Origin: Nitrospira sp. MA-1 | Lineage (GTDB): Bacteria > Nitrospirota > Nitrospiria > Nitrospirales > UBA8639 | Direction of reading: 5' to 3' | Length of the DNA: 64,000 bases | NCBI GenBank assembly: GCA_032139905.1 | Contig: JAQJDB010000002.1 | Span: forward strand, 186,001 to 250,000 | Shown: in pieces, positions 1 to 64,000 of the stretch | Numbering within the stretch: position 1 is the first letter of the stretch | Layout: each line of letters opens with the position of its first letter | Position numbers and translations under genes: made by a program | The notes under the pieces: generated by a model | Database searches by the model: none | The model's input: the letters and a program-made list of their open reading frames with translations, nothing else | What the model was told of the DNA's origin: nothing

Positions 1-93
1 GCAGGCCCAACTTTTCAGTGTGGTGAATTGAAACCAGTCACCAATGATTAGGCATAGAAACAGCAGGATGGCAATGATTCCGGCAAACATCAT
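1..93 (-). CDS. N-terminus of a small membrane protein, cut by the window edge
   Basis: The minus strand opens with a double ATG (first at 93) and reads MMFAGIIAILLFLCLIIGDW and then 11 more residues to the window edge without a stop. Residues 3-19 form one strongly hydrophobic segment, so it would be a membrane anchor or signal. An in-frame stop lies a few codons upstream. No good ribosome site is visible and only 31 codons are seen, so the family cannot be named. Confidence 0.3.
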   Translation of the reverse strand, partial: MMFAGIIAILLFLCLIIGDWFQFTTLKSWAC

Positions 94-180
94 GGGAAGG
101 AGAAGATACCATAGTGTCTTCTTCTGCTAAACTCCTGTTTTTGCATTGACTTCTCGACCATACCTCCTCTACTATCGACT

Positions 181-257
<77 letters not shown>

Positions 258-686
258 CCTCGGTATCCCATCAAAGAGCTCACGGGTTTCCACCATGCTT
301 TCCTGCGATTTTCCTGCTTTGAAACTCAAGAATGTATTTCCCCTGAGCCTGGGAGTCGTAATCTCTCTTGATATGGGACCCTTTTAAGGGTTGATTTCTC
401 TTGGGTTTTCGTTCTGGGAACCGATAAATTTCTGGTGGGGGTGAAAACAGCTTACTCGAGGACTTGTGGAATTTTTAGCCCCCAATTGATTTTGAAATGG
501 TTTGCCTCACTTTTTGACACCAACCCACGCATGGACAAGAATTGTCCATTAAGGCTGGATTTCTTTCTGTTCGGTGGATCTGGCTATACCAAAAATTTTA
601 GGGAATTTCCCACTAGTTTCCTACTTAAGTGCCTGTGAAGGACTGTCTTGAGCCGAATGTGTTCGTCAGTCAAATATAATTTGGTT
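258..686. other. intergenic leader of the polysaccharide locus
   Basis: No convincing gene was seen. Apart from the inverted repeat at 531-549 there is no recognisable promoter of sigma-54 type. The stretch presumably carries the promoter for the glycosyltransferase at 687. Confidence 0.5.
531..549. promoter_or_regulatory. perfect inverted repeat upstream of the locus
   Basis: ATGGACAA-GAA-TTGTCCAT: perfect 8-bp arms with a 3-nt centre, about 140 nt before the first glycosyltransferase. It has the size of a dimeric-repressor operator. No T tract follows, so it is not a classical terminator. Its function is inferred from position only. Confidence 0.35.
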
Positions 687-1802
687 ATGAACAAAATTTC
701 TCAAGATGACAAAGTCCAGAAGGACAGTGGTACGTTATCATCCATACAGGGAATAACCATTTCTATTGTTGTTCCTGTGTACAACGGGGGTGAGGCCTTT
801 CGTCAATGCCTGATGAGCCTGGTTGCTTTACAACCTCCTCCCCTGGAAATAATCGTTGTTGCCGATGGTGAATCCGATGGATCCTGGCAAGTGGCGGAAC
901 AGTTTGGTGCTCAAGTCATTCGACTTCCGACCACTTCTGGGGGACCGGCACAGCCCAGAAACATTGGGGCACTTCAGGCCAGAGGCGAATATCTTTTCTT
1001 TGTCGATGCCGATGTGTGTGTGCATCCGGATACTTTGCGACAGGTGGCAGAAACGTTTCATTGTAATCCGGACCTCACTGCATTGATCGGATCGTACGAC
1101 GACACCCCTGCCGAAAAAAACTTTTTATCCCAATACAAAAATCTCTTTCACCATTATGTCCATCAACATGCTCAAAAGGAGGCTTCCACTTTTTGGGGGG
1201 CTTGCGGAGCCATCCGCCGTGATATTTTCCTGGAAATAGGTGGGTTTGACGAAAAATATCGTCGTCCTTCAATTGAAGACATTGAGTTAGGATATCGAGT
1301 GAAAAAGGCTGGTCACCAGATTCAGTTGTGTAAAGATATCCATGTCAAACATTTGAAACGATGGGGTGTCCGTTCAATGCTCAAAGCAGATTTTTTTTAC
1401 CGCGCCATCCCTTGGACAGAGTTAATCCTTCGGGATCGCAGGTTTACCAATGACTTAAACATCCGGCATTCCGAGCGCCTGTGCGTGGTATTGACGTATG
1501 GGCTTGTGGGGGCCTTGCTGGGAGCGATCTGGTGGATTTCATTGCTGCCCGTGGCGGGGTTGATCATGGTTTCCCTTGTGATCATCAATGCGCCACTTTA
1601 TCGTTTCTTTCAAAAAAAACGTGGGCTTCGGTTTGCCTTGCAGAGTGTTCCCTGGCATTGGCTCTACTATCTGTATAGTGGCTTGGCGTTTGCCATAGGC
1701 CTGGCACGACATGCTTTTTGTGGGGACAACAGGAAAGAGTCAACAAAGCCGGCCCTTGAATCTGACTCCTTTGACGCCATAAAAAAGTCAGGGGGACAAT
1801 AG
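687..1802 (+). CDS. family 2 glycosyltransferase, membrane-associated
   Basis: A GT-A-fold glycosyltransferase that should transfer a sugar from a nucleotide donor to a lipid-linked glycan or related acceptor at the inner face of the cytoplasmic membrane. Near residue 26 is the family-2 opening SIVVPVYNGG, near 107 the metal-binding DADV, and near 194 the ED motif in SIEDIELGYR. Residues ~270-305 and a shorter stretch near the C-terminus are hydrophobic, which fits membrane attachment. An in-frame TTG at 648 would add 13 poorly coding residues, so ATG 687 is preferred. The stop overlaps the GTG of the next gene by one base, indicating translational coupling. Donor and acceptor cannot be told. 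Confidence 0.88.
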   Translation: MNKISQDDKVQKDSGTLSSIQGITISIVVPVYNGGEAFRQCLMSLVALQPPPLEIIVVADGESDGSWQVAEQFGAQVIRLPTTSGGPAQPRNIGALQARGEYLFFVDADVCVHPDTLRQVAETFHCNPDLTALIGSYDDTPAEKNFLSQYKNLFHHYVHQHAQKEASTFWGACGAIRRDIFLEIGGFDEKYRRPSIEDIELGYRVKKAGHQIQLCKDIHVKHLKRWGVRSMLKADFFYRAIPWTELILRDRRFTNDLNIRHSERLCVVLTYGLVGALLGAIWWISLLPVAGLIMVSLVIINAPLYRFFQKKRGLRFALQSVPWHWLYYLYSGLAFAIGLARHAFCGDNRKESTKPALESDSFDAIKKSGGQ

Positions 1803-3640
1803 TGGCATCCCATCCTGTCGTGGTGATTGGTGCAGGTCCCGCTGGTCTTACGGCGGCCTATGAGCTGGGAAAAAACAGTTCTTCCTCCCTCATTCTTGAG
1901 GCTGGGAAACAGGTCGGTGGTATATCGCAAACCGTCAACTATCGAGATTTCCGTTTTGATATCGGTGGTCACCGATTTTTCTCAAAAGTGCCGATGGTGA
2001 CTGAGTTATGGAATGAAATCCTCGGTGACAACTTTCTCCTTCGACCTCGTATAAGCCGAATCCATTACAACCAGCATTTTTTTGACTATCCCCTTAAGGC
2101 CACCAATGCGTTGGCCGGACTGGGGGTCGTTGAAGCTCTCCTGGTCTGTTTCAGTTATGCCAAAACCAAGGTATTTCCAGGTGCCCAAGAGGATAATTTT
2201 GAACAATGGGTCATCAATCGTTTTGGATATCGCCTGTATCAGATATTTTTCAAAACCTACACGGAAAAAGTCTGGGGAATTTCCTGTACCGAGATATCCG
2301 CCGATTGGGCTGCGCAACGAATCAAAAACCTGTCTCTGAAAGAAGCGGTTCGCAATGCCCTACTTGGTCAAAGGGGTGGGAAGAAGGGTGAAATCGTGAC
2401 CTCGCTCATTGAGCAGTTTCATTATCCTCGCCTAGGTCCGGGGATGATGTGGGAACGGTGCGAGGAATTGGTGGCTGGTTTTGGCTCTCAGACATTAAAA
2501 GGCATAAAGGTCGAGCGTATCAGACATCGCCATGGGCGGGTAGATTGTGTTTCCGGGCGAGCATCATCAGGGGAACATGTAGAATTCGAGGGCAGCGATT
2601 TTGTGTCGACGATGCCTCTCCGCGAGTTAATCGAGGCCATGGACCCTCAACCTCCCGCGAAGGTCTTGGAAGCTGCCCTTGGTTTACGATATCGGGATTA
2701 TTTAACCGTGGTCCTGGTGGTTAACTGCGAAGACGTATTCCCTGATAACTGGATCTATATTCATTCACCTGAAGTCAAAATGGGACGAATACAGAATTAT
2801 AAAAATTGGAGCCCGTATATGGTGCCGGATCCTTCACGGACTTCGCTGGGCCTTGAATATTTTCTCTGGGACAAAGACGATGAGTGGACATGGTCGAACG
2901 ACCGGTTAATCGAATTTGGTACACGGGAATGTGCGCAACTGGGGCTCATTAATCCCCGCGATGTTGAAGACGGAACCGTGGTTCGTATGGAAAAGGCCTA
3001 TCCGGTTTACGATCATCACTATCAGGATCATGTCCGGACGATTCGAGAGTATCTGGAAACATTTTCAAATCTTCAGACCATTGGACGAAATGGTCTGCAT
3101 CGCTACAACAATCAGGATCATTCCATGGTAACAGGAGTGTATGCCGCGAGAAATATCATGGGTGAATCGCATCATGATGTATGGGCGGTCAATACGGAAA
3201 AGGAATACCATGAGGAGGGCCGTGCGGCTTCGGTCAATGCCGGCGATCGATTGGTACCAATGCGGGTTCAGGAAAACGTCGATGAACTTCCCATGGAAAA
3301 CGAAGAAGAATTAATCGAGATTGTATTTTCCAAACTGGACCCTGTCGCGCTGGGTGTGGCTGTCGGTACCGTGAGTGGCCTCCTCATCTTGATCGGGACC
3401 GCATTTCTTGTTTTCAAAGGTGGGCCGGTAGTGGGGCCCAACCTGTCTCTGCTTGGGAATTTTCTATTTGGATTTCAAGTGACATGGGGTGGTTCTATTG
3501 TAGGTTTCCTGGAGGGAGGAATCGGGGGGTTTGCGATAGGTTACTCAGGAGCCTCACTCCGAAACTGGAGCATGAAGGCCTTTGCGAAATTCATGCTGTG
3601 GCGAGAGGAAGTAACTCGTCGTCGCAATCTTCTAGATTAG
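1802..3640 (+). CDS. FAD-dependent oxidoreductase (UDP-galactopyranose mutase/amine-oxidase-like) with C-terminal membrane domain
   Basis: The N-terminus VVVIGAGPAGLTAAYEL (GxGxxG at residues 10-15) is a Rossmann FAD-binding fold, followed by LEAGKQVGGISQT and DIGGHRFFSK, as in the flavoproteins often found in polysaccharide clusters. The oxidoreductase body runs to about residue 500. Residues ~515-600 then form two hydrophobic segments around GGPVVGPNLSLLGNF and VTWGGSIVGF. That tail is not part of the usual enzyme and is homologous to the whole of the small protein encoded next. GTG start at 1802 overlaps the preceding stop. The substrate is unknown; a role in modifying an activated or lipid-linked sugar is inferred from context. 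Confidence 0.85.
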   Translation: MASHPVVVIGAGPAGLTAAYELGKNSSSSLILEAGKQVGGISQTVNYRDFRFDIGGHRFFSKVPMVTELWNEILGDNFLLRPRISRIHYNQHFFDYPLKATNALAGLGVVEALLVCFSYAKTKVFPGAQEDNFEQWVINRFGYRLYQIFFKTYTEKVWGISCTEISADWAAQRIKNLSLKEAVRNALLGQRGGKKGEIVTSLIEQFHYPRLGPGMMWERCEELVAGFGSQTLKGIKVERIRHRHGRVDCVSGRASSGEHVEFEGSDFVSTMPLRELIEAMDPQPPAKVLEAALGLRYRDYLTVVLVVNCEDVFPDNWIYIHSPEVKMGRIQNYKNWSPYMVPDPSRTSLGLEYFLWDKDDEWTWSNDRLIEFGTRECAQLGLINPRDVEDGTVVRMEKAYPVYDHHYQDHVRTIREYLETFSNLQTIGRNGLHRYNNQDHSMVTGVYAARNIMGESHHDVWAVNTEKEYHEEGRAASVNAGDRLVPMRVQENVDELPMENEEELIEIVFSKLDPVALGVAVGTVSGLLILIGTAFLVFKGGPVVGPNLSLLGNFLFGFQVTWGGSIVGFLEGGIGGFAIGYSGASLRNWSMKAFAKFMLWREEVTRRRNLLD

Positions 3641-3664
3641 CTACCAGGGTCCAGGAGGGAAGAT

Positions 3665-3973
3665 ATGGGAACAGATTTCAAACGTAATGAAGAGCTGAGC
3701 CGGGTTGTGGCCAAAATTCAGGCAGGGGTGTTGGCAGTAGTTTGTGGGCTGATGGGTGGATTAGGCCTTTTTATCATGACAGCCTGGCTTCTTCTTGAAG
3801 GAGGGCCACAGGTTGGCTCTCATCTTCAATTACTTTCCAACTATTTTATCGGGTATTCAGTCACGTGGAAAGGGAGCCTGGTGGGGCTTTTTTATGGAGC
3901 ACTGACCGGTGGGATTCTGGGTTGGACCATCGGGTTCATTTATAACAGAGTAGTGGGAATCCGAGGGCGGTAA
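3665..3973 (+). CDS. small two-segment membrane protein paralogous to the C-terminus of the preceding flavoprotein
   Basis: A 102-residue protein with hydrophobic stretches at about 20-45 and 70-95. It repeats the pattern of the preceding protein's tail: GGPQVGSHLQLLSNYFIGYS and VTWKGSLVGLFYG against GGPVVGPNLSLLGNF and VTWGGSIVGF. A good ribosome site (AGGAGGGA) lies 6 nt before ATG 3665, 24 nt after the flavoprotein stop, so the two are surely co-transcribed. The function is unknown; it may pair with the flavoprotein tail in the membrane. Confidence 0.8.
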   Translation: MGTDFKRNEELSRVVAKIQAGVLAVVCGLMGGLGLFIMTAWLLLEGGPQVGSHLQLLSNYFIGYSVTWKGSLVGLFYGALTGGILGWTIGFIYNRVVGIRGR

Positions 3974-4670
3974 ACGCCATTCCTCTGAGTTTTTCTTGAT
4001 TGAATACGGATGGTAAACGATTTCATGGTTTGCCAATCTGTAAAGGGAAAATCGTTAGAGACTATCGTGTAGGGAAATATTCAGAACGCAAAAAATAATG
4101 AACCATGAAAATCCTGATTATGAAGGAAGCCGGTTTTGTGGAAATCATCAGGCTAAGGGTTTGCTGAAAACGGACCAGGTAGGATGACGCTTTATGTGAT
4201 CGACCAAATTTACCTCTGTTCTTGAAAAACCTTAAGTGGATTGCAAAGTAAATATTGCGAATTCGCTCGCCGTTAAGCGGACTATTCACGGATATAACCA
4301 GTCCTCCTATTCAAGTGCTCAGACATTCAGGGGAAATCCACCATCTGGAAAATAGGTGATGGCCTGAATGGTGAGAGAACCAGACATGTAAGTGCCCAAC
4401 CAATTCTCGTGCCGCCAAATCAGGCCTTTCCTCTATGCACATGATGACAACCCAACATTCTCATTCGGGTAAATGGAGGGTTGCTTCATCCTCAGGCGGA
4501 TTTGTCAGTGTAAGGCTTGAGAACCTACCTATTAAAATGTCAACTCACTGTTCGGAAAGTCCGATACTATCTGGGCGACATTGTCGTGGGCTGATCTAGC
4601 GAGAGAAGAAGTATCTTGGCTCAGATCTAAGGGCTCTTCACTCCCATTTACCAATCAGGGAATCGACGGC
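3974..4670. other. intergenic region without clear features
   Basis: About 700 bases containing only short reading frames on both strands, none with coding character. No strong hairpin or repeat was recognised. It separates the flavoprotein unit from the ligase cluster. Confidence 0.45.
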
Positions 4671-5459
4671 GTGATAAACGAAGGTGCGAGCTACTGGGAC
4701 TCCATAGCAGACGAATGGAAAAAGACACGCCCGGATCAGCTCTGGAGAAAACATAGTGATACGGTTAATCAATCCCTACTTCTCCGTTGGCTTCCCGAAC
4801 AGCCATCTCCTCGGTTGCTAAAGACTGATACGTTTGACGAAGCGGTGGGAGGGGGGCTTATTCAATTCCTGAAGACACGTGCTCACAAGGTCGTTGGAAT
4901 GGATCTCTCATTCCAGAATGTGGAATTGGCCTGTCCTGGGGATATGAGCATTCGTGGAACTTGCGCAGATGTGCGTCATCTTCCTTTCGGAGAGGAGTCG
5001 TTCGATGTGGTGGTGTCCAATTCCACCCTGGACCATTTCCTAACCCTAGATGAGATCATCGTGAGTTTGCGGGAATTGCACCGGGTGCTTCGCAAAAACG
5101 GGCAGCTAATCCTGACATTGGATAATCCTGCTAATCCCATTATTGCCGCGCGTAACATTCTTCCATTCAAATTATTAAACCGGTTAGGTATCCTTCCCTA
5201 CTATGTTGGTGCCACCTGCGGTCCATGGCGCTTACAGAATTTGCTGCGGGAGATCGGATTCGAGGTAAGGGAGGCCACGGCAGTGCTCCATTGCCCGCGT
5301 ATTTTCGCCGTATTCGTCGCCAAGCTCTTGTGCTCCTGCGCGAAGGGTTCCGTGCAACAACGATTTTTGCTTTGGCTGGAGGCATTTGAACATCTGTCGC
5401 GCTGGCCCACGCGGTATGTAACAGGGAACTTTATTGCTGTCAGAGCAGCAAAAAAATAA
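4671..5459 (+). CDS. class I SAM-dependent methyltransferase-like protein
   Basis: Methyltransf_11-type fold. The SAM motif region reads LLKTDTFDEAVGGG, a variant of the usual glycine-rich loop. The acidic strand end is VVGMDLSF, followed by CADVRHLPFGEESFDVVVSN (motifs III-IV) and ELHRVLRKNGQLILT (motif V). The body is about 260 residues, normal for a small-molecule or glycan methyltransferase. A TTG at 4581 would extend it by 30 residues of non-coding appearance; GTG 4671 is preferred but unsure. It precedes the ligase genes and probably acts on the same product. Confidence 0.75.
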   Translation: MINEGASYWDSIADEWKKTRPDQLWRKHSDTVNQSLLLRWLPEQPSPRLLKTDTFDEAVGGGLIQFLKTRAHKVVGMDLSFQNVELACPGDMSIRGTCADVRHLPFGEESFDVVVSNSTLDHFLTLDEIIVSLRELHRVLRKNGQLILTLDNPANPIIAARNILPFKLLNRLGILPYYVGATCGPWRLQNLLREIGFEVREATAVLHCPRIFAVFVAKLLCSCAKGSVQQRFLLWLEAFEHLSRWPTRYVTGNFIAVRAAKK

Positions 5460-5620
5460 AGCAACCGAGCAGGGTCTACAGGGAATAAATGATTTTTCTA
5501 TAGAATGTTTGTGAGTCGCGTCGTATGCGCGAACTTGGTTGGTCAACGAGGCATTTTTATTGCTCACTCGTGTTGTTGAATCAGAACAGATGTAAGAGAA
5601 GAGACCCCGCACCAAAACGA

Positions 5621-6922
5621 ATGATGTTGTTAAACGGATGGAAAACTTTTCGGTTAATTCGACAAGCTCTGGCTTCCAGTCGGTGGAGCCTGGTGGATTT
5701 ACGTCAGGTACAGGAGGAGCGGATTCGGGTACTCCTCAATCATGCCTACCACAACGTTCCACTCTATCGAAGCCTTTATAAGGAGGCGGGTTATCACCCT
5801 GAGGAATTTCGTTCTTTGGATGATATAGGGGAAATCCCTATTCTTAAAAAGGATCGTCTCAAGCAAGCAAGTCCGGAGGAAGTTGTTGCTCAGGGGATTG
5901 ATCCAAGCCGATGTAGAATCGTTGAAACGAGCGGTTCGACAGGAACTCCCTTGCGGATCTTTCTTGGATCCATAGATCAGCAGTGGCAGCGGGTGGTTGC
6001 CTGGCGCATTCTATTCGAACATGGTTTCCGCTGGACTGACCGCACGCTTGAAATTCGCATGACTTTTGGTCGGCAGTTTTTCGTCCAACGGCTTGGTATC
6101 GCTCCAAAAGATTGGTGTTCGATTCTGGACCCGCCAGAGTCATGGGCCCAACGCATGGTTAAGACGAGGCCGGACGTGATTGTTGCAGGGGCGGGTACCT
6201 TGCATGCATTGGCGGAAACTGTCCAAACACTGGGGTTCAAGCTGCCCGCGCCCCGACTTATCATCTCCGATAGTGAAACCCTCTCACCGGCCACGCGTCA
6301 ATTGGTTCGCTGTGCGTTGGGAAGGGATCCTGTGGATGTGTACGGATTGGTTGAACTTTCGAATTTCGCGTGGGAGTGCGAGCGTCATTCCGGATTTCAC
6401 GTAAGCGCTGATAGCCACATTGTGGAGGTGGCTGCGGCTTCAGGGGAACCTGGTCCAATCATCACCACAGCATTAGGCATGTGGACCATGCCGATGATTC
6501 GCTATGAAACAGGAGATCTGGCCGAGGTTGAGACCACATCATGTCCGTGTGGGCGCACTCTTCCCCTTCTGAGGCGAATCTATGGACGCAGGGTGGATTC
6601 AGTGGCTTTGCAGGACGGCAGGCGCATCTTCTGGCCTTTTTTTCACGAGGTCCTGGGGCGCTATGACGAGTTACACCAGTGGAGGATTTTGCAAGATAGG
6701 TTGAACGAAGTCCAGCTCCAAATCGTTGTGACAAATAACGCTCAAGATCTTCTTTCGAGAATAGAATCGGATCTTCAGGCTGTCCTGCCTGGTGAAATCC
6801 ATCTGCAGGTTGAGCGAGTGGAGAGGATCCTGTTAAGCCCGGGAGAGAAGACCAGGATGATCATCTCGAAAGTCGGGACTGCAATTGAGGAGCAGCCTGC
6901 CTCCGGAAGGCAAGGGCTCTAG
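5621..6922 (+). CDS. PaaK/CapK-family adenylate-forming ligase, copy A
   Basis: Member of the phenylacetate-CoA-ligase-like (CapK) branch of acyl-adenylate-forming enzymes, which activate a carboxylic acid with ATP. Seen: phosphate-binding loop ETSGSTGTPL near residue 103, DVYGLVELSNFAWECE near 240, PMIRYETGDL near 293 and the paired-cysteine CPCGRTLP near 308. The C-terminal lid ends in GEKTRMII. An upstream in-frame start at 5525 would add 32 residues; the N-termini of copies B and C (conserved HAY.NVP.YR) support ATG 5621. The stop abuts the ATG of copy B. CapK relatives in capsule loci suggest acylation of a glycan; the acid is unknown. Confidence 0.85.
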   Translation: MMLLNGWKTFRLIRQALASSRWSLVDLRQVQEERIRVLLNHAYHNVPLYRSLYKEAGYHPEEFRSLDDIGEIPILKKDRLKQASPEEVVAQGIDPSRCRIVETSGSTGTPLRIFLGSIDQQWQRVVAWRILFEHGFRWTDRTLEIRMTFGRQFFVQRLGIAPKDWCSILDPPESWAQRMVKTRPDVIVAGAGTLHALAETVQTLGFKLPAPRLIISDSETLSPATRQLVRCALGRDPVDVYGLVELSNFAWECERHSGFHVSADSHIVEVAAASGEPGPIITTALGMWTMPMIRYETGDLAEVETTSCPCGRTLPLLRRIYGRRVDSVALQDGRRIFWPFFHEVLGRYDELHQWRILQDRLNEVQLQIVVTNNAQDLLSRIESDLQAVLPGEIHLQVERVERILLSPGEKTRMIISKVGTAIEEQPASGRQGL

Positions 6923-8263
6923 ATGGAAATACTGCGAACATGGAAGTGCCTAATGGATCTGAGGTCGAACGTAACACGTTCTCCCGCACATCTCAGATCG
7001 TTGCAAGATCATTTGTTCCGTGCCGCTGCGATCCATGCCTACAGAAACGTCCCGTTTTACCGGCGTGTTTGGGACGAAGCGCGGGTAGATGTCCAAGCCA
7101 TTCGAGGCATTCAGGATCTGGAGAGTATTCCAATCATTACCGCTCCCATGGTGCGAGAAGCTGCAAAACTTGGCGAGTTGCTGGCGCGAGGAGTGGACCC
7201 ATCATCCTGTACCTATCTTGATACAAGTGGCTCATCAGGTGTGGCATTACGGGTCTGGAAGCGGCCGCTCGAAGAACGTGTGCGAAGAGCCGTGGGACTG
7301 CGGATTTGGTTCGAACATGGATTTCGTTGGCGCCATCACACCGCCCAGTTTCAGATAAAGCCGGGTCCATCGCACATGCTGCAGCGCTTCGGAATTTCTC
7401 GGAAGACATGGATCTCGACGGAGCAGTCCATCGAGGACCAGTTGGCTCAATTGTTGGAGGCCAATCCTGATGTGGTGGTGGGCACGGCAACGGCACTTCG
7501 CCGCATTGCGCGAGCGAGCGAAGCGGCCCAGGTCATACTCAAACAGCCACGGGTGGTGTTTTGCGCAGGAGAATTGGTGGATGCCGAAACCCGTCAATTA
7601 GTCACGCGAGTCTTCAACCGCGAACCGGTCGGGTTGTATGGCCAGACCGAGGTCGGATACATCGCCTGGCAATGCGAGCAGCGTGGGTCGTTCCATGTGA
7701 ATGCGGATACACATTTTGTCGAAATATTGCGGGATGGGATACCGGCTCATCCGGGCGACTTAGGGACAATCGTGGTGACAGATTTGCGTGCCCGGACGAT
7801 GCCACTCATACGGTACAATACGGCTGATCTGGCCATAGCTGCATCAGGTGAATGTTCCTGCGGTCGACAACTGCCTTTGATGGGTTCAATCGAAGGGCGC
7901 GAACGAGCCTCAATTTTACTCGGAGACGGGCGTCTCCTTACGACCAGAAAGATACTTGATCACCTCGCGGGAACACTTCGCCTCGGAGAATTCCGCCTTT
8001 ACCAGGAAAGCCTAAAGAAGTTTCGGCTGGAGCTCACCTTCCACGCCCTCGTCGGCCATCCAGGGATCGAGAACGAAGACACCGATTCGCATGTCCATCT
8101 AACCGTTCTGGGTCATCTCCGAAAGCTCCTTGGTGAGGTCGATCTATCAATCAGGGTCGTTAAGCCGTGGCCGGCAGATGGCACGGGCAAGACCCATGCA
8201 ATCTTCAGAGGGGGCAATCTCAACGAGGGCTCTCTCAGAGACACCACGGGAGCGGCATCTTGA
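6923..8263 (+). CDS. PaaK/CapK-family adenylate-forming ligase, copy B
   Basis: Paralogue of the preceding gene and translationally coupled to it (no gap). It has YLDTSGSSGVALRVW near residue 100, GLYGQTEVGYIAWQCE near 239, MPLIRYNTADL near 298 (Gly of the usual TGD replaced by Ala), CSCGRQLPL near 312, and a C-terminal DGTGKTH that can supply the lid lysine. The N-terminus (HAYRNVPFYR) matches copies A and C. Copies A and B are divergent rather than recent duplicates, so they probably use different acids or act in sequence. Confidence 0.85.
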   Translation: MEILRTWKCLMDLRSNVTRSPAHLRSLQDHLFRAAAIHAYRNVPFYRRVWDEARVDVQAIRGIQDLESIPIITAPMVREAAKLGELLARGVDPSSCTYLDTSGSSGVALRVWKRPLEERVRRAVGLRIWFEHGFRWRHHTAQFQIKPGPSHMLQRFGISRKTWISTEQSIEDQLAQLLEANPDVVVGTATALRRIARASEAAQVILKQPRVVFCAGELVDAETRQLVTRVFNREPVGLYGQTEVGYIAWQCEQRGSFHVNADTHFVEILRDGIPAHPGDLGTIVVTDLRARTMPLIRYNTADLAIAASGECSCGRQLPLMGSIEGRERASILLGDGRLLTTRKILDHLAGTLRLGEFRLYQESLKKFRLELTFHALVGHPGIENEDTDSHVHLTVLGHLRKLLGEVDLSIRVVKPWPADGTGKTHAIFRGGNLNEGSLRDTTGAAS

Positions 8264-8366
8264 GACGCGACATTCCCATGGTTTCGTGGAAACCAGGACA
8301 GAGGGTAGTTGAACCTTGCGAATGTGGTTGCGGCCAGTCGGAACAAAAACAGTGGGCACGAATAGG

Positions 8367-9530
8367 ATGAACCATTTAAAAAACATGATGGTAGAGTGGG
8401 TCATCTCCCGCCTTTCCGGCAAGGCACAAACCTTGGTTCCGCGATATGGTTTTTACGCGTGGGCGTGTCTGGGATTACGAGGGGTCCCAGTTGTGTTGCT
8501 GAGGGGGCCCACCCTTCAATCCGGGCATATCGGGACACTATTGGTGGCGGGCCATGATCCCTGGGTTGCCTATTTGCCGAACAGGTTTTTCATTGGGGAA
8601 CCCCAACGTGAGCTGGTAGGAAATGTGTCGCTACGGGACCTGCCGGCTCTGCTAGATCGCCTGCGTGATGCAGCCGATCTGACTATTGTTCGTGCAGACC
8701 GATTGTCAGCGGAAAAATTCTTCGGGAAGGATTATCTTGCGGTTCCTGAATGGATTGACATGCGTCTCGCCCTTCCTGGGGATCTCGATGAGTTGGTGCG
8801 TAGTAACCGAAGTATCCGGGAGGATATGCGTCTGGTCCGCAAACATAAGTTGCAGCCATTGGTCACCGAAGGGGAGGAGCGATTTGACGAGTTTTATGAC
8901 TCCATGTACGTCCCTTTCTCGAGAGACCGTCATGGAGCCATGGCCATTATCAAAGGCCGGCAGGAACTACGTCGGTTTATCCGAAAAGGGGGAATCCTCT
9001 GGGTTATGGGAGATAATCAGCCACTTGCCGGTGTTCTCTATGAACGAAAACAGGACACATTTAACCTTTTGGCCATAGGCATGGCTTCGGGTGAAATCCC
9101 TCTGAAAAAAAGAGGAATTATGGCCGCGCTCTACTATTACAGCATACAGTATGCCCGCCAGTTGGGGTTTGCTGAGGTGAATTTTAGAGCCGCTCGGTCT
9201 TCCCTGCATGACGGATTGCTTCGCTATAAACGCAAATGGGGAAATGCCCTATTTGACAATCCTAATTCCTATTATGATCTGTTGATCCGTTGGAATAGCG
9301 TAAACGGCATAGTGAAGGACTTCTTCTCTCACACGGGCCTTATCTTTCGGGACGGAGAACGCTTGTCTGCAATCCATGCGGACGAATCACAGAGTCGCCG
9401 ATCTCTCTGGATTGAAGGGCTACATCGACTCTACCTCCTGACTGAGTCCGGTCGCCAACCGATGATAGATGAGGAAGTTCTCGTTAAGCGTAGCCGGAGC
9501 CACACCCGATTCTCATCGACCTTTTCATGA
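8367..9530 (+). CDS. GNAT/FemAB-like acyltransferase
   Basis: About 387 residues with the look of the FemAB or BioF2-like double-GNAT fold: EDMRLVRKHKLQP, then FYDSMYVPFSRDRHG, a central GGILWVMGDNQPLAGVLYER and a C-terminal LHDGLLRYKRKWG. Such proteins transfer an acyl or aminoacyl group to an amine. With neighbouring ligases that activate acids, transfer of that acyl group onto an amino sugar or amino acid is a reasonable inference. TTG 8316 is a possible longer start; ATG 8367 gives a better N-terminus. A broken paralogue lies at 13556-14861. Confidence 0.72.
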   Translation: MNHLKNMMVEWVISRLSGKAQTLVPRYGFYAWACLGLRGVPVVLLRGPTLQSGHIGTLLVAGHDPWVAYLPNRFFIGEPQRELVGNVSLRDLPALLDRLRDAADLTIVRADRLSAEKFFGKDYLAVPEWIDMRLALPGDLDELVRSNRSIREDMRLVRKHKLQPLVTEGEERFDEFYDSMYVPFSRDRHGAMAIIKGRQELRRFIRKGGILWVMGDNQPLAGVLYERKQDTFNLLAIGMASGEIPLKKRGIMAALYYYSIQYARQLGFAEVNFRAARSSLHDGLLRYKRKWGNALFDNPNSYYDLLIRWNSVNGIVKDFFSHTGLIFRDGERLSAIHADESQSRRSLWIEGLHRLYLLTESGRQPMIDEEVLVKRSRSHTRFSSTFS

Positions 9531-9627
9531 TGCTTGGGGAGGCATCGAGGGCCTTATCAACATTCCCGCTTTTTGCGCCGATGATCAGTAGGGACACCTG
9601 TTGTGGCGAGATGCGAGGTTCGAAAAC

Positions 9628-9660
9628 CTAGCCTTTGGCTAGACGATAGTTTCTAACTAT
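9628..9660 (+). promoter_or_regulatory. two adjacent hairpins in the asnB leader
   Basis: CTAGCC-TTT-GGCTAG (9628-9642) and ATAGTT-TCT-AACTAT (9646-9660) are perfect short inverted repeats 110-140 nt before the asparagine synthase start. No T tract follows either. They could be RNA structures or operators; the role is unknown. Confidence 0.3.
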
Positions 9661-9769
9661 AGGAATGCGCTGTATTCAGTCGTTGATTTGAAAGTCATCA
9701 ACTAGGACCACGACCAAACGCGCTTCGCCGAGGTTTGGCTAAGAGGTACGCGACACCCAAGAGTGGCCT

Positions 9770-11614
9770 ATGTGCGGATTGTGCGGCGTGGTGTATTCCG
9801 ATCCTAAGAGGCCGGTCGATCGGGATATGCTTCATCATATGACAAACATGATGTCCCATCGTGGACCGGATGGGGCTGGGTACTTTGTTGACCCGGGTAT
9901 CGGTCTCGGCTTCCGTCGACTGAGCATCATAGACTTGGAAACCGGCGATCAGCCCATTTCCAACGAGGATAACTCTGTCACCGGTGTATGTAATGGAGAA
10001 ATCTACAACTACAAGGAATTGCGTCAAGATCTAGAGGCTGCAGATCATCGTTTCAGGACACATTCGGATGCCGAAGTCCTTGTCCATTTATACGAGGATT
10101 ATGGGGTGCGTTGTGTGGATTTTCTGAGAGGTATGTTCGGCTTCGCTATCTGGGATTCCCGTCAGCGTCGTCTCATGTTGGCCCGAGATCGGTTCGGTAT
10201 CAAACCCCTCAGCTATGCCATCAAACCCGGTGCTCTGTTTTTTGGATCGGAGTTGAAGTCCATCCTTGCAAGCGGGTGTATTGACCGTCAGGTTGATGCC
10301 GGTGCTATGAAGGAGTTGTTTGCGGTCGGATTTGTTCAAGCGCCGAAGACCCTCTTGTGTTCAATACGGCGGCTCCCACCCGCGCATTATCTTCTCCATG
10401 AAAACGAGAAGATCACGTTCCAGCGTTATTGGGATCACTCCTTTCCATCAAGGGGTGAGGATGGCTTTCAACGAAGCGCTCAGGAATGGGCCGAGACGGT
10501 ACGAGATAAACTTGAAGAGTCCGTCCGCCTCCACCTCCGAAGCGATGTGCCATTAGTTTGTTATTTGAGCAGTGGAATCGATTCAAGTGCTATGGCGGGA
10601 TTGATGAGCCGAGAAATCTCGGATCCTATCCACACTTTTTCTGCGGCGTTTGAAGATCCGTTGTTTGATGAGATAGGTCCGAAAAGGATTTTCACAGATT
10701 TCTCGGGCTACAATCTTCGCCATCACATCACAACCTGCAGAACCGCCGATTTTGATCTGTTGCCGGAAATGATTTGGCATCGCGAAGATCCCAATATCTC
10801 ATCTGAGGGCATCCCCCATATGTTGCTCGCCAGAATGGCGGCTCAGCAGGTGAAAGTCGTCTTGACCGGTGAGGGCTCGGATGAACCATTCCTCAATCTT
10901 CCACTCAGTGTGCGTCAACTCATCGCAAACATCCCGTTCCTGAGGAAAAAATATTCTCGATCAAGTCGGGTATTCGCCGCCCACGCCACGATGGACCTGT
11001 CTCGATACACCCAAATAATCGATAATGCCTCCCACCGAAGTTACGATGATCTTTTTTCCTATCACCTTAGCAACATCCATAGTTCTTTCAACGATTCAGA
11101 ACCGCATTTCTTTCTTCCGAAGGATTTTGAAGGAAGGAATCGTTTTGCTCAATTACAGTATTTGGATATTAATGTGCGCCTTTCGGACTTCATTACAAGA
11201 ACCCTGGATGCTGCCTCCATGGCTTATGGCCTGGAGGCACGCGTGCCATTCCTCGATCATGAATTTGTCGAATTATGCAGCCAGATTCCATCCGACGTGA
11301 AAATGCGAGGGCTTCAGGAAAAGCATATTCTTCGACGGGCCCTGGAAGGTGTTTTGCCCGCGGAAATTCTGAAAAGAAGGAAGAGGGGGCTTTCCGCCCC
11401 ATTCTGGCCATGGCAGGGTCTTTTGCCGGAATTTGTCGCAGACGCTCTGTCCGAAAGCAGGCTCCACACCAAAGGGTATTTCAATCCTCATTCTGTTCGA
11501 CACATGCTTCAGCAACATCAAAACGGCAAGGCGAATTTTGGAAGAGAATTAATCGGGGTCCTCAATATTCAATTATGGGATGACCTATTTGTCCAAGGGT
11601 GCCGTCCGTCGTGA
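9770..11614 (+). CDS. asnB: asparagine synthase (glutamine-hydrolysing) family amidotransferase
   Basis: 614 residues, the family's usual length. The N-terminus MCGLCG gives the nucleophile Cys2 of the class II glutaminase; SHRGPDGAG, GFRRLSIIDL and NGEIYNYKEL (near 75) complete that domain. The synthetase domain has the pyrophosphate loop YLSSGIDSSA near 267, LTGEGSDE and ARVPFLDHEF. It amidates a carboxylate via an acyl-adenylate using glutamine nitrogen. In polysaccharide loci such enzymes often amidate an unusual acid rather than aspartate, so the symbol marks the family, not the substrate. Its end overlaps the next ligase by 16 nt. Confidence 0.92.
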   Translation: MCGLCGVVYSDPKRPVDRDMLHHMTNMMSHRGPDGAGYFVDPGIGLGFRRLSIIDLETGDQPISNEDNSVTGVCNGEIYNYKELRQDLEAADHRFRTHSDAEVLVHLYEDYGVRCVDFLRGMFGFAIWDSRQRRLMLARDRFGIKPLSYAIKPGALFFGSELKSILASGCIDRQVDAGAMKELFAVGFVQAPKTLLCSIRRLPPAHYLLHENEKITFQRYWDHSFPSRGEDGFQRSAQEWAETVRDKLEESVRLHLRSDVPLVCYLSSGIDSSAMAGLMSREISDPIHTFSAAFEDPLFDEIGPKRIFTDFSGYNLRHHITTCRTADFDLLPEMIWHREDPNISSEGIPHMLLARMAAQQVKVVLTGEGSDEPFLNLPLSVRQLIANIPFLRKKYSRSSRVFAAHATMDLSRYTQIIDNASHRSYDDLFSYHLSNIHSSFNDSEPHFFLPKDFEGRNRFAQLQYLDINVRLSDFITRTLDAASMAYGLEARVPFLDHEFVELCSQIPSDVKMRGLQEKHILRRALEGVLPAEILKRRKRGLSAPFWPWQGLLPEFVADALSESRLHTKGYFNPHSVRHMLQQHQNGKANFGRELIGVLNIQLWDDLFVQGCRPS

Positions 11615-12975
11615 GATGCACGAATGTGTTGGCCTCCAATCCTGTGTCCACGCTCTATTCCATGCTTCGCCATCCGCATGTCGGACGGGAGCAGCTTGTG
11701 GCCTTTCAAAACGAGCGAGTTTGCCGGTTGGTCGCACATGCCTATCGCCATGTGCCCTATTACCGTGGGCTCTTTGATCGACATGGACTGAAACCCCAGG
11801 ATATCCGAACGGTCGAGGATTTGGGGGCCGTGCCCATCACCTCCAGAAGTGATTTGCAAGGCTTGCCGGTCGATGAAATCATCGCTCGGAATGTGGACCC
11901 GAGGTCTTTGATCACCCGCGCCTCCAGCGGGTCCTCCGGGCGACCATTTATTGTGCGTCGCACTTGGCTGGAGGAACGCCTTCATGGTGCCTTTCGGTGG
12001 CGTGCGCTCCAGGCGTTGGGCCTCCGTGCGAGCGACAAGATGTGTTATGTGATGGGGAACTGGAATATCCAACGACAGGACCAGCTTGCCAAGCGTATCC
12101 TGGACACCCTCAGGATGGCCCGGCGAAAGGTCATTGATGCCCTGCAGCCACCGGAGGACATTGTCCAGGCTCTGCAGAAGTTCAAACCTACGGTCGTGGG
12201 GGGGTATCCCGGCGTGTTGGCCAGGATCGCGCAGACTGTGAATTGCGACGTACTACGGTCCCTTCGGCTCCACTTTGTAAATCCCGGTGGAGAAGTCCTG
12301 ACGCCACTCATGCGCCAACAGATTCAGGACGGGTTTTCCGCGCCAGTCTATGAAACGTATGGAAGTATCGAATTTTACCTTCTGGCCTGGGAATGCCCAA
12401 AAACTGGGGAATATCACTCATGTGACGATGGCTTAATTATCGAAGTGCTGCGGGATGGGACTCCGGCGAATGAAGGAGAGAGGGGAGAGCTTGTTGGAAC
12501 CGACTTGCATTCGTTTGCGATGCCGCTGATCCGATACCAGCTTGGCGATGTCGTCACAAAGGGAAGCCAAACCTGTCGATGTGGACAACCGTTTTCGACG
12601 ATTCGATCGATCCAGGGACGTATGATCGATTACTTCGTGCTTCCCGGCGACAGGGTTGTCCATCCCTATGAGTTGGGGGTCAGAAAGGTCCCCTGGATTC
12701 GAGAGTTTCAGGTGACCCAGGAACGCATGGAGTTCATCGTGATGAAAGTCGTCCCATTTCATACACCCTCCGCCGAGGAGATGGCAGCGTTGGTTCAACC
12801 GGTGATTGCGTTGCTGGGATCCGACGTGCAGTTCCAGGTAGTGTTGGTGGACACAATCCCGAGGGAGGCAAGCGGGAAATTTCGAGTATATCGTTCCCAT
12901 ATTCGATCGGCTTATGACGCATTTGCGTGGACGGATCAAAAAATAGTTCCTCCTGGAGTCCATGACGACTCCTAA
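11599..12975 (+). CDS. PaaK/CapK-family adenylate-forming ligase, copy C
   Basis: Third ligase of the cluster, 458 residues from a GTG start inside the end of asnB. Seen: RASSGSSGRPF near 109, ETYGSIEFYLLAWECP near 252, MPLIRYQLGDV near 312, CRCGQPFSTI near 326 and the lid motif EASGKFRVYRS near 424, which holds the expected catalytic lysine more clearly than copies A and B. The overlap with asnB implies coupled expression and perhaps sequential action (activation, amidation). The acid substrate is unknown. Confidence 0.86.
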   Translation: MPSVVRCTNVLASNPVSTLYSMLRHPHVGREQLVAFQNERVCRLVAHAYRHVPYYRGLFDRHGLKPQDIRTVEDLGAVPITSRSDLQGLPVDEIIARNVDPRSLITRASSGSSGRPFIVRRTWLEERLHGAFRWRALQALGLRASDKMCYVMGNWNIQRQDQLAKRILDTLRMARRKVIDALQPPEDIVQALQKFKPTVVGGYPGVLARIAQTVNCDVLRSLRLHFVNPGGEVLTPLMRQQIQDGFSAPVYETYGSIEFYLLAWECPKTGEYHSCDDGLIIEVLRDGTPANEGERGELVGTDLHSFAMPLIRYQLGDVVTKGSQTCRCGQPFSTIRSIQGRMIDYFVLPGDRVVHPYELGVRKVPWIREFQVTQERMEFIVMKVVPFHTPSAEEMAALVQPVIALLGSDVQFQVVLVDTIPREASGKFRVYRSHIRSAYDAFAWTDQKIVPPGVHDDS

Positions 12976-13020
12976 TTCTTATGCCGATAGTGCGGTGGAT
13001 AAGGAGCACAAGGTGACTTT

Positions 13021-13327
13021 TGCTTGCACCCTATCATGAAATTTTCAAGAAACGCGGATATCTCAATCATCAAGGGATGACGATGTCTCCACAGGCAACG
13101 TATTGAAGAGCCTGGTCATGATGTCCGCATAAACCGCCATGAAGGACAGAGGGGTTGTCTGCGAGGCCTCATCGGGTGATGATTACGTGAGGATCTTTTT
13201 CGATCGAGCGGCGACTCTCATTCATATCGAAACGTCCGAGGTGTTTGTTGATCTTTGTGAACGTTTCAGTCTTGCTGTGTTGCAACATCTCGATGAGAAC
13301 GAACGGTTCATTTTGGAGCCGTATTGA
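13021..13327 (+). pseudogene. remnant of a methyltransferase, decayed copy of the gene at 14865
   Basis: Translation in three pieces follows the intact methyltransferase downstream: YHEIFKKRGYLNHQGMT (13032 onward) against YRAIFKKRGHLYHQAMT; then, after stops and a frame change, a piece at 13139-13327 with FFDRAATLIHIETSEVF against FVDRTTTLCHIETSEVF; then LQHLDENERFILEPY against LHHVDEKNRFFSEAY. The middle of the gene is missing. It cannot make a working enzyme. Confidence 0.8.
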
Positions 13328-13555
13328 GTGTCAGGAAGCGGAGACACCTTAACGATTACGGAGGAAATGGGATGCTCCGTTCGTCCATCGGTCACCAATA
13401 ACCGAGATGCCCTCCACGTATTATGGTTGAAAATCCAAACAAATGCACCGGCCATCATTTTCGGTTTATAGAACAGGAACGAACTATTCGCCGGTGAGGC
13501 CGCCTTTGTTTGCTCGAGGTTGGTCATCTGAGTAATTAGTCTCCGGGAGTTGGAA

Positions 13556-14861
13556 ATGGGCATGGCTAACCAAAGTTTTCCCCGCTTCAATGACTGGGCG
13601 TGGTGGCTCTATGAGCATGCTCCCGCCGGCTTGGACGTGGTAGCCAAGAGATTTGCCCCATGGGTCTTGCCATGGTTTGCGCTTCGCGTACCTGTCGCTA
13701 GTCTGCGAGGGCCAACCAGGCATTCCAAGCGATTGGGAATTATCGTATTGGCTGGGCTTCACCCCTGGGCCGATTACCGGCCGCGTCGCTTCTTTGCATG
13801 TGCGCCTCGTCGAGAGGTCGTTGGAGCCGTGCCTGTGTGGGCCCTTCCTTCGTTCCTAAAACGTTTGGCTGTTGATGCGGACCTTATTGTCGCGCGCGTC
13901 GATCGTGTCTCTGCCGCCTCATTTTTGAAGACGGTTACCTTGTGGTTCCAGAAAGCATCGGCTGCCGACTTTTGCTGCCGGTCGATTTTGACAAGCTTGC
14001 ACAGGCCAGCCTCAGCATAAAAGAAGATTTGGGTACCCTCCGGCGTGAGGGTTTCACGATGGGGGTCTCACATAGGGAGGCAGACTGCGAGGCGTTTTAC
14101 TCCTCGATGTATTTTCCCTTCGTCCAGAAGCGGCACGGAGAGTTCGCCGTGATCCATAACGTGCATCAGCTCCGTCGAAAGTTTCGTCGTGGGGGACTTA
14201 TCTGGCTGCGGCTGGGTGACACCATCGCATTGCCGGGGCGCTGTTTGAGCGGGAGGGTGACGTTTTCCGTGGAGTGGCTTTGGGCACAGATGGGGGGGAC
14301 CTCTCGCTGATGAAGCAGGGTGCCCTTGCGGCACTCTACATTTTCGAAATCAAGTGCGCCCGAGAGGGTAGATGTGCAAGCATTGACTTCGGTGGCACCC
14401 CGCCGATTCTCAATGACGGACTTCTTCGCTTCAAGAGGAAGTGGGGAGTCCAGCTCATGGATGAATACCAGACTCCCTATGACTACCTGGTCCGGTGGGA
14501 GCGACCGAATGAGCAGGTCCTCGACTTCCTTGCTGACGCGCCGTTGATTTTCAGAAACCACGGTCACCTGGCGGGGCCGTCCGCCATCAGACTCAATGAC
14601 GTAGCCCACGCAGACCAAGCGTCCATGAGGCATCGCTCGTTGTGGATGGCAGGCCCGCAACGACTCTTTGTGGCGGTGCCAACCGGATATGGTTCACAGG
14701 AGGTGGGTGCGTTTTCTGGACAGGAGAAGGGCGGGATACCTCATGTTGGTGGGATGGAATTCTGCAATTTTGAACGGATTCTTCCGAGGTTAGGCGTGAA
14801 TCAGCTGACATCGTCACAATCGCATTGGAATTGCGAGGCGGGCAAAAAGAATACGAGGTGA
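13556..14861 (+). pseudogene. frameshifted GNAT/FemAB-like acyltransferase, paralogue of the gene at 8367
   Basis: The coding sequence is spread over three frames. The N-terminal part (13556 to about 13935, RVPVASLRGPTRHSK, ADLIVARVDRVSA) passes into another frame (about 13940-14250, SIKEDLGTLRREGF, FYSSMYFPFVQKRHG), then into a third (about 14230-14861, ILNDGLLRFKRKWGVQL). Each piece matches the same region of the intact paralogue (REDMRLVRKHKLQ, FYDSMYVPFSRDRHG, LHDGLLRYKRKWGNAL). No in-frame stops lie inside the pieces, so the two shifts are either recent mutations or sequencing errors. Confidence 0.82.
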
Positions 14862-14864
14862 TTG

Positions 14865-15611
14865 ATGTTTTCGGAATATCGCGCAATTTTCAAGAAACGA
14901 GGCCATCTATATCATCAAGCAATGACCTTGTATCCGAGCGCTCGTGCAAAAGAATTCATTCATATCGTACGTATGGCCGACATGAAAGACGGAGATATCG
15001 TTTGTGATATTCCTTCCGGCGGGGGGTACTTAAGGAACTTCGTGGATCGGACTACGACTCTTTGCCATATCGAAACCTCAGAGGTGTTTGCTGCTCTCGG
15101 CAGAGCGAATGGTGTGCCCCAAGTGTTGCTTTCAACTCTGGAGGATATTCCTATCGAGACCGGGGCGGTGGATAAAATTATCAGCCTCGCGGCATTGCAC
15201 CATGTCGATGAAAAGAACCGGTTCTTCTCAGAGGCCTATCGAATGCTAAGAAAGGGAGGGACGCTTACCATTGCTGACGTGCAAGTGGGGTCGGCCGTTT
15301 CCGAATTTTTGGACGGTTTTGTCAACGAACACAATACAATGGGACACAAAGGGACATATATCTCCCCCGAAACTCAAGATGAGATCGAAGGATGGGGATT
15401 TACTGTGAGGGAGTCTTCGTTGATCCCTTTTCACTGGGAATTTGATTCTCCCCAGGCCATGGGACGATTTTCTCAACTGTTGTTCGGGATCGATAAAGCA
15501 GACTCTGCCCAGATCCTAGAGGGTATCCGAAAGCATTTGGGCTATGATCTCGACAGCACTGCGTGTCGCATGAATTGGGAGCTGTTATTCCTCAATGCAA
15601 AAAAACCCTAG
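14865..15611 (+). CDS. class I SAM-dependent methyltransferase
   Basis: 248 residues with motif I CDIPSGGGYL near residue 47, the adjacent acidic IETSEVF, IPIETGAVDKIISLAALHHV (motifs III-IV) and EAYRMLRKGGTLTIADV (motif V). Typical Methyltransf_11 layout; O- or N-methylation of a small molecule or sugar is likely but the acceptor is unknown. TTG 14862 just before ATG 14865 is also possible. It begins at the very end of the broken acyltransferase, so the original operon was tightly packed. A decayed twin lies at 13021-13327. Confidence 0.83.
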   Translation: MFSEYRAIFKKRGHLYHQAMTLYPSARAKEFIHIVRMADMKDGDIVCDIPSGGGYLRNFVDRTTTLCHIETSEVFAALGRANGVPQVLLSTLEDIPIETGAVDKIISLAALHHVDEKNRFFSEAYRMLRKGGTLTIADVQVGSAVSEFLDGFVNEHNTMGHKGTYISPETQDEIEGWGFTVRESSLIPFHWEFDSPQAMGRFSQLLFGIDKADSAQILEGIRKHLGYDLDSTACRMNWELLFLNAKKP

Positions 15612-15879
15612 ACAGCAATCGTGTCCAGCGATTGAGGTACCTGGTAAACAGGCAATAGCTCGGTTAGTGGATGCTGCGAACGAATGAAAAGATCCTTTAA
15701 ACCAAAGTCTGATCATTGATGATTCATTTGAACATGAAGTTTGGAATTTATCCTATAAGCCGCTGGCAAGAAACGCCCAAACGGTTTTTGCGTGAGCAAG
15801 GATTCAGCACCTATCAAGATATCCCGCATGCCATCACGCCGGCCACTTCATGGTTGTTCGAGTATTGAAGTTTTGAATG

Positions 15880-17142
15880 GGATTCTCGATGGCATCTTTC
15901 CTCAAGGGAAGTGACTGCGTCGATGTGCATCGAGAGATGAGGGATGACAACCAACTTGTCTGCACGGTCGCTCGAAGCTCCGAAGTTATGGGGTAGGTCG
16001 TCGTTGATTCCACCGTATGTGGCATCTCGCGAGAGGGGCTTCGCATGTCACCCAATGTGACCGAAGCAGAAGTGCGTGGTCTAGCCCTTACGATGACCCT
16101 CAAGGGCGGCTTCTTAAGACAACTACAAGGTGGCACGAAGGCAGGCGTGCGTTTGAACCCTGAGGCCCAGCTCGCAGAACGCCGGCAGCACTTGGAAGCG
16201 TTTGGGCGATTGTTCCGCTTCAAATTAACCGCATCTTTATTCTTGGCTCTGCTATGGGTACAAATGACACAGACATCCGCGCGATGCTCAATGCGGTTGG
16301 TGTGAAGCTTAAGTTGACGAAGTTACGCGATACGCAATAGGGGCATTATACGGCGGCGATTGTGTTCATCAGTGCCTAATGGGTAATCCAGCATTTCGAT
16401 TTGACGCTTTCTCGTTGTATGGTAGCCATTGAAGGATTCAGTAAGGTGGGGAGCGCGTTGGTCACCCTTTTGGACGAAGCAAATGCCAAAGTGGTGGCAA
16501 TCTCTACAGAGAGGGGAGCGATTACAAATCCGCATGGTCTGAATGTGAGACAGCTCAACCAACTCGCTGCTCAGTATGGTAGCCATTTGATGGATTTTTA
16601 TACAGATGCCGAGGGAATTTGTTGCGCTGACTTGTTTGAGTTGACCTTCGATCTGCTGTGTCCTTGTGCGACCCATCCCAGTCTTCATGCTGACGATGCT
16701 TCTCGTGTACCCGCGCGTCTTATCTGTCCAGGAGCCAATGAACCAGTAACGGCGGAAGCCGAGAAAATTCTGTTTGAACTGGGACTCATGGACCTTCCCG
16801 GTTTCGTGACTAACTGTGGCGGGATGCCCGGGAGTACGATGGCTTTGCGTCGATGAGCAGATAGCAGATCATGTCGGTTATGGAGCTTCATTTCGGCGAT
16901 CGCGTTGCGTGCCTAGTAAGGGAGGCGATGCACCGGCAGGTATCATCGCGCGAGATTGCCGAACAGTTCGCACGACAACGCTTTGGGGAGATTCAGCGAA
17001 GCGCTGCCCCCCATCTCTAGGCAATAAGCTCGTTGCCGCTGGGGTAGAACTCTATACTCGGGGTTGGGTGCCCGGGGTCTCTTTTGGCGGTCCTGGCGCA
17101 ATCGCAATTAGCAAAGAGATGGGCATGAATGGTGGTGAATGA
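15880..17142 (+). pseudogene. decayed Glu/Leu/Phe/Val dehydrogenase-like gene
   Basis: Pieces in several frames line up in order with a Glu/Leu/Phe/Val dehydrogenase: VVDSTVCGISREGLRMSPNV, LALTMTLKGG, GGTKAGVRLNPEAQ (dimerisation domain, with the usual catalytic-lysine region disturbed), MGTNDTDIRAMLNAVG, then the NAD domain VAIEGFSKVGSALVTLLDEA (16421-16856), AISTERGAITNPHGLNV, LLCPCATHPSLHADD, CPGANEPVTAEAE, FVTNCGGMPG, and a last piece GWVPGVSFGGPGAIA. At least four frame changes and several stops make it inactive. The left limit is uncertain; 15612-15880 shows nothing else recognisable. Confidence 0.72.
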
Positions 17143-17760
17143 GACGGTGTCCCAGGTGTATATGGTTCTTCGTCGGTGGTCTGTGATATTTACAGATTTC
17201 TTGTGCGTGTCCGGCCAGGCAGAATTTTTTAACACTCCCATTATTGATATGACTTGTGGAGAAAGGTGAAAGAGATCACTCGGGCCCGGAGCGAATGGGC
17301 GTGGCATCCCTTGAAATGGTTTACGAAAAAAAAGGCAAAGTGGAGGATCAACAAGTTCATGCAGGAAATATGGATCAGGGCAAGACACCGCTTCATTCCT
17401 TGATTCTGACAATTCCAGTGGGGTGGGTTGGCTATTAATCGCCATGATCAAGCAATGACAGGCAACAAATAGCAAAGAAGCTGGCCTATCGGTCATTGTG
17501 GTTTCGGGCTACGCAGCATGGGAGGAGGAATTGTGGGAAACCTTTATCGAGCCCTGCCGGCATGGGCGGACCAAGAAAAGGTGCCACCAGAGAAATTTAT
17601 TCTTGTCGAGTCATTTTAATTCCAATGCCGGATTTTTGATGCCGTGTTAGGATTGATTCCTTCTAGGAAGGTCCTGTTTTATCGATACTGAATCAATTTA
17701 CGAATTGAAAACGGGGCAGTCGAAGCCGCCACGGTTGGCTTAGTTAAGAAAGAATCATCA
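17143..17760. other. intergenic region, probably further decayed sequence
   Basis: Only short interrupted frames are present. A stretch near 17519-17620 reads MGGGIVGNLYRALPAWADQE before a stop and has coding flavour, but no family is recognised. It leads to the start of the SGNH gene. Confidence 0.35.
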
Positions 17761-18759
17761 ATGCCAAAAAGATTGAAAAGGATTCTATTGTATGCAGGTT
17801 ATCTGCTCCTCGTGACCTTACCCCTTTTGGAAATTGGGGTCAGGTTCTGGGGGTATTCGGAGCATCATATTCATGATCCGATCTATACGTCATTTGAATC
17901 AAGCGAGGACATTCCCTACATCCATAAGCCCAATCTTCTGCAAGCCCGAGCCCGAGGGCTTGCAGTCATCAACACGGATAGCCTGGGATTGCGTTCAAAA
18001 GCCGCCGGGGCGGTCTATGGCCTCAAACAACCACCGGAATATCGCATTGCCATTGCCGGGGATTCCGTCACGTTTGGTGAGGGCATCCCCAATACTGATG
18101 GAACATTCCCAGAAGTTCTGGAACATATTATTAATCAGCAACAAAATATCCAGACCGTGAAAGTGTTTAATTTCGGAGTGTCGGCCTATAGCGTGAGAGA
18201 GATGGCCGCCCTGCTTCAACACCGGATGCTGGCCATTCAGCCGGATCTGGTTATCATGGCAATCATTCCACCAGATTTGGATCTCAAGCGGACCCCCATT
18301 ATTGATGCAGCTGGGTATCTGGTTGGACAGAATGTCGCTATGCTTCTGGATTCTCGGGTCGGAGAGGTTTTGAGAGGAATTCGCCTTTTGTATGTCCTAA
18401 GGGATATCGGCTCACGCTGGATTTCTCCACCTCAATACATTGACCCACTGCTTTCACATGGGAAGATTCCCGACTCTTATCGGTACATTCAGCAATTCAA
18501 GGAGACAGCGGATCAATACGGACTTCCCTACCTGATCGTGCTCCTTCCCAGAATGGAGGAAAATGCCTGGGGTATTCTTTCTGACAGACTGACACAAGAC
18601 ACGATCAAGCATCTTGATTTGTCATACTTACGTAAAGAATTTACTATGAACAAATATATGGCAAGCCGGTTTGACCTGCATCCTTCCCCTGCGGTTCATC
18701 GTCGAATCGGGGAAGAATTAGCGGTGTATGTGGAACACCAACCAGAGTTCCCCCAGTGA
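17761..18759 (+). CDS. SGNH/GDSL-type hydrolase, membrane-anchored
   Basis: 332 residues. Residues ~7-25 form a signal-anchor (LLYAGYLLLVTLPLLEIGV). Block I GDSVTFGEG near residue 100 holds the catalytic Ser, block II is NFGVSAYSV near 137, and block V DLHPSPAVH near 304 holds the Asp and His. The block III Asn is not obvious (IIPPDLDL). Such periplasm-facing proteins act as acetyl-esterases or O-acetyltransferases on exopolysaccharides, which fits the neighbouring flippase. Its TGA overlaps the GTG of the flippase by 3 bases. Confidence 0.75.
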   Translation: MPKRLKRILLYAGYLLLVTLPLLEIGVRFWGYSEHHIHDPIYTSFESSEDIPYIHKPNLLQARARGLAVINTDSLGLRSKAAGAVYGLKQPPEYRIAIAGDSVTFGEGIPNTDGTFPEVLEHIINQQQNIQTVKVFNFGVSAYSVREMAALLQHRMLAIQPDLVIMAIIPPDLDLKRTPIIDAAGYLVGQNVAMLLDSRVGEVLRGIRLLYVLRDIGSRWISPPQYIDPLLSHGKIPDSYRYIQQFKETADQYGLPYLIVLLPRMEENAWGILSDRLTQDTIKHLDLSYLRKEFTMNKYMASRFDLHPSPAVHRRIGEELAVYVEHQPEFPQ

Positions 18760-20231
18760 GTCCCTTGTCGTCCCAACCAGGCCGTCACCTTGTGGATGGG
18801 ACAGTCCGAGTCTTTCTCGCCGGGCTCCTGTTTCCGCTTACCGGGCTCATTACCGCAGGGTTCCTTACCCGACGACTTGGAACGGATGGCTATGGCTTAT
18901 TGGTGCTCTCCGCAACGTTGTTTGGATGGGTGGAGCTCGGGATTAACTCATTTTTTGCGCGTCCAGCGATTAAGTTTATTGGGGAAGCGAAAAACTGGCT
19001 GCCAGTTGGTAGCACCCTCATCCGGTTGCAATTCGTTGCAGGGGTTGTCGGAGGCGTGTTACTAGGACTGCTGGCGTTTCCTCTTGCCTGGCTGCTCGAC
19101 GAACCGCTGCTCGCTCCGTATCTCGCCCTCTTTGCCCTCCATATTCCAATCAGTAGCCTGACTCAAGCGCACCAGAGTATTCTCGTGGGAATTGGTAATT
19201 TTCGGCAAAAAGCCGTGACCAATGCTTGCCGTTGGATTGCCAGGTTGCTGTTGATTCTGGTCCTGGTTGAAATGGGCCTGTCTGTTCCTGGCGCTATAAT
19301 TGGAAGTCTTGGGGCGTCCCTTGTCGAACTCGCTGTCAGCCGTCGATATGTCAGGCCTCCCCTCTTTGGCAAGGTTGCCATTCTCACTCGCCCATTTTAT
19401 GACTTCGGTATTCTCCTGTGTGTTTCATCCATATTGTTCCTTATTTTTTCTAGCATGGGCTTGGTTATGCTGAAAATTCTTGGCGGAACGCTGGAGGCCG
19501 CAGGAATTTATGGTGCGGCTCAGAATTTGTCTATCATTCCTGGTCTGTTCGGGATGTCGTTTTCTCCATTATTGCTCTCGACAGTGAGCCGTCTGCTTTT
19601 TGAAGGGAGAATTGATCAGGCAAAAAGTATGGGATTTGGTGCAATGAGAATGGTTGTGGGTTTATTCCCCTTTGGAGCTCTCGTTGCGGGTGCTGCTCCT
19701 GAGATTGTCACATTGGTGTTTGGCCAGTCTTTCGAGCTTGCTGGTCCAATCCTGGGGGTGTTGATTATGGGGGCCATCGCATTTGTGATGGTCTCAGTAG
19801 CCGTGGTCATTGCGACGGCTTCAGGTGCTCCTCTATTCACCTTATATTTAAGCATTCCGCTGGTTGTGCTGGTGTTGATCGGAAACTTGGTGATGATTCC
19901 CAGATTCGGTGCTTTTGGCGCGGCCATGGTGACAGCTCTGTGTCAGGGAATTGGTGCATTAGCTTCCCTGTTTGCGATCAACCGCCTCTGGGGGATATTC
20001 CCACCAATTGGAACGTTTTTACGTGGCGCTATCATTAGCGTATTGGCCTATACGTTGGCCGTGATATGGCCAACCTCTGGCCTTTTGCTCATGATGAAAA
20101 TTGGGTGTATCGGAGTGGTGATAATTCTGGCATATTTCGTCTTGCGAGAATTCAGTCACGACGAAATTGCACTGGCTCGTTCGTTTATAGGATCAAAAGC
20201 CGAAACTATAGAACAACAGAAGGAAATGTGA
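18756..20231 (+). CDS. Wzx-type polysaccharide flippase (MOP superfamily)
   Basis: 491 residues, hydrophobic throughout with about 12-14 membrane segments, opening with LFPLTGLITAGFLTRRLGTDGYGLL, the typical start of polysaccharide-biosynthesis flippases. It should move an undecaprenyl-linked oligosaccharide across the inner membrane. GTG start at 18756 overlaps the stop of the SGNH gene (GTGA), showing coupling. No Wzy polymerase is obvious in the window. Confidence 0.87.
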   Translation: MSPLSSQPGRHLVDGTVRVFLAGLLFPLTGLITAGFLTRRLGTDGYGLLVLSATLFGWVELGINSFFARPAIKFIGEAKNWLPVGSTLIRLQFVAGVVGGVLLGLLAFPLAWLLDEPLLAPYLALFALHIPISSLTQAHQSILVGIGNFRQKAVTNACRWIARLLLILVLVEMGLSVPGAIIGSLGASLVELAVSRRYVRPPLFGKVAILTRPFYDFGILLCVSSILFLIFSSMGLVMLKILGGTLEAAGIYGAAQNLSIIPGLFGMSFSPLLLSTVSRLLFEGRIDQAKSMGFGAMRMVVGLFPFGALVAGAAPEIVTLVFGQSFELAGPILGVLIMGAIAFVMVSVAVVIATASGAPLFTLYLSIPLVVLVLIGNLVMIPRFGAFGAAMVTALCQGIGALASLFAINRLWGIFPPIGTFLRGAIISVLAYTLAVIWPTSGLLLMMKIGCIGVVIILAYFVLREFSHDEIALARSFIGSKAETIEQQKEM

Positions 20232-20513
20232 GTTCGAATTTCAAGGGTAATTGAGGGATAGTGGACAAAATCCTTTGTAGGAGAATTAAGTGAGTTCAGT
20301 GCGCAGAGCACGACACGTGTTGCTTTTCGAACTCCAGCCGTGTTGTTGGTTTTAGCTGGCATAGCCTCAGTAGGAGGCAAAGAGATGGCCTACAAATAAG
20401 GGAATTGAAATATTAAGTGAGAAGACCTGTCGGGCGGCCTTGGTCGCTTTGTGTTTATCCCTCGATTTTACGGACACACTAGAAAAAAATGAAAATGGCT
20501 TGGCCATAAGCAG

Positions 20514-21482
20514 TCAGCGATATTTCGTGTGGTCCACGCGCTGGTGTCGGAAGGCCAGCCGCATGCCGGTGATTTCGAGAAAATGAACCCACAGGGTCAG
20601 TCCCAGGGCGACGGGATAGTCCGTCAGCCGCAGCCCGTATTGATGGCCCACCCGGAGACACGTCCCCACGCTCTCCACCACCCGCCCTATGTAAAACAAC
20701 GGAATGGACGCCGGCCCGAGCCGGAGCAGCCAGCTGAATCGCAACCCGGGATCAATCTGCCGGATTCGGATCGTGGCCCAGCCGATATGGCACCGAATAT
20801 CCCGCTCCATGGTCCAGCCCTCGAAGTCGTGGATCACGGTCATGGTGGGCTGAAAGAGAAAACGGCCGCCGTCCCGCCTCATGGCCGCCGATTGGAGCTG
20901 CGCGGCGTAGGGGCCTTCTCCCTCCGGCAGGGGAAACCGTGCGTACACCTCCCGGCGAAACCCGGAGTTGTTATTGGAAATGAAGCGGGTCGGGCCTTCT
21001 TTGCCGGGATCGAGAAAGCCGCGGGAGAGGACCGACAGACAGCGCTCGCTGGTGGTTTTGCCCTCATACCTGGTGCGGCCGCTCACCGCCACGTAGTCGG
21101 GATGGGCCCGGAACGTGGTGATCAGGGCCTGCAGCCAGCCGGCCACCGGAATGCAGTCGACATCCAAGAGCGCGATGATGTCCCCCTGCGCCGCCTGTGC
21201 GCCCGCGTTCTTTTGTTCGTAGGTCGCATTATGAGGCACGCCGATCACCCGTAAGCCCGGTAACAGGGCGAGCACCTCCGCCGGAAGGCTTCGGGCCCGC
21301 TCTTGTGTCTCGACGAGCAGAAATTCCACGGGGGCGTCCACCTCCTGGGCGGCGAGGGCGTGCAGACAACTGCGCAGATCCGCCAGTTCGGCGTGGCGCT
21401 CGGTGTCATGGTCCGCCACAATCAGCACGCTTACCACCGGCCTGGCAGTGGGGCCGGGCTCCGGCTGCTCCTTCTCACGCAT
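20514..21482 (-). CDS. family 2 glycosyltransferase on a GC-rich patch
   Basis: 322 residues. VSVLIVADHD opens a GT-A fold; NAGAQAAQGDIIALLDVDCIPV (near 95-110) holds the acceptor-region NAG and DxD metal site; ISNNNSGFRREVY and DGGRFLFQPTMTVIH follow; the C-terminus has one or two membrane segments. It is on the opposite strand to the rest of the locus and visibly richer in G+C than both flanks, with GC-heavy third positions, so recent acquisition is likely. The sugar donor is unknown. Confidence 0.85.
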   Translation of the reverse strand: MREKEQPEPGPTARPVVSVLIVADHDTERHAELADLRSCLHALAAQEVDAPVEFLLVETQERARSLPAEVLALLPGLRVIGVPHNATYEQKNAGAQAAQGDIIALLDVDCIPVAGWLQALITTFRAHPDYVAVSGRTRYEGKTTSERCLSVLSRGFLDPGKEGPTRFISNNNSGFRREVYARFPLPEGEGPYAAQLQSAAMRRDGGRFLFQPTMTVIHDFEGWTMERDIRCHIGWATIRIRQIDPGLRFSWLLRLGPASIPLFYIGRVVESVGTCLRVGHQYGLRLTDYPVALGLTLWVHFLEITGMRLAFRHQRVDHTKYR

Positions 21483-21575
21483 GGGTCTTCCTCCAGTTGC
21501 TGTGTTTGCGCGCGCCTGTTTTTACAGGCGGCGCCTGTCTTGACTCTACCCGCCACTCACTCCACGGGAATGGAA

Positions 21576-21930
21576 TTATTCCTGACGGGAGGCCGTTTGG
21601 CAATGTGTCACGAAGACTTCGTGGTCGGACGGGATCAGCAACCGGTCCATAGGGGGGATGATCTCGCACGGTCCCCTGTGAACTCGACATGGTCTGAGCG
21701 GCCGAGGGCCACCCCTTGCTCCCTGAGGGCTTGGTCCACGCTGCGGGTCCCGACGATCTGGAGGGGGAACCCCGAGGATGGCTTCGACGATGGTCCGCAT
21801 GGCCTCGTCTCAAGCCTGTACAGGGCATGTTCCCGGCAGTGCCGTCATACCTCAGAGAGGCAGAGAAGACCGTTCTTCGTGTCAGGGGTCCGGCGCAGGA
21901 TCCTCTCCTCAGCTTGCTGAGAGATGTGTA
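21576..21930 (-). pseudogene. decayed GC-rich gene upstream of the glycosyltransferase, unrecognised
   Basis: Minus-strand pieces with coding character change frame: MRTIVEAILGVP (from 21800), then LQIVGTRSVDQALREQGVAL and SDHVEFTGD in a second frame, then MDRLLIPSDHEVFVTHCQT in the first. Stops interrupt the long reading. Composition matches the neighbouring glycosyltransferase, so both probably arrived together. The family is not recognised. Confidence 0.35.
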
Positions 21931-22223
21931 TTAGCCTTACAGCTTTGACCCATGCCGTAGCGGAAGTCGCCATATCGATTGCGCTCCCGTCCACTCAAGT
22001 CGTCGTAATAGTGTGTCATCCAAGGTAGACAAGGAGTACCCGTGCAAAGAGTGCGTAGACGGCTCTATCGAGAAGGGTACGAGCTCAAAAACCTCGCGCC
22101 TTTGTTTAAGAGTCACGGTATATGGTAGAGGGTGGTCACCGATTATCTGTTCCATGAGGGGGAGGCGATAGGGGCCTCCCAAAAGATGGCTGCGATCATA
22201 CTTGCACCCTAGGGTAGAACGGG

Positions 22224-22526
22224 TTATACAGATATCACTGTATCCTTGGCATCTGCGGGTACTTCCCTGAAAGAGAAAAGCAGAGGCTGTATTGCCCGGA
22301 AATTCGGCGCCTCAAAGGTCATTGGTTGTAGGTAACCCTTGGAGTCATTCGACCATTTAGGCTTTTCTTTCTCAAGAGACCAATGGAATTCCCAGTATTT
22401 TAAAGTGAACTTGGCTTCCTGTGTGGGCAAAAAATCTAGAACATGCTTAGAAGATCTTAAATAAACATCTTGCTTAAAAGTTTGTATAGGTTTTGACAGC
22501 CATGCTTGTTGCGCTATTTGTTTCAT
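22224..22526 (-). CDS. hypothetical protein
   Basis: A 100-residue frame from ATG 22526, rich in Lys, Trp and Phe (WEFHWSLEKEKPKW), without membrane segments. No clear ribosome site precedes it and no family is recognised. It could be a chance frame or the tail of a lost gene; it lies in an AT-rich gap. Confidence 0.28.
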   Translation of the reverse strand: MKQIAQQAWLSKPIQTFKQDVYLRSSKHVLDFLPTQEAKFTLKYWEFHWSLEKEKPKWSNDSKGYLQPMTFEAPNFRAIQPLLFSFREVPADAKDTVISV

Positions 22527-23389
22527 TTCTCAAGATACGAGCGCAAAAAAATGGGGATGATGGCAATGCGTTATTTTATATTTAGCCAGGCGAATATTGA
22601 CGAAACTCCTTCCCATGCCATGGATATAAGTGTTGTTCTTTAGAAGATTCATCATGCCTATAATCGATCCGATGATATTGCCTCATGACACCCAACCGCG
22701 TTGCCCAGCCAGTCCTTGAGTATTGGACCATAATCTCGCCTCCCCTTCCTAATGGGAATGATTGCTTGCAGCGTGGATTAAATCATATATTATTATCCAG
22801 ATAGTCCTCGCCAATCCCCTAAAAAGGCCAAAGACTATGGTTTTTCCATTAGACATTTGGCTTCATTTAGGAGGAGATAAAAAAGGCAAAAAAGACTGAT
22901 AACTACTTGGGAGATTAATCGTCTTCCCCCGCCGGTAGTTGTTCAGAAACGGTCTTCCCCTAATAGGGGATGATGGCCATGAAAATAGTCCCAACTATCA
23001 CCTTCACTGTCGTCAGAAAACAGCATGTATCATAGGAAGAGTCAACTGAGGACAGTAGACCGCGCTTAGAGTTCTCAATCTTGGCTTCTTGATACCTGCG
23101 CGTAAGCTGGACGGCTACTATCGGATACAGCCTGAAACTGGTCCGTTTTTCAAAATTTTTGTACAGCCAGTAATTCTGGCTACCGATATAGATTCATTAC
23201 GGACCAATTCTTGCTTGTATGGACCAGGAAGTTCTTAAGAGAACCTAAAAGCGGATTTTTGTACAAGCATTCAATATCTTGATGGATTTAAGTAATTTGT
23301 ACCATGCACCATGCATATAGTGCTCGTGAGTTTTTTTAGAGTCTATTTTTGAATAGCCATTTTTCTGATTTTGAGGAGTAGCCTGGGTT
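22527..23389. other. AT-rich gap without genes
   Basis: About 860 bases with only short interrupted frames. Around 23130-23270 a few motifs recur (GGTCCG/CGGACC halves and TTTTTGTACA twice), which could form weak structures. No tRNA, hairpin terminator or gene was recognised. Confidence 0.4.
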
Positions 23390-24118
23390 GTGAAACAAGT
23401 TCAGCAGATTCGTGCCGTTTTGCTCGATATTGATGGGACACTGTATCACCAAAAGGCCCTTCGTGGCCTGATGGCCTTTGAGCTGGCTACTGCTCCATTT
23501 TCGTTAGGTTCTATTCCAGAGGCTCTGGGTGTCTGGAGGATTTTGAAATGTTTTCGAGAAGGACGTGAAGCGTTGCGGGCTATGAAAGATCCCAGTATCC
23601 CCTTGGCGAGCTTACAATATTCCCTTGTTGCCGAACGATTCTGTGTGACCTCTAGAGAGGTGGAATTAATTGTAAGGGAATGGATGTATCGTCGCCCTTT
23701 GAAATACCTCAAGATCTGCCGGCGCCGTGGAATGGTAGAATTTTTTCAGTTGGCGGACGAAATGGGTCTTCGTACGGGAGTCTTTTCTGATTACCCTGTA
23801 AGAGAAAAATTGCAGGAGCTAGGGATTCCTGTTCCGTTAACAGTGGAATTATGCGGAACGGATCCGGAGATTAATGCGTTTAAACCAAACCCCAAGGGGT
23901 TTCTTTATGCCTGTCATCTCTGGAATCTTGATCCAGGGGAAGTGTTGTATGTGGGTGATCGGCATGACGTCGATGCCTGTGGTGCCAAAGCTGCCGGAAT
24001 GCCATACGTCATATTTTCTCGCAGAACGTCTCGCGGGTTTAATGCGAGTGCAACAACCGAACTTCGTTCGATTACTAATTTTAGAGGTCTTTGCGATGTT
24101 ATCCACTCAGCCATCTAA
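23390..24118 (+). CDS. HAD-superfamily hydrolase (phosphatase)
   Basis: 242 residues from GTG. Motif I is LLDIDGTLY (Asp13/Asp15), motif II GVFSDYP near 133, motif III Lys in FKPNPKG near 164, motif IV YVGDRHDVD near 189. The helical cap lies between motifs I and II (C1 type). It should dephosphorylate a small phosphorylated metabolite. Its last 23 bases overlap the UbiA gene, so the two form a unit, as in loci where a UbiA enzyme makes a prenyl-phospho-sugar and a phosphatase trims it. Confidence 0.85.
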   Translation: MKQVQQIRAVLLDIDGTLYHQKALRGLMAFELATAPFSLGSIPEALGVWRILKCFREGREALRAMKDPSIPLASLQYSLVAERFCVTSREVELIVREWMYRRPLKYLKICRRRGMVEFFQLADEMGLRTGVFSDYPVREKLQELGIPVPLTVELCGTDPEINAFKPNPKGFLYACHLWNLDPGEVLYVGDRHDVDACGAKAAGMPYVIFSRRTSRGFNASATTELRSITNFRGLCDVIHSAI

Positions 24119-25085
24119 ATTTTTTCGGATACTATGGCCTTATTTTCAGATTGCCCGGATCGATCACTGGTTTAAGAATGTCTTTATGATTCTGGGCATC
24201 GTGCTGGCCTTGTTTTATGAGCTGGAACTCTTCGCCTGGGAAAGTGTTTTTCCTTTGCTCCTGGCTATCGCAGCTACCTGTTTGATTGCCTCAAGCAATT
24301 ATGTGGTGAACGAAGTTCTTGATGCGCCCTATGACCGTCTTCATCCGGTAAAAAAGGACCGGCCTGTTCCTTCCGGAAAGGTCAGAACCAGTTGGGCCTT
24401 GATAGAATGGTTCTTATTGGGGGTTTCAGGGATGGTTCTTGCTTTTTCCCTAAATGGGTATTTTGGGACGACAGCCCTGGTATTTTTGGTGAGCGGCCTC
24501 ATTTACAATATTCCCCCCATACGGACCAAAGATCTCCCTTTTTTGGATGTGCTTACTGAATCACTGAATAATCCAATTCGGTTGTTGCTCGGGTGGTTTG
24601 CGCTTGTAACCCATAGCATCCCTCCTCTTTCGCTTGTGTTGGCCTACTGGATGGTTGGCGCATTTTTCATGGCAACCAAGCGATTTGCCGAATATCGGCG
24701 TATTGATGATCCGATACGTGCAAAGGCGTATCGGAAGTCATTCGGATATTACACAGAAAACCGTCTATTGCTCAGTATGTTTTTCTATGCGATGGCTTGT
24801 TCATTTGTATCTGGAATATTTCTTGTTCGATATCATATGGAGTTGATACTTTTTGTTCCTATTGGGGCGGGATTTTTGACGTATTATCTTAAGATTGGCA
24901 TGCTTAAGGATAGCCCTGTTCAAAATCCAGAAAAATTATACAAGGAAGGCGGATTTGTCGTGTATGTAGGATTGAGCACATTGCTCTTTCTCCTCCTTAT
25001 GTTTTCTGAAATCCCGTTTTTATATGAGTTGTTTAATGTTAACCCAGCCATCATTCCACCTCTATGGACTGTTGGTGAAAAGTAA
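24096..25085 (+). CDS. UbiA-family prenyltransferase
   Basis: About 329 residues with eight or nine membrane segments. The first Asp-rich site is NEVLDAPYDRLHP (near 71; a variant of NDxxDxxxD), followed by KKDRPVPSGK. The second loop has YNIPPIRTKDLPFLDV. The layout resembles decaprenyl-phosphate phosphoribosyltransferases, which attach phosphoribose to polyprenyl phosphate. ATG 24096 is chosen because it starts just before the first membrane helix; longer readings run back inside the HAD gene. Substrate assignment is inference. Confidence 0.82.
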   Translation: MLSTQPSKFFRILWPYFQIARIDHWFKNVFMILGIVLALFYELELFAWESVFPLLLAIAATCLIASSNYVVNEVLDAPYDRLHPVKKDRPVPSGKVRTSWALIEWFLLGVSGMVLAFSLNGYFGTTALVFLVSGLIYNIPPIRTKDLPFLDVLTESLNNPIRLLLGWFALVTHSIPPLSLVLAYWMVGAFFMATKRFAEYRRIDDPIRAKAYRKSFGYYTENRLLLSMFFYAMACSFVSGIFLVRYHMELILFVPIGAGFLTYYLKIGMLKDSPVQNPEKLYKEGGFVVYVGLSTLLFLLLMFSEIPFLYELFNVNPAIIPPLWTVGEK

Positions 25086-25646
25086 GTGCCGTCACCTGTC
25101 TAGCCAAATGAATACAGGATGCCCGAGGCTGAGGATTGTGGGTCTATTTTCGTTAGGCGATGGTGTAAGGCAACCACCAAAGTCCCCTTCAGTCTTATGT
25201 AACCATTCTGAAGAATTATTCGAAATTGTATGGCCCAAGTGACCATATCATGGGTTGAGGAAATTTAAAGCCGTTTGAGCGTGCAATGCCTCCCGAAGAA
25301 AATATACTGGCATGCACGGGATGCTCCCTTCACAATCCAAAAATTCTTCCGAGCACGAGCACGACTCTGCCAAAATGCCAGTTGAAATTGTGGAGGATCT
25401 TTTATGAAAGGGATCCAAATGCGAGGAAATTCCCGGCCTCGAACATGTATGCCTTTTGTGACACAGCGCCTTCCCAGGGTTCGGAGGCATCCGGAGTCCT
25501 GATTGTGAATATGTGTGAGGCGGAAATGAAAGTGGTGAGATAGGAAAGTGGAATAGTAGGTACATGAATTGGAAAAAAATAGGTTGAAGTTTGCCTAGGG
25601 AAACGGCTTATTTCTCAAGGGAACTTTCTGTGAAGGGGTATCTCCA
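25086..25646. other. intergenic region without clear features
   Basis: Two short frames on opposite strands overlap each other at 25250-25560 and neither has convincing coding character. No repeat or terminator was recognised. Confidence 0.4.
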
Positions 25647-27239
25647 ATGGATGAGATGAATCGACAAGGCATCCCCAGAGCTATGATCGGCTGCTTTGTT
25701 CTTCAGATTGGGTTGCTGATTTGGGCCGGTTGGGTCAATCAGGATTGGATCAGTACTGATGGGATTTCCTATATTCGAATTGCGCAATATTATGCGTCGG
25801 GACAGTTCGATTTAGCGGTTTCCGGTTATTGGGGGCCCATGGTGAGCTGGATCATTATTCCGTTGCTTGGCTTGATGGAAGAACCGTTATCCGCTGCGCA
25901 GATGGCCATGGGAATATCCGCGATTGTGTATCTCATGGGCTGTATGGCGATCTTCCGGGTTTTGGGGATCGGGTCGTCCGCGATCCTTGTGGCTCTCGGG
26001 ATCGTTGCGCTTATGAGTGTCCACTGGGCGGTTCAAGGTATCACTCCGGATCTCCTAATGAGTGGAATACTTTGCATGGCCATTAGCCGAACTCTGCAGC
26101 CGGATTGGTGCGACAAGGCATCCGTTCAATTTTCTGCCGGGCTATTATTCGGGGCTGCCTATTTAGCGAAAGCGCCTGGGTTGCCATTTGCATTTATTCT
26201 GATTATGGCGGCAGGGTTGTTATGGACTGTTTCTCAAGAGACTAGTCTGACTCGTGCTCTACGTAGCGTCGCGATCACCATCATCGGATTAATGCTTATC
26301 GCCGGGCCTTGGATTCTCATATTGTCCCTCAAATATGGAAAGCCTGTGTTTTCGACAAGTGCAGGAATTAGTCATGCCGTAATGGGGCCGCCTGGTGTTG
26401 GGCGGGGACATCCCACTTTTTCTGACTTTGTTATTCCTGAACAGGGTCGAGTTTCATCCTGGGAGGATCCAATCTCAAAAAAGTATTCCCACTGGTCCCC
26501 GCTTGAGAGCACAGAGAATCTCCGTCACCAATTGAAAATTGTTCATAAAAATGTGATGAAAACTATACATCTGCTGAAGGACTTTGACTGGCTTGGCATC
26601 GGTCTGGTCTCGGTCGTATTTGGCTTCTTGTTTCATGCTCCATGGAGACAGAATATCCGGTCAGATCGCTGGCGTTGGGCGGCGATATTCATCGGGGGTC
26701 TTGTGGTGATATTTTTGCCGGGTTATGCAGGAGAAAAACGATATTATTACTCCGTTTACCCGTTTCTTCTTGGCGGGAGTTTGGGCTATGTGGGACATCT
26801 GGCCAAGAGTCGGACCAGCCAGGCAAAAATTCTTCATATCATGGCACTGGCCATTATATCATTATCTTTTCTCTTTCCCCTCGCCAACAGTTCATTTTTC
26901 CCTCAAAGGCCCAGTTACCAGGCGGCCAAAGTTCTACAAGAAAAATTGAGTACCCTCAATATTAGTGGTCCAATTGCCTCGACAAGCCGATTTGAAAATA
27001 TTGATGCCTATACCGCCTTCCTGATGCAAGTGCCCTGGCATGGAAGGTCGGAAAGGTCTCAAACTATCGAAGAGGTAGAATCGTCTCTTGCCAAAATCAT
27101 TATCGTTGACCGAGGGACTTTAGCGGATGAAAATCTTCGGAACGATGCAAGTTTCATCGGCCTGGATGAAAAGATGTTCGATTCTCTGGGGAAGGATTTC
27201 GATACTAGAGTAAACGTGTACATCAACACAAAAATATAA
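25647..27239 (+). CDS. GT39/ArnT-like membrane glycosyltransferase (GT-C fold)
   Basis: 530 residues with about ten membrane segments. The first extracytoplasmic loop WVNQDWISTDGISYIRIA contains the acidic residues (Asp33, Asp38) expected of a GT-C enzyme that uses a polyprenyl-phosphate sugar. GPWILILSLKYGKPVFSTS and the C-terminal soluble tail fit the PMT_2 group. It probably transfers a sugar from a lipid carrier on the periplasmic side, consistent with the UbiA/HAD pair upstream. Confidence 0.78.
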   Translation: MDEMNRQGIPRAMIGCFVLQIGLLIWAGWVNQDWISTDGISYIRIAQYYASGQFDLAVSGYWGPMVSWIIIPLLGLMEEPLSAAQMAMGISAIVYLMGCMAIFRVLGIGSSAILVALGIVALMSVHWAVQGITPDLLMSGILCMAISRTLQPDWCDKASVQFSAGLLFGAAYLAKAPGLPFAFILIMAAGLLWTVSQETSLTRALRSVAITIIGLMLIAGPWILILSLKYGKPVFSTSAGISHAVMGPPGVGRGHPTFSDFVIPEQGRVSSWEDPISKKYSHWSPLESTENLRHQLKIVHKNVMKTIHLLKDFDWLGIGLVSVVFGFLFHAPWRQNIRSDRWRWAAIFIGGLVVIFLPGYAGEKRYYYSVYPFLLGGSLGYVGHLAKSRTSQAKILHIMALAIISLSFLFPLANSSFFPQRPSYQAAKVLQEKLSTLNISGPIASTSRFENIDAYTAFLMQVPWHGRSERSQTIEEVESSLAKIIIVDRGTLADENLRNDASFIGLDEKMFDSLGKDFDTRVNVYINTKI

Positions 27240-27254
27240 ATTTGTCGATTGACT

Positions 27255-27465
27255 AGTTGATCTTCTTTGGCCCGTTTGGCAATTTTACCCGATTCAGGAT
27301 ATTGAGCAACTTGGGGAGGTATGATCGGGCCTTTCAATAAGAGCGCGAGTTCCTCTCTATTCTTTGAGGGGTTTTATCTCCGACCTTCCGTATAGGCCCC
27401 TCCTCATGTGTTTGAAATCGCTGTAGATGTCTCGTAGAGAGTTGGCAGGTGTGTTGAGGCATCAC
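27255..27465 (-). pseudogene. 3' remnant of a TetR regulator, decayed copy of the gene at 32803
   Basis: The minus strand reads LLKGPIIPPQVAQYPESGKI and AKRAKEDQ where the intact TetR ends LLEGAIVTAQVSQKSDAAKI and AKRAAAVL. Nucleotide matches include GTTTGGCAATTTT, AAGAGCGCGAGTTC (against AGGAGCGCGAGTTC) and TTTGAAATCGCTGTAGA. The copy lacks the DNA-binding half and its ends are worn. It sits in the gap after the GT39-like gene. Confidence 0.72.
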
Positions 27466-27610
27466 TAGAAGGGCTGATATCTTTGATAAGTCCATTCACA
27501 GTCCTTTAAAAAATAGAGTTCTCCCCAATACCGATCCACAAACTCGGTCCCACCACTTGACCCATTTGAAAAAGAGACGGGAAGTCACCGGAACATTAAG
27601 GGGAATCTGA

Positions 27611-28561
27611 TTAGTCCTGTGACTCTTGCCTGGATGGCGGGTACATAATGACGGACAGGGCGTTGTGATCGCTAAGGATGCCTTTTAATGATAGGGATTT
27701 GGGGCGGTCGGTGCGGATTCCTCTGACGGCAATCAAATCCGGCCCGCTTTGTTGCACCAGGGTTAGCCCATTGGCATTTAGAAATTCTTCCAAAATCTCT
27801 GCGTCGCGTTCCCCTTTGTCCGGGCGAAGATTTGCGTCCATTCCGACGAGCAGGGGTGCATCAGGAGAAACCAAACGCCTAATGCCCGCACTAATCTGTC
27901 TAAACTGAAGGGCTCTGGCCTCAATGCTGGCCTCTCCGCGACCCGCGTCCATATGACTATTCAGCACCCAAAAATTTTGGAATTTGACAAGCTGAAAGCC
28001 CTTCGAAAAGAAATCATCGGCTTTGTTCAGGTCAGTATTCCAGCCTGCAAAGTCCTCATAGGGTTCTGAATAGATAGACTCAGGCTGTTCACGGGCGAGC
28101 ATCAGGAGTCCGGGACTCAAACATATGTTGCACATGGCTCGCAAGGGCCACCAGTCACCACCACCGCCTTCAGTGAACAATGGGTGATTTGCCCAAGCAT
28201 GTTTGGTGTAGTGGGCGAGTTGCGCCGGACGGACAAAGGCTTCTTGAAAGAGCACTAGATCGAACATGGAGGCTAGATCCCCAATGCATGTGACCTCTCC
28301 TTCAGTGTGGGCCTCGCTCGAGAAGAACGAATCGGAAAGAAGGCGGTCATGAATATTAAATACCAAGACCGGGAGCCCACGGTTCACAGTTGAATCAGGA
28401 AGATCCGCTTTCGCTATGCCTGCTTGCTTTTGCCAATCGAGGCGACACGGGTCGGTCAATGTGGGTTTCGTTTCAAACTTTCCCAGGCATGCGGTCAGAA
28501 TGGTGAAGGCCATCAGAGGCCACACAAACCAGCTACCTTCCCACCAACTTGATTTCAACAT
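27611..28561 (-). CDS. endonuclease/exonuclease/phosphatase-fold lipoprotein
   Basis: About 316 residues. The N-terminus has a lipoprotein signal ending in LTAC, so the protein should be lipid-anchored in the envelope. EEP-fold landmarks in order: VLVFNIHDR, DLVLFQEAF (metal-binding Glu), WVLNSHMDAG (His), LLVGMDANLRP (Asp-Asn pair) and LSDHNALSV (catalytic Asp-His). The fold cleaves phosphodiesters such as nucleic acid, phosphoinositide or sphingomyelin; a secreted phosphodiesterase is likely, substrate unknown. A GTG at 28585 would add eight residues. Confidence 0.82.
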   Translation of the reverse strand: MLKSSWWEGSWFVWPLMAFTILTACLGKFETKPTLTDPCRLDWQKQAGIAKADLPDSTVNRGLPVLVFNIHDRLLSDSFFSSEAHTEGEVTCIGDLASMFDLVLFQEAFVRPAQLAHYTKHAWANHPLFTEGGGGDWWPLRAMCNICLSPGLLMLAREQPESIYSEPYEDFAGWNTDLNKADDFFSKGFQLVKFQNFWVLNSHMDAGRGEASIEARALQFRQISAGIRRLVSPDAPLLVGMDANLRPDKGERDAEILEEFLNANGLTLVQQSGPDLIAVRGIRTDRPKSLSLKGILSDHNALSVIMYPPSRQESQD

Positions 28562-28585
28562 AGGCACCGGTAATCTTTCACGCAC

Positions 28586-29355
28586 TCATTGGAATTCGAA
28601 GGGCAACCTTGCATTCCCTTGTTTTTGTGAATTGCCTCTCCCATTTTAGGATCAGTGCTATCCATTAACATAATCTAGTAGCCGTGTGAGGTCGGGGACC
28701 CATACTTTTGGATCTCAATGGGGAAGAAATTTCTGCATTCTTAAAAAAGGCATTATTCCCTGAGATGAACCCGAAAAACAATTGCAGGATCAGGCTGGAG
28801 GTTCAATTTCTACATGTGGACGCTCATGAATCGTAAATTCAGGTGCATGTTAAATCGTCTTATTCCCTCTCCCTTTCCCGCAGCATCACACTCTCCAAAT
28901 TCACGATCTGACTCCCGGTCATCTGACTATTTCTCTGTAACCTCAATTCACATGGCATCTGTCGTATTTTGGTTTCATGGCATAGAGTGGGCAGGGTACT
29001 TTTAGATTTTTTATTTGAGGAATTGGATCAGGCCCTACTTGGATAGGAGTCAAATGGAACCTTTTCTGGCCGCAAAGATATTTTACCTGACATTTCCGCT
29101 AGCTTAGAAAGGGTATCGTTTTCATTCCCGTCTTTTCTTTCTTGGATTCTAGTTCCCCATCCTCTTGTTCCATATAGGGGATGATGTTCTCAAACGCTTT
29201 CTGGTGAATGGCAAAATATAGCGAACAGAATAGGGATGCTTTCCCTGTCAGGCTTACGGTTGCTCTGGAGATCGGAGAGTCAAGGAGGGAAAGAAGCTGA
29301 TTATATCAGCCATCTTGTGGTTTCTATCTCGAACTGTATGTCCAGGTCCATTTCG
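28586..29355. other. intergenic region
   Basis: About 770 bases with no convincing gene. A short palindrome GCTGAT-TAT-ATCAGC lies at 29296-29310, just past the end of the Ig-like protein gene, without a T tract. Otherwise nothing was seen. Confidence 0.4.
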
Positions 29356-30378
29356 CTATGGCGTAATGATGACGTCGACAAAGGCAGGTAGACTATCGGC
29401 GCCCTGAATGTCCGTAACTTTGAGCGTGAAACGGAAGAGCCGTTCTTCTACTACAAATGGGGCCAAAAATTTGGCTTGAGCCGAATACGGGTCCAGCAAT
29501 GGGACTTTACTTCCGCGTACTTGTTCCCAGTGGTACTGAAGAGAACCGCCGTCGGGATCATAACTCGTTAAGCCATTCAGGGTGACTCGTGTTCCCGAAA
29601 GGACCGTTTGCGTTTGGCCGGGATCCGAAACCGGTGGATGATTGGCTTCATCGTTGACCTCAACCATGATGTCGAGGGTGGCCTCTTGATTGCGGTTTTT
29701 GACGGTGAGTACGGTTTCCCCATTCCCCCTTAGTCGGAGTACTCCATTTGGGTTGACGGAAATAACTTTGTCATTGGCGGACTGGTAGGTGGTTCCTGTG
29801 GTTTGAGCCCGAATGGAGCGGACGATTCCGTCTGAGAATCGCCCAATCACTGGTAATTCAAAGGTTTTTCCGAGAAAGTCCACTTGGTCATAGACACGAG
29901 TCCCGCTGGCTCGACCTAATCGCAGGGGTTTGTCCGTTTGAAAGTCTATTTCCAAGAGTTCGGCGTTTGGCTCGATCTGAATCATAATTTCATCGAAGAT
30001 GGCCAAGGATTCATGCTGGGATTGTCTTCCACCCTGTTCGGCTACAGCCAGAAGTCGATAGGAGCCCATCCTTTCTTTGGGTATTAGGATCTTTCCGCCA
30101 AAGGGAGGGCTACTTTTTGCCGTGGCGACAAGGGCTAATTTTTCCTCGACCAATTCCCGCAGCATATCGTCAAATTCCCCATACCAATAGTAGTTCACCG
30201 TGGTGACTCCTGGGAGACCCTCTAAATCCAGGGCAACCGGGATATGTTCTCCCGACTGGTGAACCGTGAATTCTTTCGGCTCAATTATGGAGAAGGCCCA
30301 CGCTGTTTGATTTCCAAGCAAAAAGGTAAGAGCGGTGACAAAAACTATTGTCATGAGGGGGATACAAGTGCGAAACAT
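29356..30378 (-). CDS. secreted protein with Ig-like and PKD-like domains
   Basis: 340 residues. A signal peptide ends near residue 28 (GNQTAWAFS). The middle (about 150-245) has a BIG2-like segment with VISVNPNGVLRLRGNGETVL and NRNQEATLDI. The C-terminal ~90 residues have PPVSDPGQTQTVLSGTRVTL and SYDPDGGSLQYHWEQVRGS, the signature of PKD/REJ-type beta-sandwich domains. Probably an exported adhesion or surface protein; no enzymatic motif. It lies downstream of the desaturase on the same strand but 200 bases away. Confidence 0.75.
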   Translation of the reverse strand: MFRTCIPLMTIVFVTALTFLLGNQTAWAFSIIEPKEFTVHQSGEHIPVALDLEGLPGVTTVNYYWYGEFDDMLRELVEEKLALVATAKSSPPFGGKILIPKERMGSYRLLAVAEQGGRQSQHESLAIFDEIMIQIEPNAELLEIDFQTDKPLRLGRASGTRVYDQVDFLGKTFELPVIGRFSDGIVRSIRAQTTGTTYQSANDKVISVNPNGVLRLRGNGETVLTVKNRNQEATLDIMVEVNDEANHPPVSDPGQTQTVLSGTRVTLNGLTSYDPDGGSLQYHWEQVRGSKVPLLDPYSAQAKFLAPFVVEERLFRFTLKVTDIQGADSLPAFVDVIITP

Positions 30379-30589
30379 GATCGTACCTCACAAGAAATAA
30401 GGAGCTAACAGTCTAATCATACATCACCCTTCCAAGTGGGTGCATCTCTCATGATAAAGACGAGTTTTTAGCTTGTGAGATGTGGGAGAGTGAGAAAGGG
30501 ACGGCTTGGAGATCCAAATATATAAAAGGGATGGCGTATAAATGTGGTCGAACGCCTTCAAAGACCATCCAGGGGGGTATTGGCGGGTC

Positions 30590-31576
30590 TTACATCGCCA
30601 TCTTTTCGGACTCAGCGTCCTGGCCAATTTCTTCAAGGTCTGCTTGATTCAGGACCCATGCCGGCACTGGACGAATATCCCAGATGACTCCGAAGAATTG
30701 CAGGCATCGCAGCACGTAATATGTCACATCGATTTCCCACCATACAAATCCCTGACGGGTGGAACTGCAATATTTATGATGATTGTTGTGCCACCCTTCA
30801 CCTAATGTGATGATGGCCAGGAGGAAGTTGTTCCGGCTATGGTCGGATGTAGCAAAACGCCGGGTGCCGAAAACATGAGAGAGCGAGTTGATGGTGAAAG
30901 TGCCATGCCACAGGACAACAGTCGAAATCACGAAGCCCCACACCAGCATTTGCCACCCACTTGTTCCTAGATTTGGATAGGCACTACCGAGCCATTTCCC
31001 CAATAGAAACAGGATCACTGCCAACCCAATCGGCACAAGTGTATCGAACCGATTTAGAAACCGTAATTCCGGGAATCGCGCAAAATCTTTGATACGGTTC
31101 ATTTTCGTGGCAAGTTGGTCATGAGTTAAAAACCAGCCGACATGGCTCCACCACAGTCCGCGGAGGACGGGAGAGTGCACATCTTCAGGCTTGTCGGAAT
31201 AGGCATGGTGGTGGCGATGATTGGCGGCCCACCATAAGGGACCTCGTTGGGCCGCGCTGGCCCCAAGGCAGGCAAATACGAACTGCATCCCTCGTGAGGT
31301 GCGAAACGTACGGTGGGAGAAATATCGGTGATAAATACCCGTAATAGCGAACATTCTTATGATATACAACGACACGGCAACCCCGACCGCTATAGGACTC
31401 CAACCCACCCAAAAGACTGCGAGGACCGCAATATGCAAAGCCAGAAACGGGACCGTGCGTGCCAGATCGATGTCGCGACCGTTTTTATGGGAAGCCAGTG
31501 CTGTTGCTTCTTGGCTGTCAAACAAGGACTTTAACAGCTTCCATGTGCCCGACATGATCCGCTGGATTTCTGGCAT
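30590..31576 (-). CDS. acyl-CoA/lipid desaturase (delta-9 type)
   Basis: 328 residues with the three histidine boxes of membrane di-iron desaturases: HRYFSHR (83-89), HRHHHAYSD (from 120) and HNNHHKY near 258. Hydrophobic pairs at about 43-75 and 195-240 span the inner membrane. It inserts a double bond in an acyl chain using O2 and reductant, adjusting membrane fluidity. The HDTYH order and length match bacterial delta-9 desaturases. The gene stands alone. Confidence 0.92.
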   Translation of the reverse strand: MPEIQRIMSGTWKLLKSLFDSQEATALASHKNGRDIDLARTVPFLALHIAVLAVFWVGWSPIAVGVAVSLYIIRMFAITGIYHRYFSHRTFRTSRGMQFVFACLGASAAQRGPLWWAANHRHHHAYSDKPEDVHSPVLRGLWWSHVGWFLTHDQLATKMNRIKDFARFPELRFLNRFDTLVPIGLAVILFLLGKWLGSAYPNLGTSGWQMLVWGFVISTVVLWHGTFTINSLSHVFGTRRFATSDHSRNNFLLAIITLGEGWHNNHHKYCSSTRQGFVWWEIDVTYYVLRCLQFFGVIWDIRPVPAWVLNQADLEEIGQDAESEKMAM

Positions 31577-32344
31577 CCTTAACGCTCCTCTCTCATGTGT
31601 AGGGAATCCCGAGATATTTACAGATTACGACTCATTGAACTTCATTGAAGCCATTGTGTAAAACAGGGATCCACAACTTTCTTAAGATAAAGGGAAATGT
31701 TCAAACTCTACAAAGTAAACCAGAAGGAGAGCTTCTGGCAAATACAATTTCACAGTGTGTATGGCCGTTAGTATTTGATGGGAGGCTGGCTAGTCGATAA
31801 GAATCGGTTGAAAAAGCCTGCCCAAAGTACCCATCGTGGTGACACTGAAGAATTTGAAGATTGATCATAGGCACGCCAAAACTTTTTTCAAGACTCATTT
31901 CCTCCCATGAATTTTCTACTTATTGGGCGTGGAAAGTTATGGTGTTCCGGGTTTGGTCTGTTGTCATGGATGCGGACGGATAACTGGGCCTGGTTGATAT
32001 ATCAAACGCTCCGTTCAATGGGTCCGATCTTGGTAAGCTGCTCGAAACAGTGGAATAAATTCAAGGAATGACTATTCAGTTTCGAGGAATGTATGAATAT
32101 TTATTTTGGAAGGTGCAGGGCAAGCTCACGAAAGATGCACCCGCTCTTGTGAACCCCCCTACTGAGTCCGATGTATGGGCATAGTATAACAAAAACACCT
32201 ACAGATTTACTAATTTGTTTTCCAGGACATTAGCATGGGGCAACTATGGAAACCCTGAAGTATTTATAATCACCGCTTGAGTGTGACTGAGAACTTCTCC
32301 CGTGCCAGTAGGTCCTGGATTGTGGATAAGGCAAAAAAATGCAC
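31577..32344. other. intergenic region
   Basis: About 770 bases upstream of the desaturase with short frames only. No gene, repeat or terminator was recognised; the desaturase promoter should lie in its left end. Confidence 0.4.
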
Positions 32345-32647
32345 TCAAAATGGGTCTTTCATCGTATCTGTCTGGTATTTCGCTGGATCATAAGAGGACA
32401 ATCCCTGTGCTTTCGTTGTAAGTAAATCCAGGAAGCCCATAGGATTGTTGGCCTCACCTGAAGCCTTCCCGCCAAATACGGTGCCCCACAGGACAATATT
32501 CAAGATGGGGCTTATGACATGAAGTCCTTCCTGCCCTACACGATTTCAACCCCGATGGCTTCTGATAGTGGAATGGGCTTGTTGATCGAACATTCTTTTC
32601 CTAAACATAAGGGAATCTCCCACATCAACAGAAATCAGCACGGTCAT
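32345..32647 (-). pseudogene. possible remnant of an unrecognised gene
   Basis: One minus-strand frame of 101 codons has a single internal stop near its middle. The second half reads SPILNIVLWGTVFGGKASGE and then NNPMGFLDLLTTKAQGLSSY before a natural stop, which looks like real protein. It lies downstream of the TetR gene on the same strand and may be the end of a former TetR-linked gene. No family is recognised. Confidence 0.32.
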
Positions 32648-32802
32648 GTCTGAATTTATTGAGTTGTTCACAGGAGGCCCAACGACCAAGCTAATGGCCT
32701 AATATTAAGGAAGCTGTATTTGACGAGTGATGATCATCAAAGCAATGAGGATTACCTGATAATTCCCCTTGCTATTTGATCCTATGTCTGGGGTGTTTCA
32801 TG

Positions 32803-33378
32803 TTAACTCTGGTTTTCGATCAGCACGGCTGCTGCGCGTTTGGCAATTTTGGCTGCGTCAGATTTTTGAGACACTTGGGCTGTCACGATTGCGCCTTCCA
32901 ATAGGAGCGCGAGTTCTTCGGCTAACTGCTGGGGATTCCGCGCTCTCATCTTGATGCATAGCCCGAGGATAAACTCCGTCATCATCCGCTTGAAATCGCT
33001 GCAGACGTAACGGAGTGAGGTATCGGGGGTGGAATGCTCACCAACGGCATTGATGAACATACATCCGTAAAAATTCTGTTGCGAAAACCAGATTTCCGCC
33101 ACCTCGAAAATAGCCAGCAAGCGAGTTTTGGGAGTGCGCGCCTTTGTTTCCACTTGCCGCATGAATGAATTCCTAAACTGCCCGTCATAGTGTCGCAATG
33201 CCGCGAGTACCAATTCCTCTTTTGAGCGGAAATGCGCATACAAGGTTTTTTTGGTCACCCCCGACTGTTCCACTATGGTGTCGATTCCCGTGGCATGAAT
33301 CCCGTTTTGCGCAAATAAGGTCACAGCTGTCTGGATGAGTTGCTCCCGTTTGGAGGGCGAGCTGCTTTTTCGCTTCAC
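32803..33378 (-). CDS. TetR-family transcriptional regulator
   Basis: 191 residues. The N-terminal helix-turn-helix is classic: REQLIQTAVTLFAQNGIHAT, GIDTIVEQSGVTKKTLYAHF and RSKEELVLAAL (residues ~10-60). The C-terminal ligand domain resembles the TetR_C group found next to stress and redox genes (FYGCMFINAVGEH holds one Cys). It is transcribed away from the YHS-P460 genes and an inverted repeat lies just upstream of its start, so it probably represses itself and that pair. Confidence 0.92.
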   Translation of the reverse strand: MKRKSSSPSKREQLIQTAVTLFAQNGIHATGIDTIVEQSGVTKKTLYAHFRSKEELVLAALRHYDGQFRNSFMRQVETKARTPKTRLLAIFEVAEIWFSQQNFYGCMFINAVGEHSTPDTSLRYVCSDFKRMMTEFILGLCIKMRARNPQQLAEELALLLEGAIVTAQVSQKSDAAKIAKRAAAVLIENQS

Positions 33379-33383
33379 TCTAC

Positions 33384-33399
33384 TAGACCTTTACGTCTA
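33384..33399. promoter_or_regulatory. candidate TetR operator
   Basis: TAGAC-CTTTAC-GTCTA, perfect 5-bp arms with a 6-nt centre, starting 6 bases upstream of the TetR start codon in the 243-base divergent region. Position and symmetry suggest the autoregulatory operator; binding is inferred. Confidence 0.42.
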
Positions 33400-33621
33400 C
33401 CAATATATTTTCTAAATATTATGTGGATAACAAGATATTCCTGACAAACATCTATCATTTTTATTTATATATACCAATGATTTAAATTGAGTATGCCAGG
33501 TCAAATCGGCTGAAAAAAGAAGTGTAACGAAACAAGAACTCGTCTGACTAGGCTCCATAAAGGATACAGATCTGTATACTTAATTTTACCAACCATTCTA
33601 CTTTTGAAAGGGAGATCCATC

Positions 33622-34083
33622 ATGAAAATGATGCAGACCGTATTAGGTTCTCTGTTCGCCATGTTCCTGGTCATCGTGGCCACACCCGCCTTCGCCGGGG
33701 ATGTCACCAATAGCACTCCAGGAATCAGCGGGTATGATCCGGTCGCCTATTTCACCGAGGGCAAGCCGATGAAGGGCTCCGGTTACCACGTGACCGAGTA
33801 CAAGGGGGTAACCTATGCCTTTGCCACTAAAGATCATAAAGAAATGTTCGAGGCCAGCCCCGGAAAGTATGTGCCAGCCTACGGCGGATATTGTGCCTAT
33901 GGTGTGGCGGTCGGGAAAAAATTCGTGTCCGACCCGGAAGCTTGGAAGATCGTTCAGGGAAAACTGTATTTGAATCTGGATCGGGATATCCAAAGCAAAT
34001 GGGCAAAGGATATTCCGGGCTATTTAAAAAAGTCCGAGGCCAATTGGAAAGACATCAAAGATAAGGCGCCGTCGGATTTATAA
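33622..34083 (+). CDS. exported YHS-domain protein
   Basis: 154 residues. A signal peptide ends at PAFAGD (near 25). The YHS domain follows: ISGYDPVAYFTEGKPMKGS, VTYAFATKDHKEMFEASPGK and YVPAYGGYCAYGVAVGKKF. Such proteins are periplasmic and thought to bind metal or haem; the exact role is unknown. ATG 33622 has a good ribosome site (GGGAG); a TTG 18 bases upstream is less likely. It is followed by a strong hairpin and the P460 gene. Confidence 0.85.
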   Translation: MKMMQTVLGSLFAMFLVIVATPAFAGDVTNSTPGISGYDPVAYFTEGKPMKGSGYHVTEYKGVTYAFATKDHKEMFEASPGKYVPAYGGYCAYGVAVGKKFVSDPEAWKIVQGKLYLNLDRDIQSKWAKDIPGYLKKSEANWKDIKDKAPSDL

Positions 34084-34093
34084 AGGAACAAAC

Positions 34094-34135
34094 CCGAGGT
34101 CCGTCATGGTCTATGTGACGGACCTCGGCCGTTTT
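34094..34135 (+). terminator. rho-independent terminator after the YHS gene
   Basis: Perfect 13-bp stem (CCGAGGTCCGTCA at 34094-34106 with its complement at 34116-34128), 9-nt loop, then a short T run at 34132-34135. It lies between the YHS and P460 genes and may be an attenuator rather than a full stop. Confidence 0.75.
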
Positions 34136-34163
34136 ATAGATGCCAACTGTGAAGGAGAAGTAC

Positions 34164-34778
34164 ATGAAACAGTTTGTACCCGTGGGAATCGTCCTCATCC
34201 TGGGGTTGGGGAGTTTGGCAGGGTGGGCGATGACGAATGAAGCGAAGCCTTTTGCCCCCAACGTTCACCCCAAGACCGGGGCCATCAGTGTTCCGGAAAA
34301 TTACCGGGAATGGCCCACACTTGGTACGTGGGCTCACGCAAAGGTGGAGGGTAACCCAGGTTTGCAGGAATACCACGTCGTGTATACCCAGCCAGACACA
34401 ATCAAGTATTACGACGAGAACAACCAGTTCCCCGACGGAGCCGTGTTGGTGAAGGAACTTTTAAACGCCGACACCATGCCGATGACCACCGGGCCGGCAG
34501 TTGGTCATGCGACCACCATCAAAGGCTGGTTTGTGTTGGTCAGGGATACGAACGGGCGGTTTAAAGAATCCAGTCTGTGGGGTGATGGCTGGGGATGGTC
34601 TCTCTTTGACCCGGATGATCCTCAACACACGGTGTCCAAGGATTACAAAATAGAATGTCTTCCTTGTCATACCCCGGCCAAAGAGTTGGCGCCGCATAAA
34701 GCTGTGGATGCGGAAAAATGGATTTATTCCTTTGGGTACCCTGTGCTTCAAAAGGAAATGAGAGAGAAACTTAAATAG
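34164..34778 (+). CDS. cytochrome P460-family protein
   Basis: 204 residues from ATG 34164 (ribosome site AAGGAG). A signal-anchor at residues ~5-22 exports it. YREWPTLGTWAHAK, VLVKELLNADTM and WGDGWGWSLFDPDDP are P460-family features, and CLPCH (Cys165, Cys168, His169) binds c-type haem. True P460s oxidise hydroxylamine; many relatives have unknown function, so only the family is claimed. It is downstream of the YHS gene and divergent from the TetR regulator. Confidence 0.82.
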   Translation: MKQFVPVGIVLILGLGSLAGWAMTNEAKPFAPNVHPKTGAISVPENYREWPTLGTWAHAKVEGNPGLQEYHVVYTQPDTIKYYDENNQFPDGAVLVKELLNADTMPMTTGPAVGHATTIKGWFVLVRDTNGRFKESSLWGDGWGWSLFDPDDPQHTVSKDYKIECLPCHTPAKELAPHKAVDAEKWIYSFGYPVLQKEMREKLK

Positions 34779-35335
34779 GAATAGGCAATTCAACGGCAAT
34801 TTTCCATAAAGAGGTTTATTCGCCTGACACTTTTTGGCGGAAAATGACCCTAAAATATGGTCACCCAAGTCGGCAATTGCATCTTCCCGACGCATACTGT
34901 GGAGGGGCGGACCAATTCGCCGGGCTCAAAAATGGTCCGCTCCTTGACTTGAGCGTAAGCTCGACCAGCCCATTTTTCAGGTGGTGGGTCATATGATCAC
35001 CGGAGTCAAAAAATTATTGTGGTGAAGACTTTCATTTCTCCTACCTCACCCACCCAGCCTCTCTAGACTTATTGGCTTGACCATTTCCAGATCTCCTATA
35101 TTCGTGGATAAAAAAGGGGGATAAATGGATAGTCAACAAAGGAATGAACCTTTTTGAGCCTCCACTTTCACGAGCCGAATTTTTGGCGTCATTGACACCT
35201 CGCGGCTCCTTTGCTACTTATCGGCTTGTCTCCCAGGGCATCTATATTTCCCATTCCCTGTGAGTATGGCGTTCTACCTTTCTCCCGAAGAACTCCTTTT
35301 TCGAGATGTGCGACACAACAAGGAGACGAAACGCT
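34779..35335. other. intergenic region holding a dispersed repeat
   Basis: About 560 bases. The only structured element seen is the inverted repeat at 34901-34943. The right end carries the ribosome site AAGGAG for the SH3 protein. Confidence 0.45.
34901..34943 (+). repeat. dispersed palindromic repeat, copy 1
   Basis: GGGGCGGACCA and TGGTCCGCTCC form an imperfect stem around an 18-nt loop. The left arm and following bases (GGAGGGGCGGACCAATTCGC) recur on the opposite strand near 45450. This is REP-like: short, palindromic, intergenic. Confidence 0.55.
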
Positions 35336-36025
35336 TTGAAGTATTTAATCTATCTCGTTTTTTTATCGTTCTCCTGTTTTGGGTTGACCACACAGCCATT
35401 GGCCGCAGTCGGAGAGGTGAATTATATTTCTGACGTGGTAACTGTGCCGCTACGCAGTGGGCCCACTACTGCTCATCGCATCTTACACCGTGGTCTCCCC
35501 AGCGGGACGCAACTGACCATTCTCGCGGTAGACGAGGAAGCCGGTTTCACCCAGGTTCGTACCACCGATGGGATGGAGGGCTGGATAACGTCTCAGTACC
35601 TCGTCGGAGAACCCATCGCTCGTGTCAAGCTGGCCGCAACCGAGAAACGCCTTCAAAGCCTAAAAGCTGAAATCGATAAAGAACGCGAAGCGCGTGCGAG
35701 CATTCAGGCTGAGCACAAAGAAACCGACGCAAACAACCGGACACTGAATTCGCAGGTGCAATCCCTGTCCAAAGAACTGACAGAATTGAAACGTATATCG
35801 GCCGATTCAATCAATGAGCATGCCCGGAACATCGAGCTGACGCAGCAGAATACCCGCTTAGCAGGCCAAGTTGAAGAGTTATCGTCAAAAGCCAGGCAGC
35901 TGGAAGAAAACTTACAACTCAAATGGCTCCTCTATGGAGGCGGTTTGGTACTCATCGGTCTGTTAATCGGAGTAATTCTCAAGTCACGACCCCGACAGAC
36001 GACGAGTTATACCCGCTATACCTAG
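35336..36025 (+). CDS. SH3-domain protein with coiled coil and C-terminal membrane anchor (TIGR04211-like)
   Basis: About 229 residues. A signal peptide (YLIYLVFLSFSCFGL) leads to a bacterial SH3 domain (VPLRSGPTTAHRIL, GWITSQYLV), a long coiled coil (about 100-190) and a membrane segment near the C-terminus (WLLYGGGLVLIGLLIGVIL). This is the layout of the YgiM-type family, envelope proteins of uncertain role. TTG 35336 sits 9 bases after AAGGAG and directly before the signal; ATG 35306 is the alternative start. Confidence 0.85.
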   Translation: MKYLIYLVFLSFSCFGLTTQPLAAVGEVNYISDVVTVPLRSGPTTAHRILHRGLPSGTQLTILAVDEEAGFTQVRTTDGMEGWITSQYLVGEPIARVKLAATEKRLQSLKAEIDKEREARASIQAEHKETDANNRTLNSQVQSLSKELTELKRISADSINEHARNIELTQQNTRLAGQVEELSSKARQLEENLQLKWLLYGGGLVLIGLLIGVILKSRPRQTTSYTRYT

Positions 36026-36126
36026 GTGATAACCTTAAAAATACCGTGACGCAAATTTCCCCTTCCTTGGGCACCCATCTCGCACACATTCGATCAAGGC
36101 CAGTCGGGTGGATTGGCGTCGCCATT

Positions 36127-36561
36127 TTATTTCAATGCCTCAAGTGTCGCGCGGAGTTCCTGGATCTCCCTCTTAAATAACCCGAGGTGTTCATCTCGTT
36201 GGGGTTGCGTATCTTTGAACTTCCATAGTCGTTTAAAGATGGCCCACAACTCCTTGTTATGGGTCACCGCGAGAGCGTAGGTTGGTGTCTCCCGTTTGGC
36301 CTCGTCCACACAACACAATGAATTGTCGAAGGCATGAAATTGATTGTGCAGGTCGTCCATTGATTGATCGTTCCCTGTTCCGCCTTTTGCCGCTTCGGCA
36401 CTCGCTTCCATCATGGTGGTGAGATTCAGCACGGTTTCGACGCTGGTGCTCCCCTTCGCTTTCGCCGCATAGTCATCCGCACGCGGATAGAATACATAAC
36501 TGCATCCGCTGAATCCGGCGAATAAGGCCGCTGTCAGGACCATGGCTGCGATCTTTTGCAT
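36127..36561 (-). CDS. small lipoprotein of unknown function
   Basis: 144 residues. The signal MQKIAAMVLTAALFAGFSGC ends at a lipobox Cys, so the mature protein is lipid-anchored. The rest is mainly helical (LFKREIQELRATLEALK) with a CC pair near 85. A good ribosome site (GGAGGG) precedes the ATG. No domain is recognised. Confidence 0.75.
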   Translation of the reverse strand: MQKIAAMVLTAALFAGFSGCSYVFYPRADDYAAKAKGSTSVETVLNLTTMMEASAEAAKGGTGNDQSMDDLHNQFHAFDNSLCCVDEAKRETPTYALAVTHNKELWAIFKRLWKFKDTQPQRDEHLGLFKREIQELRATLEALK

Positions 36562-36751
36562 AAATCCCTCCGTCGTTTAGGATTGGTACAATAACGTTTG
36601 GTTTTCTATGTCCTGTAAGTGTCGGTTTTGGTCATTCTTGTTAATCTGAATGTTAGCGTATCTTGGAACACAGGGCCATACAACCTCTTTTTCTGAATAT
36701 GGCATGGACGATTTTCTGCCCGGTATACTGAACCAGTAAGAGCATCGAATT

Positions 36752-37636
36752 ATGGCAAACCTCTCCAAGCGATTACAGACAAATATCGAGGGAAACTTTT
36801 TTGTGGACTCCACCTGTATCGATTGTGATACCTGTCGGCAATTAGCTCCACTCACGTTTATGGAAGACGGTGATTATTCAACCGTCTTCCGTCAACCGGA
36901 AACGGCAAAGGAGGAATTTGCTGCATACCAAGCCCTGATCGCCTGTCCGGTGGGATCAATCGGCACGGAGAAGAAGGATCGCAAGGTATTCTTGGAGGCT
37001 CAAGCTTCATTTCCACTACATATAGAAGGCGGAGTGGACTACGTGGGATTCAACTCGGAAAAATCGTTTGGAGCCAATGGCTATTTCATCCAACATTCCC
37101 AAGGAAACTGGTTAGTCGATTCTCCCCGTTTCCTCAAGCATCTGGTTCAGGCATTTGAAGAGAAAGGCGGGATTCGGTACATCTTCCTCAGTCACGAGGA
37201 TGATGTGGCGGAGGCCGCTCGTTATGCAAAGCATTTTAATGCCATCCGGATCATTCATCGTGCGGACGCTTCTGCCATGCCCGGCGCAGAGCACGTTATT
37301 GATGGTGAGAATTCCGTACACGTTGCTCCGGAGTTTGTCTGCATTCCTGTTCCCGGCCATACCCCAGGAAGCATGGCTTTGCTATATAAGAATCGTTTTT
37401 TGTTCTCAGGCGATCATCTGTGGTGGAATCCAAAACTCCAACAACTCGGGACTCCGGAACGGCTGGTATGGGATGACGCGTATTTGGAACGATCGGTCGA
37501 GAAATTGCTCCCCCTTTCCTTTGAGTGGGTCCTGCCCGGGCATGGCGAACGTATCCACCTTCCTCATCGCGACATGAAAAAAGCCCTGGATGAACTCCTT
37601 CAACGACGGTGGAATTTTCAGTCCCTGCCGCTTTGA
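36752..37636 (+). CDS. ferredoxin-metallo-beta-lactamase fusion protein
   Basis: 294 residues. Residues 1-75 are a single-cluster ferredoxin: Cys22, Cys25, Cys28 and Cys65 (CIDCDTC ... ACPVGSIG) can hold one 4Fe-4S cluster. The rest is a metallo-beta-lactamase fold: FLSHEDD near 146 (the HxHxD motif with the second His replaced by Asp/Glu), VPGHTPGSMALL, FLFSGDHLWW and VLPGHGERI. A soluble hydrolase or redox-linked enzyme is likely. The altered first metal motif leaves the metal content uncertain. Confidence 0.85.
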   Translation: MANLSKRLQTNIEGNFFVDSTCIDCDTCRQLAPLTFMEDGDYSTVFRQPETAKEEFAAYQALIACPVGSIGTEKKDRKVFLEAQASFPLHIEGGVDYVGFNSEKSFGANGYFIQHSQGNWLVDSPRFLKHLVQAFEEKGGIRYIFLSHEDDVAEAARYAKHFNAIRIIHRADASAMPGAEHVIDGENSVHVAPEFVCIPVPGHTPGSMALLYKNRFLFSGDHLWWNPKLQQLGTPERLVWDDAYLERSVEKLLPLSFEWVLPGHGERIHLPHRDMKKALDELLQRRWNFQSLPL

Positions 37637-37640
37637 CCCG

Positions 37641-37667
37641 ACCTCCCTCGTGAGCTAGAGGGGAGGT
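37641..37667. terminator. bidirectional hairpin between convergent genes
   Basis: ACCTCCCTC and GAGGGGAGGT pair with one bulge across an 8-nt loop, in the 52 bases between the ends of the metallo-hydrolase and the TVP38-family gene. Likely a shared terminator. Confidence 0.55.
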
Positions 37668-37688
37668 ATCCCACAAAAATCGAGGATC

Positions 37689-38561
37689 TCATTCCATCTT
37701 TCCGTGACAAGAGTCGCAGAGTGGTTGGGATTGGTCGGGGGTCGCCATGGGTTGTTGGAGTGGAACAGGGGCTGGAGTTGATCCTGAGGTCTCCCCTCGC
37801 AAAAGTTTCACGAATCGGGAGGTGGGGTATCGAAGGACGATTGAGGGAATGAGAAGGAGTAATGCTACCATCGCAAGTCCCAAAACGACGGTGAGCCAAG
37901 TTCCTGAGCCCATATAGCTCCCGGCGTAAGTGAGAGCAAGGGTCGGAGGGATCATTCCCAGGAACGTCACGAGAGCAAAGACACGAATCGACATGTTAGT
38001 CAGCCCGGCACCGTAGCTGATCAGATCGAACGAAAAGATCGGGATCAGACGGGATAGAAACACAAAAATTGCCAGATGACGGTCCGAGCATTTCTCACAG
38101 AAGGCGATGTTGATATGGAGCAGTCGGGTCAGCACTTCCCGGCCCACGGCTCGCCCAATGTAAAAACTCGTGATCGCACCGACTTCAGCTCCGATGACGG
38201 CATACATGGCACCAAGTAATGGTCCGAACACCGCACCCGCGGCAATATCTAAAGGCAAGCTTGGAATCGGGCTGATGATCACGGCGAGAGCCATCAATCC
38301 CATGAACAGGAAAGGGGCCAAAGGACCAGCCTCTGAAAGCCATTGGGTGATCCGGTCGGGATTGAATACCTCACCGATGTTGATGGTCTGCATGACCACG
38401 TAGATCGCCACCGACAAGGTCATCAACGCTGCCACTTTGACCCAGAATGAAACGGTCAGACGCTTGGGAGAAAAACGGGAATATGGGAATGGGTCGAGCA
38501 ATGTCTGGATGTCTTCTTTAGTACACGTTTTATCAACAGGCCAATTCGGGATGCTTTTCAT
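37689..38561 (-). CDS. TVP38/TMEM64-family (DedA-like) membrane protein
   Basis: 290 residues with about six membrane segments. The SNARE-associated/VTT domain is marked by IPSLPLDIAAGAVFGPLLGA, VIGAEVGAITSFYIGRAVGR and FVFLSRLIPIFSFDLISYGAG. These proteins are linked to lipid-carrier or phospholipid scrambling and membrane homeostasis. The N-terminal ~45 residues are cytoplasmic and polar; the C-terminus is a short proline-rich tail. Confidence 0.85.
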   Translation of the reverse strand: MKSIPNWPVDKTCTKEDIQTLLDPFPYSRFSPKRLTVSFWVKVAALMTLSVAIYVVMQTINIGEVFNPDRITQWLSEAGPLAPFLFMGLMALAVIISPIPSLPLDIAAGAVFGPLLGAMYAVIGAEVGAITSFYIGRAVGREVLTRLLHINIAFCEKCSDRHLAIFVFLSRLIPIFSFDLISYGAGLTNMSIRVFALVTFLGMIPPTLALTYAGSYMGSGTWLTVVLGLAMVALLLLIPSIVLRYPTSRFVKLLRGETSGSTPAPVPLQQPMATPDQSQPLCDSCHGKME

Positions 38562-38770
38562 TCAGGATTGAATCACGAATATTCCCATGTTGTTAGACAA
38601 AGTTCCATCAAAAAATGAACTTTTATCCAAATAGAAGAGATTCCCCGATAGGTCGGGCTTGTTAATGTGAAATCAACGGAATCTTTTCAGGGTCGCCAAA
38701 TGAGGCGATCCAGTTATCGATTTAAAAGAAAAGTCCTGAGGAAAATGAATCCTCAGAGAAGGAGAGATGG

Positions 38771-39298
38771 ATGAGCACAACAAAACTTTCGTCAGGAAAC
38801 CGACTGCCTGCATTCACCCTCCCGCTGGTGAGTGGCGGGGAGGTCACATTGGGTCAGCCGGAAAAGAAGGGGAACTGGCAAGTCGTGTTTATCTATCGAG
38901 GTCTGCATTGCCCGATATGCAAAAAATACCTGACGAAGCTTGAATCCTTGAAAGATAAGTTTCCGGCCACGAAGACGGAAATCGTGGCAGTCTCAGGAGA
39001 TTCAAAAAGCAAGGCCAGGGAGATGGCGGAAACGGCAGGTGTGACGTTCCCGGTGGCCTACGGGCTCTCCATTGAACAGATGAAGGAACTCGGGCTGTAT
39101 ATCTCTCATCCATGCTCTCCGAAGGAAACGGACCAACCGTTCCCCGAACCTGGAATGTTTGCGGTGAATCCGGAAGGCAAAGTCCAGTTGATCGATATTT
39201 CCAACACCCCGTTCAACCGATCCGATCCCGATGAATTAGTCGATACGCTGAGGTGGATTCAGGAGAATGACTATCCGATCCGCGGAACGTATGAATAA
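38771..39298 (+). CDS. peroxiredoxin-like protein (AhpC/TSA family)
   Basis: 175 residues. The thioredoxin fold opens with [16 protein letters not shown]. The active site is [13 protein letters not shown] with Cys47 and Cys50, a CxxC arrangement seen in AhpE/PrxQ-like and redoxin-type proteins, and [18 protein letters not shown] follows. It should reduce peroxides or act as a disulfide reductase in the cytosol (no signal). A strong ribosome site (AGGAGAG) precedes ATG 38771. Confidence 0.87.
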
Positions 39299-39397
39299 AT
39301 TTCCGCTGGGTGGATACAGAAATTTTTTCACAACAGCTTTCTCGAATTTTGTGAGCCGGCTTCTTCCCAAGTTAATGCGCCTCTTCTCTCAGTGATC

Positions 39398-40609
39398 TCA
39401 GCACGGTGTGTTCGAGCATTGTGAGTCGAATGTCCAAATGACGGAAAAAATCAGTAAGTTCTGCGAGGGGGTTAAACGATTTTCCGCGCCTTTAAAGAAC
39501 CCGCCACCGGGACCCGTTGAGTTGTCATGGCGGTATTCCAGCCGGAAGATGGAATTGGTCCACTCGTATGGAAGCCTGTATTCCGCAGTGGCGGTAACCG
39601 CCCAGACGAATTGCTCAGAGCCGGTAATGAGACCATTCGGGTCGGAATACAATTCCGGTCGGAGTGCGAGAAACCAGGATTTTTTAAGGTGCCAGCGCAT
39701 ATGGAGGGCCGCTCCCATATACATTAATCTGGGGTTGCCGGCCACAGTGGCATTCTTCTGAGTTCCTATCTGATACTGGCCGGCAATTGTGACCTTCTTG
39801 CTCTTCCATTCAACAATGGTGTCGGAAAAGAATCGCCAGAATTCCAGAGAGGTGTTCGACTGATCAGGTCCGTAATAGACGGTTTCCTTTATTGTCCAGG
39901 GCTCACCCGGTTTGTAGATGGTCTGTGCCCCATAACTCGGCAGATTATTGGCGTCTTGAAGATGGAAATATTCATTGATGATAAAGACGGCACCGGTCCA
40001 CCGGTCGTTGACCGGATAGACCGCATTCGCTCCGAACATGAGGTAGGGTGAGTAATCGGCCACCCAGGACCGCGTATAGTTGAAATTATCCTTGGCGTAG
40101 AGGGATTCATACCCAATGAAGCTGTTAAAGAGTCCGGCCTGAATCGTCAAGCCATTGCCGACCGGAGCCAGGTAGGAGAGATTCGCGCGACCGAAGTGAC
40201 GCCAGACATCGGAGCCAGGAACATGAGGGAGATTGGTACCGAAACCGAAGTCTTTGGAATCCTGTCCGCCCTGCCCCAATAGCTCTGCACCCCATCGGGA
40301 CTGTTCGGTCGCACTCTTCATAATATAGGCACCGCCCATGTTGAGTTCGAGTTCGTTGACTCTGGGCGTGGTGCCCCGATTGCGAAAGAGGTGATTGTCA
40401 GGGTAATTAAAGTCCTGTGAGTAGCCAAGATCCACAAATCCGCCGTAATGCCATTGAGGCGACTGGAATTTCTGGGCTTGGTCTGATAGAGCTTGCGATC
40501 GTTCCTCGTTCTGGGTCAGTCTCTCCGATTCCCCGGCAAAGGCTGAAGTCGTTGTAATTGAACAGATCACCAACGTGATCCTGGCTATCCACCATGCCAT
40601 TGATATCAT
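39398..40609 (-). CDS. outer-membrane beta-barrel porin (BBP2/OmpL-like)
   Basis: 403 residues. The signal peptide ends at TTSAFAGE (near 26). The body alternates short aromatic strands (WHYGGFVDLGYSQDF, NELELNMGGAYIM, LTIQAGLFNSFIGYES, VTIAGQYQIGT, SIFRLEYRHDNS), the pattern of the putative beta-barrel porin-2 family. A strand-like LLIFSVIWTFD lies near the end, followed by six residues rather than a terminal aromatic. It probably forms a diffusion channel in the outer membrane. Confidence 0.82.
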   Translation of the reverse strand: MISMAWWIARITLVICSITTTSAFAGESERLTQNEERSQALSDQAQKFQSPQWHYGGFVDLGYSQDFNYPDNHLFRNRGTTPRVNELELNMGGAYIMKSATEQSRWGAELLGQGGQDSKDFGFGTNLPHVPGSDVWRHFGRANLSYLAPVGNGLTIQAGLFNSFIGYESLYAKDNFNYTRSWVADYSPYLMFGANAVYPVNDRWTGAVFIINEYFHLQDANNLPSYGAQTIYKPGEPWTIKETVYYGPDQSNTSLEFWRFFSDTIVEWKSKKVTIAGQYQIGTQKNATVAGNPRLMYMGAALHMRWHLKKSWFLALRPELYSDPNGLITGSEQFVWAVTATAEYRLPYEWTNSIFRLEYRHDNSTGPGGGFFKGAENRLTPSQNLLIFSVIWTFDSQCSNTPC

Positions 40610-40740
40610 TGTCTTCTCGTTCTCCGTCAGCCGCCGCTTCCATTTTAGACGTTGAAGAGAGGAGCGAGGAGCGTGATGAATCGGTGGGTTTGCCGCGTGG
40701 TGAAGCGTCTCTCTTGGAACATACTAACAATGGGAAAAGC

Positions 40741-41351
40741 CTAGTTAGATTCCTCCAGACATTTCTCAATAAATTTCATCAGTCCGGCAAAGTCGCCCTC
40801 GTCGGCGTTTTTCATGGCCCTGATAAAGTCTTCGCGAACCTGGTTTCCCTGGGGCATGAGTTGGATTTGAGGCCACTGCGGAATGTCGTAGTGGCGGGAG
40901 TAAAAAAAATGTCCGTCATCAGCCTGGCCTGGCGACCATTCCCATTGAGAAACGGATGAATCCGGGTCAGGCGATGCTGAAGTCGTGCCGCGATCTCAAC
41001 AACCGGCATAGTGGAATTCGCCTCGTTCCAAGAAAGGAAATCTTCCGTTAAAAGTTTAATTTGTTTGCGGATCAGATGCGGTTCAACCCCAATATTCAAT
41101 CGGGTTTGACGGTACTGCCCTCCCCACTCCCAGATGTTCCCGAACATATCCGCATGCACTTGACGAATGTAGTCATCCGTCAGCCATTCAGCCCCGCGTT
41201 TCTTTCGGCGTGCGCGAAACACATGTTTATCATAAGCCCGGCTGATGGTTTCGGTCTCTGCGGCATTGCGGGCAGCCGGGGTCGATAGATGCCCGAGAAT
41301 TAGGCCTGAGATATCTCCGCCGGATGTCATCCGCCATGTTCTTTGCGCCAT
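40741..41351 (-). pseudogene. Fic-domain protein (mobile mystery protein B), frameshifted in a T8 run
   Basis: The Fic core is intact: IHPFLNGNGRQARLMTD (the HPFx[D/N]GNGR AMPylation motif) after WGGQYRQTRLNIGV. The reading then leaves frame at a run of eight T (eight A on the plus strand near 40903) and ends at 40812. Shifting frame there continues into FYSRHYDIPQWPQIQLM and REDFIRAMKNADEGDFAGLM and a stop at 40741. This is a homopolymer indel, phase-variation site or sequencing error. The family normally comes with the HTH partner seen upstream, which overlaps it by 25 bases. Confidence 0.8.
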
Positions 41352-41797
41352 AATTTTTCGCGAGGGTCGCGAAGGATGTCGTCCGTCCGTTTTTCCAGAA
41401 GCTTCCTAAACATTTCCTTCTCCGGCGCCTGTTCTTCCAGTGCCATGGTCCCCATCGTTTTTTTTAACCGTTGAAGGGCAATAGCCCGAGCTCGGTCACG
41501 GAGTAATTCCTTCAGAGGTTTTTGAGGTCTGGGCTCGACGCTGAGGTGACAGGAGAGGCCCTGGTAGATCCTTTGAAGTGTGCCGACTCGCGGATCGACT
41601 TTTCCGGATTCAATTGCCACGAGGTTGGCTTGCGTGATCTTGGCTCGTTTAGCGAGTTCCGCCTGCGTCATCCGCAGATAATTCCGCAGAAGCCGGATCC
41701 AATCGTTGGGCTTAAGATTGTGATCCTCAACTGAGGAATCGATACGTAATTGTGATAAGGCCATGTCATCGACAATTGTGGTCTGTCTTTTCCTCAT
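41327..41797 (-). CDS. HTH protein (mobile mystery protein A)
   Basis: 156 residues with an XRE-type helix-turn-helix: MTQAELAKRAKITQANLVAI and ESGKVDPRVGTLQRI (about 40-80). The basic C-terminal half is typical of TIGR02612 proteins, always found beside a Fic partner (TIGR02613), here downstream with a 25-base overlap. By analogy with toxin-antitoxin pairs it should bind its own promoter and restrain the Fic protein. A shorter start is possible at 41764. Confidence 0.85.
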   Translation of the reverse strand: MRKRQTTIVDDMALSQLRIDSSVEDHNLKPNDWIRLLRNYLRMTQAELAKRAKITQANLVAIESGKVDPRVGTLQRIYQGLSCHLSVEPRPQKPLKELLRDRARAIALQRLKKTMGTMALEEQAPEKEMFRKLLEKRTDDILRDPREKLWRKEHGG

Positions 41798-41815
41798 TTC
41801 CTTAATTTATATCGT

Positions 41816-41883
41816 AAACAATATTTAATCAATACATAAAAATATCTTTAACAGTATAATTAAATTATATATTAATATTGTTT
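41816..41883. promoter_or_regulatory. candidate operator arms for the mobile-mystery HTH protein
   Basis: AAACAATATTTAAT at 41816-41829 is mirrored by ATTAATATTGTTT at 41871-41883, 41 bases apart, directly upstream of the HTH gene. Two facing half-sites of this kind suit looping or dimer-pair binding. Low-complexity AT sequence makes chance possible. Confidence 0.35.
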
Positions 41884-41944
41884 AAAGTATTTTTAATGTT
41901 TTTATTATTCAAATTATTGTGATTTTTTAGGAATTTAGATATTC

Positions 41945-41964
41945 GGACCCTCTATAGAGGGTCC
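41945..41964. promoter_or_regulatory. perfect 20-bp palindrome
   Basis: GGACCCTC-TATA-GAGGGTCC, perfect 8-bp GC-rich arms in an AT-rich setting. No T tract follows, so an operator or protein-bound cruciform is more likely than a terminator. It lies between the mobile-mystery pair and the DHH gene. Confidence 0.45.
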
Positions 41965-42287
41965 AGATGGAGATGTAAAAGGTATCGAACTATATGAAAA
42001 ATTAATCAAGATGAAAAGTAAAATCCGTATTTTTTGAGATACACAACGATATCAGAGTGTGCTCAGGAAAGAATAAACACAATAGTCCAAGCCGCCATTT
42101 TCCGGTTGGAAAAATAAAACGCGATAATCTCAAATACTTAAGATCTAAACGGCAGGACCGAAAATTATAATAAATTTAAAGAGGTCCGGGCTTGGAGCCT
42201 GAAGCCTGATGAATGAAATCCGAACAATCAGGAACAAATACGCGCCCTGCTCTTATCAATCTTGTTTGTCTTTGAGGATCAAATCTT

Positions 42288-43247
42288 ATGGCTACTGAAA
42301 AATTCCGATTAGTGACCCGCAGTGATTTTGACGGACTGGTCTGTGCGGTTCTGCTGAAAAAAATGGGGATTATTGAGGACATCAAGTTTGTCCATCCGAA
42401 AGATATGCAGGACGGCAAGGTGGAAATTTCGGTAAATGATATCACCACCAATCTTCCGTATGTTGAGGGGGTTCATCTCGCGTTTGACCATCACCTGAGT
42501 GAGACCATTCGTAATAAGGGTGAGAGAAGCAAACATATCATCGATCCCAAGGCGCCTTCTGCTGCGCGGGTGGTCTATCGGTATTACGGTGGGGAAAAGA
42601 CCTTTCCGGCCGAATGGAATGAGATGATGGACGCGGTCGATAAAGGCGATTCAGCTCAATACGGGATCGACGAAATTCTTAACCCTCGCGGCTGGGCCTT
42701 GATGAATTTCATTATGGATGCCCGCACCGGATTGGGGCGCTTTAAGGAATTCCGGATCTCCAATTACCAGTTGATGATGGAACTCATCGAAAAATGTATT
42801 AGCCTCAGCATCGATGAGATTATCGCCCTGCCGGACGTACAGGAGAGGGTGCAGCTCTTCCGTACACATGCCGAATTGGCGAAAGAACAGATCATGCGGT
42901 GCTCGACCGTCCATGAAAATTTGGTCGTGCTGGATCTTCGGGGCGAGGAGACCATCTATGCCGTCAACCGGTTTATGATTTATGCGCTGTATCCGGAATG
43001 CAATCTGTCCATCCATGTCATGTGGGGGTTGAAACAACAAAACACCGTGTTCGCCATTGGCAGTTCGATCGTCAACCGGACTTCAACGGTCAATATCGGC
43101 GAGTTATGTTTGTCGTATGGCGGTGGCGGGCATCGGAATGCGGGAACCTGTCAGGTCGCCAATGAAGTGGCTGGTGACACACTCAAAGAAATCATTGAGA
43201 AAATTCACATGCAAAGCCTAATCGCAGTAGAGGCAGGGAAGGCATGA
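42288..43247 (+). CDS. DHH-family phosphoesterase
   Basis: 319 residues. Metal-binding motifs in order: TRSDFDGLVCA (Asp13/Asp15), FDHHLSE (the DHH motif near 66) and, in the DHHA1 domain, YGGGGHRNAGTC near 278. Relatives include oligoribonuclease/pAp phosphatase NrnA, RecJ and exopolyphosphatase; this length and spacing fit an NrnA- or exopolyphosphatase-like enzyme but do not decide. A degraded copy of its last ~60 bases and downstream sequence lies at 45117-45200. Confidence 0.88.
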   Translation: MATEKFRLVTRSDFDGLVCAVLLKKMGIIEDIKFVHPKDMQDGKVEISVNDITTNLPYVEGVHLAFDHHLSETIRNKGERSKHIIDPKAPSAARVVYRYYGGEKTFPAEWNEMMDAVDKGDSAQYGIDEILNPRGWALMNFIMDARTGLGRFKEFRISNYQLMMELIEKCISLSIDEIIALPDVQERVQLFRTHAELAKEQIMRCSTVHENLVVLDLRGEETIYAVNRFMIYALYPECNLSIHVMWGLKQQNTVFAIGSSIVNRTSTVNIGELCLSYGGGGHRNAGTCQVANEVAGDTLKEIIEKIHMQSLIAVEAGKA

Positions 43248-43538
43248 GTTGAAACGGCCTAACAGGATATAGAGGCAGAAATTTATGATGGAACGGGCAC
43301 CCCGACCCCTTCCCCCAAGTGTTCCTCCCCGCCAAAAGCCCGTGAACCACATTGGGAGTGGTGAAAATTAATATTTTCCAGGAGCATATTGACCCACAGG
43401 CACGGTGCATATCAGAGGCCTCGGGGCGGTTCAAAAAGCATGCCCTGAGTCTTCCCGAAGGGTTCGTTCAGCAAGACCGCAGTCATTTTTGCGCGCAGAG
43501 CGTACTTCCAGTACGTGAGCACGGAAACATGAAGAGAA

Positions 43539-43557
43539 CGCCGCTGGCGGCTTTTTT
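43539..43557 (+). terminator. rho-independent terminator
   Basis: CGCC-GCT-GGCG followed by GC and six T. It is 290 bases after the DHH gene, at the end of a GC-rich intergenic stretch with further internal symmetry. Confidence 0.55.
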
Positions 43558-43904
43558 CAACAGCCCCACATTGTTCCAAAAAGCAAGATAGGGAAACCTC
43601 CTGTGGAGGTGATCATTTCCTGAGTCACAGTGGCTTTTCCCTCTGGATATTTACCAAGAGTGACCAATTTAACAACGGGAAAGCCTACATAAAAACAGAT
43701 CAGGTCCCACAGTATATCTGCGACAAAAGATACAACCTACCGAAAAACCATCCGAAAAAACGCTTCCCCAATTTCATCAGCTGGCATTATAAGCGCGGCC
43801 TCCACATCCTCCTGAAATAGTACGACCTCTCCTCCTTTAAGCCCAGGTTAAGCTTCACAAAGAATTGAGGGCATCTTCATTCTTTTTTCTAGACGCGAAA
43901 ATGT

Positions 43905-43953
43905 TATCTCCATTTCTTTGATGCGGGAAAAAAGTGTGGTGGGTCGAAAGGTC
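43905..43953 (-). repeat. copy 1 of the sigma-54 regulator 3' end
   Basis: Read on the minus strand it encodes TFRPTTLFSRIKEMEIT, against LKPTTLLSRIKKIGIKKTH at the C-terminus of the intact regulator (50148-51791). The bases TTTGATGCGGGA are identical. The copy is short and worn, and bounds the MntA-HepT cargo on its left. Confidence 0.6.
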
Positions 43954-44072
43954 TTAATGTCCACGTTGCAGCGTCTTTGGCTTTGCTGTTGACAGGTTGT
44001 GGTTGGGGCATTAGCCTGACGGCAGTGGTAGTGGTGGGTTGCAGGAAGGCCCGAGAAGAAAGCGCAGGAACG

Positions 44073-44480
44073 ATGAAAGACGAGAAATTAGAATCGGTTA
44101 TCACCACTATAAAGCGGACTGTGCCGGCTCTCCTGGCCGTGTACCGGTTTGGATCCGAGGCACAAGGGACGGCTTGTCCTGGGAGCGATATTGATTTGGC
44201 CGTGCTGGCGCAGAATCGGCTTGCGCCAAATATGTTGGTGGGGCTTCAACAAGATCTGGCGCTGAATCTTCATCGTGAGGTTGATCTGATTGATCTCCGT
44301 GCCGCATCGACGGTGATGCAGATGCAGGTTTTGTCCACAGGCGAATGTCTGTTCAGTGGAGACGACCGAGCGCGGGAATTTTTTGAAATGGTTGTCTATG
44401 CATCCTATGCCCGGCTTAACGAAGAAAGGTCCGGGATTCTTGAGGATGTCCGAACTCGGGGGTCGGTGTATGCCCGATGA
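44073..44480 (+). CDS. mntA: MntA-like antitoxin nucleotidyltransferase
   Basis: 135 residues from ATG 44073. The minimal nucleotidyltransferase motif is complete: YRFGSEAQGTACPGSDIDLA (GSx10DxD, near 27-42) plus a third carboxylate in REVDLIDL. In type VII toxin-antitoxin pairs this enzyme adds AMP to a tyrosine of HepT and so inactivates it. A longer reading back to 43977 runs through non-coding sequence and is not used. It overlaps hepT by 11 bases. Confidence 0.88.
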   Translation: MKDEKLESVITTIKRTVPALLAVYRFGSEAQGTACPGSDIDLAVLAQNRLAPNMLVGLQQDLALNLHREVDLIDLRAASTVMQMQVLSTGECLFSGDDRAREFFEMVVYASYARLNEERSGILEDVRTRGSVYAR

Positions 44481-44883
44481 CGTCGTCTTAAACAAGGTGG
44501 CGAGTCTGGAGCGGTGTATTCAACGGATTCGTCAGGTCTACAATCTGAGCGATCAGAACCTCTATGAAAATTTACTGGCTCAAGAATCTATTCTTCTCAA
44601 CCTCCAAAGGACTTGTGAAGTTTCAATTGATCTGGCTATGCACATTGTCCGGAAGCGGCGGTGGGGTGTTCCCCAGGAGAGCAGGGACGCGTTTGAGTTG
44701 TTGCGGACAAATGGACATCTGGACAGCGAATTATCCGATGCTATGAAGCGCATGGTGGGGTTTCGAAATGTAGCCATTCATGAATACGATAAACTGAATC
44801 TGGACATTGTGAAGGCCATTATCACTCATGGGCTTGACGACGTCCTGAGATTCGGTCAAACGATGTTGAAACTGGAAGGGTGA
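44470..44883 (+). CDS. hepT: HepT-like (DUF86) toxin ribonuclease
   Basis: 137 residues, all-helical HEPN fold. The catalytic Rx4HxY motif is RNVAIHEY (Arg99, His104, Tyr106); Tyr106 is also the residue its partner AMPylates. MKRMVGFRNVAIHEYDKLN is a typical HepT stretch. The toxin is an RNase restrained by MntA. ATG 44470 lies inside the end of mntA, the usual arrangement. Confidence 0.9.
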   Translation: MPDDVVLNKVASLERCIQRIRQVYNLSDQNLYENLLAQESILLNLQRTCEVSIDLAMHIVRKRRWGVPQESRDAFELLRTNGHLDSELSDAMKRMVGFRNVAIHEYDKLNLDIVKAIITHGLDDVLRFGQTMLKLEG

Positions 44884-44989
44884 TACTAACCTCCCCTTGT
44901 TAGTCCAAGGTGGTTTTCCAATCCTGCTCCTACTTCTTTTTCCTGGAAGAGAATTTCCACAAACTCTAGATAAGATTTAGCTTGATCTC

Positions 44990-45043
44990 TCAATACCCAT
45001 CTTCTTCATACGGGAGAGGAAAGTAGTGGGTTTAGGATCAAGG
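44990..45043 (-). repeat. copy 2 of the sigma-54 regulator 3' end
   Basis: The minus strand reads LDPKPTTFLSRMKKMGIERS, against LGLKPTTLLSRIKKIGIKK in the intact gene, and CGGGAGAGGA is shared. It lies between MntA-HepT and the DUF2971 gene. Confidence 0.65.
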
Positions 45044-45116
45044 AGAAATGTCCTGACTTTCCCTCAAGAAAAGGGCTTTTATATCGCCAAACTGGCCTTG
45101 ACCTATTTACTCTTAT

Positions 45117-45200
45117 CAATAAAATTATTGAGAAAATATACATGTAAAGCGTCATGACAGTAGGGGCAGGAAACCCAGCATGTGCGACGGCCTAACAGGG
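45117..45200 (+). pseudogene. remnant of the DHH gene 3' end
   Basis: ATTATTGAGAAAATATACAT, CAGTAGGGGCAGG and CGGCCTAACAGGGCATAGA follow ATCATTGAGAAAATTCACAT, CAGTAGAGGCAGG and CGGCCTAACAGGATATAGA at the end of the DHH gene and just beyond (43187-43270), in the same order. The reading frame is closed by a TAA early in the copy. Confidence 0.7.
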
Positions 45201-45420
45201 CATAGATGTGTAAGTGATTTTCCAGGGCCTGATCCCAACCCAACCACAAGTATGAATGAACTGGGGCTTCGCTCCCGTTTCTTCCCACGGTCATTCTCGC
45301 AAACCTGAATTGAGAATCTTTGTGTCTTTCTGATCAAAAGGAAGAAAGCCAACGGTTAGAAGGTAAAGAGTAGAGGTTCCGCGTGCAGATCGGCCTATCG
45401 GGCTGCCGTTCAAACCAAAA

Positions 45421-45469
45421 GGCGGACCTTGTCTGAGCTCTGCGCGAGTTGGTCCGCCCCTCCATTGCG
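45421..45469 (-). repeat. dispersed palindromic repeat, copy 2
   Basis: GGCGGACC (45421-45428) and GGTCCGCC (45451-45458) form a perfect stem. On the minus strand TGGAGGGGCGGACCAACTCG matches copy 1 at 34901 almost exactly. Orientation is opposite to copy 1. Confidence 0.6.
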
Positions 45470-45785
45470 TTAGGACGATTCAATATGGCTGATCTGGGCG
45501 GAAATGATTTTGGCTCCATTTGCAGAAACAAAAGGCCTGTCCTGAACCAAGCCGAAGGAACCTCGACTGCCTGATTAAAAGCCGGCCTTTCCACACACCA
45601 AAAATAAGCCACAGCACATGGAGGAGAATTTGTGAAATGAGGAGATATGATTGCCTTTGCAGAGAATGGGAAAAGTGGACCTGCGGCGTACACGCTATCC
45701 CAAGAGTCGAGACGTGCAGCATACCTCAATAGCAAAACCTACCCACCCTAATTTCCTTAAAAGTATTCTTGCAGCTTTATCTCTT

Positions 45786-46706
45786 CTATTCTACTTCCTC
45801 AAAATTCAGCTGAAATTTACTTTTGTGTACGGATGCCTGGAAAAGTTTTACATGGGGTAAAACTGCTTTTGCCATGTTCTTAATTTGTTCCCTATTTCCA
45901 GAACTCATTCTACATCCTAGGAAGAGGCTATTGATTTCCTCCGGATGAAATGGAACGTCAACATATAATTGGTCAATTTGATCCGGCCGAAAATCGACAA
46001 TTCGCCACTCTTTTTCATAGTTCCAATGGTAGCTTTTGGTTAAGGCCTGCTTCTTGAAATAGTCTAATTCTGTGAACTTTCCCACGCCGCATTGATGGTT
46101 AACCAAATCTTCAATAGTGACCATTATTGGAATATCATTACTATAATTGACTTGCTGGGCAATGCATAAAGCATTATCCTTTTCTGGCAAACAGCTAAGT
46201 TTAAAAACAACCCCTGTGTGATTTTCAGCATAATGTGCCCACATTAGTAAGTCGTCCAGAACTTCTGACACACTAAAAATTCGCATATGGTTTAAAAGGG
46301 TTTTCCAATCGTCATTTAGCCCCTGAAAATTTGATTGGACATTTTCAAATAATTGGTTCATAGGGGTAGTTAATGCCCTAACTTCTCCTTTTTGCAGGCT
46401 ATCAATGATCTCGGGGAAAATGTTTTCGACCTCACCTCCTCGAATTGCCATAATAATACGAAACAGCGGGTTATTTGAAGAACCTAACGGTTCTAAACTC
46501 ATTAATGTTCTTCTTTGGATCTCTTCCCAATACAAAAGCTCAGAGTTTTTGGCAATGAAACCGTTCCTAAGCTCCATTTGAGTATCAAACGGATCGTTAA
46601 ATAACAGAGGGGAGCTCCAGCGGTATGTTAAATCCCTGAGGATAATCTTCGCGGTATTGAAAGAAGTGTACTTAAAAAAGAAATCTCTCCCATGATTTTT
46701 AGGCAT
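45786..46706 (-). CDS. DUF2971-family protein
   Basis: 306 residues. Family landmarks: FKYTSFNTAKIILRDLTYRW, SSPLLFNDPFDTQ, RIFSVSEVLDDLLMWAHYA (in the family CFS....LMW.HYA) and WNYEKEWRIVDF. No signal or membrane segment. DUF2971 proteins are frequent in genomic islands, often near defence genes; their activity is not established. The gene is AT-rich and bounded by two copies of the regulator 3' end, consistent with acquired cargo. Confidence 0.85.
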   Translation of the reverse strand: MPKNHGRDFFFKYTSFNTAKIILRDLTYRWSSPLLFNDPFDTQMELRNGFIAKNSELLYWEEIQRRTLMSLEPLGSSNNPLFRIIMAIRGGEVENIFPEIIDSLQKGEVRALTTPMNQLFENVQSNFQGLNDDWKTLLNHMRIFSVSEVLDDLLMWAHYAENHTGVVFKLSCLPEKDNALCIAQQVNYSNDIPIMVTIEDLVNHQCGVGKFTELDYFKKQALTKSYHWNYEKEWRIVDFRPDQIDQLYVDVPFHPEEINSLFLGCRMSSGNREQIKNMAKAVLPHVKLFQASVHKSKFQLNFEEVE

Positions 46707-47196
46707 TTTGATTCGTTACAGTTTACTTTCTCTGGGCTTTAAGATTTCATGCAAATTTTTTCGTTTGTCATGTATGAGTTATTGTCTTGCTCTCATTATC
46801 TACATCTTTTTGATTCGGGAGAGGAGGGTGGTGGGTTTGAGGCCGAGGAGTTCGGCGGCTCCGCCGGTCCCGTAAATTTTCCAGTCGGTGTATTTTAAGC
46901 AGGATTCGATATTGGTCATTTCGCGAAAGTGCATATCTTCTTCGGTCGGAACTTCCCCTGGGCTGTCTCCGTTTTTCGTTTTGAATACGGGCCAAGTCCG
47001 TTCTTATACTGTTTAGAATTCTTGCAAACCCAAGGATTGTGGCACGCCATGCAAAATTCCCACCTGACTTACGACAACAGACGCGACTCATAATTTTTTT
47101 GCTTCACATACTTCCCTCATGATTGTACTTGCTCACGCGAGTAAGTTACACCACACGCAACGGGGAATATACCCTCGAGGGTTTGTATTCGAGGGC
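46707..47196. other. intergenic region with regulator remnant
   Basis: About 490 bases. The only recognisable content is the regulator 3' copy at 46800-46985; 46990-47196 appears empty and leads to the end of rapA. Confidence 0.5.
46800..46985 (-). pseudogene. copy 3 of the sigma-54 regulator 3' end, still in frame
   Basis: The longest extra copy. The minus strand reads NGDSPGEVPTEEDMHFREMT, NIESCLKYTDWKIYGTGGAA and ELLGLKPTTLLSRIKKM and then a stop at 46800, against NGDNPGEILTEEDMRLREKA, NIESALQQTDWKIYGVGGAA and ELLGLKPTTLLSRIKKIGIK in the intact gene. The Fis-type DNA-binding tail is complete and uninterrupted, but the sensor and AAA domains are absent. It lies immediately downstream of rapA, as the intact gene lies upstream of it. 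Confidence 0.85.
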
Positions 47197-49977
47197 TTAA
47201 ACCGTATAAATGACACGCAGGGCGGATAGCTTGAGAGTACTGCTTTGCAAACGCGTTTCTATATCGGAAATTTTCGTGCGTAACAATTGCACTTCTTCGT
47301 CGCGAATTGTTGGGTTGCGCTTTTTCAGGGTAAGCAGACGCTGTAACTCGTTATCTAATTCTTCATGCATCGAGGCGATGGCAGTATTGCGAAGCACGGG
47401 GAGCTGTTGCGCGGCCATTTCCTCAATGTGTTGCATTTGTTTTTTTAATGTCGCACGTGTCTTCTCGATCATTTGCCGTGCGACTTCTTGATCGATCTTT
47501 TCCATTAGTGTTTCGTAACTGTCAGGTGGAAGTTGTTGGGCATAATTTTCCCCCTCCTGGTTGACCAGCAAGCGCAATGCGTGGCAAGGAAGATAGCGAC
47601 CGATGTCTAACCCGCCGGGTGCAGGGCAGTTCGATTCGAATATGGCTTCGATTAAAATACTGCGAGGTGAAAGTTGTGGCATGTGTAAGGCGCAGATGCT
47701 GGCCCTGCCTTTTTCTCCGTTCAAAATCAGGTCGATTGTCGCGCGCACTAACGGGTGCTCCCAACTTAGAAAATGCATGTCTTCTCGCGCAAGGGCGGTC
47801 TCGCGATTGGTCGTCACGGTAATGCCGTCTTCGGGTAACTCAGGAAATTGCTCCACCTGTAAATGAGCACCCGGTCGTACGATCCAACTGTTCAGCGAAT
47901 GATCTTCAATTTCAACCCCAAAACAATCAAATGCATGTTCAAGGTATCGTAATAAGATCTTCTCCTGCTCATTGTGTTTGATTTCTTGAATCAACGGGTC
48001 AGCAATTTCCTGACGACACCCACTGAGTTCGAGCAACCGGTTTCGACCGAGATTGAGTTGCCGCGTCTTTTGTTCGTGCAGTTGCCTGCACTCGCTGACA
48101 AACCTGTCTTCATCGAGGTGTTCGCCGACAACGTAAGCGGCAAATTGTTCTTCCACCTCGGTCTTGATGTGTTGGCCGGTTACGCAACTCTGCTCAAACG
48201 AATTGAGTGCATCATGGTACCAGCGGCTCAGCCGTGCGTCTCTTGAACCTGCCGCGACAGGCACGTGAATATTGATATCGTGCTGCTGCCCGATTCTATC
48301 CAGGCGGCCAATACGCTGTTCCAGTAAATCGGGGTTATCGGGTAAGTCGAACAAAACGATATTGTGGAGAAATTGAAAATTTCGACCTTCGCCGCCAATC
48401 TCCGAACAAATCAATATTTGCGCACCGTTTTCTGCCTCGGCAAACCAGGCGGCAGTGCGGTCTCGTTCCAGGAGACTCATGTGTTCGTGAAAAATGCCGG
48501 CTTGCAGGCCATGCTTTTGCAGCAGTATTGTTGATATTGAAACCGCGGTCTCGGCGGTCGCGCAAATCAGTAGGACTTTGTGCGGCGATAGTTCTCGTAG
48601 TTTATCGGAAAGCCAGTTGATACGGGTTTCGTTTCTGTCGTCGTCGAGTACAGCAGGAATGAAATGACGCCGGGGAAACCCGCTGATCGTCTCACGCGTG
48701 TTCCTGAACAACATGCGGCCAGTGCCATGTTGATCAATCAAACGATCGATGAGGTGTCGTCGAAGTGTGCTGGCATCGTCATGAGTGGCATTGATGTCTG
48801 TGATGTCGATGGTATCGCTATCATCGATGAGCGAACGTACATGCGCTAGATCATCTTCAGTCATGGTCTGATGATCGAGTAGGAGATTCACCAGCCCGGC
48901 AGTCGCGGCATGTTGTTTCTCCTCGGCTAAATAGCTGTCGAGCGAGTGGAACCGCGCCGGGTCGAGCAGTCGCAAGCGGGCAAAATGCCCGGCCGTGCCA
49001 AATTGCTCCGGTGTGGCTGTTAATAACAAGACTGAAGCTGACTGATTCGCTAACGTTTCGATTTGCCGATACTCCCGGCTGCTCTCGCTCGGTGTCCACT
49101 CAAGATGGTGCGCCTCATCGACGACTAATATATCCCAATCGCACATGGCAATTAACGGGGCGATATCATCGCGGCAGGCAAACTGCAATCCGCATAACAC
49201 GAGGGGAAATTGATCAAAATAGTTTTCAAGAGGTACCGACTCTTCAGGATCATCGACTGCCCCGTCGGTATTTGAAAAATACTGCTCATCGATTAAGGTG
49301 AAACGTAAATTAAAGCGCCTGAGCAATTCCACCAGCCACTGATGAAGTAGTGGTTCGGGTACGATAATTAATGCACGGTGTATTTTCCCAGTCAGTATGA
49401 GGCGGTGCAGAATTAAACCCGCTTCAATGGTTTTGCCGAGGCCCACTTCATCGGCGAGCAGAACACGCGGGTTTGATCTCTTTGAGACTTCATTGGCAAT
49501 ATACATTTGATGAGGAATCAGGCTGACACGTGGTCCGTGTAAGCCAAAGCTTGCTGATGTTTGTTGTGTGGAAAGGTGTCGGAGCGTTGCCGCGCGCAGT
49601 TCAAACCATTTGTTTCCGTCAATTTTCCCCGCAAACAGTTTGTCTTGGGGTAAATTGAAGTTGATTTCAGCAGACAGTTCACATTCGTGCATGGTGGTAG
49701 TTTCGCCACTGTCTCGAATGCCGTGGTAGCGCACTGTGCCGCTGACCTGTTCTATTTTGGTGATCGACAGGTACCAACCATCGATACTTTTAATTGAATC
49801 ACCGACATCAAATTCAACACGCGTCAGCAGGGCAGTTTTTTTCGCATATGTGCGTGTTTCGGCGACGGCAGGAAATTCCATTTGAACCGTGCGAAAGGCG
49901 ACAGATTGGACGATGCCCAATCCGAGTGCGGCATCGTTGTCACTCACCCAGCGTTGGCCGGGAATAAAATCATTCAT
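47197..49977 (-). CDS. rapA: RapA-like SNF2-family ATPase
   Basis: 926 residues, close to RapA length. The N-terminus (GQRWVSDNDAALGLGIVQSV, Tudor-like) fits RapA. The SNF2 ATPase has VLLADEVGLGKTIEAGLILH (Walker A near 175), ILVVDEAHHLEW (DEAH box near 282) and LLLTATPEQ; the helicase C lobe has EIGGEGRNFQFL and QRIGRLDRIGQ (motif VI). A long C-terminal helical region follows. RapA binds RNA polymerase and recycles stalled complexes. The family is best known from gammaproteobacteria. Here it lies between two direct copies of the regulator end, suggesting transfer. A defence helicase with RapA layout is the alternative. Confidence 0.88.
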   Translation of the reverse strand: MNDFIPGQRWVSDNDAALGLGIVQSVAFRTVQMEFPAVAETRTYAKKTALLTRVEFDVGDSIKSIDGWYLSITKIEQVSGTVRYHGIRDSGETTTMHECELSAEINFNLPQDKLFAGKIDGNKWFELRAATLRHLSTQQTSASFGLHGPRVSLIPHQMYIANEVSKRSNPRVLLADEVGLGKTIEAGLILHRLILTGKIHRALIIVPEPLLHQWLVELLRRFNLRFTLIDEQYFSNTDGAVDDPEESVPLENYFDQFPLVLCGLQFACRDDIAPLIAMCDWDILVVDEAHHLEWTPSESSREYRQIETLANQSASVLLLTATPEQFGTAGHFARLRLLDPARFHSLDSYLAEEKQHAATAGLVNLLLDHQTMTEDDLAHVRSLIDDSDTIDITDINATHDDASTLRRHLIDRLIDQHGTGRMLFRNTRETISGFPRRHFIPAVLDDDRNETRINWLSDKLRELSPHKVLLICATAETAVSISTILLQKHGLQAGIFHEHMSLLERDRTAAWFAEAENGAQILICSEIGGEGRNFQFLHNIVLFDLPDNPDLLEQRIGRLDRIGQQHDINIHVPVAAGSRDARLSRWYHDALNSFEQSCVTGQHIKTEVEEQFAAYVVGEHLDEDRFVSECRQLHEQKTRQLNLGRNRLLELSGCRQEIADPLIQEIKHNEQEKILLRYLEHAFDCFGVEIEDHSLNSWIVRPGAHLQVEQFPELPEDGITVTTNRETALAREDMHFLSWEHPLVRATIDLILNGEKGRASICALHMPQLSPRSILIEAIFESNCPAPGGLDIGRYLPCHALRLLVNQEGENYAQQLPPDSYETLMEKIDQEVARQMIEKTRATLKKQMQHIEEMAAQQLPVLRNTAIASMHEELDNELQRLLTLKKRNPTIRDEEVQLLRTKISDIETRLQSSTLKLSALRVIYTV

Positions 49978-50147
49978 GGTATTCGTTCATCTTCTTTTAA
50001 AAGGTAGAGATTGCCTGGCTCCCAAGCACGAAAATCGGCTTCGGAGAGGTGGTAGTGAGTTTGTGGCATTCCCTGCCATAGTGATTGTTCTGCGCAAAAT
50101 GATTTTCTTGCTTCCCTTCAAGGCAAATACCGCAAACGGTTACCTCT

Positions 50148-51791
50148 CTAATGGGTCTTCTTAATCCCTATTTTTTTGATGCGGGAGAGGAGGGTGGTCG
50201 GTTTGAGGCCCAGGAGTTCGGCGGCCCCGCCGACACCATAGATTTTCCAGTCGGTCTGTTGTAAGGCCGATTCGATATTGGCTTTTTCGCGGAGGCGCAT
50301 GTCCTCTTCGGTCAGAATCTCGCCCGGGTTATCTCCGTTTTTCTTGATGTGGGTTTTAAGCGTCGCCCCGTTGGCTTGTGGAACCGGCAGGTCGAATTTG
50401 ACCGATCCGCATCGAGAAGAAATCACGGCCCGTTCAATAATATTTTGTAATTCCCGCACGTTGCCCGGCCAATGGTAGTTTTGCAATTTCACCACTTCCG
50501 CCTGGGTCAATTCCCTTCCGGTGCAGTTCAGCTTTTTGCGGACGTGGGCCATGAACCTGGCCGCCAGCAGCGGGATGTCTTCTTTGCGGTTGCGAAGGGG
50601 CGCCACTTCGATGGGAAATACATTCAGGCGGTAATAGAGATCCTGCCGGAACCGCTTAGCTTCAACCTCCTGGGCGAGCTTCCGGTTGGTGGCCGCGATG
50701 ATGCGGACATTGACCTTTCTCGTGGTTTCCTCTCCCACCCGTTCATATTCCCCTTCCTGTAGGACGCGTAACAATTTGCTTTGCATCTCCAAGGGGATTT
50801 CTCCCACTTCATCCAGAAACAACGTGCCGCCATCGGCCGCTTGAAACCGCCCGGCCCGATCTTTTAAGGCACCGGTGAAGGCGCCTTTGGCGTGCCCGAA
50901 AAATTCACTTTCATAGAGTTCTCTGGGAATGGACGCACAGTTCACGCGCACGAGCGGATGGTCTTTCCGTTGACTGCGGCGATGTATTTCGCGGGCGACC
51001 AGTTCTTTTCCTGTTCCCGACTCTCCGGAAATGAGCGCCGTGGCATCGGTGGGTGCGACCAGTTCGATCTGCTGTACCAGGTTGGCGATGGCCGGACTCC
51101 GACCCACAATTTCGCCAAAGTTCTGCGCTTCCAGGACTTCTTCTTTTAAGAAGGTGTTTTCCAGTTCCAGTTGGGCTTTGAGACGTTCGATTTCTTCAAA
51201 GGCCCGGGCATTGGCGATCGCCACGGCTACATGATCGGCAATCATGCGGAACCAGACCGTGGCTTCATTGGTGACGGGTTCTCGTTCGAACACCGCCAGG
51301 ACGCCCAAAGTCTCTCCCTTATAGATGATGGGCTGACCGTGAAAGCCCTGGATGCCTTCCTGTCTGGCCCAGTCGGGCCGCGCGATCCAGGCCAGATTAT
51401 TGTCCATTTCATTGATGACGAGCTGCTCGCCGGTCTTTCCGATCCGCCCTACCTTACAGACGCCAAGCGGAAATCGGGCAAAGTAGCCGTCAGTGTTCAT
51501 CCATTCCGTTTTATCCCCCACGCCTGAACGACCCGCACTGGCCACCAGATGGAGGCACCTTGTCTGATCCGGGCATTCCTCCCTCAACCGGCAGGTGGAG
51601 CAGATATCGCCTGGCCGGATCAGCCAGATTCGGGCCAGGACCACTGTGGGTCGATCCGCCAGCCGTCGCACAATCAGCCACAAGAGGTCATTCAATGAAC
51701 GTTGCTGGGCAATGTCCAGCAACAGGCATTTGAGAGAATCCAGGGTTGTGGGTTCGTGGCACTCGGGTGTGGTCGTAATCGTTGAGTCCAT
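50148..51791 (-). CDS. sigma-54-dependent GAF-AAA-Fis transcriptional activator
   Basis: 547 residues from ATG 51791. A GAF-type sensor (about 20-210) holds an unusual four-cysteine set: CSTCRLREECPDQTRC (Cys64, 67, 73, 79; Cx2Cx5Cx5C). The AAA+ domain has Walker A GESGTGKE near 255, the sigma-54 contact loop GAFTGA, Walker B GGTLFLDEVGEI and an arginine-finger region; a Fis-type HTH ends the protein (AAELLGLKPTTLLSRIKK). A GTG at 51845 would add 18 residues but would run across the operator-like palindromes, so ATG 51791 is preferred. It is divergent from the operon at 51997 and should activate that operon's sigma-54 promoter. Confidence 0.93.
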   Translation of the reverse strand: MDSTITTTPECHEPTTLDSLKCLLLDIAQQRSLNDLLWLIVRRLADRPTVVLARIWLIRPGDICSTCRLREECPDQTRCLHLVASAGRSGVGDKTEWMNTDGYFARFPLGVCKVGRIGKTGEQLVINEMDNNLAWIARPDWARQEGIQGFHGQPIIYKGETLGVLAVFEREPVTNEATVWFRMIADHVAVAIANARAFEEIERLKAQLELENTFLKEEVLEAQNFGEIVGRSPAIANLVQQIELVAPTDATALISGESGTGKELVAREIHRRSQRKDHPLVRVNCASIPRELYESEFFGHAKGAFTGALKDRAGRFQAADGGTLFLDEVGEIPLEMQSKLLRVLQEGEYERVGEETTRKVNVRIIAATNRKLAQEVEAKRFRQDLYYRLNVFPIEVAPLRNRKEDIPLLAARFMAHVRKKLNCTGRELTQAEVVKLQNYHWPGNVRELQNIIERAVISSRCGSVKFDLPVPQANGATLKTHIKKNGDNPGEILTEEDMRLREKANIESALQQTDWKIYGVGGAAELLGLKPTTLLSRIKKIGIKKTH

Positions 51792-51805
51792 AGGCGAAAC
51801 GGTAA

Positions 51806-51855
51806 ACGAAATTTCGTGTATACGCAATGATTTTTCGTTAGACACGAAAATTCGT
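51806..51855. promoter_or_regulatory. enhancer-like palindromic sites for the sigma-54 activator
   Basis: ACGAAATTTCGT (51806-51817) is a perfect 12-bp palindrome. TTTTCGT-TAGAC-ACGAAAA (51832-51850) is a perfect 7+5+7 inverted repeat, overlapping ACGAAAATTCGT (51844-51855). Another TTTTCGTTG lies at 51912. The sites share the ACGAAA half and lie 66-115 bases upstream of the sigma-54 promoter, the standard enhancer position. Confidence 0.7.
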
Positions 51856-51920
51856 GGTAAGTAGGAATGAATTAAATATTAAATTTAGTACAAAAACAAC
51901 AGCTTACGATTTTTCGTTGT

Positions 51921-51937
51921 TTGGCATGTTCATTGTA
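51921..51937 (+). promoter_or_regulatory. sigma-54 promoter (-24/-12)
   Basis: TTGGCATG-TTCA-TTGTA matches the -24/-12 consensus TGGCACG-N4-TTGCW, with the correct GG-N10-GT spacing. Start of transcription is expected near 51948. It lies 60 bases before the AhpD-like gene and downstream of the palindromic sites. Confidence 0.72.
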
Positions 51938-51996
51938 ATACCACGAAACAGTGGAATGAAAAATGGTTTTAAAAAATCAACAGAAAGGATTACCCG

Positions 51997-52545
51997 ATGT
52001 CACGATTACCAGCCATCAACCCAGAGCACGCCACCGGCCAGGCCCAACGATTACTGAAAGGTGTGGAGAGCAAACTTGGGTTTGCCCCCAATATTATGCG
52101 GACGATGGCCAATTCGTCTTCGGTCCTTCAGGGCTACCTCGATTTCTCTGGCGCCCTTTCCAAAGGGAGTCTTTCCCCGAAGCTTCGTGAGCAGATCGCT
52201 TTGGCGGTTTCGGAAGCCAATGACTGTCAGTATTGCCTGGCAGCGCATTCGGCCATTGGACGATCGGTCGGGCTGAGCGAAGAGGCTCTCGGGGATAGCC
52301 GGAGAGGGGAGTCCCCCGACCCGAAGGAAGCGACCCTCTTGGCCTTTACCCGGAATGTGGTCACGAACCGTGGGTGGGTCAGCGATGAGGAGGTAGCCAA
52401 GCTCCGCAAAGCCGGATTCTCAGAAGGGGATATCGTGGAACTCATTGCCAATATCTCTCTGACGCTGTTCACGAACTATTTCAACCACATAGCCGCGACG
52501 GAAATAGATTTCCCGGCGGTTTCGGAACTTGAGGCTCGCGTGTGA
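51997..52545 (+). CDS. AhpD/carboxymuconolactone-decarboxylase-family peroxidase-like protein
   Basis: 182 residues. The AhpD-type active site is present: EANDCQYCLAAHSAIG (Glu73, Cys77, Cys80, His84), in the all-helical CMD fold. Such proteins reduce alkyl hydroperoxides with a dithiol partner. A ribosome site (AAAGGA) precedes ATG 51997. As first gene behind the sigma-54 promoter it marks the operon as a likely response to oxidative or electrophilic stress. Confidence 0.88.
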   Translation: MSRLPAINPEHATGQAQRLLKGVESKLGFAPNIMRTMANSSSVLQGYLDFSGALSKGSLSPKLREQIALAVSEANDCQYCLAAHSAIGRSVGLSEEALGDSRRGESPDPKEATLLAFTRNVVTNRGWVSDEEVAKLRKAGFSEGDIVELIANISLTLFTNYFNHIAATEIDFPAVSELEARV

Positions 52546-52609
52546 AACACCGGCAACCCTGATTTGACTTCATCATGATTCATTCATTTTTTAATTAAGG
52601 AGAATACCC

Positions 52610-52978
52610 ATGAGCACCTCAACCACGATCATGCTTCAAGACAGACTGGAAGACCTGTTTTCGTACATTCGTGAAGGCCGCATTTTGGATGCGATCACTG
52701 AGTTCTATGCGGAAGATGCCGTTATGCAGGAGAACGCTCTCCCGCCGACAGTCGGCCGCAAAGCCAATTTGAAACGGGAGAAGGAATTTCTGAGCACGGT
52801 GAAAGAGTGGAAGCGCTTCGATGTGACGGCCAAAGGCGTCGGTGAAGATGTGACGTTTTATGAAGCCGTCATGGATTGGGTAGCTACGGATGGAACGCCG
52901 GTCCATGTGGAGCAGGTGGTGGTCTCCAAATGGCAGGACGGCCAGATCATCCACGAACGGTATTATCACAACCCGTGA
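52610..52978 (+). CDS. SnoaL-like (NTF2-fold) protein
   Basis: 122 residues. ITEFYAEDAVMQEN and the final WQDGQIIHERYYHN are typical of SnoaL-like polyketide-cyclase or isomerase-type cone folds, which bind small organic molecules in a pocket. No catalytic residue can be assigned. A strong ribosome site (AAGGAG) precedes it, and it follows the AhpD-like gene by 64 bases. Confidence 0.82.
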   Translation: MSTSTTIMLQDRLEDLFSYIREGRILDAITEFYAEDAVMQENALPPTVGRKANLKREKEFLSTVKEWKRFDVTAKGVGEDVTFYEAVMDWVATDGTPVHVEQVVVSKWQDGQIIHERYYHNP

Positions 52979-53043
52979 AAATTTTGAGGACTTCTTTGGC
53001 CATTTGGGGTGAGGAAAGGGAGTCCCGGAGTTCACGCCCTTAC

Positions 53044-53078
53044 CCTTTCCGTCTCCCTTTGAATAGGGAGAGGGAAAA
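53044..53078. repeat. intergenic hairpin repeat
   Basis: CCTTTCCGTCTCCCT and AGGGAGAGGGAAAAG form a long imperfect stem with a 6-base loop (TTGAAT). Such CCCT-type palindromes are common dispersed intergenic elements; here it may act as a partial terminator or RNA-stabilising stem inside the operon. Confidence 0.5.
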
Positions 53079-53153
53079 GTGGATTCGGGGGATGAATAAA
53101 CCACAATTCTGAATACTCCAAATGTTATCACCCTATAAATGGAAACCGCCATC

Positions 53154-54176
53154 ATGAAACGATTCAAAACAATCCTCAAGCCTTTGATTGGAATTTTAGC
53201 GATCATGCCATTTAGCCTCATTGGTCTGTTGGTAGTCGGGGCGACGGGCTCCAAGTCGGGAGACAAGGAACCGGTCACCGCTCAAGATACTTCCGTGAGG
53301 GTCAGCTATCCGACTCTCCACAAAACCATCGAGGTGGATGGACTGGAGATCTTTTATCGGGAAGCAGGGCCGAAAGATGCGCCAAGGATTCTGTTGCTCC
53401 ATGGCTTTCCCACTTCCTCTCACATGTTCCGCAATCTGATTCCACAATTATCGGATCGGTTTCATGTTGTGGCACCGGATTATCCAGGATTTGGAAATAG
53501 CTCCATGCCGACGGTGGATGAGTTCAGCTACACGTTCGACCATCTCGCCACTGTCATGGAGAAATTTACCCGGAAAGTGGGCTTGCAATCGTACAGCCTC
53601 TATCTCATGGATTATGGGGCGCCGGTAGGCTTCCGGCTGGCGGTCAGTCATCCCGAACGGGTTGAGTCGCTCATTATCCAGAATGGAAATGCGTACGAAG
53701 AGGGCTTGCGGGATTTTTGGAAACCCTTTCGGGGCTACTGGAAAGAGCACACGCCGGAGAACGCCAAGGCTCTCAAGGGATTTCTCAACCTGGCAGCCAC
53801 CAAATGGCAGTACACGCATGGCGTGAGAGATGCGGAGTCAATCAGTCCGGACAATTGGTTGGTGGACCAGTATTTGCTGGACCGGACGGGAAACAACGAC
53901 ATTCAGTTGCAGCTATTCGATAGTTACGGCTCGAATCCGCCGTTGTATCCCAAATGGCAGGCGTATCTACGTGAACATCAACCACCGACGTTAATCGTGT
54001 GGGGCAAGAATGATCATATCTTTCCTGCCGAAGGCGCATATCCGTATCAACGGGATCTCACGAATGTGGAGTTTTATTTACTGGACACCGGACACTTTGC
54101 TCTTGAGGAAGATGGAGAGGTGATTGCCGGTCATATACGCCGTTTCTTTGATACCAGAATGGTGGACCACCGGTGA
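53154..54176 (+). CDS. exported alpha/beta hydrolase (haloalkane-dehalogenase/epoxide-hydrolase-like)
   Basis: About 340 residues. A signal-anchor ([20 protein letters not shown]) exports it. The hydrolase fold has [13 protein letters not shown] (oxyanion hole), nucleophile elbow LMDYGAPVG with Asp in place of Ser, acid WGKNDHIF and His in DTGHFALEE. An Asp nucleophile is the mark of dehalogenases and epoxide hydrolases rather than esterases. ATG 53139 is an alternative start five codons upstream. It should detoxify a halogenated or epoxidised compound; the true substrate is unknown. Confidence 0.86.
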
Positions 54177-54239
54177 ATGATCACCATGATTGAAAAGCTC
54201 GGGTCACGTAATATTTATTTCATCACAAGGAAACAGATC

Positions 54240-55352
54240 ATGACAAAACTATTTGAGCCATTAACCATAGGTTCCCTTACCTTACCCAATCGCATCATCA
54301 TGGCACCGTTAACACGGATGCGATCACAGCAGCCAGGAAATGTTCCTCACGAGCTCAATGCCGAATATTATGCTCAGCGTGCGTCAGCCGGTTTGATTAT
54401 TTCTGAAGCCACGCAAATCTCCCAACAGGGACAAGGCTACCCTGGTACCCCTGGCATACATTCCCCTGATCAGGTCCAAGGCTGGAAACTCGTGACCGAT
54501 GCCGTGCATAAAGCTGGCGGCCGGATCTTTCTTCAACTCTGGCATGTGGGGCGTATTTCTCACACATCTCATCAACCCGATGGTGCGTTGCCGGTTGCGC
54601 CCTCTGCTCTTGCTGCGGAAAACAGCGTGACGTATACGGTCGATTGGCAGGAAACGCCGATTGGGGTTCCGCGCGCATTAGAAACAGATGAAATTCCGGG
54701 AATTGTTGGCGATTTTAAAGCAGGGGCTGAAAACGCCAAAGCGGCGGGTTTTGATGGCGTGGAAGTCCATGGAGCCAATGGGTATTTACTCGATCAGTTC
54801 CTTCAGGATGGTTCCAACTCACGCACTGACCACTATGGTGGATCCATTCAGAATCGTGCCCGCCTGTTGTTGGAGGTTGTCGATTCCGTCATCGAAGTTT
54901 GGGGGAAAGATCGTGTCGGCGTGCGTTTATCTCCCTTTAACGCGTTTAACGGCATGAAGGATAGCGATCCCATCAAGCTGTTCACGTATGTCCTTGGTGC
55001 GCTGGATTCACGAGGCGTGGCCTTTGTCCATTTAATTGAGCCACGTTCATAATTCGCGGGCATGCAAGACGATAGCCTTGAAGACCAACCACACACCGCC
55101 TCAATATTTCGTCCTGCACTTAAGACCATCCTGATTTCCGCCGGAGGCCATACCCCTGTTTCAGCCTATGAATATGTAGAAAATAATTTGGCTGATGCTG
55201 TCGCGTTTGGAAGGCACTTTATTTCCAACCCAGACCTCCCGGAGCGTATCCGCCAGTCCTCACCTCTCACCCCCTATGATCGTGCCACTTTTTATGGCGG
55301 AGATACGAAGGGATATACCGACTATCTTCCTCTGAATGAACAGGCGGCCTAA
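54240..55352 (+). pseudogene. Old Yellow Enzyme-family ene-reductase with an in-frame stop
   Basis: The first 271 codons read as a normal FMN-dependent NADH:flavin oxidoreductase: FEPLTIGSLTLPNRI, MAPLTRMRS, EATQIS, LQLWHVGRIS (active-site His), GFDGVEVHGANGYLLDQF and RTDHYGG. A TAA at 55050-55052 then interrupts it. The same frame continues to 55352 with TILISAGGHTPVSAYEYV and ADAVAFGRHFISNPDLPERI, the last barrel strands and phosphate-binding site of FMN. Without readthrough the protein lacks part of the FMN site. ATG 54240 (ribosome site AAGGAA) is the conserved start. Confidence 0.87.
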
Positions 55353-55385
55353 CAACCACTTGAGTGAGGAAAAGGAGACTAAGCC

Positions 55386-56006
55386 ATGAAACCACCAATC
55401 AGTGATATCGCGTTCACCCCATCCGTAAAGGCCGTCCAAGAGAAGATGGGATCACGTATGCAATATGCACGAATGGAAGAGGGAGACGGATGGTCGGACA
55501 CCATCACGCCGAACCTGGCGAATTTTTTGAGTGAGGTGGACTCCATCTATTTGGCCACAGCCAGTAAGGGCGGGCGGCCATACATCCAGCATCGTGGAGG
55601 ACCCAAAGGTTTTCTTCACGTGCTGGATGAGCGGACGCTTGGGTTCGCCGATTTCACGGGCAACCGTCAATACATTTCATTAGGAAATTTGGCCGAAAAT
55701 AATCAGGCCTTTTTGTTCCTGATGGATTATGCGACCCAAACTCGGATCAAGATGTGGGGAACCGCAGAGGTCATTGAGGATGATCACGACCTGCTCAAAC
55801 AACTCGCCGATTCACAGTACAAGGGAAAGCCCGAACGGGTTATTCGTTTTCATGTTGAAGCCTGGGATTCCAATTGCCGACAGCACATTCCTAGAAAATA
55901 TTCGCAAGAAGACGTCGAGCGCTTGATGTTGCCCCTTAAGAACCGGATAACGGCCATGGAAGCCGAAATTGGGAGATTAAGCAGACAATTACCGGTGTCA
56001 GTATAA
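55386..56006 (+). CDS. pyridoxamine 5'-phosphate oxidase-like flavin-binding protein
   Basis: 206 residues. The split-barrel FMN-binding fold is shown by VDSIYLATASKGGRPYIQHRGG, LGFADFTGNRQYISLGNLAE and AFLFLMDYATQTRIKMWGTA. The family (PNPOx-like) includes FMN reductases and flavin-dependent enzymes. An HIP motif and long helix end the protein. A strong ribosome site (AAGGAGA) precedes ATG 55386. It may supply or use reduced flavin with its Old-Yellow-Enzyme neighbour. Confidence 0.88.
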   Translation: MKPPISDIAFTPSVKAVQEKMGSRMQYARMEEGDGWSDTITPNLANFLSEVDSIYLATASKGGRPYIQHRGGPKGFLHVLDERTLGFADFTGNRQYISLGNLAENNQAFLFLMDYATQTRIKMWGTAEVIEDDHDLLKQLADSQYKGKPERVIRFHVEAWDSNCRQHIPRKYSQEDVERLMLPLKNRITAMEAEIGRLSRQLPVSV

Positions 56007-56150
56007 ACGGTTGTCAGTAGAATAATGTAAATCAGCTATGCTGAAATGGGAGACAAGGAAATGAGAACATCCGTACAATTTAAGGAAACAATGCCTGGAT
56101 CGACAGGAGCTTCTGATGACAAACAGGGAGCAGTAAGGGGAAATCGAACG

Positions 56151-56681
56151 ATGAATCATGAATCTGAAGAGTGGGAAGAGGGATTCCGGTCCCTCTTCGA
56201 AAACAAAGTCACGGCCTATAAAAACGGGAAACGTAAAGTGGGCGTGATGTTTACGAAGGAGGAAGAAGATTTCCTTCAATCGATCGGAGCCACGACTCAG
56301 GAAATTTTTGATTTTGTGGAGGATTGGTGCGAGGACGGAGAACCCGATCCGGAAACCGTACTCGCCATCACCAGGATAAGACGCGACTTTTTTTTGAACG
56401 ATCAACATGGACGATATTCGAAATATGTGAGAATCACCGATTTGTTCCCGCCACGGGAAGCCTCACTGGCCGGATTGGAGTGGTTCCCCCGTATTATCGA
56501 GAAAGCCAGGGCCAAACTTTATGGAGAATTGCCGTCCGATCTTATGTATGGTTGTGGTGCCGATCGTCGATTTTTAAAAAAGGTCAACGTGGGTCCCGAT
56601 GATTTTCTACAAGTGATTCGGGAAGCAGGAGATGATGTGGATTACATTGTAAAGTTCGTGACGGATCGATCAAAAACTTGA
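56151..56681 (+). CDS. DUF5069-family protein
   Basis: About 176 residues. The C-terminal half carries the family signature LAGLEWFPRIIEKARAKLYG and LMYGCGADRRFLKKV, and ends with VDYIVKFVTDRSKT. The N-terminal half is acidic (EEDFLQSIGATTQEIFDFVE). Function unknown. An ATG at 56046 would add 35 residues of doubtful coding; ATG 56151 has a usable ribosome site (AAGGGGA). Confidence 0.8.
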   Translation: MNHESEEWEEGFRSLFENKVTAYKNGKRKVGVMFTKEEEDFLQSIGATTQEIFDFVEDWCEDGEPDPETVLAITRIRRDFFLNDQHGRYSKYVRITDLFPPREASLAGLEWFPRIIEKARAKLYGELPSDLMYGCGADRRFLKKVNVGPDDFLQVIREAGDDVDYIVKFVTDRSKT

Positions 56682-56712
56682 TGGACATTCTTTATTTTCC
56701 GGGAGGTCGCTG

Positions 56713-57702
56713 ATGCCAAAGATCGTGCGTTTTCATCAAATAGGTGGACCTGAAGTTCTGAAACTTGAAGACCTACCCCTGGCCGAACCGGGTAAGGGAG
56801 AAATCCGCATGAAGGTGGAGGCTATCGGGCTTAACCGCGCTGAGATCATGCTGAGAAAAGGCCAATATCTTGAGACTCCTCAACTACCCTCCCGATTGGG
56901 CTATGAAGCGGCAGGAGTCATTGATGCCGTCGGTCAAGACGTCACGGGTCTTTGTGTGGGCGACCGCATAAGTACCATCCCGTCTTTTCCCATGAGCCAA
57001 TATGGCGTCTATGGTGAGAGTGCCATCGTCCCGGCCTATGCGGCCGCGAAATATCCTGCCAAGTTATCCGCCATTGAAGGTGCTGCCATCTGGATGCAAT
57101 ACATGACGGCCTTTGGGGCACTCATTGAATACGGAGGCTTGAAAAAAGACGATACCGTTTTGATTACAGCAGCGAGTAGCAGCGTGGGATTGGCGGCCAT
57201 TCAAATCGTCAAGGCCGCGGGAGGGGTCGCTATTGCGACGACCCGTGGTGCGGACAAGAAAGCCTTTCTGTTGGAAGCGGGATCTGATCATGTGATCGTG
57301 ACCGATGAAGAAGATCTGGTGGAAAGAGGGATGGCGCTGACCTCTGGGAAAGGCGTCCGGTTGGTGTTTGACCCGGTTGCGGGACCTTTGCTGGAGCAAT
57401 TGGCTGCCGTTACCGCACCCGGCGGTATTATCTTTGAATATGGGGCATTGGCTCCACATCCAACTCCATTCCCCCTGTTCCCCGCACTGGCAAAAGGGTT
57501 AACCATACGAGGTTATACGCTGTTTGAGATCGTCAAAAGCCCGGAAATGCTGAAGCGAGGGAAAGAATACATTTACCAGGGATTGGAGTCCGGCGCTTTA
57601 AAGCCGATTATCGATCGCACGTTTCCTTTAGCGGAAATTGCGGAAGCCCATCGCTACATGGTGTCTAACCAGCAAAAAGGCAAAATTGTGGTGACCGTGT
57701 GA
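56713..57702 (+). CDS. zinc-independent MDR-family alcohol dehydrogenase/quinone reductase
   Basis: 329 residues of the medium-chain dehydrogenase fold: MPKIVRFHQIGGPEVLKLED, GLNRAEIMLRKGQY, RLGYEAAGVIDAVG, then the NADPH-binding ITAASSSVGLAAIQIVKAAG. The catalytic-zinc cysteine and histidines of true alcohol dehydrogenases are absent, so a quinone-oxidoreductase or enone-reductase activity is expected. A strong ribosome site (GGGAGG) precedes it. It ends ten bases from the convergent OmpA-domain gene. Confidence 0.88.
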   Translation: MPKIVRFHQIGGPEVLKLEDLPLAEPGKGEIRMKVEAIGLNRAEIMLRKGQYLETPQLPSRLGYEAAGVIDAVGQDVTGLCVGDRISTIPSFPMSQYGVYGESAIVPAYAAAKYPAKLSAIEGAAIWMQYMTAFGALIEYGGLKKDDTVLITAASSSVGLAAIQIVKAAGGVAIATTRGADKKAFLLEAGSDHVIVTDEEDLVERGMALTSGKGVRLVFDPVAGPLLEQLAAVTAPGGIIFEYGALAPHPTPFPLFPALAKGLTIRGYTLFEIVKSPEMLKRGKEYIYQGLESGALKPIIDRTFPLAEIAEAHRYMVSNQQKGKIVVTV

Positions 57703-57711
57703 AGTCGGTGA

Positions 57712-58422
57712 TCACATGGGCAGATGAATCGGAGATTCCAAAGATGAAAGAACGGGCGGCAGGCCCTCAACCATACGGCGTTGTTCAGTTGAACGAAGGC
57801 GGATTTTAAAGATGACGCGGCGGCTCTTCTCGCGATTCACCCTGCTATTCCCATCGTAAATCAAATCTTGCCTGCCCCGGCCGGATGCCGACGTCATGGT
57901 TTGGAAGCACTGATAGGCGGACGGCTCTTGAGCTTCTATGGCCTCTAACCCCTTCACCATTACGGCCAGGGATCGTTCCTGGCTTAATTTTAAATTAAAG
58001 GCATCGTCGCCGCGATCGTCGGTGTGGCCTTGGATGGCCAGGGAATCGATCTTGTCGCGTAAGGGACCGCATAAAACTGCCGCGTAGAACGGCATCGCCT
58101 CCTGTACAAACTGAACAGCGTCATGAGAAAGAATACTTTGGCCGAACTCAAAGGTGAGTTTATTGTCGGGGACGACGATGAGAAGCGTGAGCGGATCTTG
58201 AGGATCGGAATCCAGCGAAAGCCCTAAACGTTCGAGATGGTCCCGGAGGGCTGCCTGCACATTCTCTTTGTGCTCCTGTAATTCCGATTGGGCTTCGGAG
58301 GAGGTCTGAGTGATAAAGGCTGCAAAGAGCAGAATGAAGATCATGGCCAGTGAAGTCATGAGATCGATGACCCCGCCCGTCGTGGGAGAACTGGCGTTAT
58401 CCTGATCCATCGGGGAACTCAT
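57712..58422 (-). CDS. ZorB/MotB-like protein with OmpA peptidoglycan-binding domain
   Basis: 236 residues. One N-terminal membrane helix holds GGVIDLMTSLAMIFILLF with an Asp at 20 in the position of the proton-carrying Asp of MotB/TolR. A short linker follows, then an OmpA_C domain (SLAIQGHTDDRGDDAFNLKL, SQERSLAVM, NREKSRRVIF). This is the ZorB/MotB architecture: an ion-driven stator fixed to peptidoglycan. It overlaps the ZorA-like gene by four bases. Confidence 0.86.
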   Translation of the reverse strand: MSSPMDQDNASSPTTGGVIDLMTSLAMIFILLFAAFITQTSSEAQSELQEHKENVQAALRDHLERLGLSLDSDPQDPLTLLIVVPDNKLTFEFGQSILSHDAVQFVQEAMPFYAAVLCGPLRDKIDSLAIQGHTDDRGDDAFNLKLSQERSLAVMVKGLEAIEAQEPSAYQCFQTMTSASGRGRQDLIYDGNSRVNREKSRRVIFKIRLRSTEQRRMVEGLPPVLSSLESPIHLPM

Positions 58423-59645
58423 CCCGTCCGCCGGTGTCGGGCTAACCCCGGCCGTTTTGACCAGGAGCCGATTTTATCAAAAAAGTTAATCATGGAAGGA
58501 CCACGGGAGTTGGCAGAGGGTTTCCAGAGAGGTGGGCGCTCTTCGAACGATGTTTCCGTTTGCACGCGATGAGGCCTGTTATCCTTAAGCAATATGGTGA
58601 GGTCTTGAATGGCCCCAGTCAATTCGTTCAGGGGACCATGCAGGGTGTCCGTGATGACGCGTGGAAGTTCCGCTACCGTTCGTCGGATTTGAGCATGATC
58701 CTCCTTCTGCAATGTCATTAAGGTCTGAATCGCCGCTGTCAAATCCGCGGTAGGACCGATAAGTCCGTTTGTCCCCCATCCAAGAAGGTGTTCGCGGTTT
58801 TCCTCTCTTGAGGGGGAAGGATCTTTCGGGGATTGGCCTTGCTTAGCTGTGAGTTGCTCCAACATTTGTTCCATAGTTTTTCGAGGGAAGAGTTGATCGA
58901 TGAGATCGAGGTATGCGTGATGGGCATTCATCAGGCGGGCAACTATTGGTTTTTCAAGAAAGGAGAAGATATTCGCCACGATCAAGCCAACGATGGACGT
59001 CAGGAACTTTCCGGCCAATCCGTTAATTAGACCCTGAATTCCTACAATTTCACTCCCATCGGCATGAAGCTTGCCAAGGCCGATAAACAAAGCGAGGAAG
59101 GTCAGGAGAAGCCCGAGGCTGGTGACAAGTGAAGGAAATTGCCTATAGAAAGTAAGATTTACGTGCTTGGCGATGAGGGTTTCTTGGGTAAATACCTCTG
59201 CAGCAGGTTTGGTACTGAATATACGCGGGTCCACGAACCAAGGGACCTGTTCCAGAATCAGAGTCATTCGATATTGCGCCCACGGGCTGCGAAAGATGGG
59301 TTCCTGTTGCATTCCCGCATCGAGCGTTTGGATGTCCTCACTGTCCAGCCGGTTTGAAGAAGATGCAGCCCGGTCAGCATGGGTTGAGTACCCCGTTCCG
59401 TGGTGGTGAGTGAAGCGATCGCGATCCATCTTCCTTCGCTCATTGGCCAGAGCCTGTAACTTTGGATGGATTCGCTCGAACGCCCGTTGAACCGAAGCCG
59501 TCTCCTTTCGCATCTTGAGGATGTGCCACAGAAAAAAAAGCAGAATCCCACCAGACCCCAGCCAACTCAGCAGGGGGCTGTGCGGGCCTCCCAGGAAGGT
59601 CACGTCACGGCTTAAAAACTCCCATAGACCAAACGTTGAGGTCAC
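58419..59645 (-). CDS. ZorA/MotA-ExbB-like protein with long cytoplasmic tail
   Basis: 408 residues with membrane helices at about 25-45, 171-193 and 206-230, the last two forming the MotA/TolQ/ExbB core (PSLVTSLGLLLTFLALFIGL; FLTSIVGLIVANIFSFLEKP). After the last helix comes a ~175-residue cytoplasmic tail, partly helical (LTAAIQTLMTLQKEDHAQI). That tail is the feature that separates ZorA of Zorya anti-phage systems from flagellar MotA. No ZorC, ZorD or ZorE gene is adjacent. Confidence 0.8.
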   Translation of the reverse strand: MTSTFGLWEFLSRDVTFLGGPHSPLLSWLGSGGILLFFLWHILKMRKETASVQRAFERIHPKLQALANERRKMDRDRFTHHHGTGYSTHADRAASSSNRLDSEDIQTLDAGMQQEPIFRSPWAQYRMTLILEQVPWFVDPRIFSTKPAAEVFTQETLIAKHVNLTFYRQFPSLVTSLGLLLTFLALFIGLGKLHADGSEIVGIQGLINGLAGKFLTSIVGLIVANIFSFLEKPIVARLMNAHHAYLDLIDQLFPRKTMEQMLEQLTAKQGQSPKDPSPSREENREHLLGWGTNGLIGPTADLTAAIQTLMTLQKEDHAQIRRTVAELPRVITDTLHGPLNELTGAIQDLTILLKDNRPHRVQTETSFEERPPLWKPSANSRGPSMINFFDKIGSWSKRPGLARHRRTG

Positions 59646-60021
59646 CTTGTCCTCAGCCTTTCAGTAATTATTGTCCACGGCTTATGCATGGCAGAGTTGT
59701 TGATTGTCCAAATGAGATACGGCAGTCTCAAGTTTCGTGCCGTCATTAAACCAGGTAGAAACTCATAGAATAATGGAAATTTTGCGAATGTTTGGGAACC
59801 TTGAGAAGGGCGTTGGGCAAAGAATGCCTCTTGCCTCGGCAAGTTGGTCTTCAAAATAAAAGGAGAAATGTTTGAGAAACAATGTAGGAGCATCCTAGTC
59901 GTTGACCTGTGGTTTGAACCTTTTTCCAAAAGGGGTAGAATACCACCTCTGATTCCGTCAAAAATCCTCCGTTTAAAATGCGTCTTTTTAACGGAATAAG
60001 TAGGACAATAAAGGAAGTAAT
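59646..60021. other. divergent intergenic region
   Basis: About 375 bases between the ZorA-like gene and the hybrid kinase. No gene or strong hairpin was recognised; promoters for both genes should lie here. Confidence 0.45.
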
Positions 60022-63000
60022 ATGGAAGCTGCGAGGACCACCCCACCAACTATCCTTGTTGTGGATGACGAGACGGATATTTGTCTGGCCCTAAGCGATT
60101 TACTGGGCAACGAAGGCTATCAGGTGGATTCGGTGGAGACCGGAAACGAAGCCCTCCGTCGTGCATTCCTTCCTCATCCCTACAGCGCGGTCATTCTGGA
60201 TTTAGGTCTTCCGGACCTTGATGGCCTGATCGTCCTGCAGCGGTTATATAGTCAGGATGCCACACTCCCCGTCATCATTCTCACTGCGCATGGCGATCAA
60301 AAGGAAAAAATCGCCACCTTGCAACATCATGCCTTTGCCCATCTGATCAAACCGTATGACCGGCATGAGGTGGTCGAAATGGTGCATCGGGCAGTAGCGG
60401 TCAAAAATCTGGCTTGGAAAGCCGTGCAGGCGGAAGAGGCGCTCACGTCAAGTGAAGCTCAACGTCAGGTCGAACAGCAACGCACCCACACGTTGCTTTC
60501 GGAAAGTGAACGGCGACTCAATCTGGCCTTGAAGGCAGGGAATATGGGGATTTGGGATTGGCATATCCCAACCAATCACCTCATCTGGTCCGAGGAAGTC
60601 TCACGGATTTTTGGGTTGGGTTCAGGGAAATTTGATGGGACAAATGAAGCGTATATGAATTGTGTTCATCTTGAAGATCGGTTGTTGTTGGGGGAATCCA
60701 TTCGAAGAACGTTAGAGAACGATGCGCCCTACGAAGTCGAGCATCGTGTTGTGTGGCCGACAGGGGAGGTCCGATGGGTCGCTTGCAAGGGACAGGTTGT
60801 TGAACATCAGCAAGGACATCCGCAGCGAATGCTTGGCACCGTTCAGGATATCACGATCCGGAAACAGGCAGATATCGAATTGCGGAATAGTGAACTGTTT
60901 TTGAACTCCATTGTGGAAAATATTCCTTATACAATTTTTGTCAAAGAGGCCAAAAATCTTCGATATCTTCGCTTTAATAAAGCTGGAGAGGCACTCGTTG
61001 GCTATCCTACGGAGAAGTTGATTGGAAAGACAGATTACGATTTTTTCTCCAAATCGGAAGCCGACTTCTTTACCGGGAAAGATCGAGAAGTCTTGGCAAG
61101 TAAAACCCTGCTGGATGTTCCTGAGGAGGTAATTCATACCACATCACATGGGACCAGATATTTGCATACCAAAAAAATTCCGCTTCTGGATGCCAACGGT
61201 GATCCGCTTTATCTCCTAGGGATCTCCGATGACATTACTGCGCAGAAACAGGCGGAGTTGGAGCGCAGGGAACAAGAAATTTTGTTACATCTCATTTTCG
61301 AGACAGGACCTGGTTGCATAAAACGGGTCGCCGCCGATGGGACCCTGCTCCACATCAACCCCGCGGGATTGGAATTAATCGATGCGGAACATGCAAGCGA
61401 GGTGCTGGGGCATTCCGTCTTTGACCTCGTCGTCCCTGAGCATTTGGATGCCTTTAAGCAAATGCATCAGGAGGTGATACAGGGGAAGAAACGGACTCTT
61501 CAATTTGAGGTCCAGAGCATCAAAGGCACCAGAATTTGGATAGAAACGTATGCGGTGCCATTCAAGAATCCCATTACGAACGAAGTGGAACATTTGGCTG
61601 TCACACACGACATTACGAAACGTAAACAGGCCGATTTGGATCTAGTGGAGCGCAATCGCCTGCTCGAGTTGGATATTGAAGTAACCACCGTCATCAACCA
61701 GAAGGAAACCATCCCGGACCTTCTTCAGGGCTGTACCGACGCTCTGGTACGACATCTTGGTGCAGCATTTGCCCGTATTTGGTGCCTTGATGAACCAACC
61801 CAGGTATTGAAATTGTGCGCAAGCTCCGGGCTATATACCCATTTAGACGGGCCGCACAGCCGTGTGCCAATGGGGAAATTCAAAATCGGCCTCATCGCCG
61901 CTGAGCGCAAACCCATACTGACCAATATGGTCATTGGTGATCCACGTGTCCCCGACCAGGAGTGGGCCAAGCAAGAAGGGATGATGGCTTTCGCTGGCTA
62001 CCCATTGGTAAGCAATCAGGAGGTGCTGGGAGTGATGGGGTTATTTGCTCGGCACCCGTTGACGGAGTTCACCCTCAAAAGTTTGGGGATGGTTGCGGAT
62101 CGTATTACCGTAGCTCTTGAACGTCAGGTCACAAAAGATGAAAAGAATAAACTTGCACTGTTCCAACAGCGCCTATTGGCATCAATGGAAGAAGGAATCT
62201 ATGGTTTGGATCTTGATGGAAATGCGACTTTTGTGAATCCGGCGGTATTAGAAATGACCGGGTATGAGGAGAGCGAACTGGTTGGGCACTCCTCGCATGT
62301 GCTTCTCCATCACTCAAAGCCCAATGGCGCCCCCTATTCCCAGGAAGAATGCCTAATCCATAACTCCTTAAGAGATGGCTCCGTCTATCATATCGACACA
62401 GAGGTATTTTGGCGAAAAGATGGATCGAGCTTCCCGGTCGAATATGTCACGACCCCTATCCAAAATGATCAGGGAAAGCTGGAAGGGGCCGTCGTCGCGT
62501 TTCAAGATATCACCCAACGCAAGCAAGCGGAAAAAGTTCTTCAAGAAAGTGAAGAGCGTTTTAGGCTCCTCAATGAGGCCATTCCGCAGCAGGTCTGGAC
62601 GGCTCGGGCTGATGGTTCCCTTGATTATGTCAATCAACGTGTTATCGAATACTTTGGCTGTCCCTTTGAGGAGATGATCGGGGATGGGTGGCAGCGGTTT
62701 CTACATCCGGAGGATCTGCCTGGATGTCTGGAACGCTGGGCGGAAGCTCGAAACACCCGCCAAGCGTATGAAATTGAATTTCGACTCCTGAGAGCAAAAG
62801 ATAAAACCTTTCGATGGTTTTTGGGTCGAGCCCTACCCATTTTCGATCAACATGATGAGGTCGTGAAATGGTTTGGGACGAATACCGATATCACTCAATT
62901 GAAAGAGTTGGAAAATCAGGTTCGACAATCCCAAAAAATGGAGGCGATTGGGACACTGGCAGGAGGTATTGCCCATGATTTCAATAACATTCTTATGGCG

Positions 63001-64000
63001 ATCATTGGCTATACGGAACTGGCTAAACAGAGCGCCAGGGAAAATGTCAGTGCCCAAAAGAATCTTGATGAGGTGTTGGTCGCCGGGCAGCGCGCCAAGG
63101 AATTGGTCCAGCAGATATTGGCATTTAGCCGTCAAACCGAGCAGAGCCGGCAGCCGCTAGATCTTCAATTGGTGGTCAAAGAAGTGTGCAAATTCCTCCG
63201 AGCGACATTCCCGGCAACCATCGACATTCGGCAAAAATTCAGTGGGGCTACCTCGATCATATTAGGAGATCCTATCCAAATGCACCAAGTGTTGATGAAC
63301 CTGTGTGCCAATGCCGAGTACGCGATGCGGGGAAGCGGAGGTATTCTTGAATTGCAGTTGGAACATGTGACTGGTGAACCTGATGGGATCGGCACACATC
63401 CTGACCTACAGGGAGGTTCCTATGTATGCCTGACCGTTCGAGACTCCGGATCGGGTATGACGCCGGAGGTGGTCCAGCGCATATTTGATCCCTTCTTTAC
63501 CACGAAGGAGGTTGGTGAAGGGACGGGAATGGGATTAGCTGTGGTCCATGGAATCGTCATTAGTCATGGGGGTGTCATGAAGGTGGAGAGTCAACCTGGA
63601 CAGGGAGCAATTTTCAGCCTGTATTTCCCGGAGATGGAGGCGGCGAGTTATCCTGGTGAAGATACGCCATTGCAACAGGAAGTGTTTATGGGCCGAGGGT
63701 ATATTCTTTTTGTGGAAGATGAGGAGCCGCTCGCCAGGCTTGGGGAGGAGGCCATGAAGGGGTTGGGGTATGAAGTCATGGTACGCACGAGCAGCGTTGA
63801 AGCTCTGGAAGTCTTTCGGGCGGATCCCCTTCGATTTGATGCGGTGGTGACCGATCAAACGATGCCTCATATCACCGGCGAAGCTCTTGCCCGTCAATTG
63901 TTAGAACTAAGGCCCGACGTGCCTATTATCCTATGTACGGGCTTTAGTCACAGTATGACCCCGGAAAAGGCCAAAGCCATGGGCATTCGTGCTTTCCTTT
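60022..64000 (+). CDS. large hybrid sensor histidine kinase (REC-PAS-GAF-PAS-HK-REC), partial at right edge
   Basis: A single open frame from ATG 60022 (ribosome site AAGGAAG) to the window end, 1326 codons without a stop. Domain order: receiver (9-125, ILVVDDETDI, phospho-Asp in VILDLGLPDLDG), PAS (about 165-283), PAS (287-408), PAS (417-533), GAF (547-700), PAS (710-833), PAS (837-960), phosphoacceptor helix LAGGIAHDFNN with His985, HATPase (1050-1203; NLCANAEYAM, DSGSGM, GTGMGLAVVHG) and a second receiver from ~1227 (FVEDEEPL, VVTDQTMP). Receivers at both ends suggest input from another kinase and output by phosphorelay. Signal unknown; no membrane segments, so cytosolic. Confidence 0.95.
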   Translation, partial: MEAARTTPPTILVVDDETDICLALSDLLGNEGYQVDSVETGNEALRRAFLPHPYSAVILDLGLPDLDGLIVLQRLYSQDATLPVIILTAHGDQKEKIATLQHHAFAHLIKPYDRHEVVEMVHRAVAVKNLAWKAVQAEEALTSSEAQRQVEQQRTHTLLSESERRLNLALKAGNMGIWDWHIPTNHLIWSEEVSRIFGLGSGKFDGTNEAYMNCVHLEDRLLLGESIRRTLENDAPYEVEHRVVWPTGEVRWVACKGQVVEHQQGHPQRMLGTVQDITIRKQADIELRNSELFLNSIVENIPYTIFVKEAKNLRYLRFNKAGEALVGYPTEKLIGKTDYDFFSKSEADFFTGKDREVLASKTLLDVPEEVIHTTSHGTRYLHTKKIPLLDANGDPLYLLGISDDITAQKQAELERREQEILLHLIFETGPGCIKRVAADGTLLHINPAGLELIDAEHASEVLGHSVFDLVVPEHLDAFKQMHQEVIQGKKRTLQFEVQSIKGTRIWIETYAVPFKNPITNEVEHLAVTHDITKRKQADLDLVERNRLLELDIEVTTVINQKETIPDLLQGCTDALVRHLGAAFARIWCLDEPTQVLKLCASSGLYTHLDGPHSRVPMGKFKIGLIAAERKPILTNMVIGDPRVPDQEWAKQEGMMAFAGYPLVSNQEVLGVMGLFARHPLTEFTLKSLGMVADRITVALERQVTKDEKNKLALFQQRLLASMEEGIYGLDLDGNATFVNPAVLEMTGYEESELVGHSSHVLLHHSKPNGAPYSQEECLIHNSLRDGSVYHIDTEVFWRKDGSSFPVEYVTTPIQNDQGKLEGAVVAFQDITQRKQAEKVLQESEERFRLLNEAIPQQVWTARADGSLDYVNQRVIEYFGCPFEEMIGDGWQRFLHPEDLPGCLERWAEARNTRQAYEIEFRLLRAKDKTFRWFLGRALPIFDQHDEVVKWFGTNTDITQLKELENQVRQSQKMEAIGTLAGGIAHDFNNILMAIIGYTELAKQSARENVSAQKNLDEVLVAGQRAKELVQQILAFSRQTEQSRQPLDLQLVVKEVCKFLRATFPATIDIRQKFSGATSIILGDPIQMHQVLMNLCANAEYAMRGSGGILELQLEHVTGEPDGIGTHPDLQGGSYVCLTVRDSGSGMTPEVVQRIFDPFFTTKEVGEGTGMGLAVVHGIVISHGGVMKVESQPGQGAIFSLYFPEMEAASYPGEDTPLQQEVFMGRGYILFVEDEEPLARLGEEAMKGLGYEVMVRTSSVEALEVFRADPLRFDAVVTDQTMPHITGEALARQLLELRPDVPIILCTGFSHSMTPEKAKAMGIRAFL

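What the first reader, a model, noticed from the sequence alone, without database searches (positions are those of the whole stretch)
57712..59645. ZorA/ZorB-like motor pair without ZorC/D/E
The pair has the ZorAB features (MotA core with long cytoplasmic tail; MotB core with OmpA domain and membrane Asp) and a four-base overlap, but neither helicase nor nuclease partner is beside it. The neighbours are an MDR enzyme and a hybrid kinase. Either it is an orphan Zorya remnant, a defence system with separate effectors, or an energised envelope complex of another kind.
Basis: partly seen in the sequence, partly recalled or inferred. Interest (0 to 1): 0.6.

Follow-up and report, generated by a model that had tools for sequence, protein, structure and literature searches.

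The report
Effector-less Zorya-type motor pair in Nitrospira
Two adjacent genes encode an ion-driven, cell-wall-anchored motor that descends from an anti-phage defence machine (Zorya), but nitrite-oxidising Nitrospira relatives keep it as a stable two-gene unit without any of Zorya's DNA-attacking partners and with a much shortened arm.

Summary
Window 58419-59645(-) encodes a 408-aa ZorA-like protein and 57712-58422(-) a 236-aa ZorB-like protein, overlapping by ATGA. By profile, solved-structure sequence search and fold search the nearest known family is ZorAB, not MotAB, TolQR or ExbBD, which the genome has besides. It is not a remnant. The pair is found in 51 of 56 genomes of five Nitrospirales genera, at conserved length (about 385-460 aa), under purifying selection, with every ion-path and peptidoglycan-binding residue tested invariant or nearly so. 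No third gene accompanies it across about eight lineage-specific neighbourhoods. The genome has no ZorC or ZorE, and no ZorD beyond generic SNF2 helicase matches. Rooted trees and AU tests (p<0.001) nest the pair inside type I Zorya, next to complete ZorABCD operons of Nitrospirota whose ZorA is 612-703 aa. So this is an effector-less, short-tailed derivative of type I ZorAB. Most likely it is an ion-driven 5:2 motor anchored in peptidoglycan and co-opted for a constant cell function; that role and its client are inferred, not shown. A minimal defence that uses unlinked or host effectors is not excluded.

The parts
58419..59645 (-). ZorA-like motor subunit, 408 aa, GTG start; three TM helices, cytoplasmic domain between TM1 and TM2, short tail
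57712..58422 (-). ZorB-like stator/axle subunit, 236 aa; N-terminal TM with Asp, OmpA-type peptidoglycan-binding domain
58419..58422 (-). ATGA overlap of the zorA-like stop and zorB-like start
   Evidence: the same -4 overlap in most relatives
58995..59156 (-). TM2/TM3 region of the A subunit holding T182 (59100-59102) and S217 (58995-58997), which align with E. coli ZorA T147 and S184; invariant in 38 sequences
58422..58880 (-). Short C-terminal tail of the A subunit (residues 256-408): helices to about residue 355, then predicted disorder
58363..58365 (-). B subunit D20, aligned with E. coli ZorB D26, invariant in 37 sequences
57796..58155 (-). OmpA-type peptidoglycan-binding domain; T134, D135, N143, R150, R201, R202 invariant
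59646..60021 (-). Upstream intergenic stretch between the pair and the divergent hybrid kinase; no Rfam match, promoter-like hits no more than chance

Best explanation
A two-gene ion-driven 5:2 rotary motor of the ZorAB family, derived from a type I Zorya system by loss of ZorC and ZorD and shortening of the ZorA tail, and kept as a chromosomal gene pair in Nitrospirales. Five A subunits would surround two B helices. Ion flow past B D20 and A T182/S217 would turn the A ring while B is held in peptidoglycan, and the short helical tail would pass the motion or state to a client encoded elsewhere. Shown: family, residue conservation, descent within type I Zorya, absence of a linked third gene, absence of ZorC and ZorE genes, helicase-core matches only to ZorD, purifying selection, wide retention. 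Inferred from homology: 5:2 assembly, ion drive, wall anchoring. Inferred only: a constant non-defence role (for example envelope or cell-wall state transduction) and an unlinked client.
For: ZorAB is the nearest family by profiles, by sequence against solved structures (only ZorA chains match A) and by fold (ZorA E 2e-7 to 9e-5; TolQ 0.18, ExbB 0.36, MotA 2.8; ZorB chains rank first for B). Ion-path and wall-binding residues map one to one on E. coli ZorAB and are invariant or nearly so. In trees of A, of B and of both, the pair is one clade joined to Nitrospirota type I Zorya (100/99 for A+B). Effector-bearing Zorya as a clade without the pair is rejected (AU p=0.00036), as is effector-bearing type I alone (p=0.00027). 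Retention: 51 of 56 genomes of genera g1, g5, g12, g15 and g19. ZorC-type EH_Signature is found in six of 295 Nitrospirota genomes (five over cut-off) and in no genome with the short pair (positive control met). No constant neighbour. dN/dS about 0.07-0.13 for the core and 0.06-0.14 for B. The neighbourhood is metabolic, not a defence island. The genome also has MotAB, TolQR and two ExbBD.
Against: No function was tested and no client is known. The root of the tree rests on distant outgroups, and only 14 effector-bearing Zorya were sampled. Whether the pair is inside or sister to the three Nitrospirota type I systems is unresolved (p=0.385). It is dispensable: a complete genome of the same genus (G008) has an unrelated gene in its slot. 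One genus (g19) seems to hold copies transferred from another family, so inheritance is not strictly vertical. The tail evolves faster than the core (dN/dS about 0.2-0.5).
Confidence: 0.62

Rival explanations
1. Minimal or split Zorya: still anti-phage, with an unlinked or shared host nuclease, or by ion leak and depolarisation when the wall is disturbed.
For: The sensing and ion parts of ZorAB are fully kept and the family descends from defence systems. In published type I Zorya, defence needs ZorB's wall domain and ion flow (PMC11890865).
Against: The same paper reports that defence also needs the ZorA tail and each component; here most of the tail is gone, ZorC and ZorE are absent and the only ZorD-like hits are generic SNF2 helicase cores that do not track the pair. 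Presence is near-universal and the neighbourhoods are stable, unlike defence genes.
Confidence: 0.22
2. Auxiliary flagellar stator or other motility motor.
For: The pair and flagellar MotB co-occur: in genomes at least 95% complete, 33 have both, 3 the pair only, 8 MotB only, 20 neither (Fisher 1.7e-7).
Against: Three genomes 97-99% complete (G061, G069, G079) have the pair without MotB. The association is confounded with clade and genome size. A is not close to MotA, the genome has its own MotAB in a flagellar locus, and no flagellar gene is a constant neighbour.
Confidence: 0.1
3. Envelope energiser of the TolQR/ExbBD type acting on an outer-membrane client.
For: A PMF-type 5:2 core and an OmpA domain.
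Against: B is a peptidoglycan-binding ZorB, not a short TolR/ExbD, and no TolA- or TonB-like arm is a constant neighbour. Tol and Ton motors are present elsewhere and match A far worse than ZorA does.
Confidence: 0.04
4. Decaying remnant of a Zorya operon.
For: ZorC and ZorD are missing and the tail is short.
Against: Constant length, invariant motor residues, low dN/dS and 51 of 56 retention.
Confidence: 0.02

Closest known systems
Type I Zorya ZorAB of Nitrospirota (L153, L154, L155)
   Same: 44% (L153) and 32% identical A cores, 36-38% identical B; shared TM motifs, same ion and wall-binding residues; sister or parent group in the trees
   Different: They stand in ZorABCD (L153, L155) or in ZorABC up to near the contig end (L154), and their ZorA is 612-703 aa; here there is no C or D and the A subunit is about 400 aa
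E. coli / Shewanella type I ZorAB (PDB 8QYD, 8VVN)
   Same: Best fold match; T147, S184 of ZorA and D26 of ZorB conserved
   Different: 25% core identity; long tail, required for defence in the published type I and II systems (PMC11890865), mostly absent here
Type II Zorya ZorABE (PDB 8VVI; L109, L118)
   Same: Same 5:2 motor class; L109 shows that a ZorA of 420 aa can stand in a defence operon with ZorE
   Different: Separate clade; ZorA lacks the long N-terminal cytoplasmic part, so more of its length is tail; an HNH ZorE is adjacent
Flagellar MotAB, TolQR, ExbBD of the same genome (L001-L004)
   Same: Same 5:2 ion-motor superfamily
   Different: 18-24% core identity, different contexts, no ZorA-type N-terminal or tail parts

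Membership tests
ZorAB motor family | ZorA-type MotA core with conserved Thr/Ser ion residues | tested here: met
   T182->T147, S217->S184 of E. coli ZorA; invariant in 38 sequences; fold search
ZorAB motor family | ZorB with membrane Asp and peptidoglycan-binding OmpA domain | tested here: met
   D20->D26; T134, R150, R201/R202 invariant; fold
ZorAB motor family | Phylogenetic placement with ZorAB | tested here: met
   Zorya plus pair apart from MotA/TolQ/ExbB at 100/99; nested, AU tests
ZorAB motor family | Reaches curated NCBIfam ZorA/ZorB cut-offs | tested here: not met
   Best ZorA model 57 bits against 100; ZorB1 25 against 400. These cut-offs define NCBI's named subfamilies, not the wider motor family.
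Type I Zorya system | Long cytoplasmic ZorA tail | tested here: not met
   about 150 aa, ordered to about residue 355
Type I Zorya system | ZorC (EH_Signature) | tested here: not met
   none in the genome; positive control rings in other Nitrospirota
Type I Zorya system | ZorD (SNF2 helicase with Mrr-like nuclease) | tested here: not met
   only helicase-core matches, best at model positions 441-877 of 1071, at unlinked loci
Type II Zorya system | ZorE HNH nuclease | tested here: not met
   none in the genome; control G042 rings
Type III Zorya system | ZorF and ZorG | not tested
   not searched genome-wide; no constant third gene beside the pair
Anti-phage defence | Protects against phage | not testable with these tools
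   needs an infection assay
Anti-phage defence | Patchy, island-borne distribution | tested here: not met
   51 of 56 genomes in five genera, single copy, stable neighbourhoods, metabolic surroundings
Flagellar MotAB | Closest to MotA, flagellar context | tested here: not met
TolQR / ExbBD | Closest to TolQ/ExbB, with TolA- or TonB-type partner | tested here: not met

The most novel reading that the evidence does not exclude
An anti-phage rotary motor was domesticated early in Nitrospirales: a type I ZorAB shed its DNA-attacking effectors and most of its tail and became a widely kept, non-defence cell-envelope motor with an unlinked client.
Probability: 0.5. Interest if true: 0.8.

Novelty: new variant of a known kind. 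Interest (0 to 1): 0.58.

Why it matters
Known 5:2 ion motors serve flagella, Tol, Ton, gliding/type 9 secretion and Zorya, and ZorAB is treated as a defence part. A ZorAB lineage kept in most genomes of five Nitrospirales genera without effectors suggests that the motor can stand alone. It makes testable what ZorAB does by itself, which is hard to see in Zorya where the nuclease masks it, and how much tail a ZorA needs. It also cautions that ZorA/ZorB hits alone are not evidence of a Zorya defence system. No report of this was found in the open-licence library searched.

Tried and rejected
Remnant: rejected (selection, length, retention). Constant third gene next door: none; clusters other than A and B reach at most 35 of 83 loci once antisense ORFs are set aside, and the largest is a mixed regulator superfamily. 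Unlinked ZorD: a conserved SNF2 helicase matches the helicase core, but it is present in pair-less genomes and missing from several pair-bearing ones. Distal tail homology to long ZorA tails: only the tail root (about residues 240-268) aligns clearly; the rest gives weak, low-complexity helix matches and is inconclusive. Viral or plasmid carriage: A has no match in plasmids or in IMG/VR; B finds only distant relatives on plasmids; no phage match for the L153 ZorB. Upstream RNA or promoter: nothing above chance. Decayed pair in G008: no trace, the slot holds another gene.

Full report
Observation. Window 58419-59645(-) encodes 408 aa with a GTG start and 57712-58422(-) encodes 236 aa; they overlap by ATGA. 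Pfam sees OmpA in B (2.7e-7) and only 14 bits of MotA_ExbB in A. Genuine ZorA proteins also fall just short of that Pfam cut-off, so this is expected. PADLOC gives ZorB1 1.8e-39 and ZorA1 2.5e-20. NCBIfam gives ZorA models first for A, all below their curated cut-offs.

Nearest known family. Against sequences of solved structures, A matches only ZorA chains, and the best match of B is E. coli ZorB. The AlphaFold model of A (pLDDT 64, pTM 0.47) has TM1, a cytoplasmic domain with a small beta pair, TM2, TM3 and three tail helices, then disorder from about residue 356. Its only significant fold matches are type I ZorA (E 2e-7 to 9e-5); TolQ, ExbB and MotA follow at 0.18, 0.36 and 2.8. The B model (pLDDT 81) matches ZorB chains first. 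A T182 and S217 align with E. coli ZorA T147 and S184, and B D20 with ZorB D26; B T134, R150 and R201/R202 align with T143, R159 and R208/R209 of E. coli ZorB, in the region of the reported wall-binding residues. All are invariant in 37-38 sequences. That T147 and S184 are the ion residues is from my own knowledge; the Asp, the Ser/Thr ring and the wall-binding residues are described in PMC11890865.

Distribution. The organism belongs to Nitrospirales. The pair occurs once per genome in 17 of 20 genomes of the window's genus (the window's own included) and in 5/5, 14/15, 10/10 and 5/6 genomes of four further genera, 51 of 56 in all. A scan of 84,980 species genomes by short peptide patterns, which reaches close relatives only, found 43 loci, nearly all labelled Nitrospira or Nitrospirota. 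A and B stand side by side in 82 of 83 loci. Lengths are tight: A about 385-460 aa, B about 207-252 aa. dN/dS against close relatives is about 0.07-0.13 for the A core, 0.06-0.14 for B and 0.2-0.5 for the tail. This is not decay. It is dispensable, though: in the complete genome G008 an unrelated gene sits exactly between the flanking genes that carry the pair in its sister genomes.

No third partner nearby. Across about eight lineage-specific neighbourhoods nothing but A and B is constant. In the window the surroundings are metabolic and regulatory; the helicase-type PADLOC hits there are best explained by a RapA gene. ZorC (EH_Signature) is absent from the genome and from all short-pair genomes, while the same search rings in complete Zorya operons of the phylum. 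ZorE is absent from the own genome. ZorD-model hits cover only the SNF2 helicase core, at unlinked places, and do not track the pair. Type III partners ZorF and ZorG were not searched genome-wide.

Origin. A profile of the short A family over 295 Nitrospirota genomes found, besides the short pairs, only three other systems, all with long ZorA (612, 636, 703 aa) followed by ZorB and ZorC, and by ZorD in two; on the third no ORF of 180 aa or more follows ZorC before the contig ends. Trees of the A core, of B and of both join the pair to these with strong support, inside Zorya when rooted on MotAB/TolQ. A tree in which effector-bearing Zorya exclude the pair is rejected (p=0.00036). Without outgroup and long branches, effector-bearing type I as one clade is again rejected (p=0.00027). 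Whether the pair is nested in or sister to the three Nitrospirota systems is open (p=0.385). The simplest reading is loss of ZorC and ZorD and shortening of the tail, long ago, since the pair clade spans two families whose RpoB are about 80% identical. Genus g19 carries copies closer to the window's family than its RpoB predicts, so at least one later transfer is likely.

How it probably works. By homology it should form five A around two B, let ions pass at B D20 and A T182/S217, and turn while B is held in peptidoglycan. In the published type I and II systems the wall domain, the ion path and the A tail are all needed for defence. Here the first two are fully kept and most of the third is gone. 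A motor that keeps its drive and anchor but has lost its effectors and most of its arm is best explained as co-opted for another task, passing wall or envelope state or torque to a client encoded elsewhere. That last step is inference. Rivals are a split or minimal defence, and an auxiliary motility motor; the latter draws on a co-occurrence with flagellar MotB that is confounded by clade and genome size and broken in three 97-99% complete genomes.

Limits. No expression or phenotype data. Only 14 effector-bearing Zorya were in the trees. Other phyla could not be searched with the family profile. The literature check covers open-licence papers only.

Noticed in passing
window 54177-55352 (+): An old-yellow-enzyme gene is split into two ORFs (291 aa and 96 aa), while relatives (for example L010, L078) have one ORF of 391 aa at that place: frameshift, decay or assembly error.
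   Followed up: partly
L180:7750-9123 (G008): An unrelated 457-aa, outer-membrane-barrel-like ORF occupies exactly the slot where sister genomes carry the ZorAB pair; no trace of the pair remains.
   Followed up: yes
L109:10152-12948: Complete type II Zorya (ZorA 420 aa, ZorB, HNH ZorE) in a small-genome relative, next to what look like haem-synthesis genes.
   Followed up: partly
L153:2981-10418: Complete type I Zorya (ZorABCD) in a Nitrospiraceae genome that lacks the short pair; its ZorA core is the closest effector-bearing one to the window's (44%).
   Followed up: yes
genus g19 copies (for example L021, L028): ZorA of g19 is about 51-57% identical to the window's although its RpoB is no closer than that of g12 or g15, whose ZorA is only about 36-48% identical: likely an old inter-family transfer.
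   Followed up: partly
97 relatives: The pair and flagellar MotB co-occur strongly (Fisher 1.7e-7 in near-complete genomes), with three exceptions that have the pair only; confounded with genome size and clade.
   Followed up: partly
G000:C4:140787-142055: A conserved SNF2 helicase (open frame about 1,180 aa) common in Nitrospirales matches the ZorD helicase core; it does not track the pair.
   Followed up: partly
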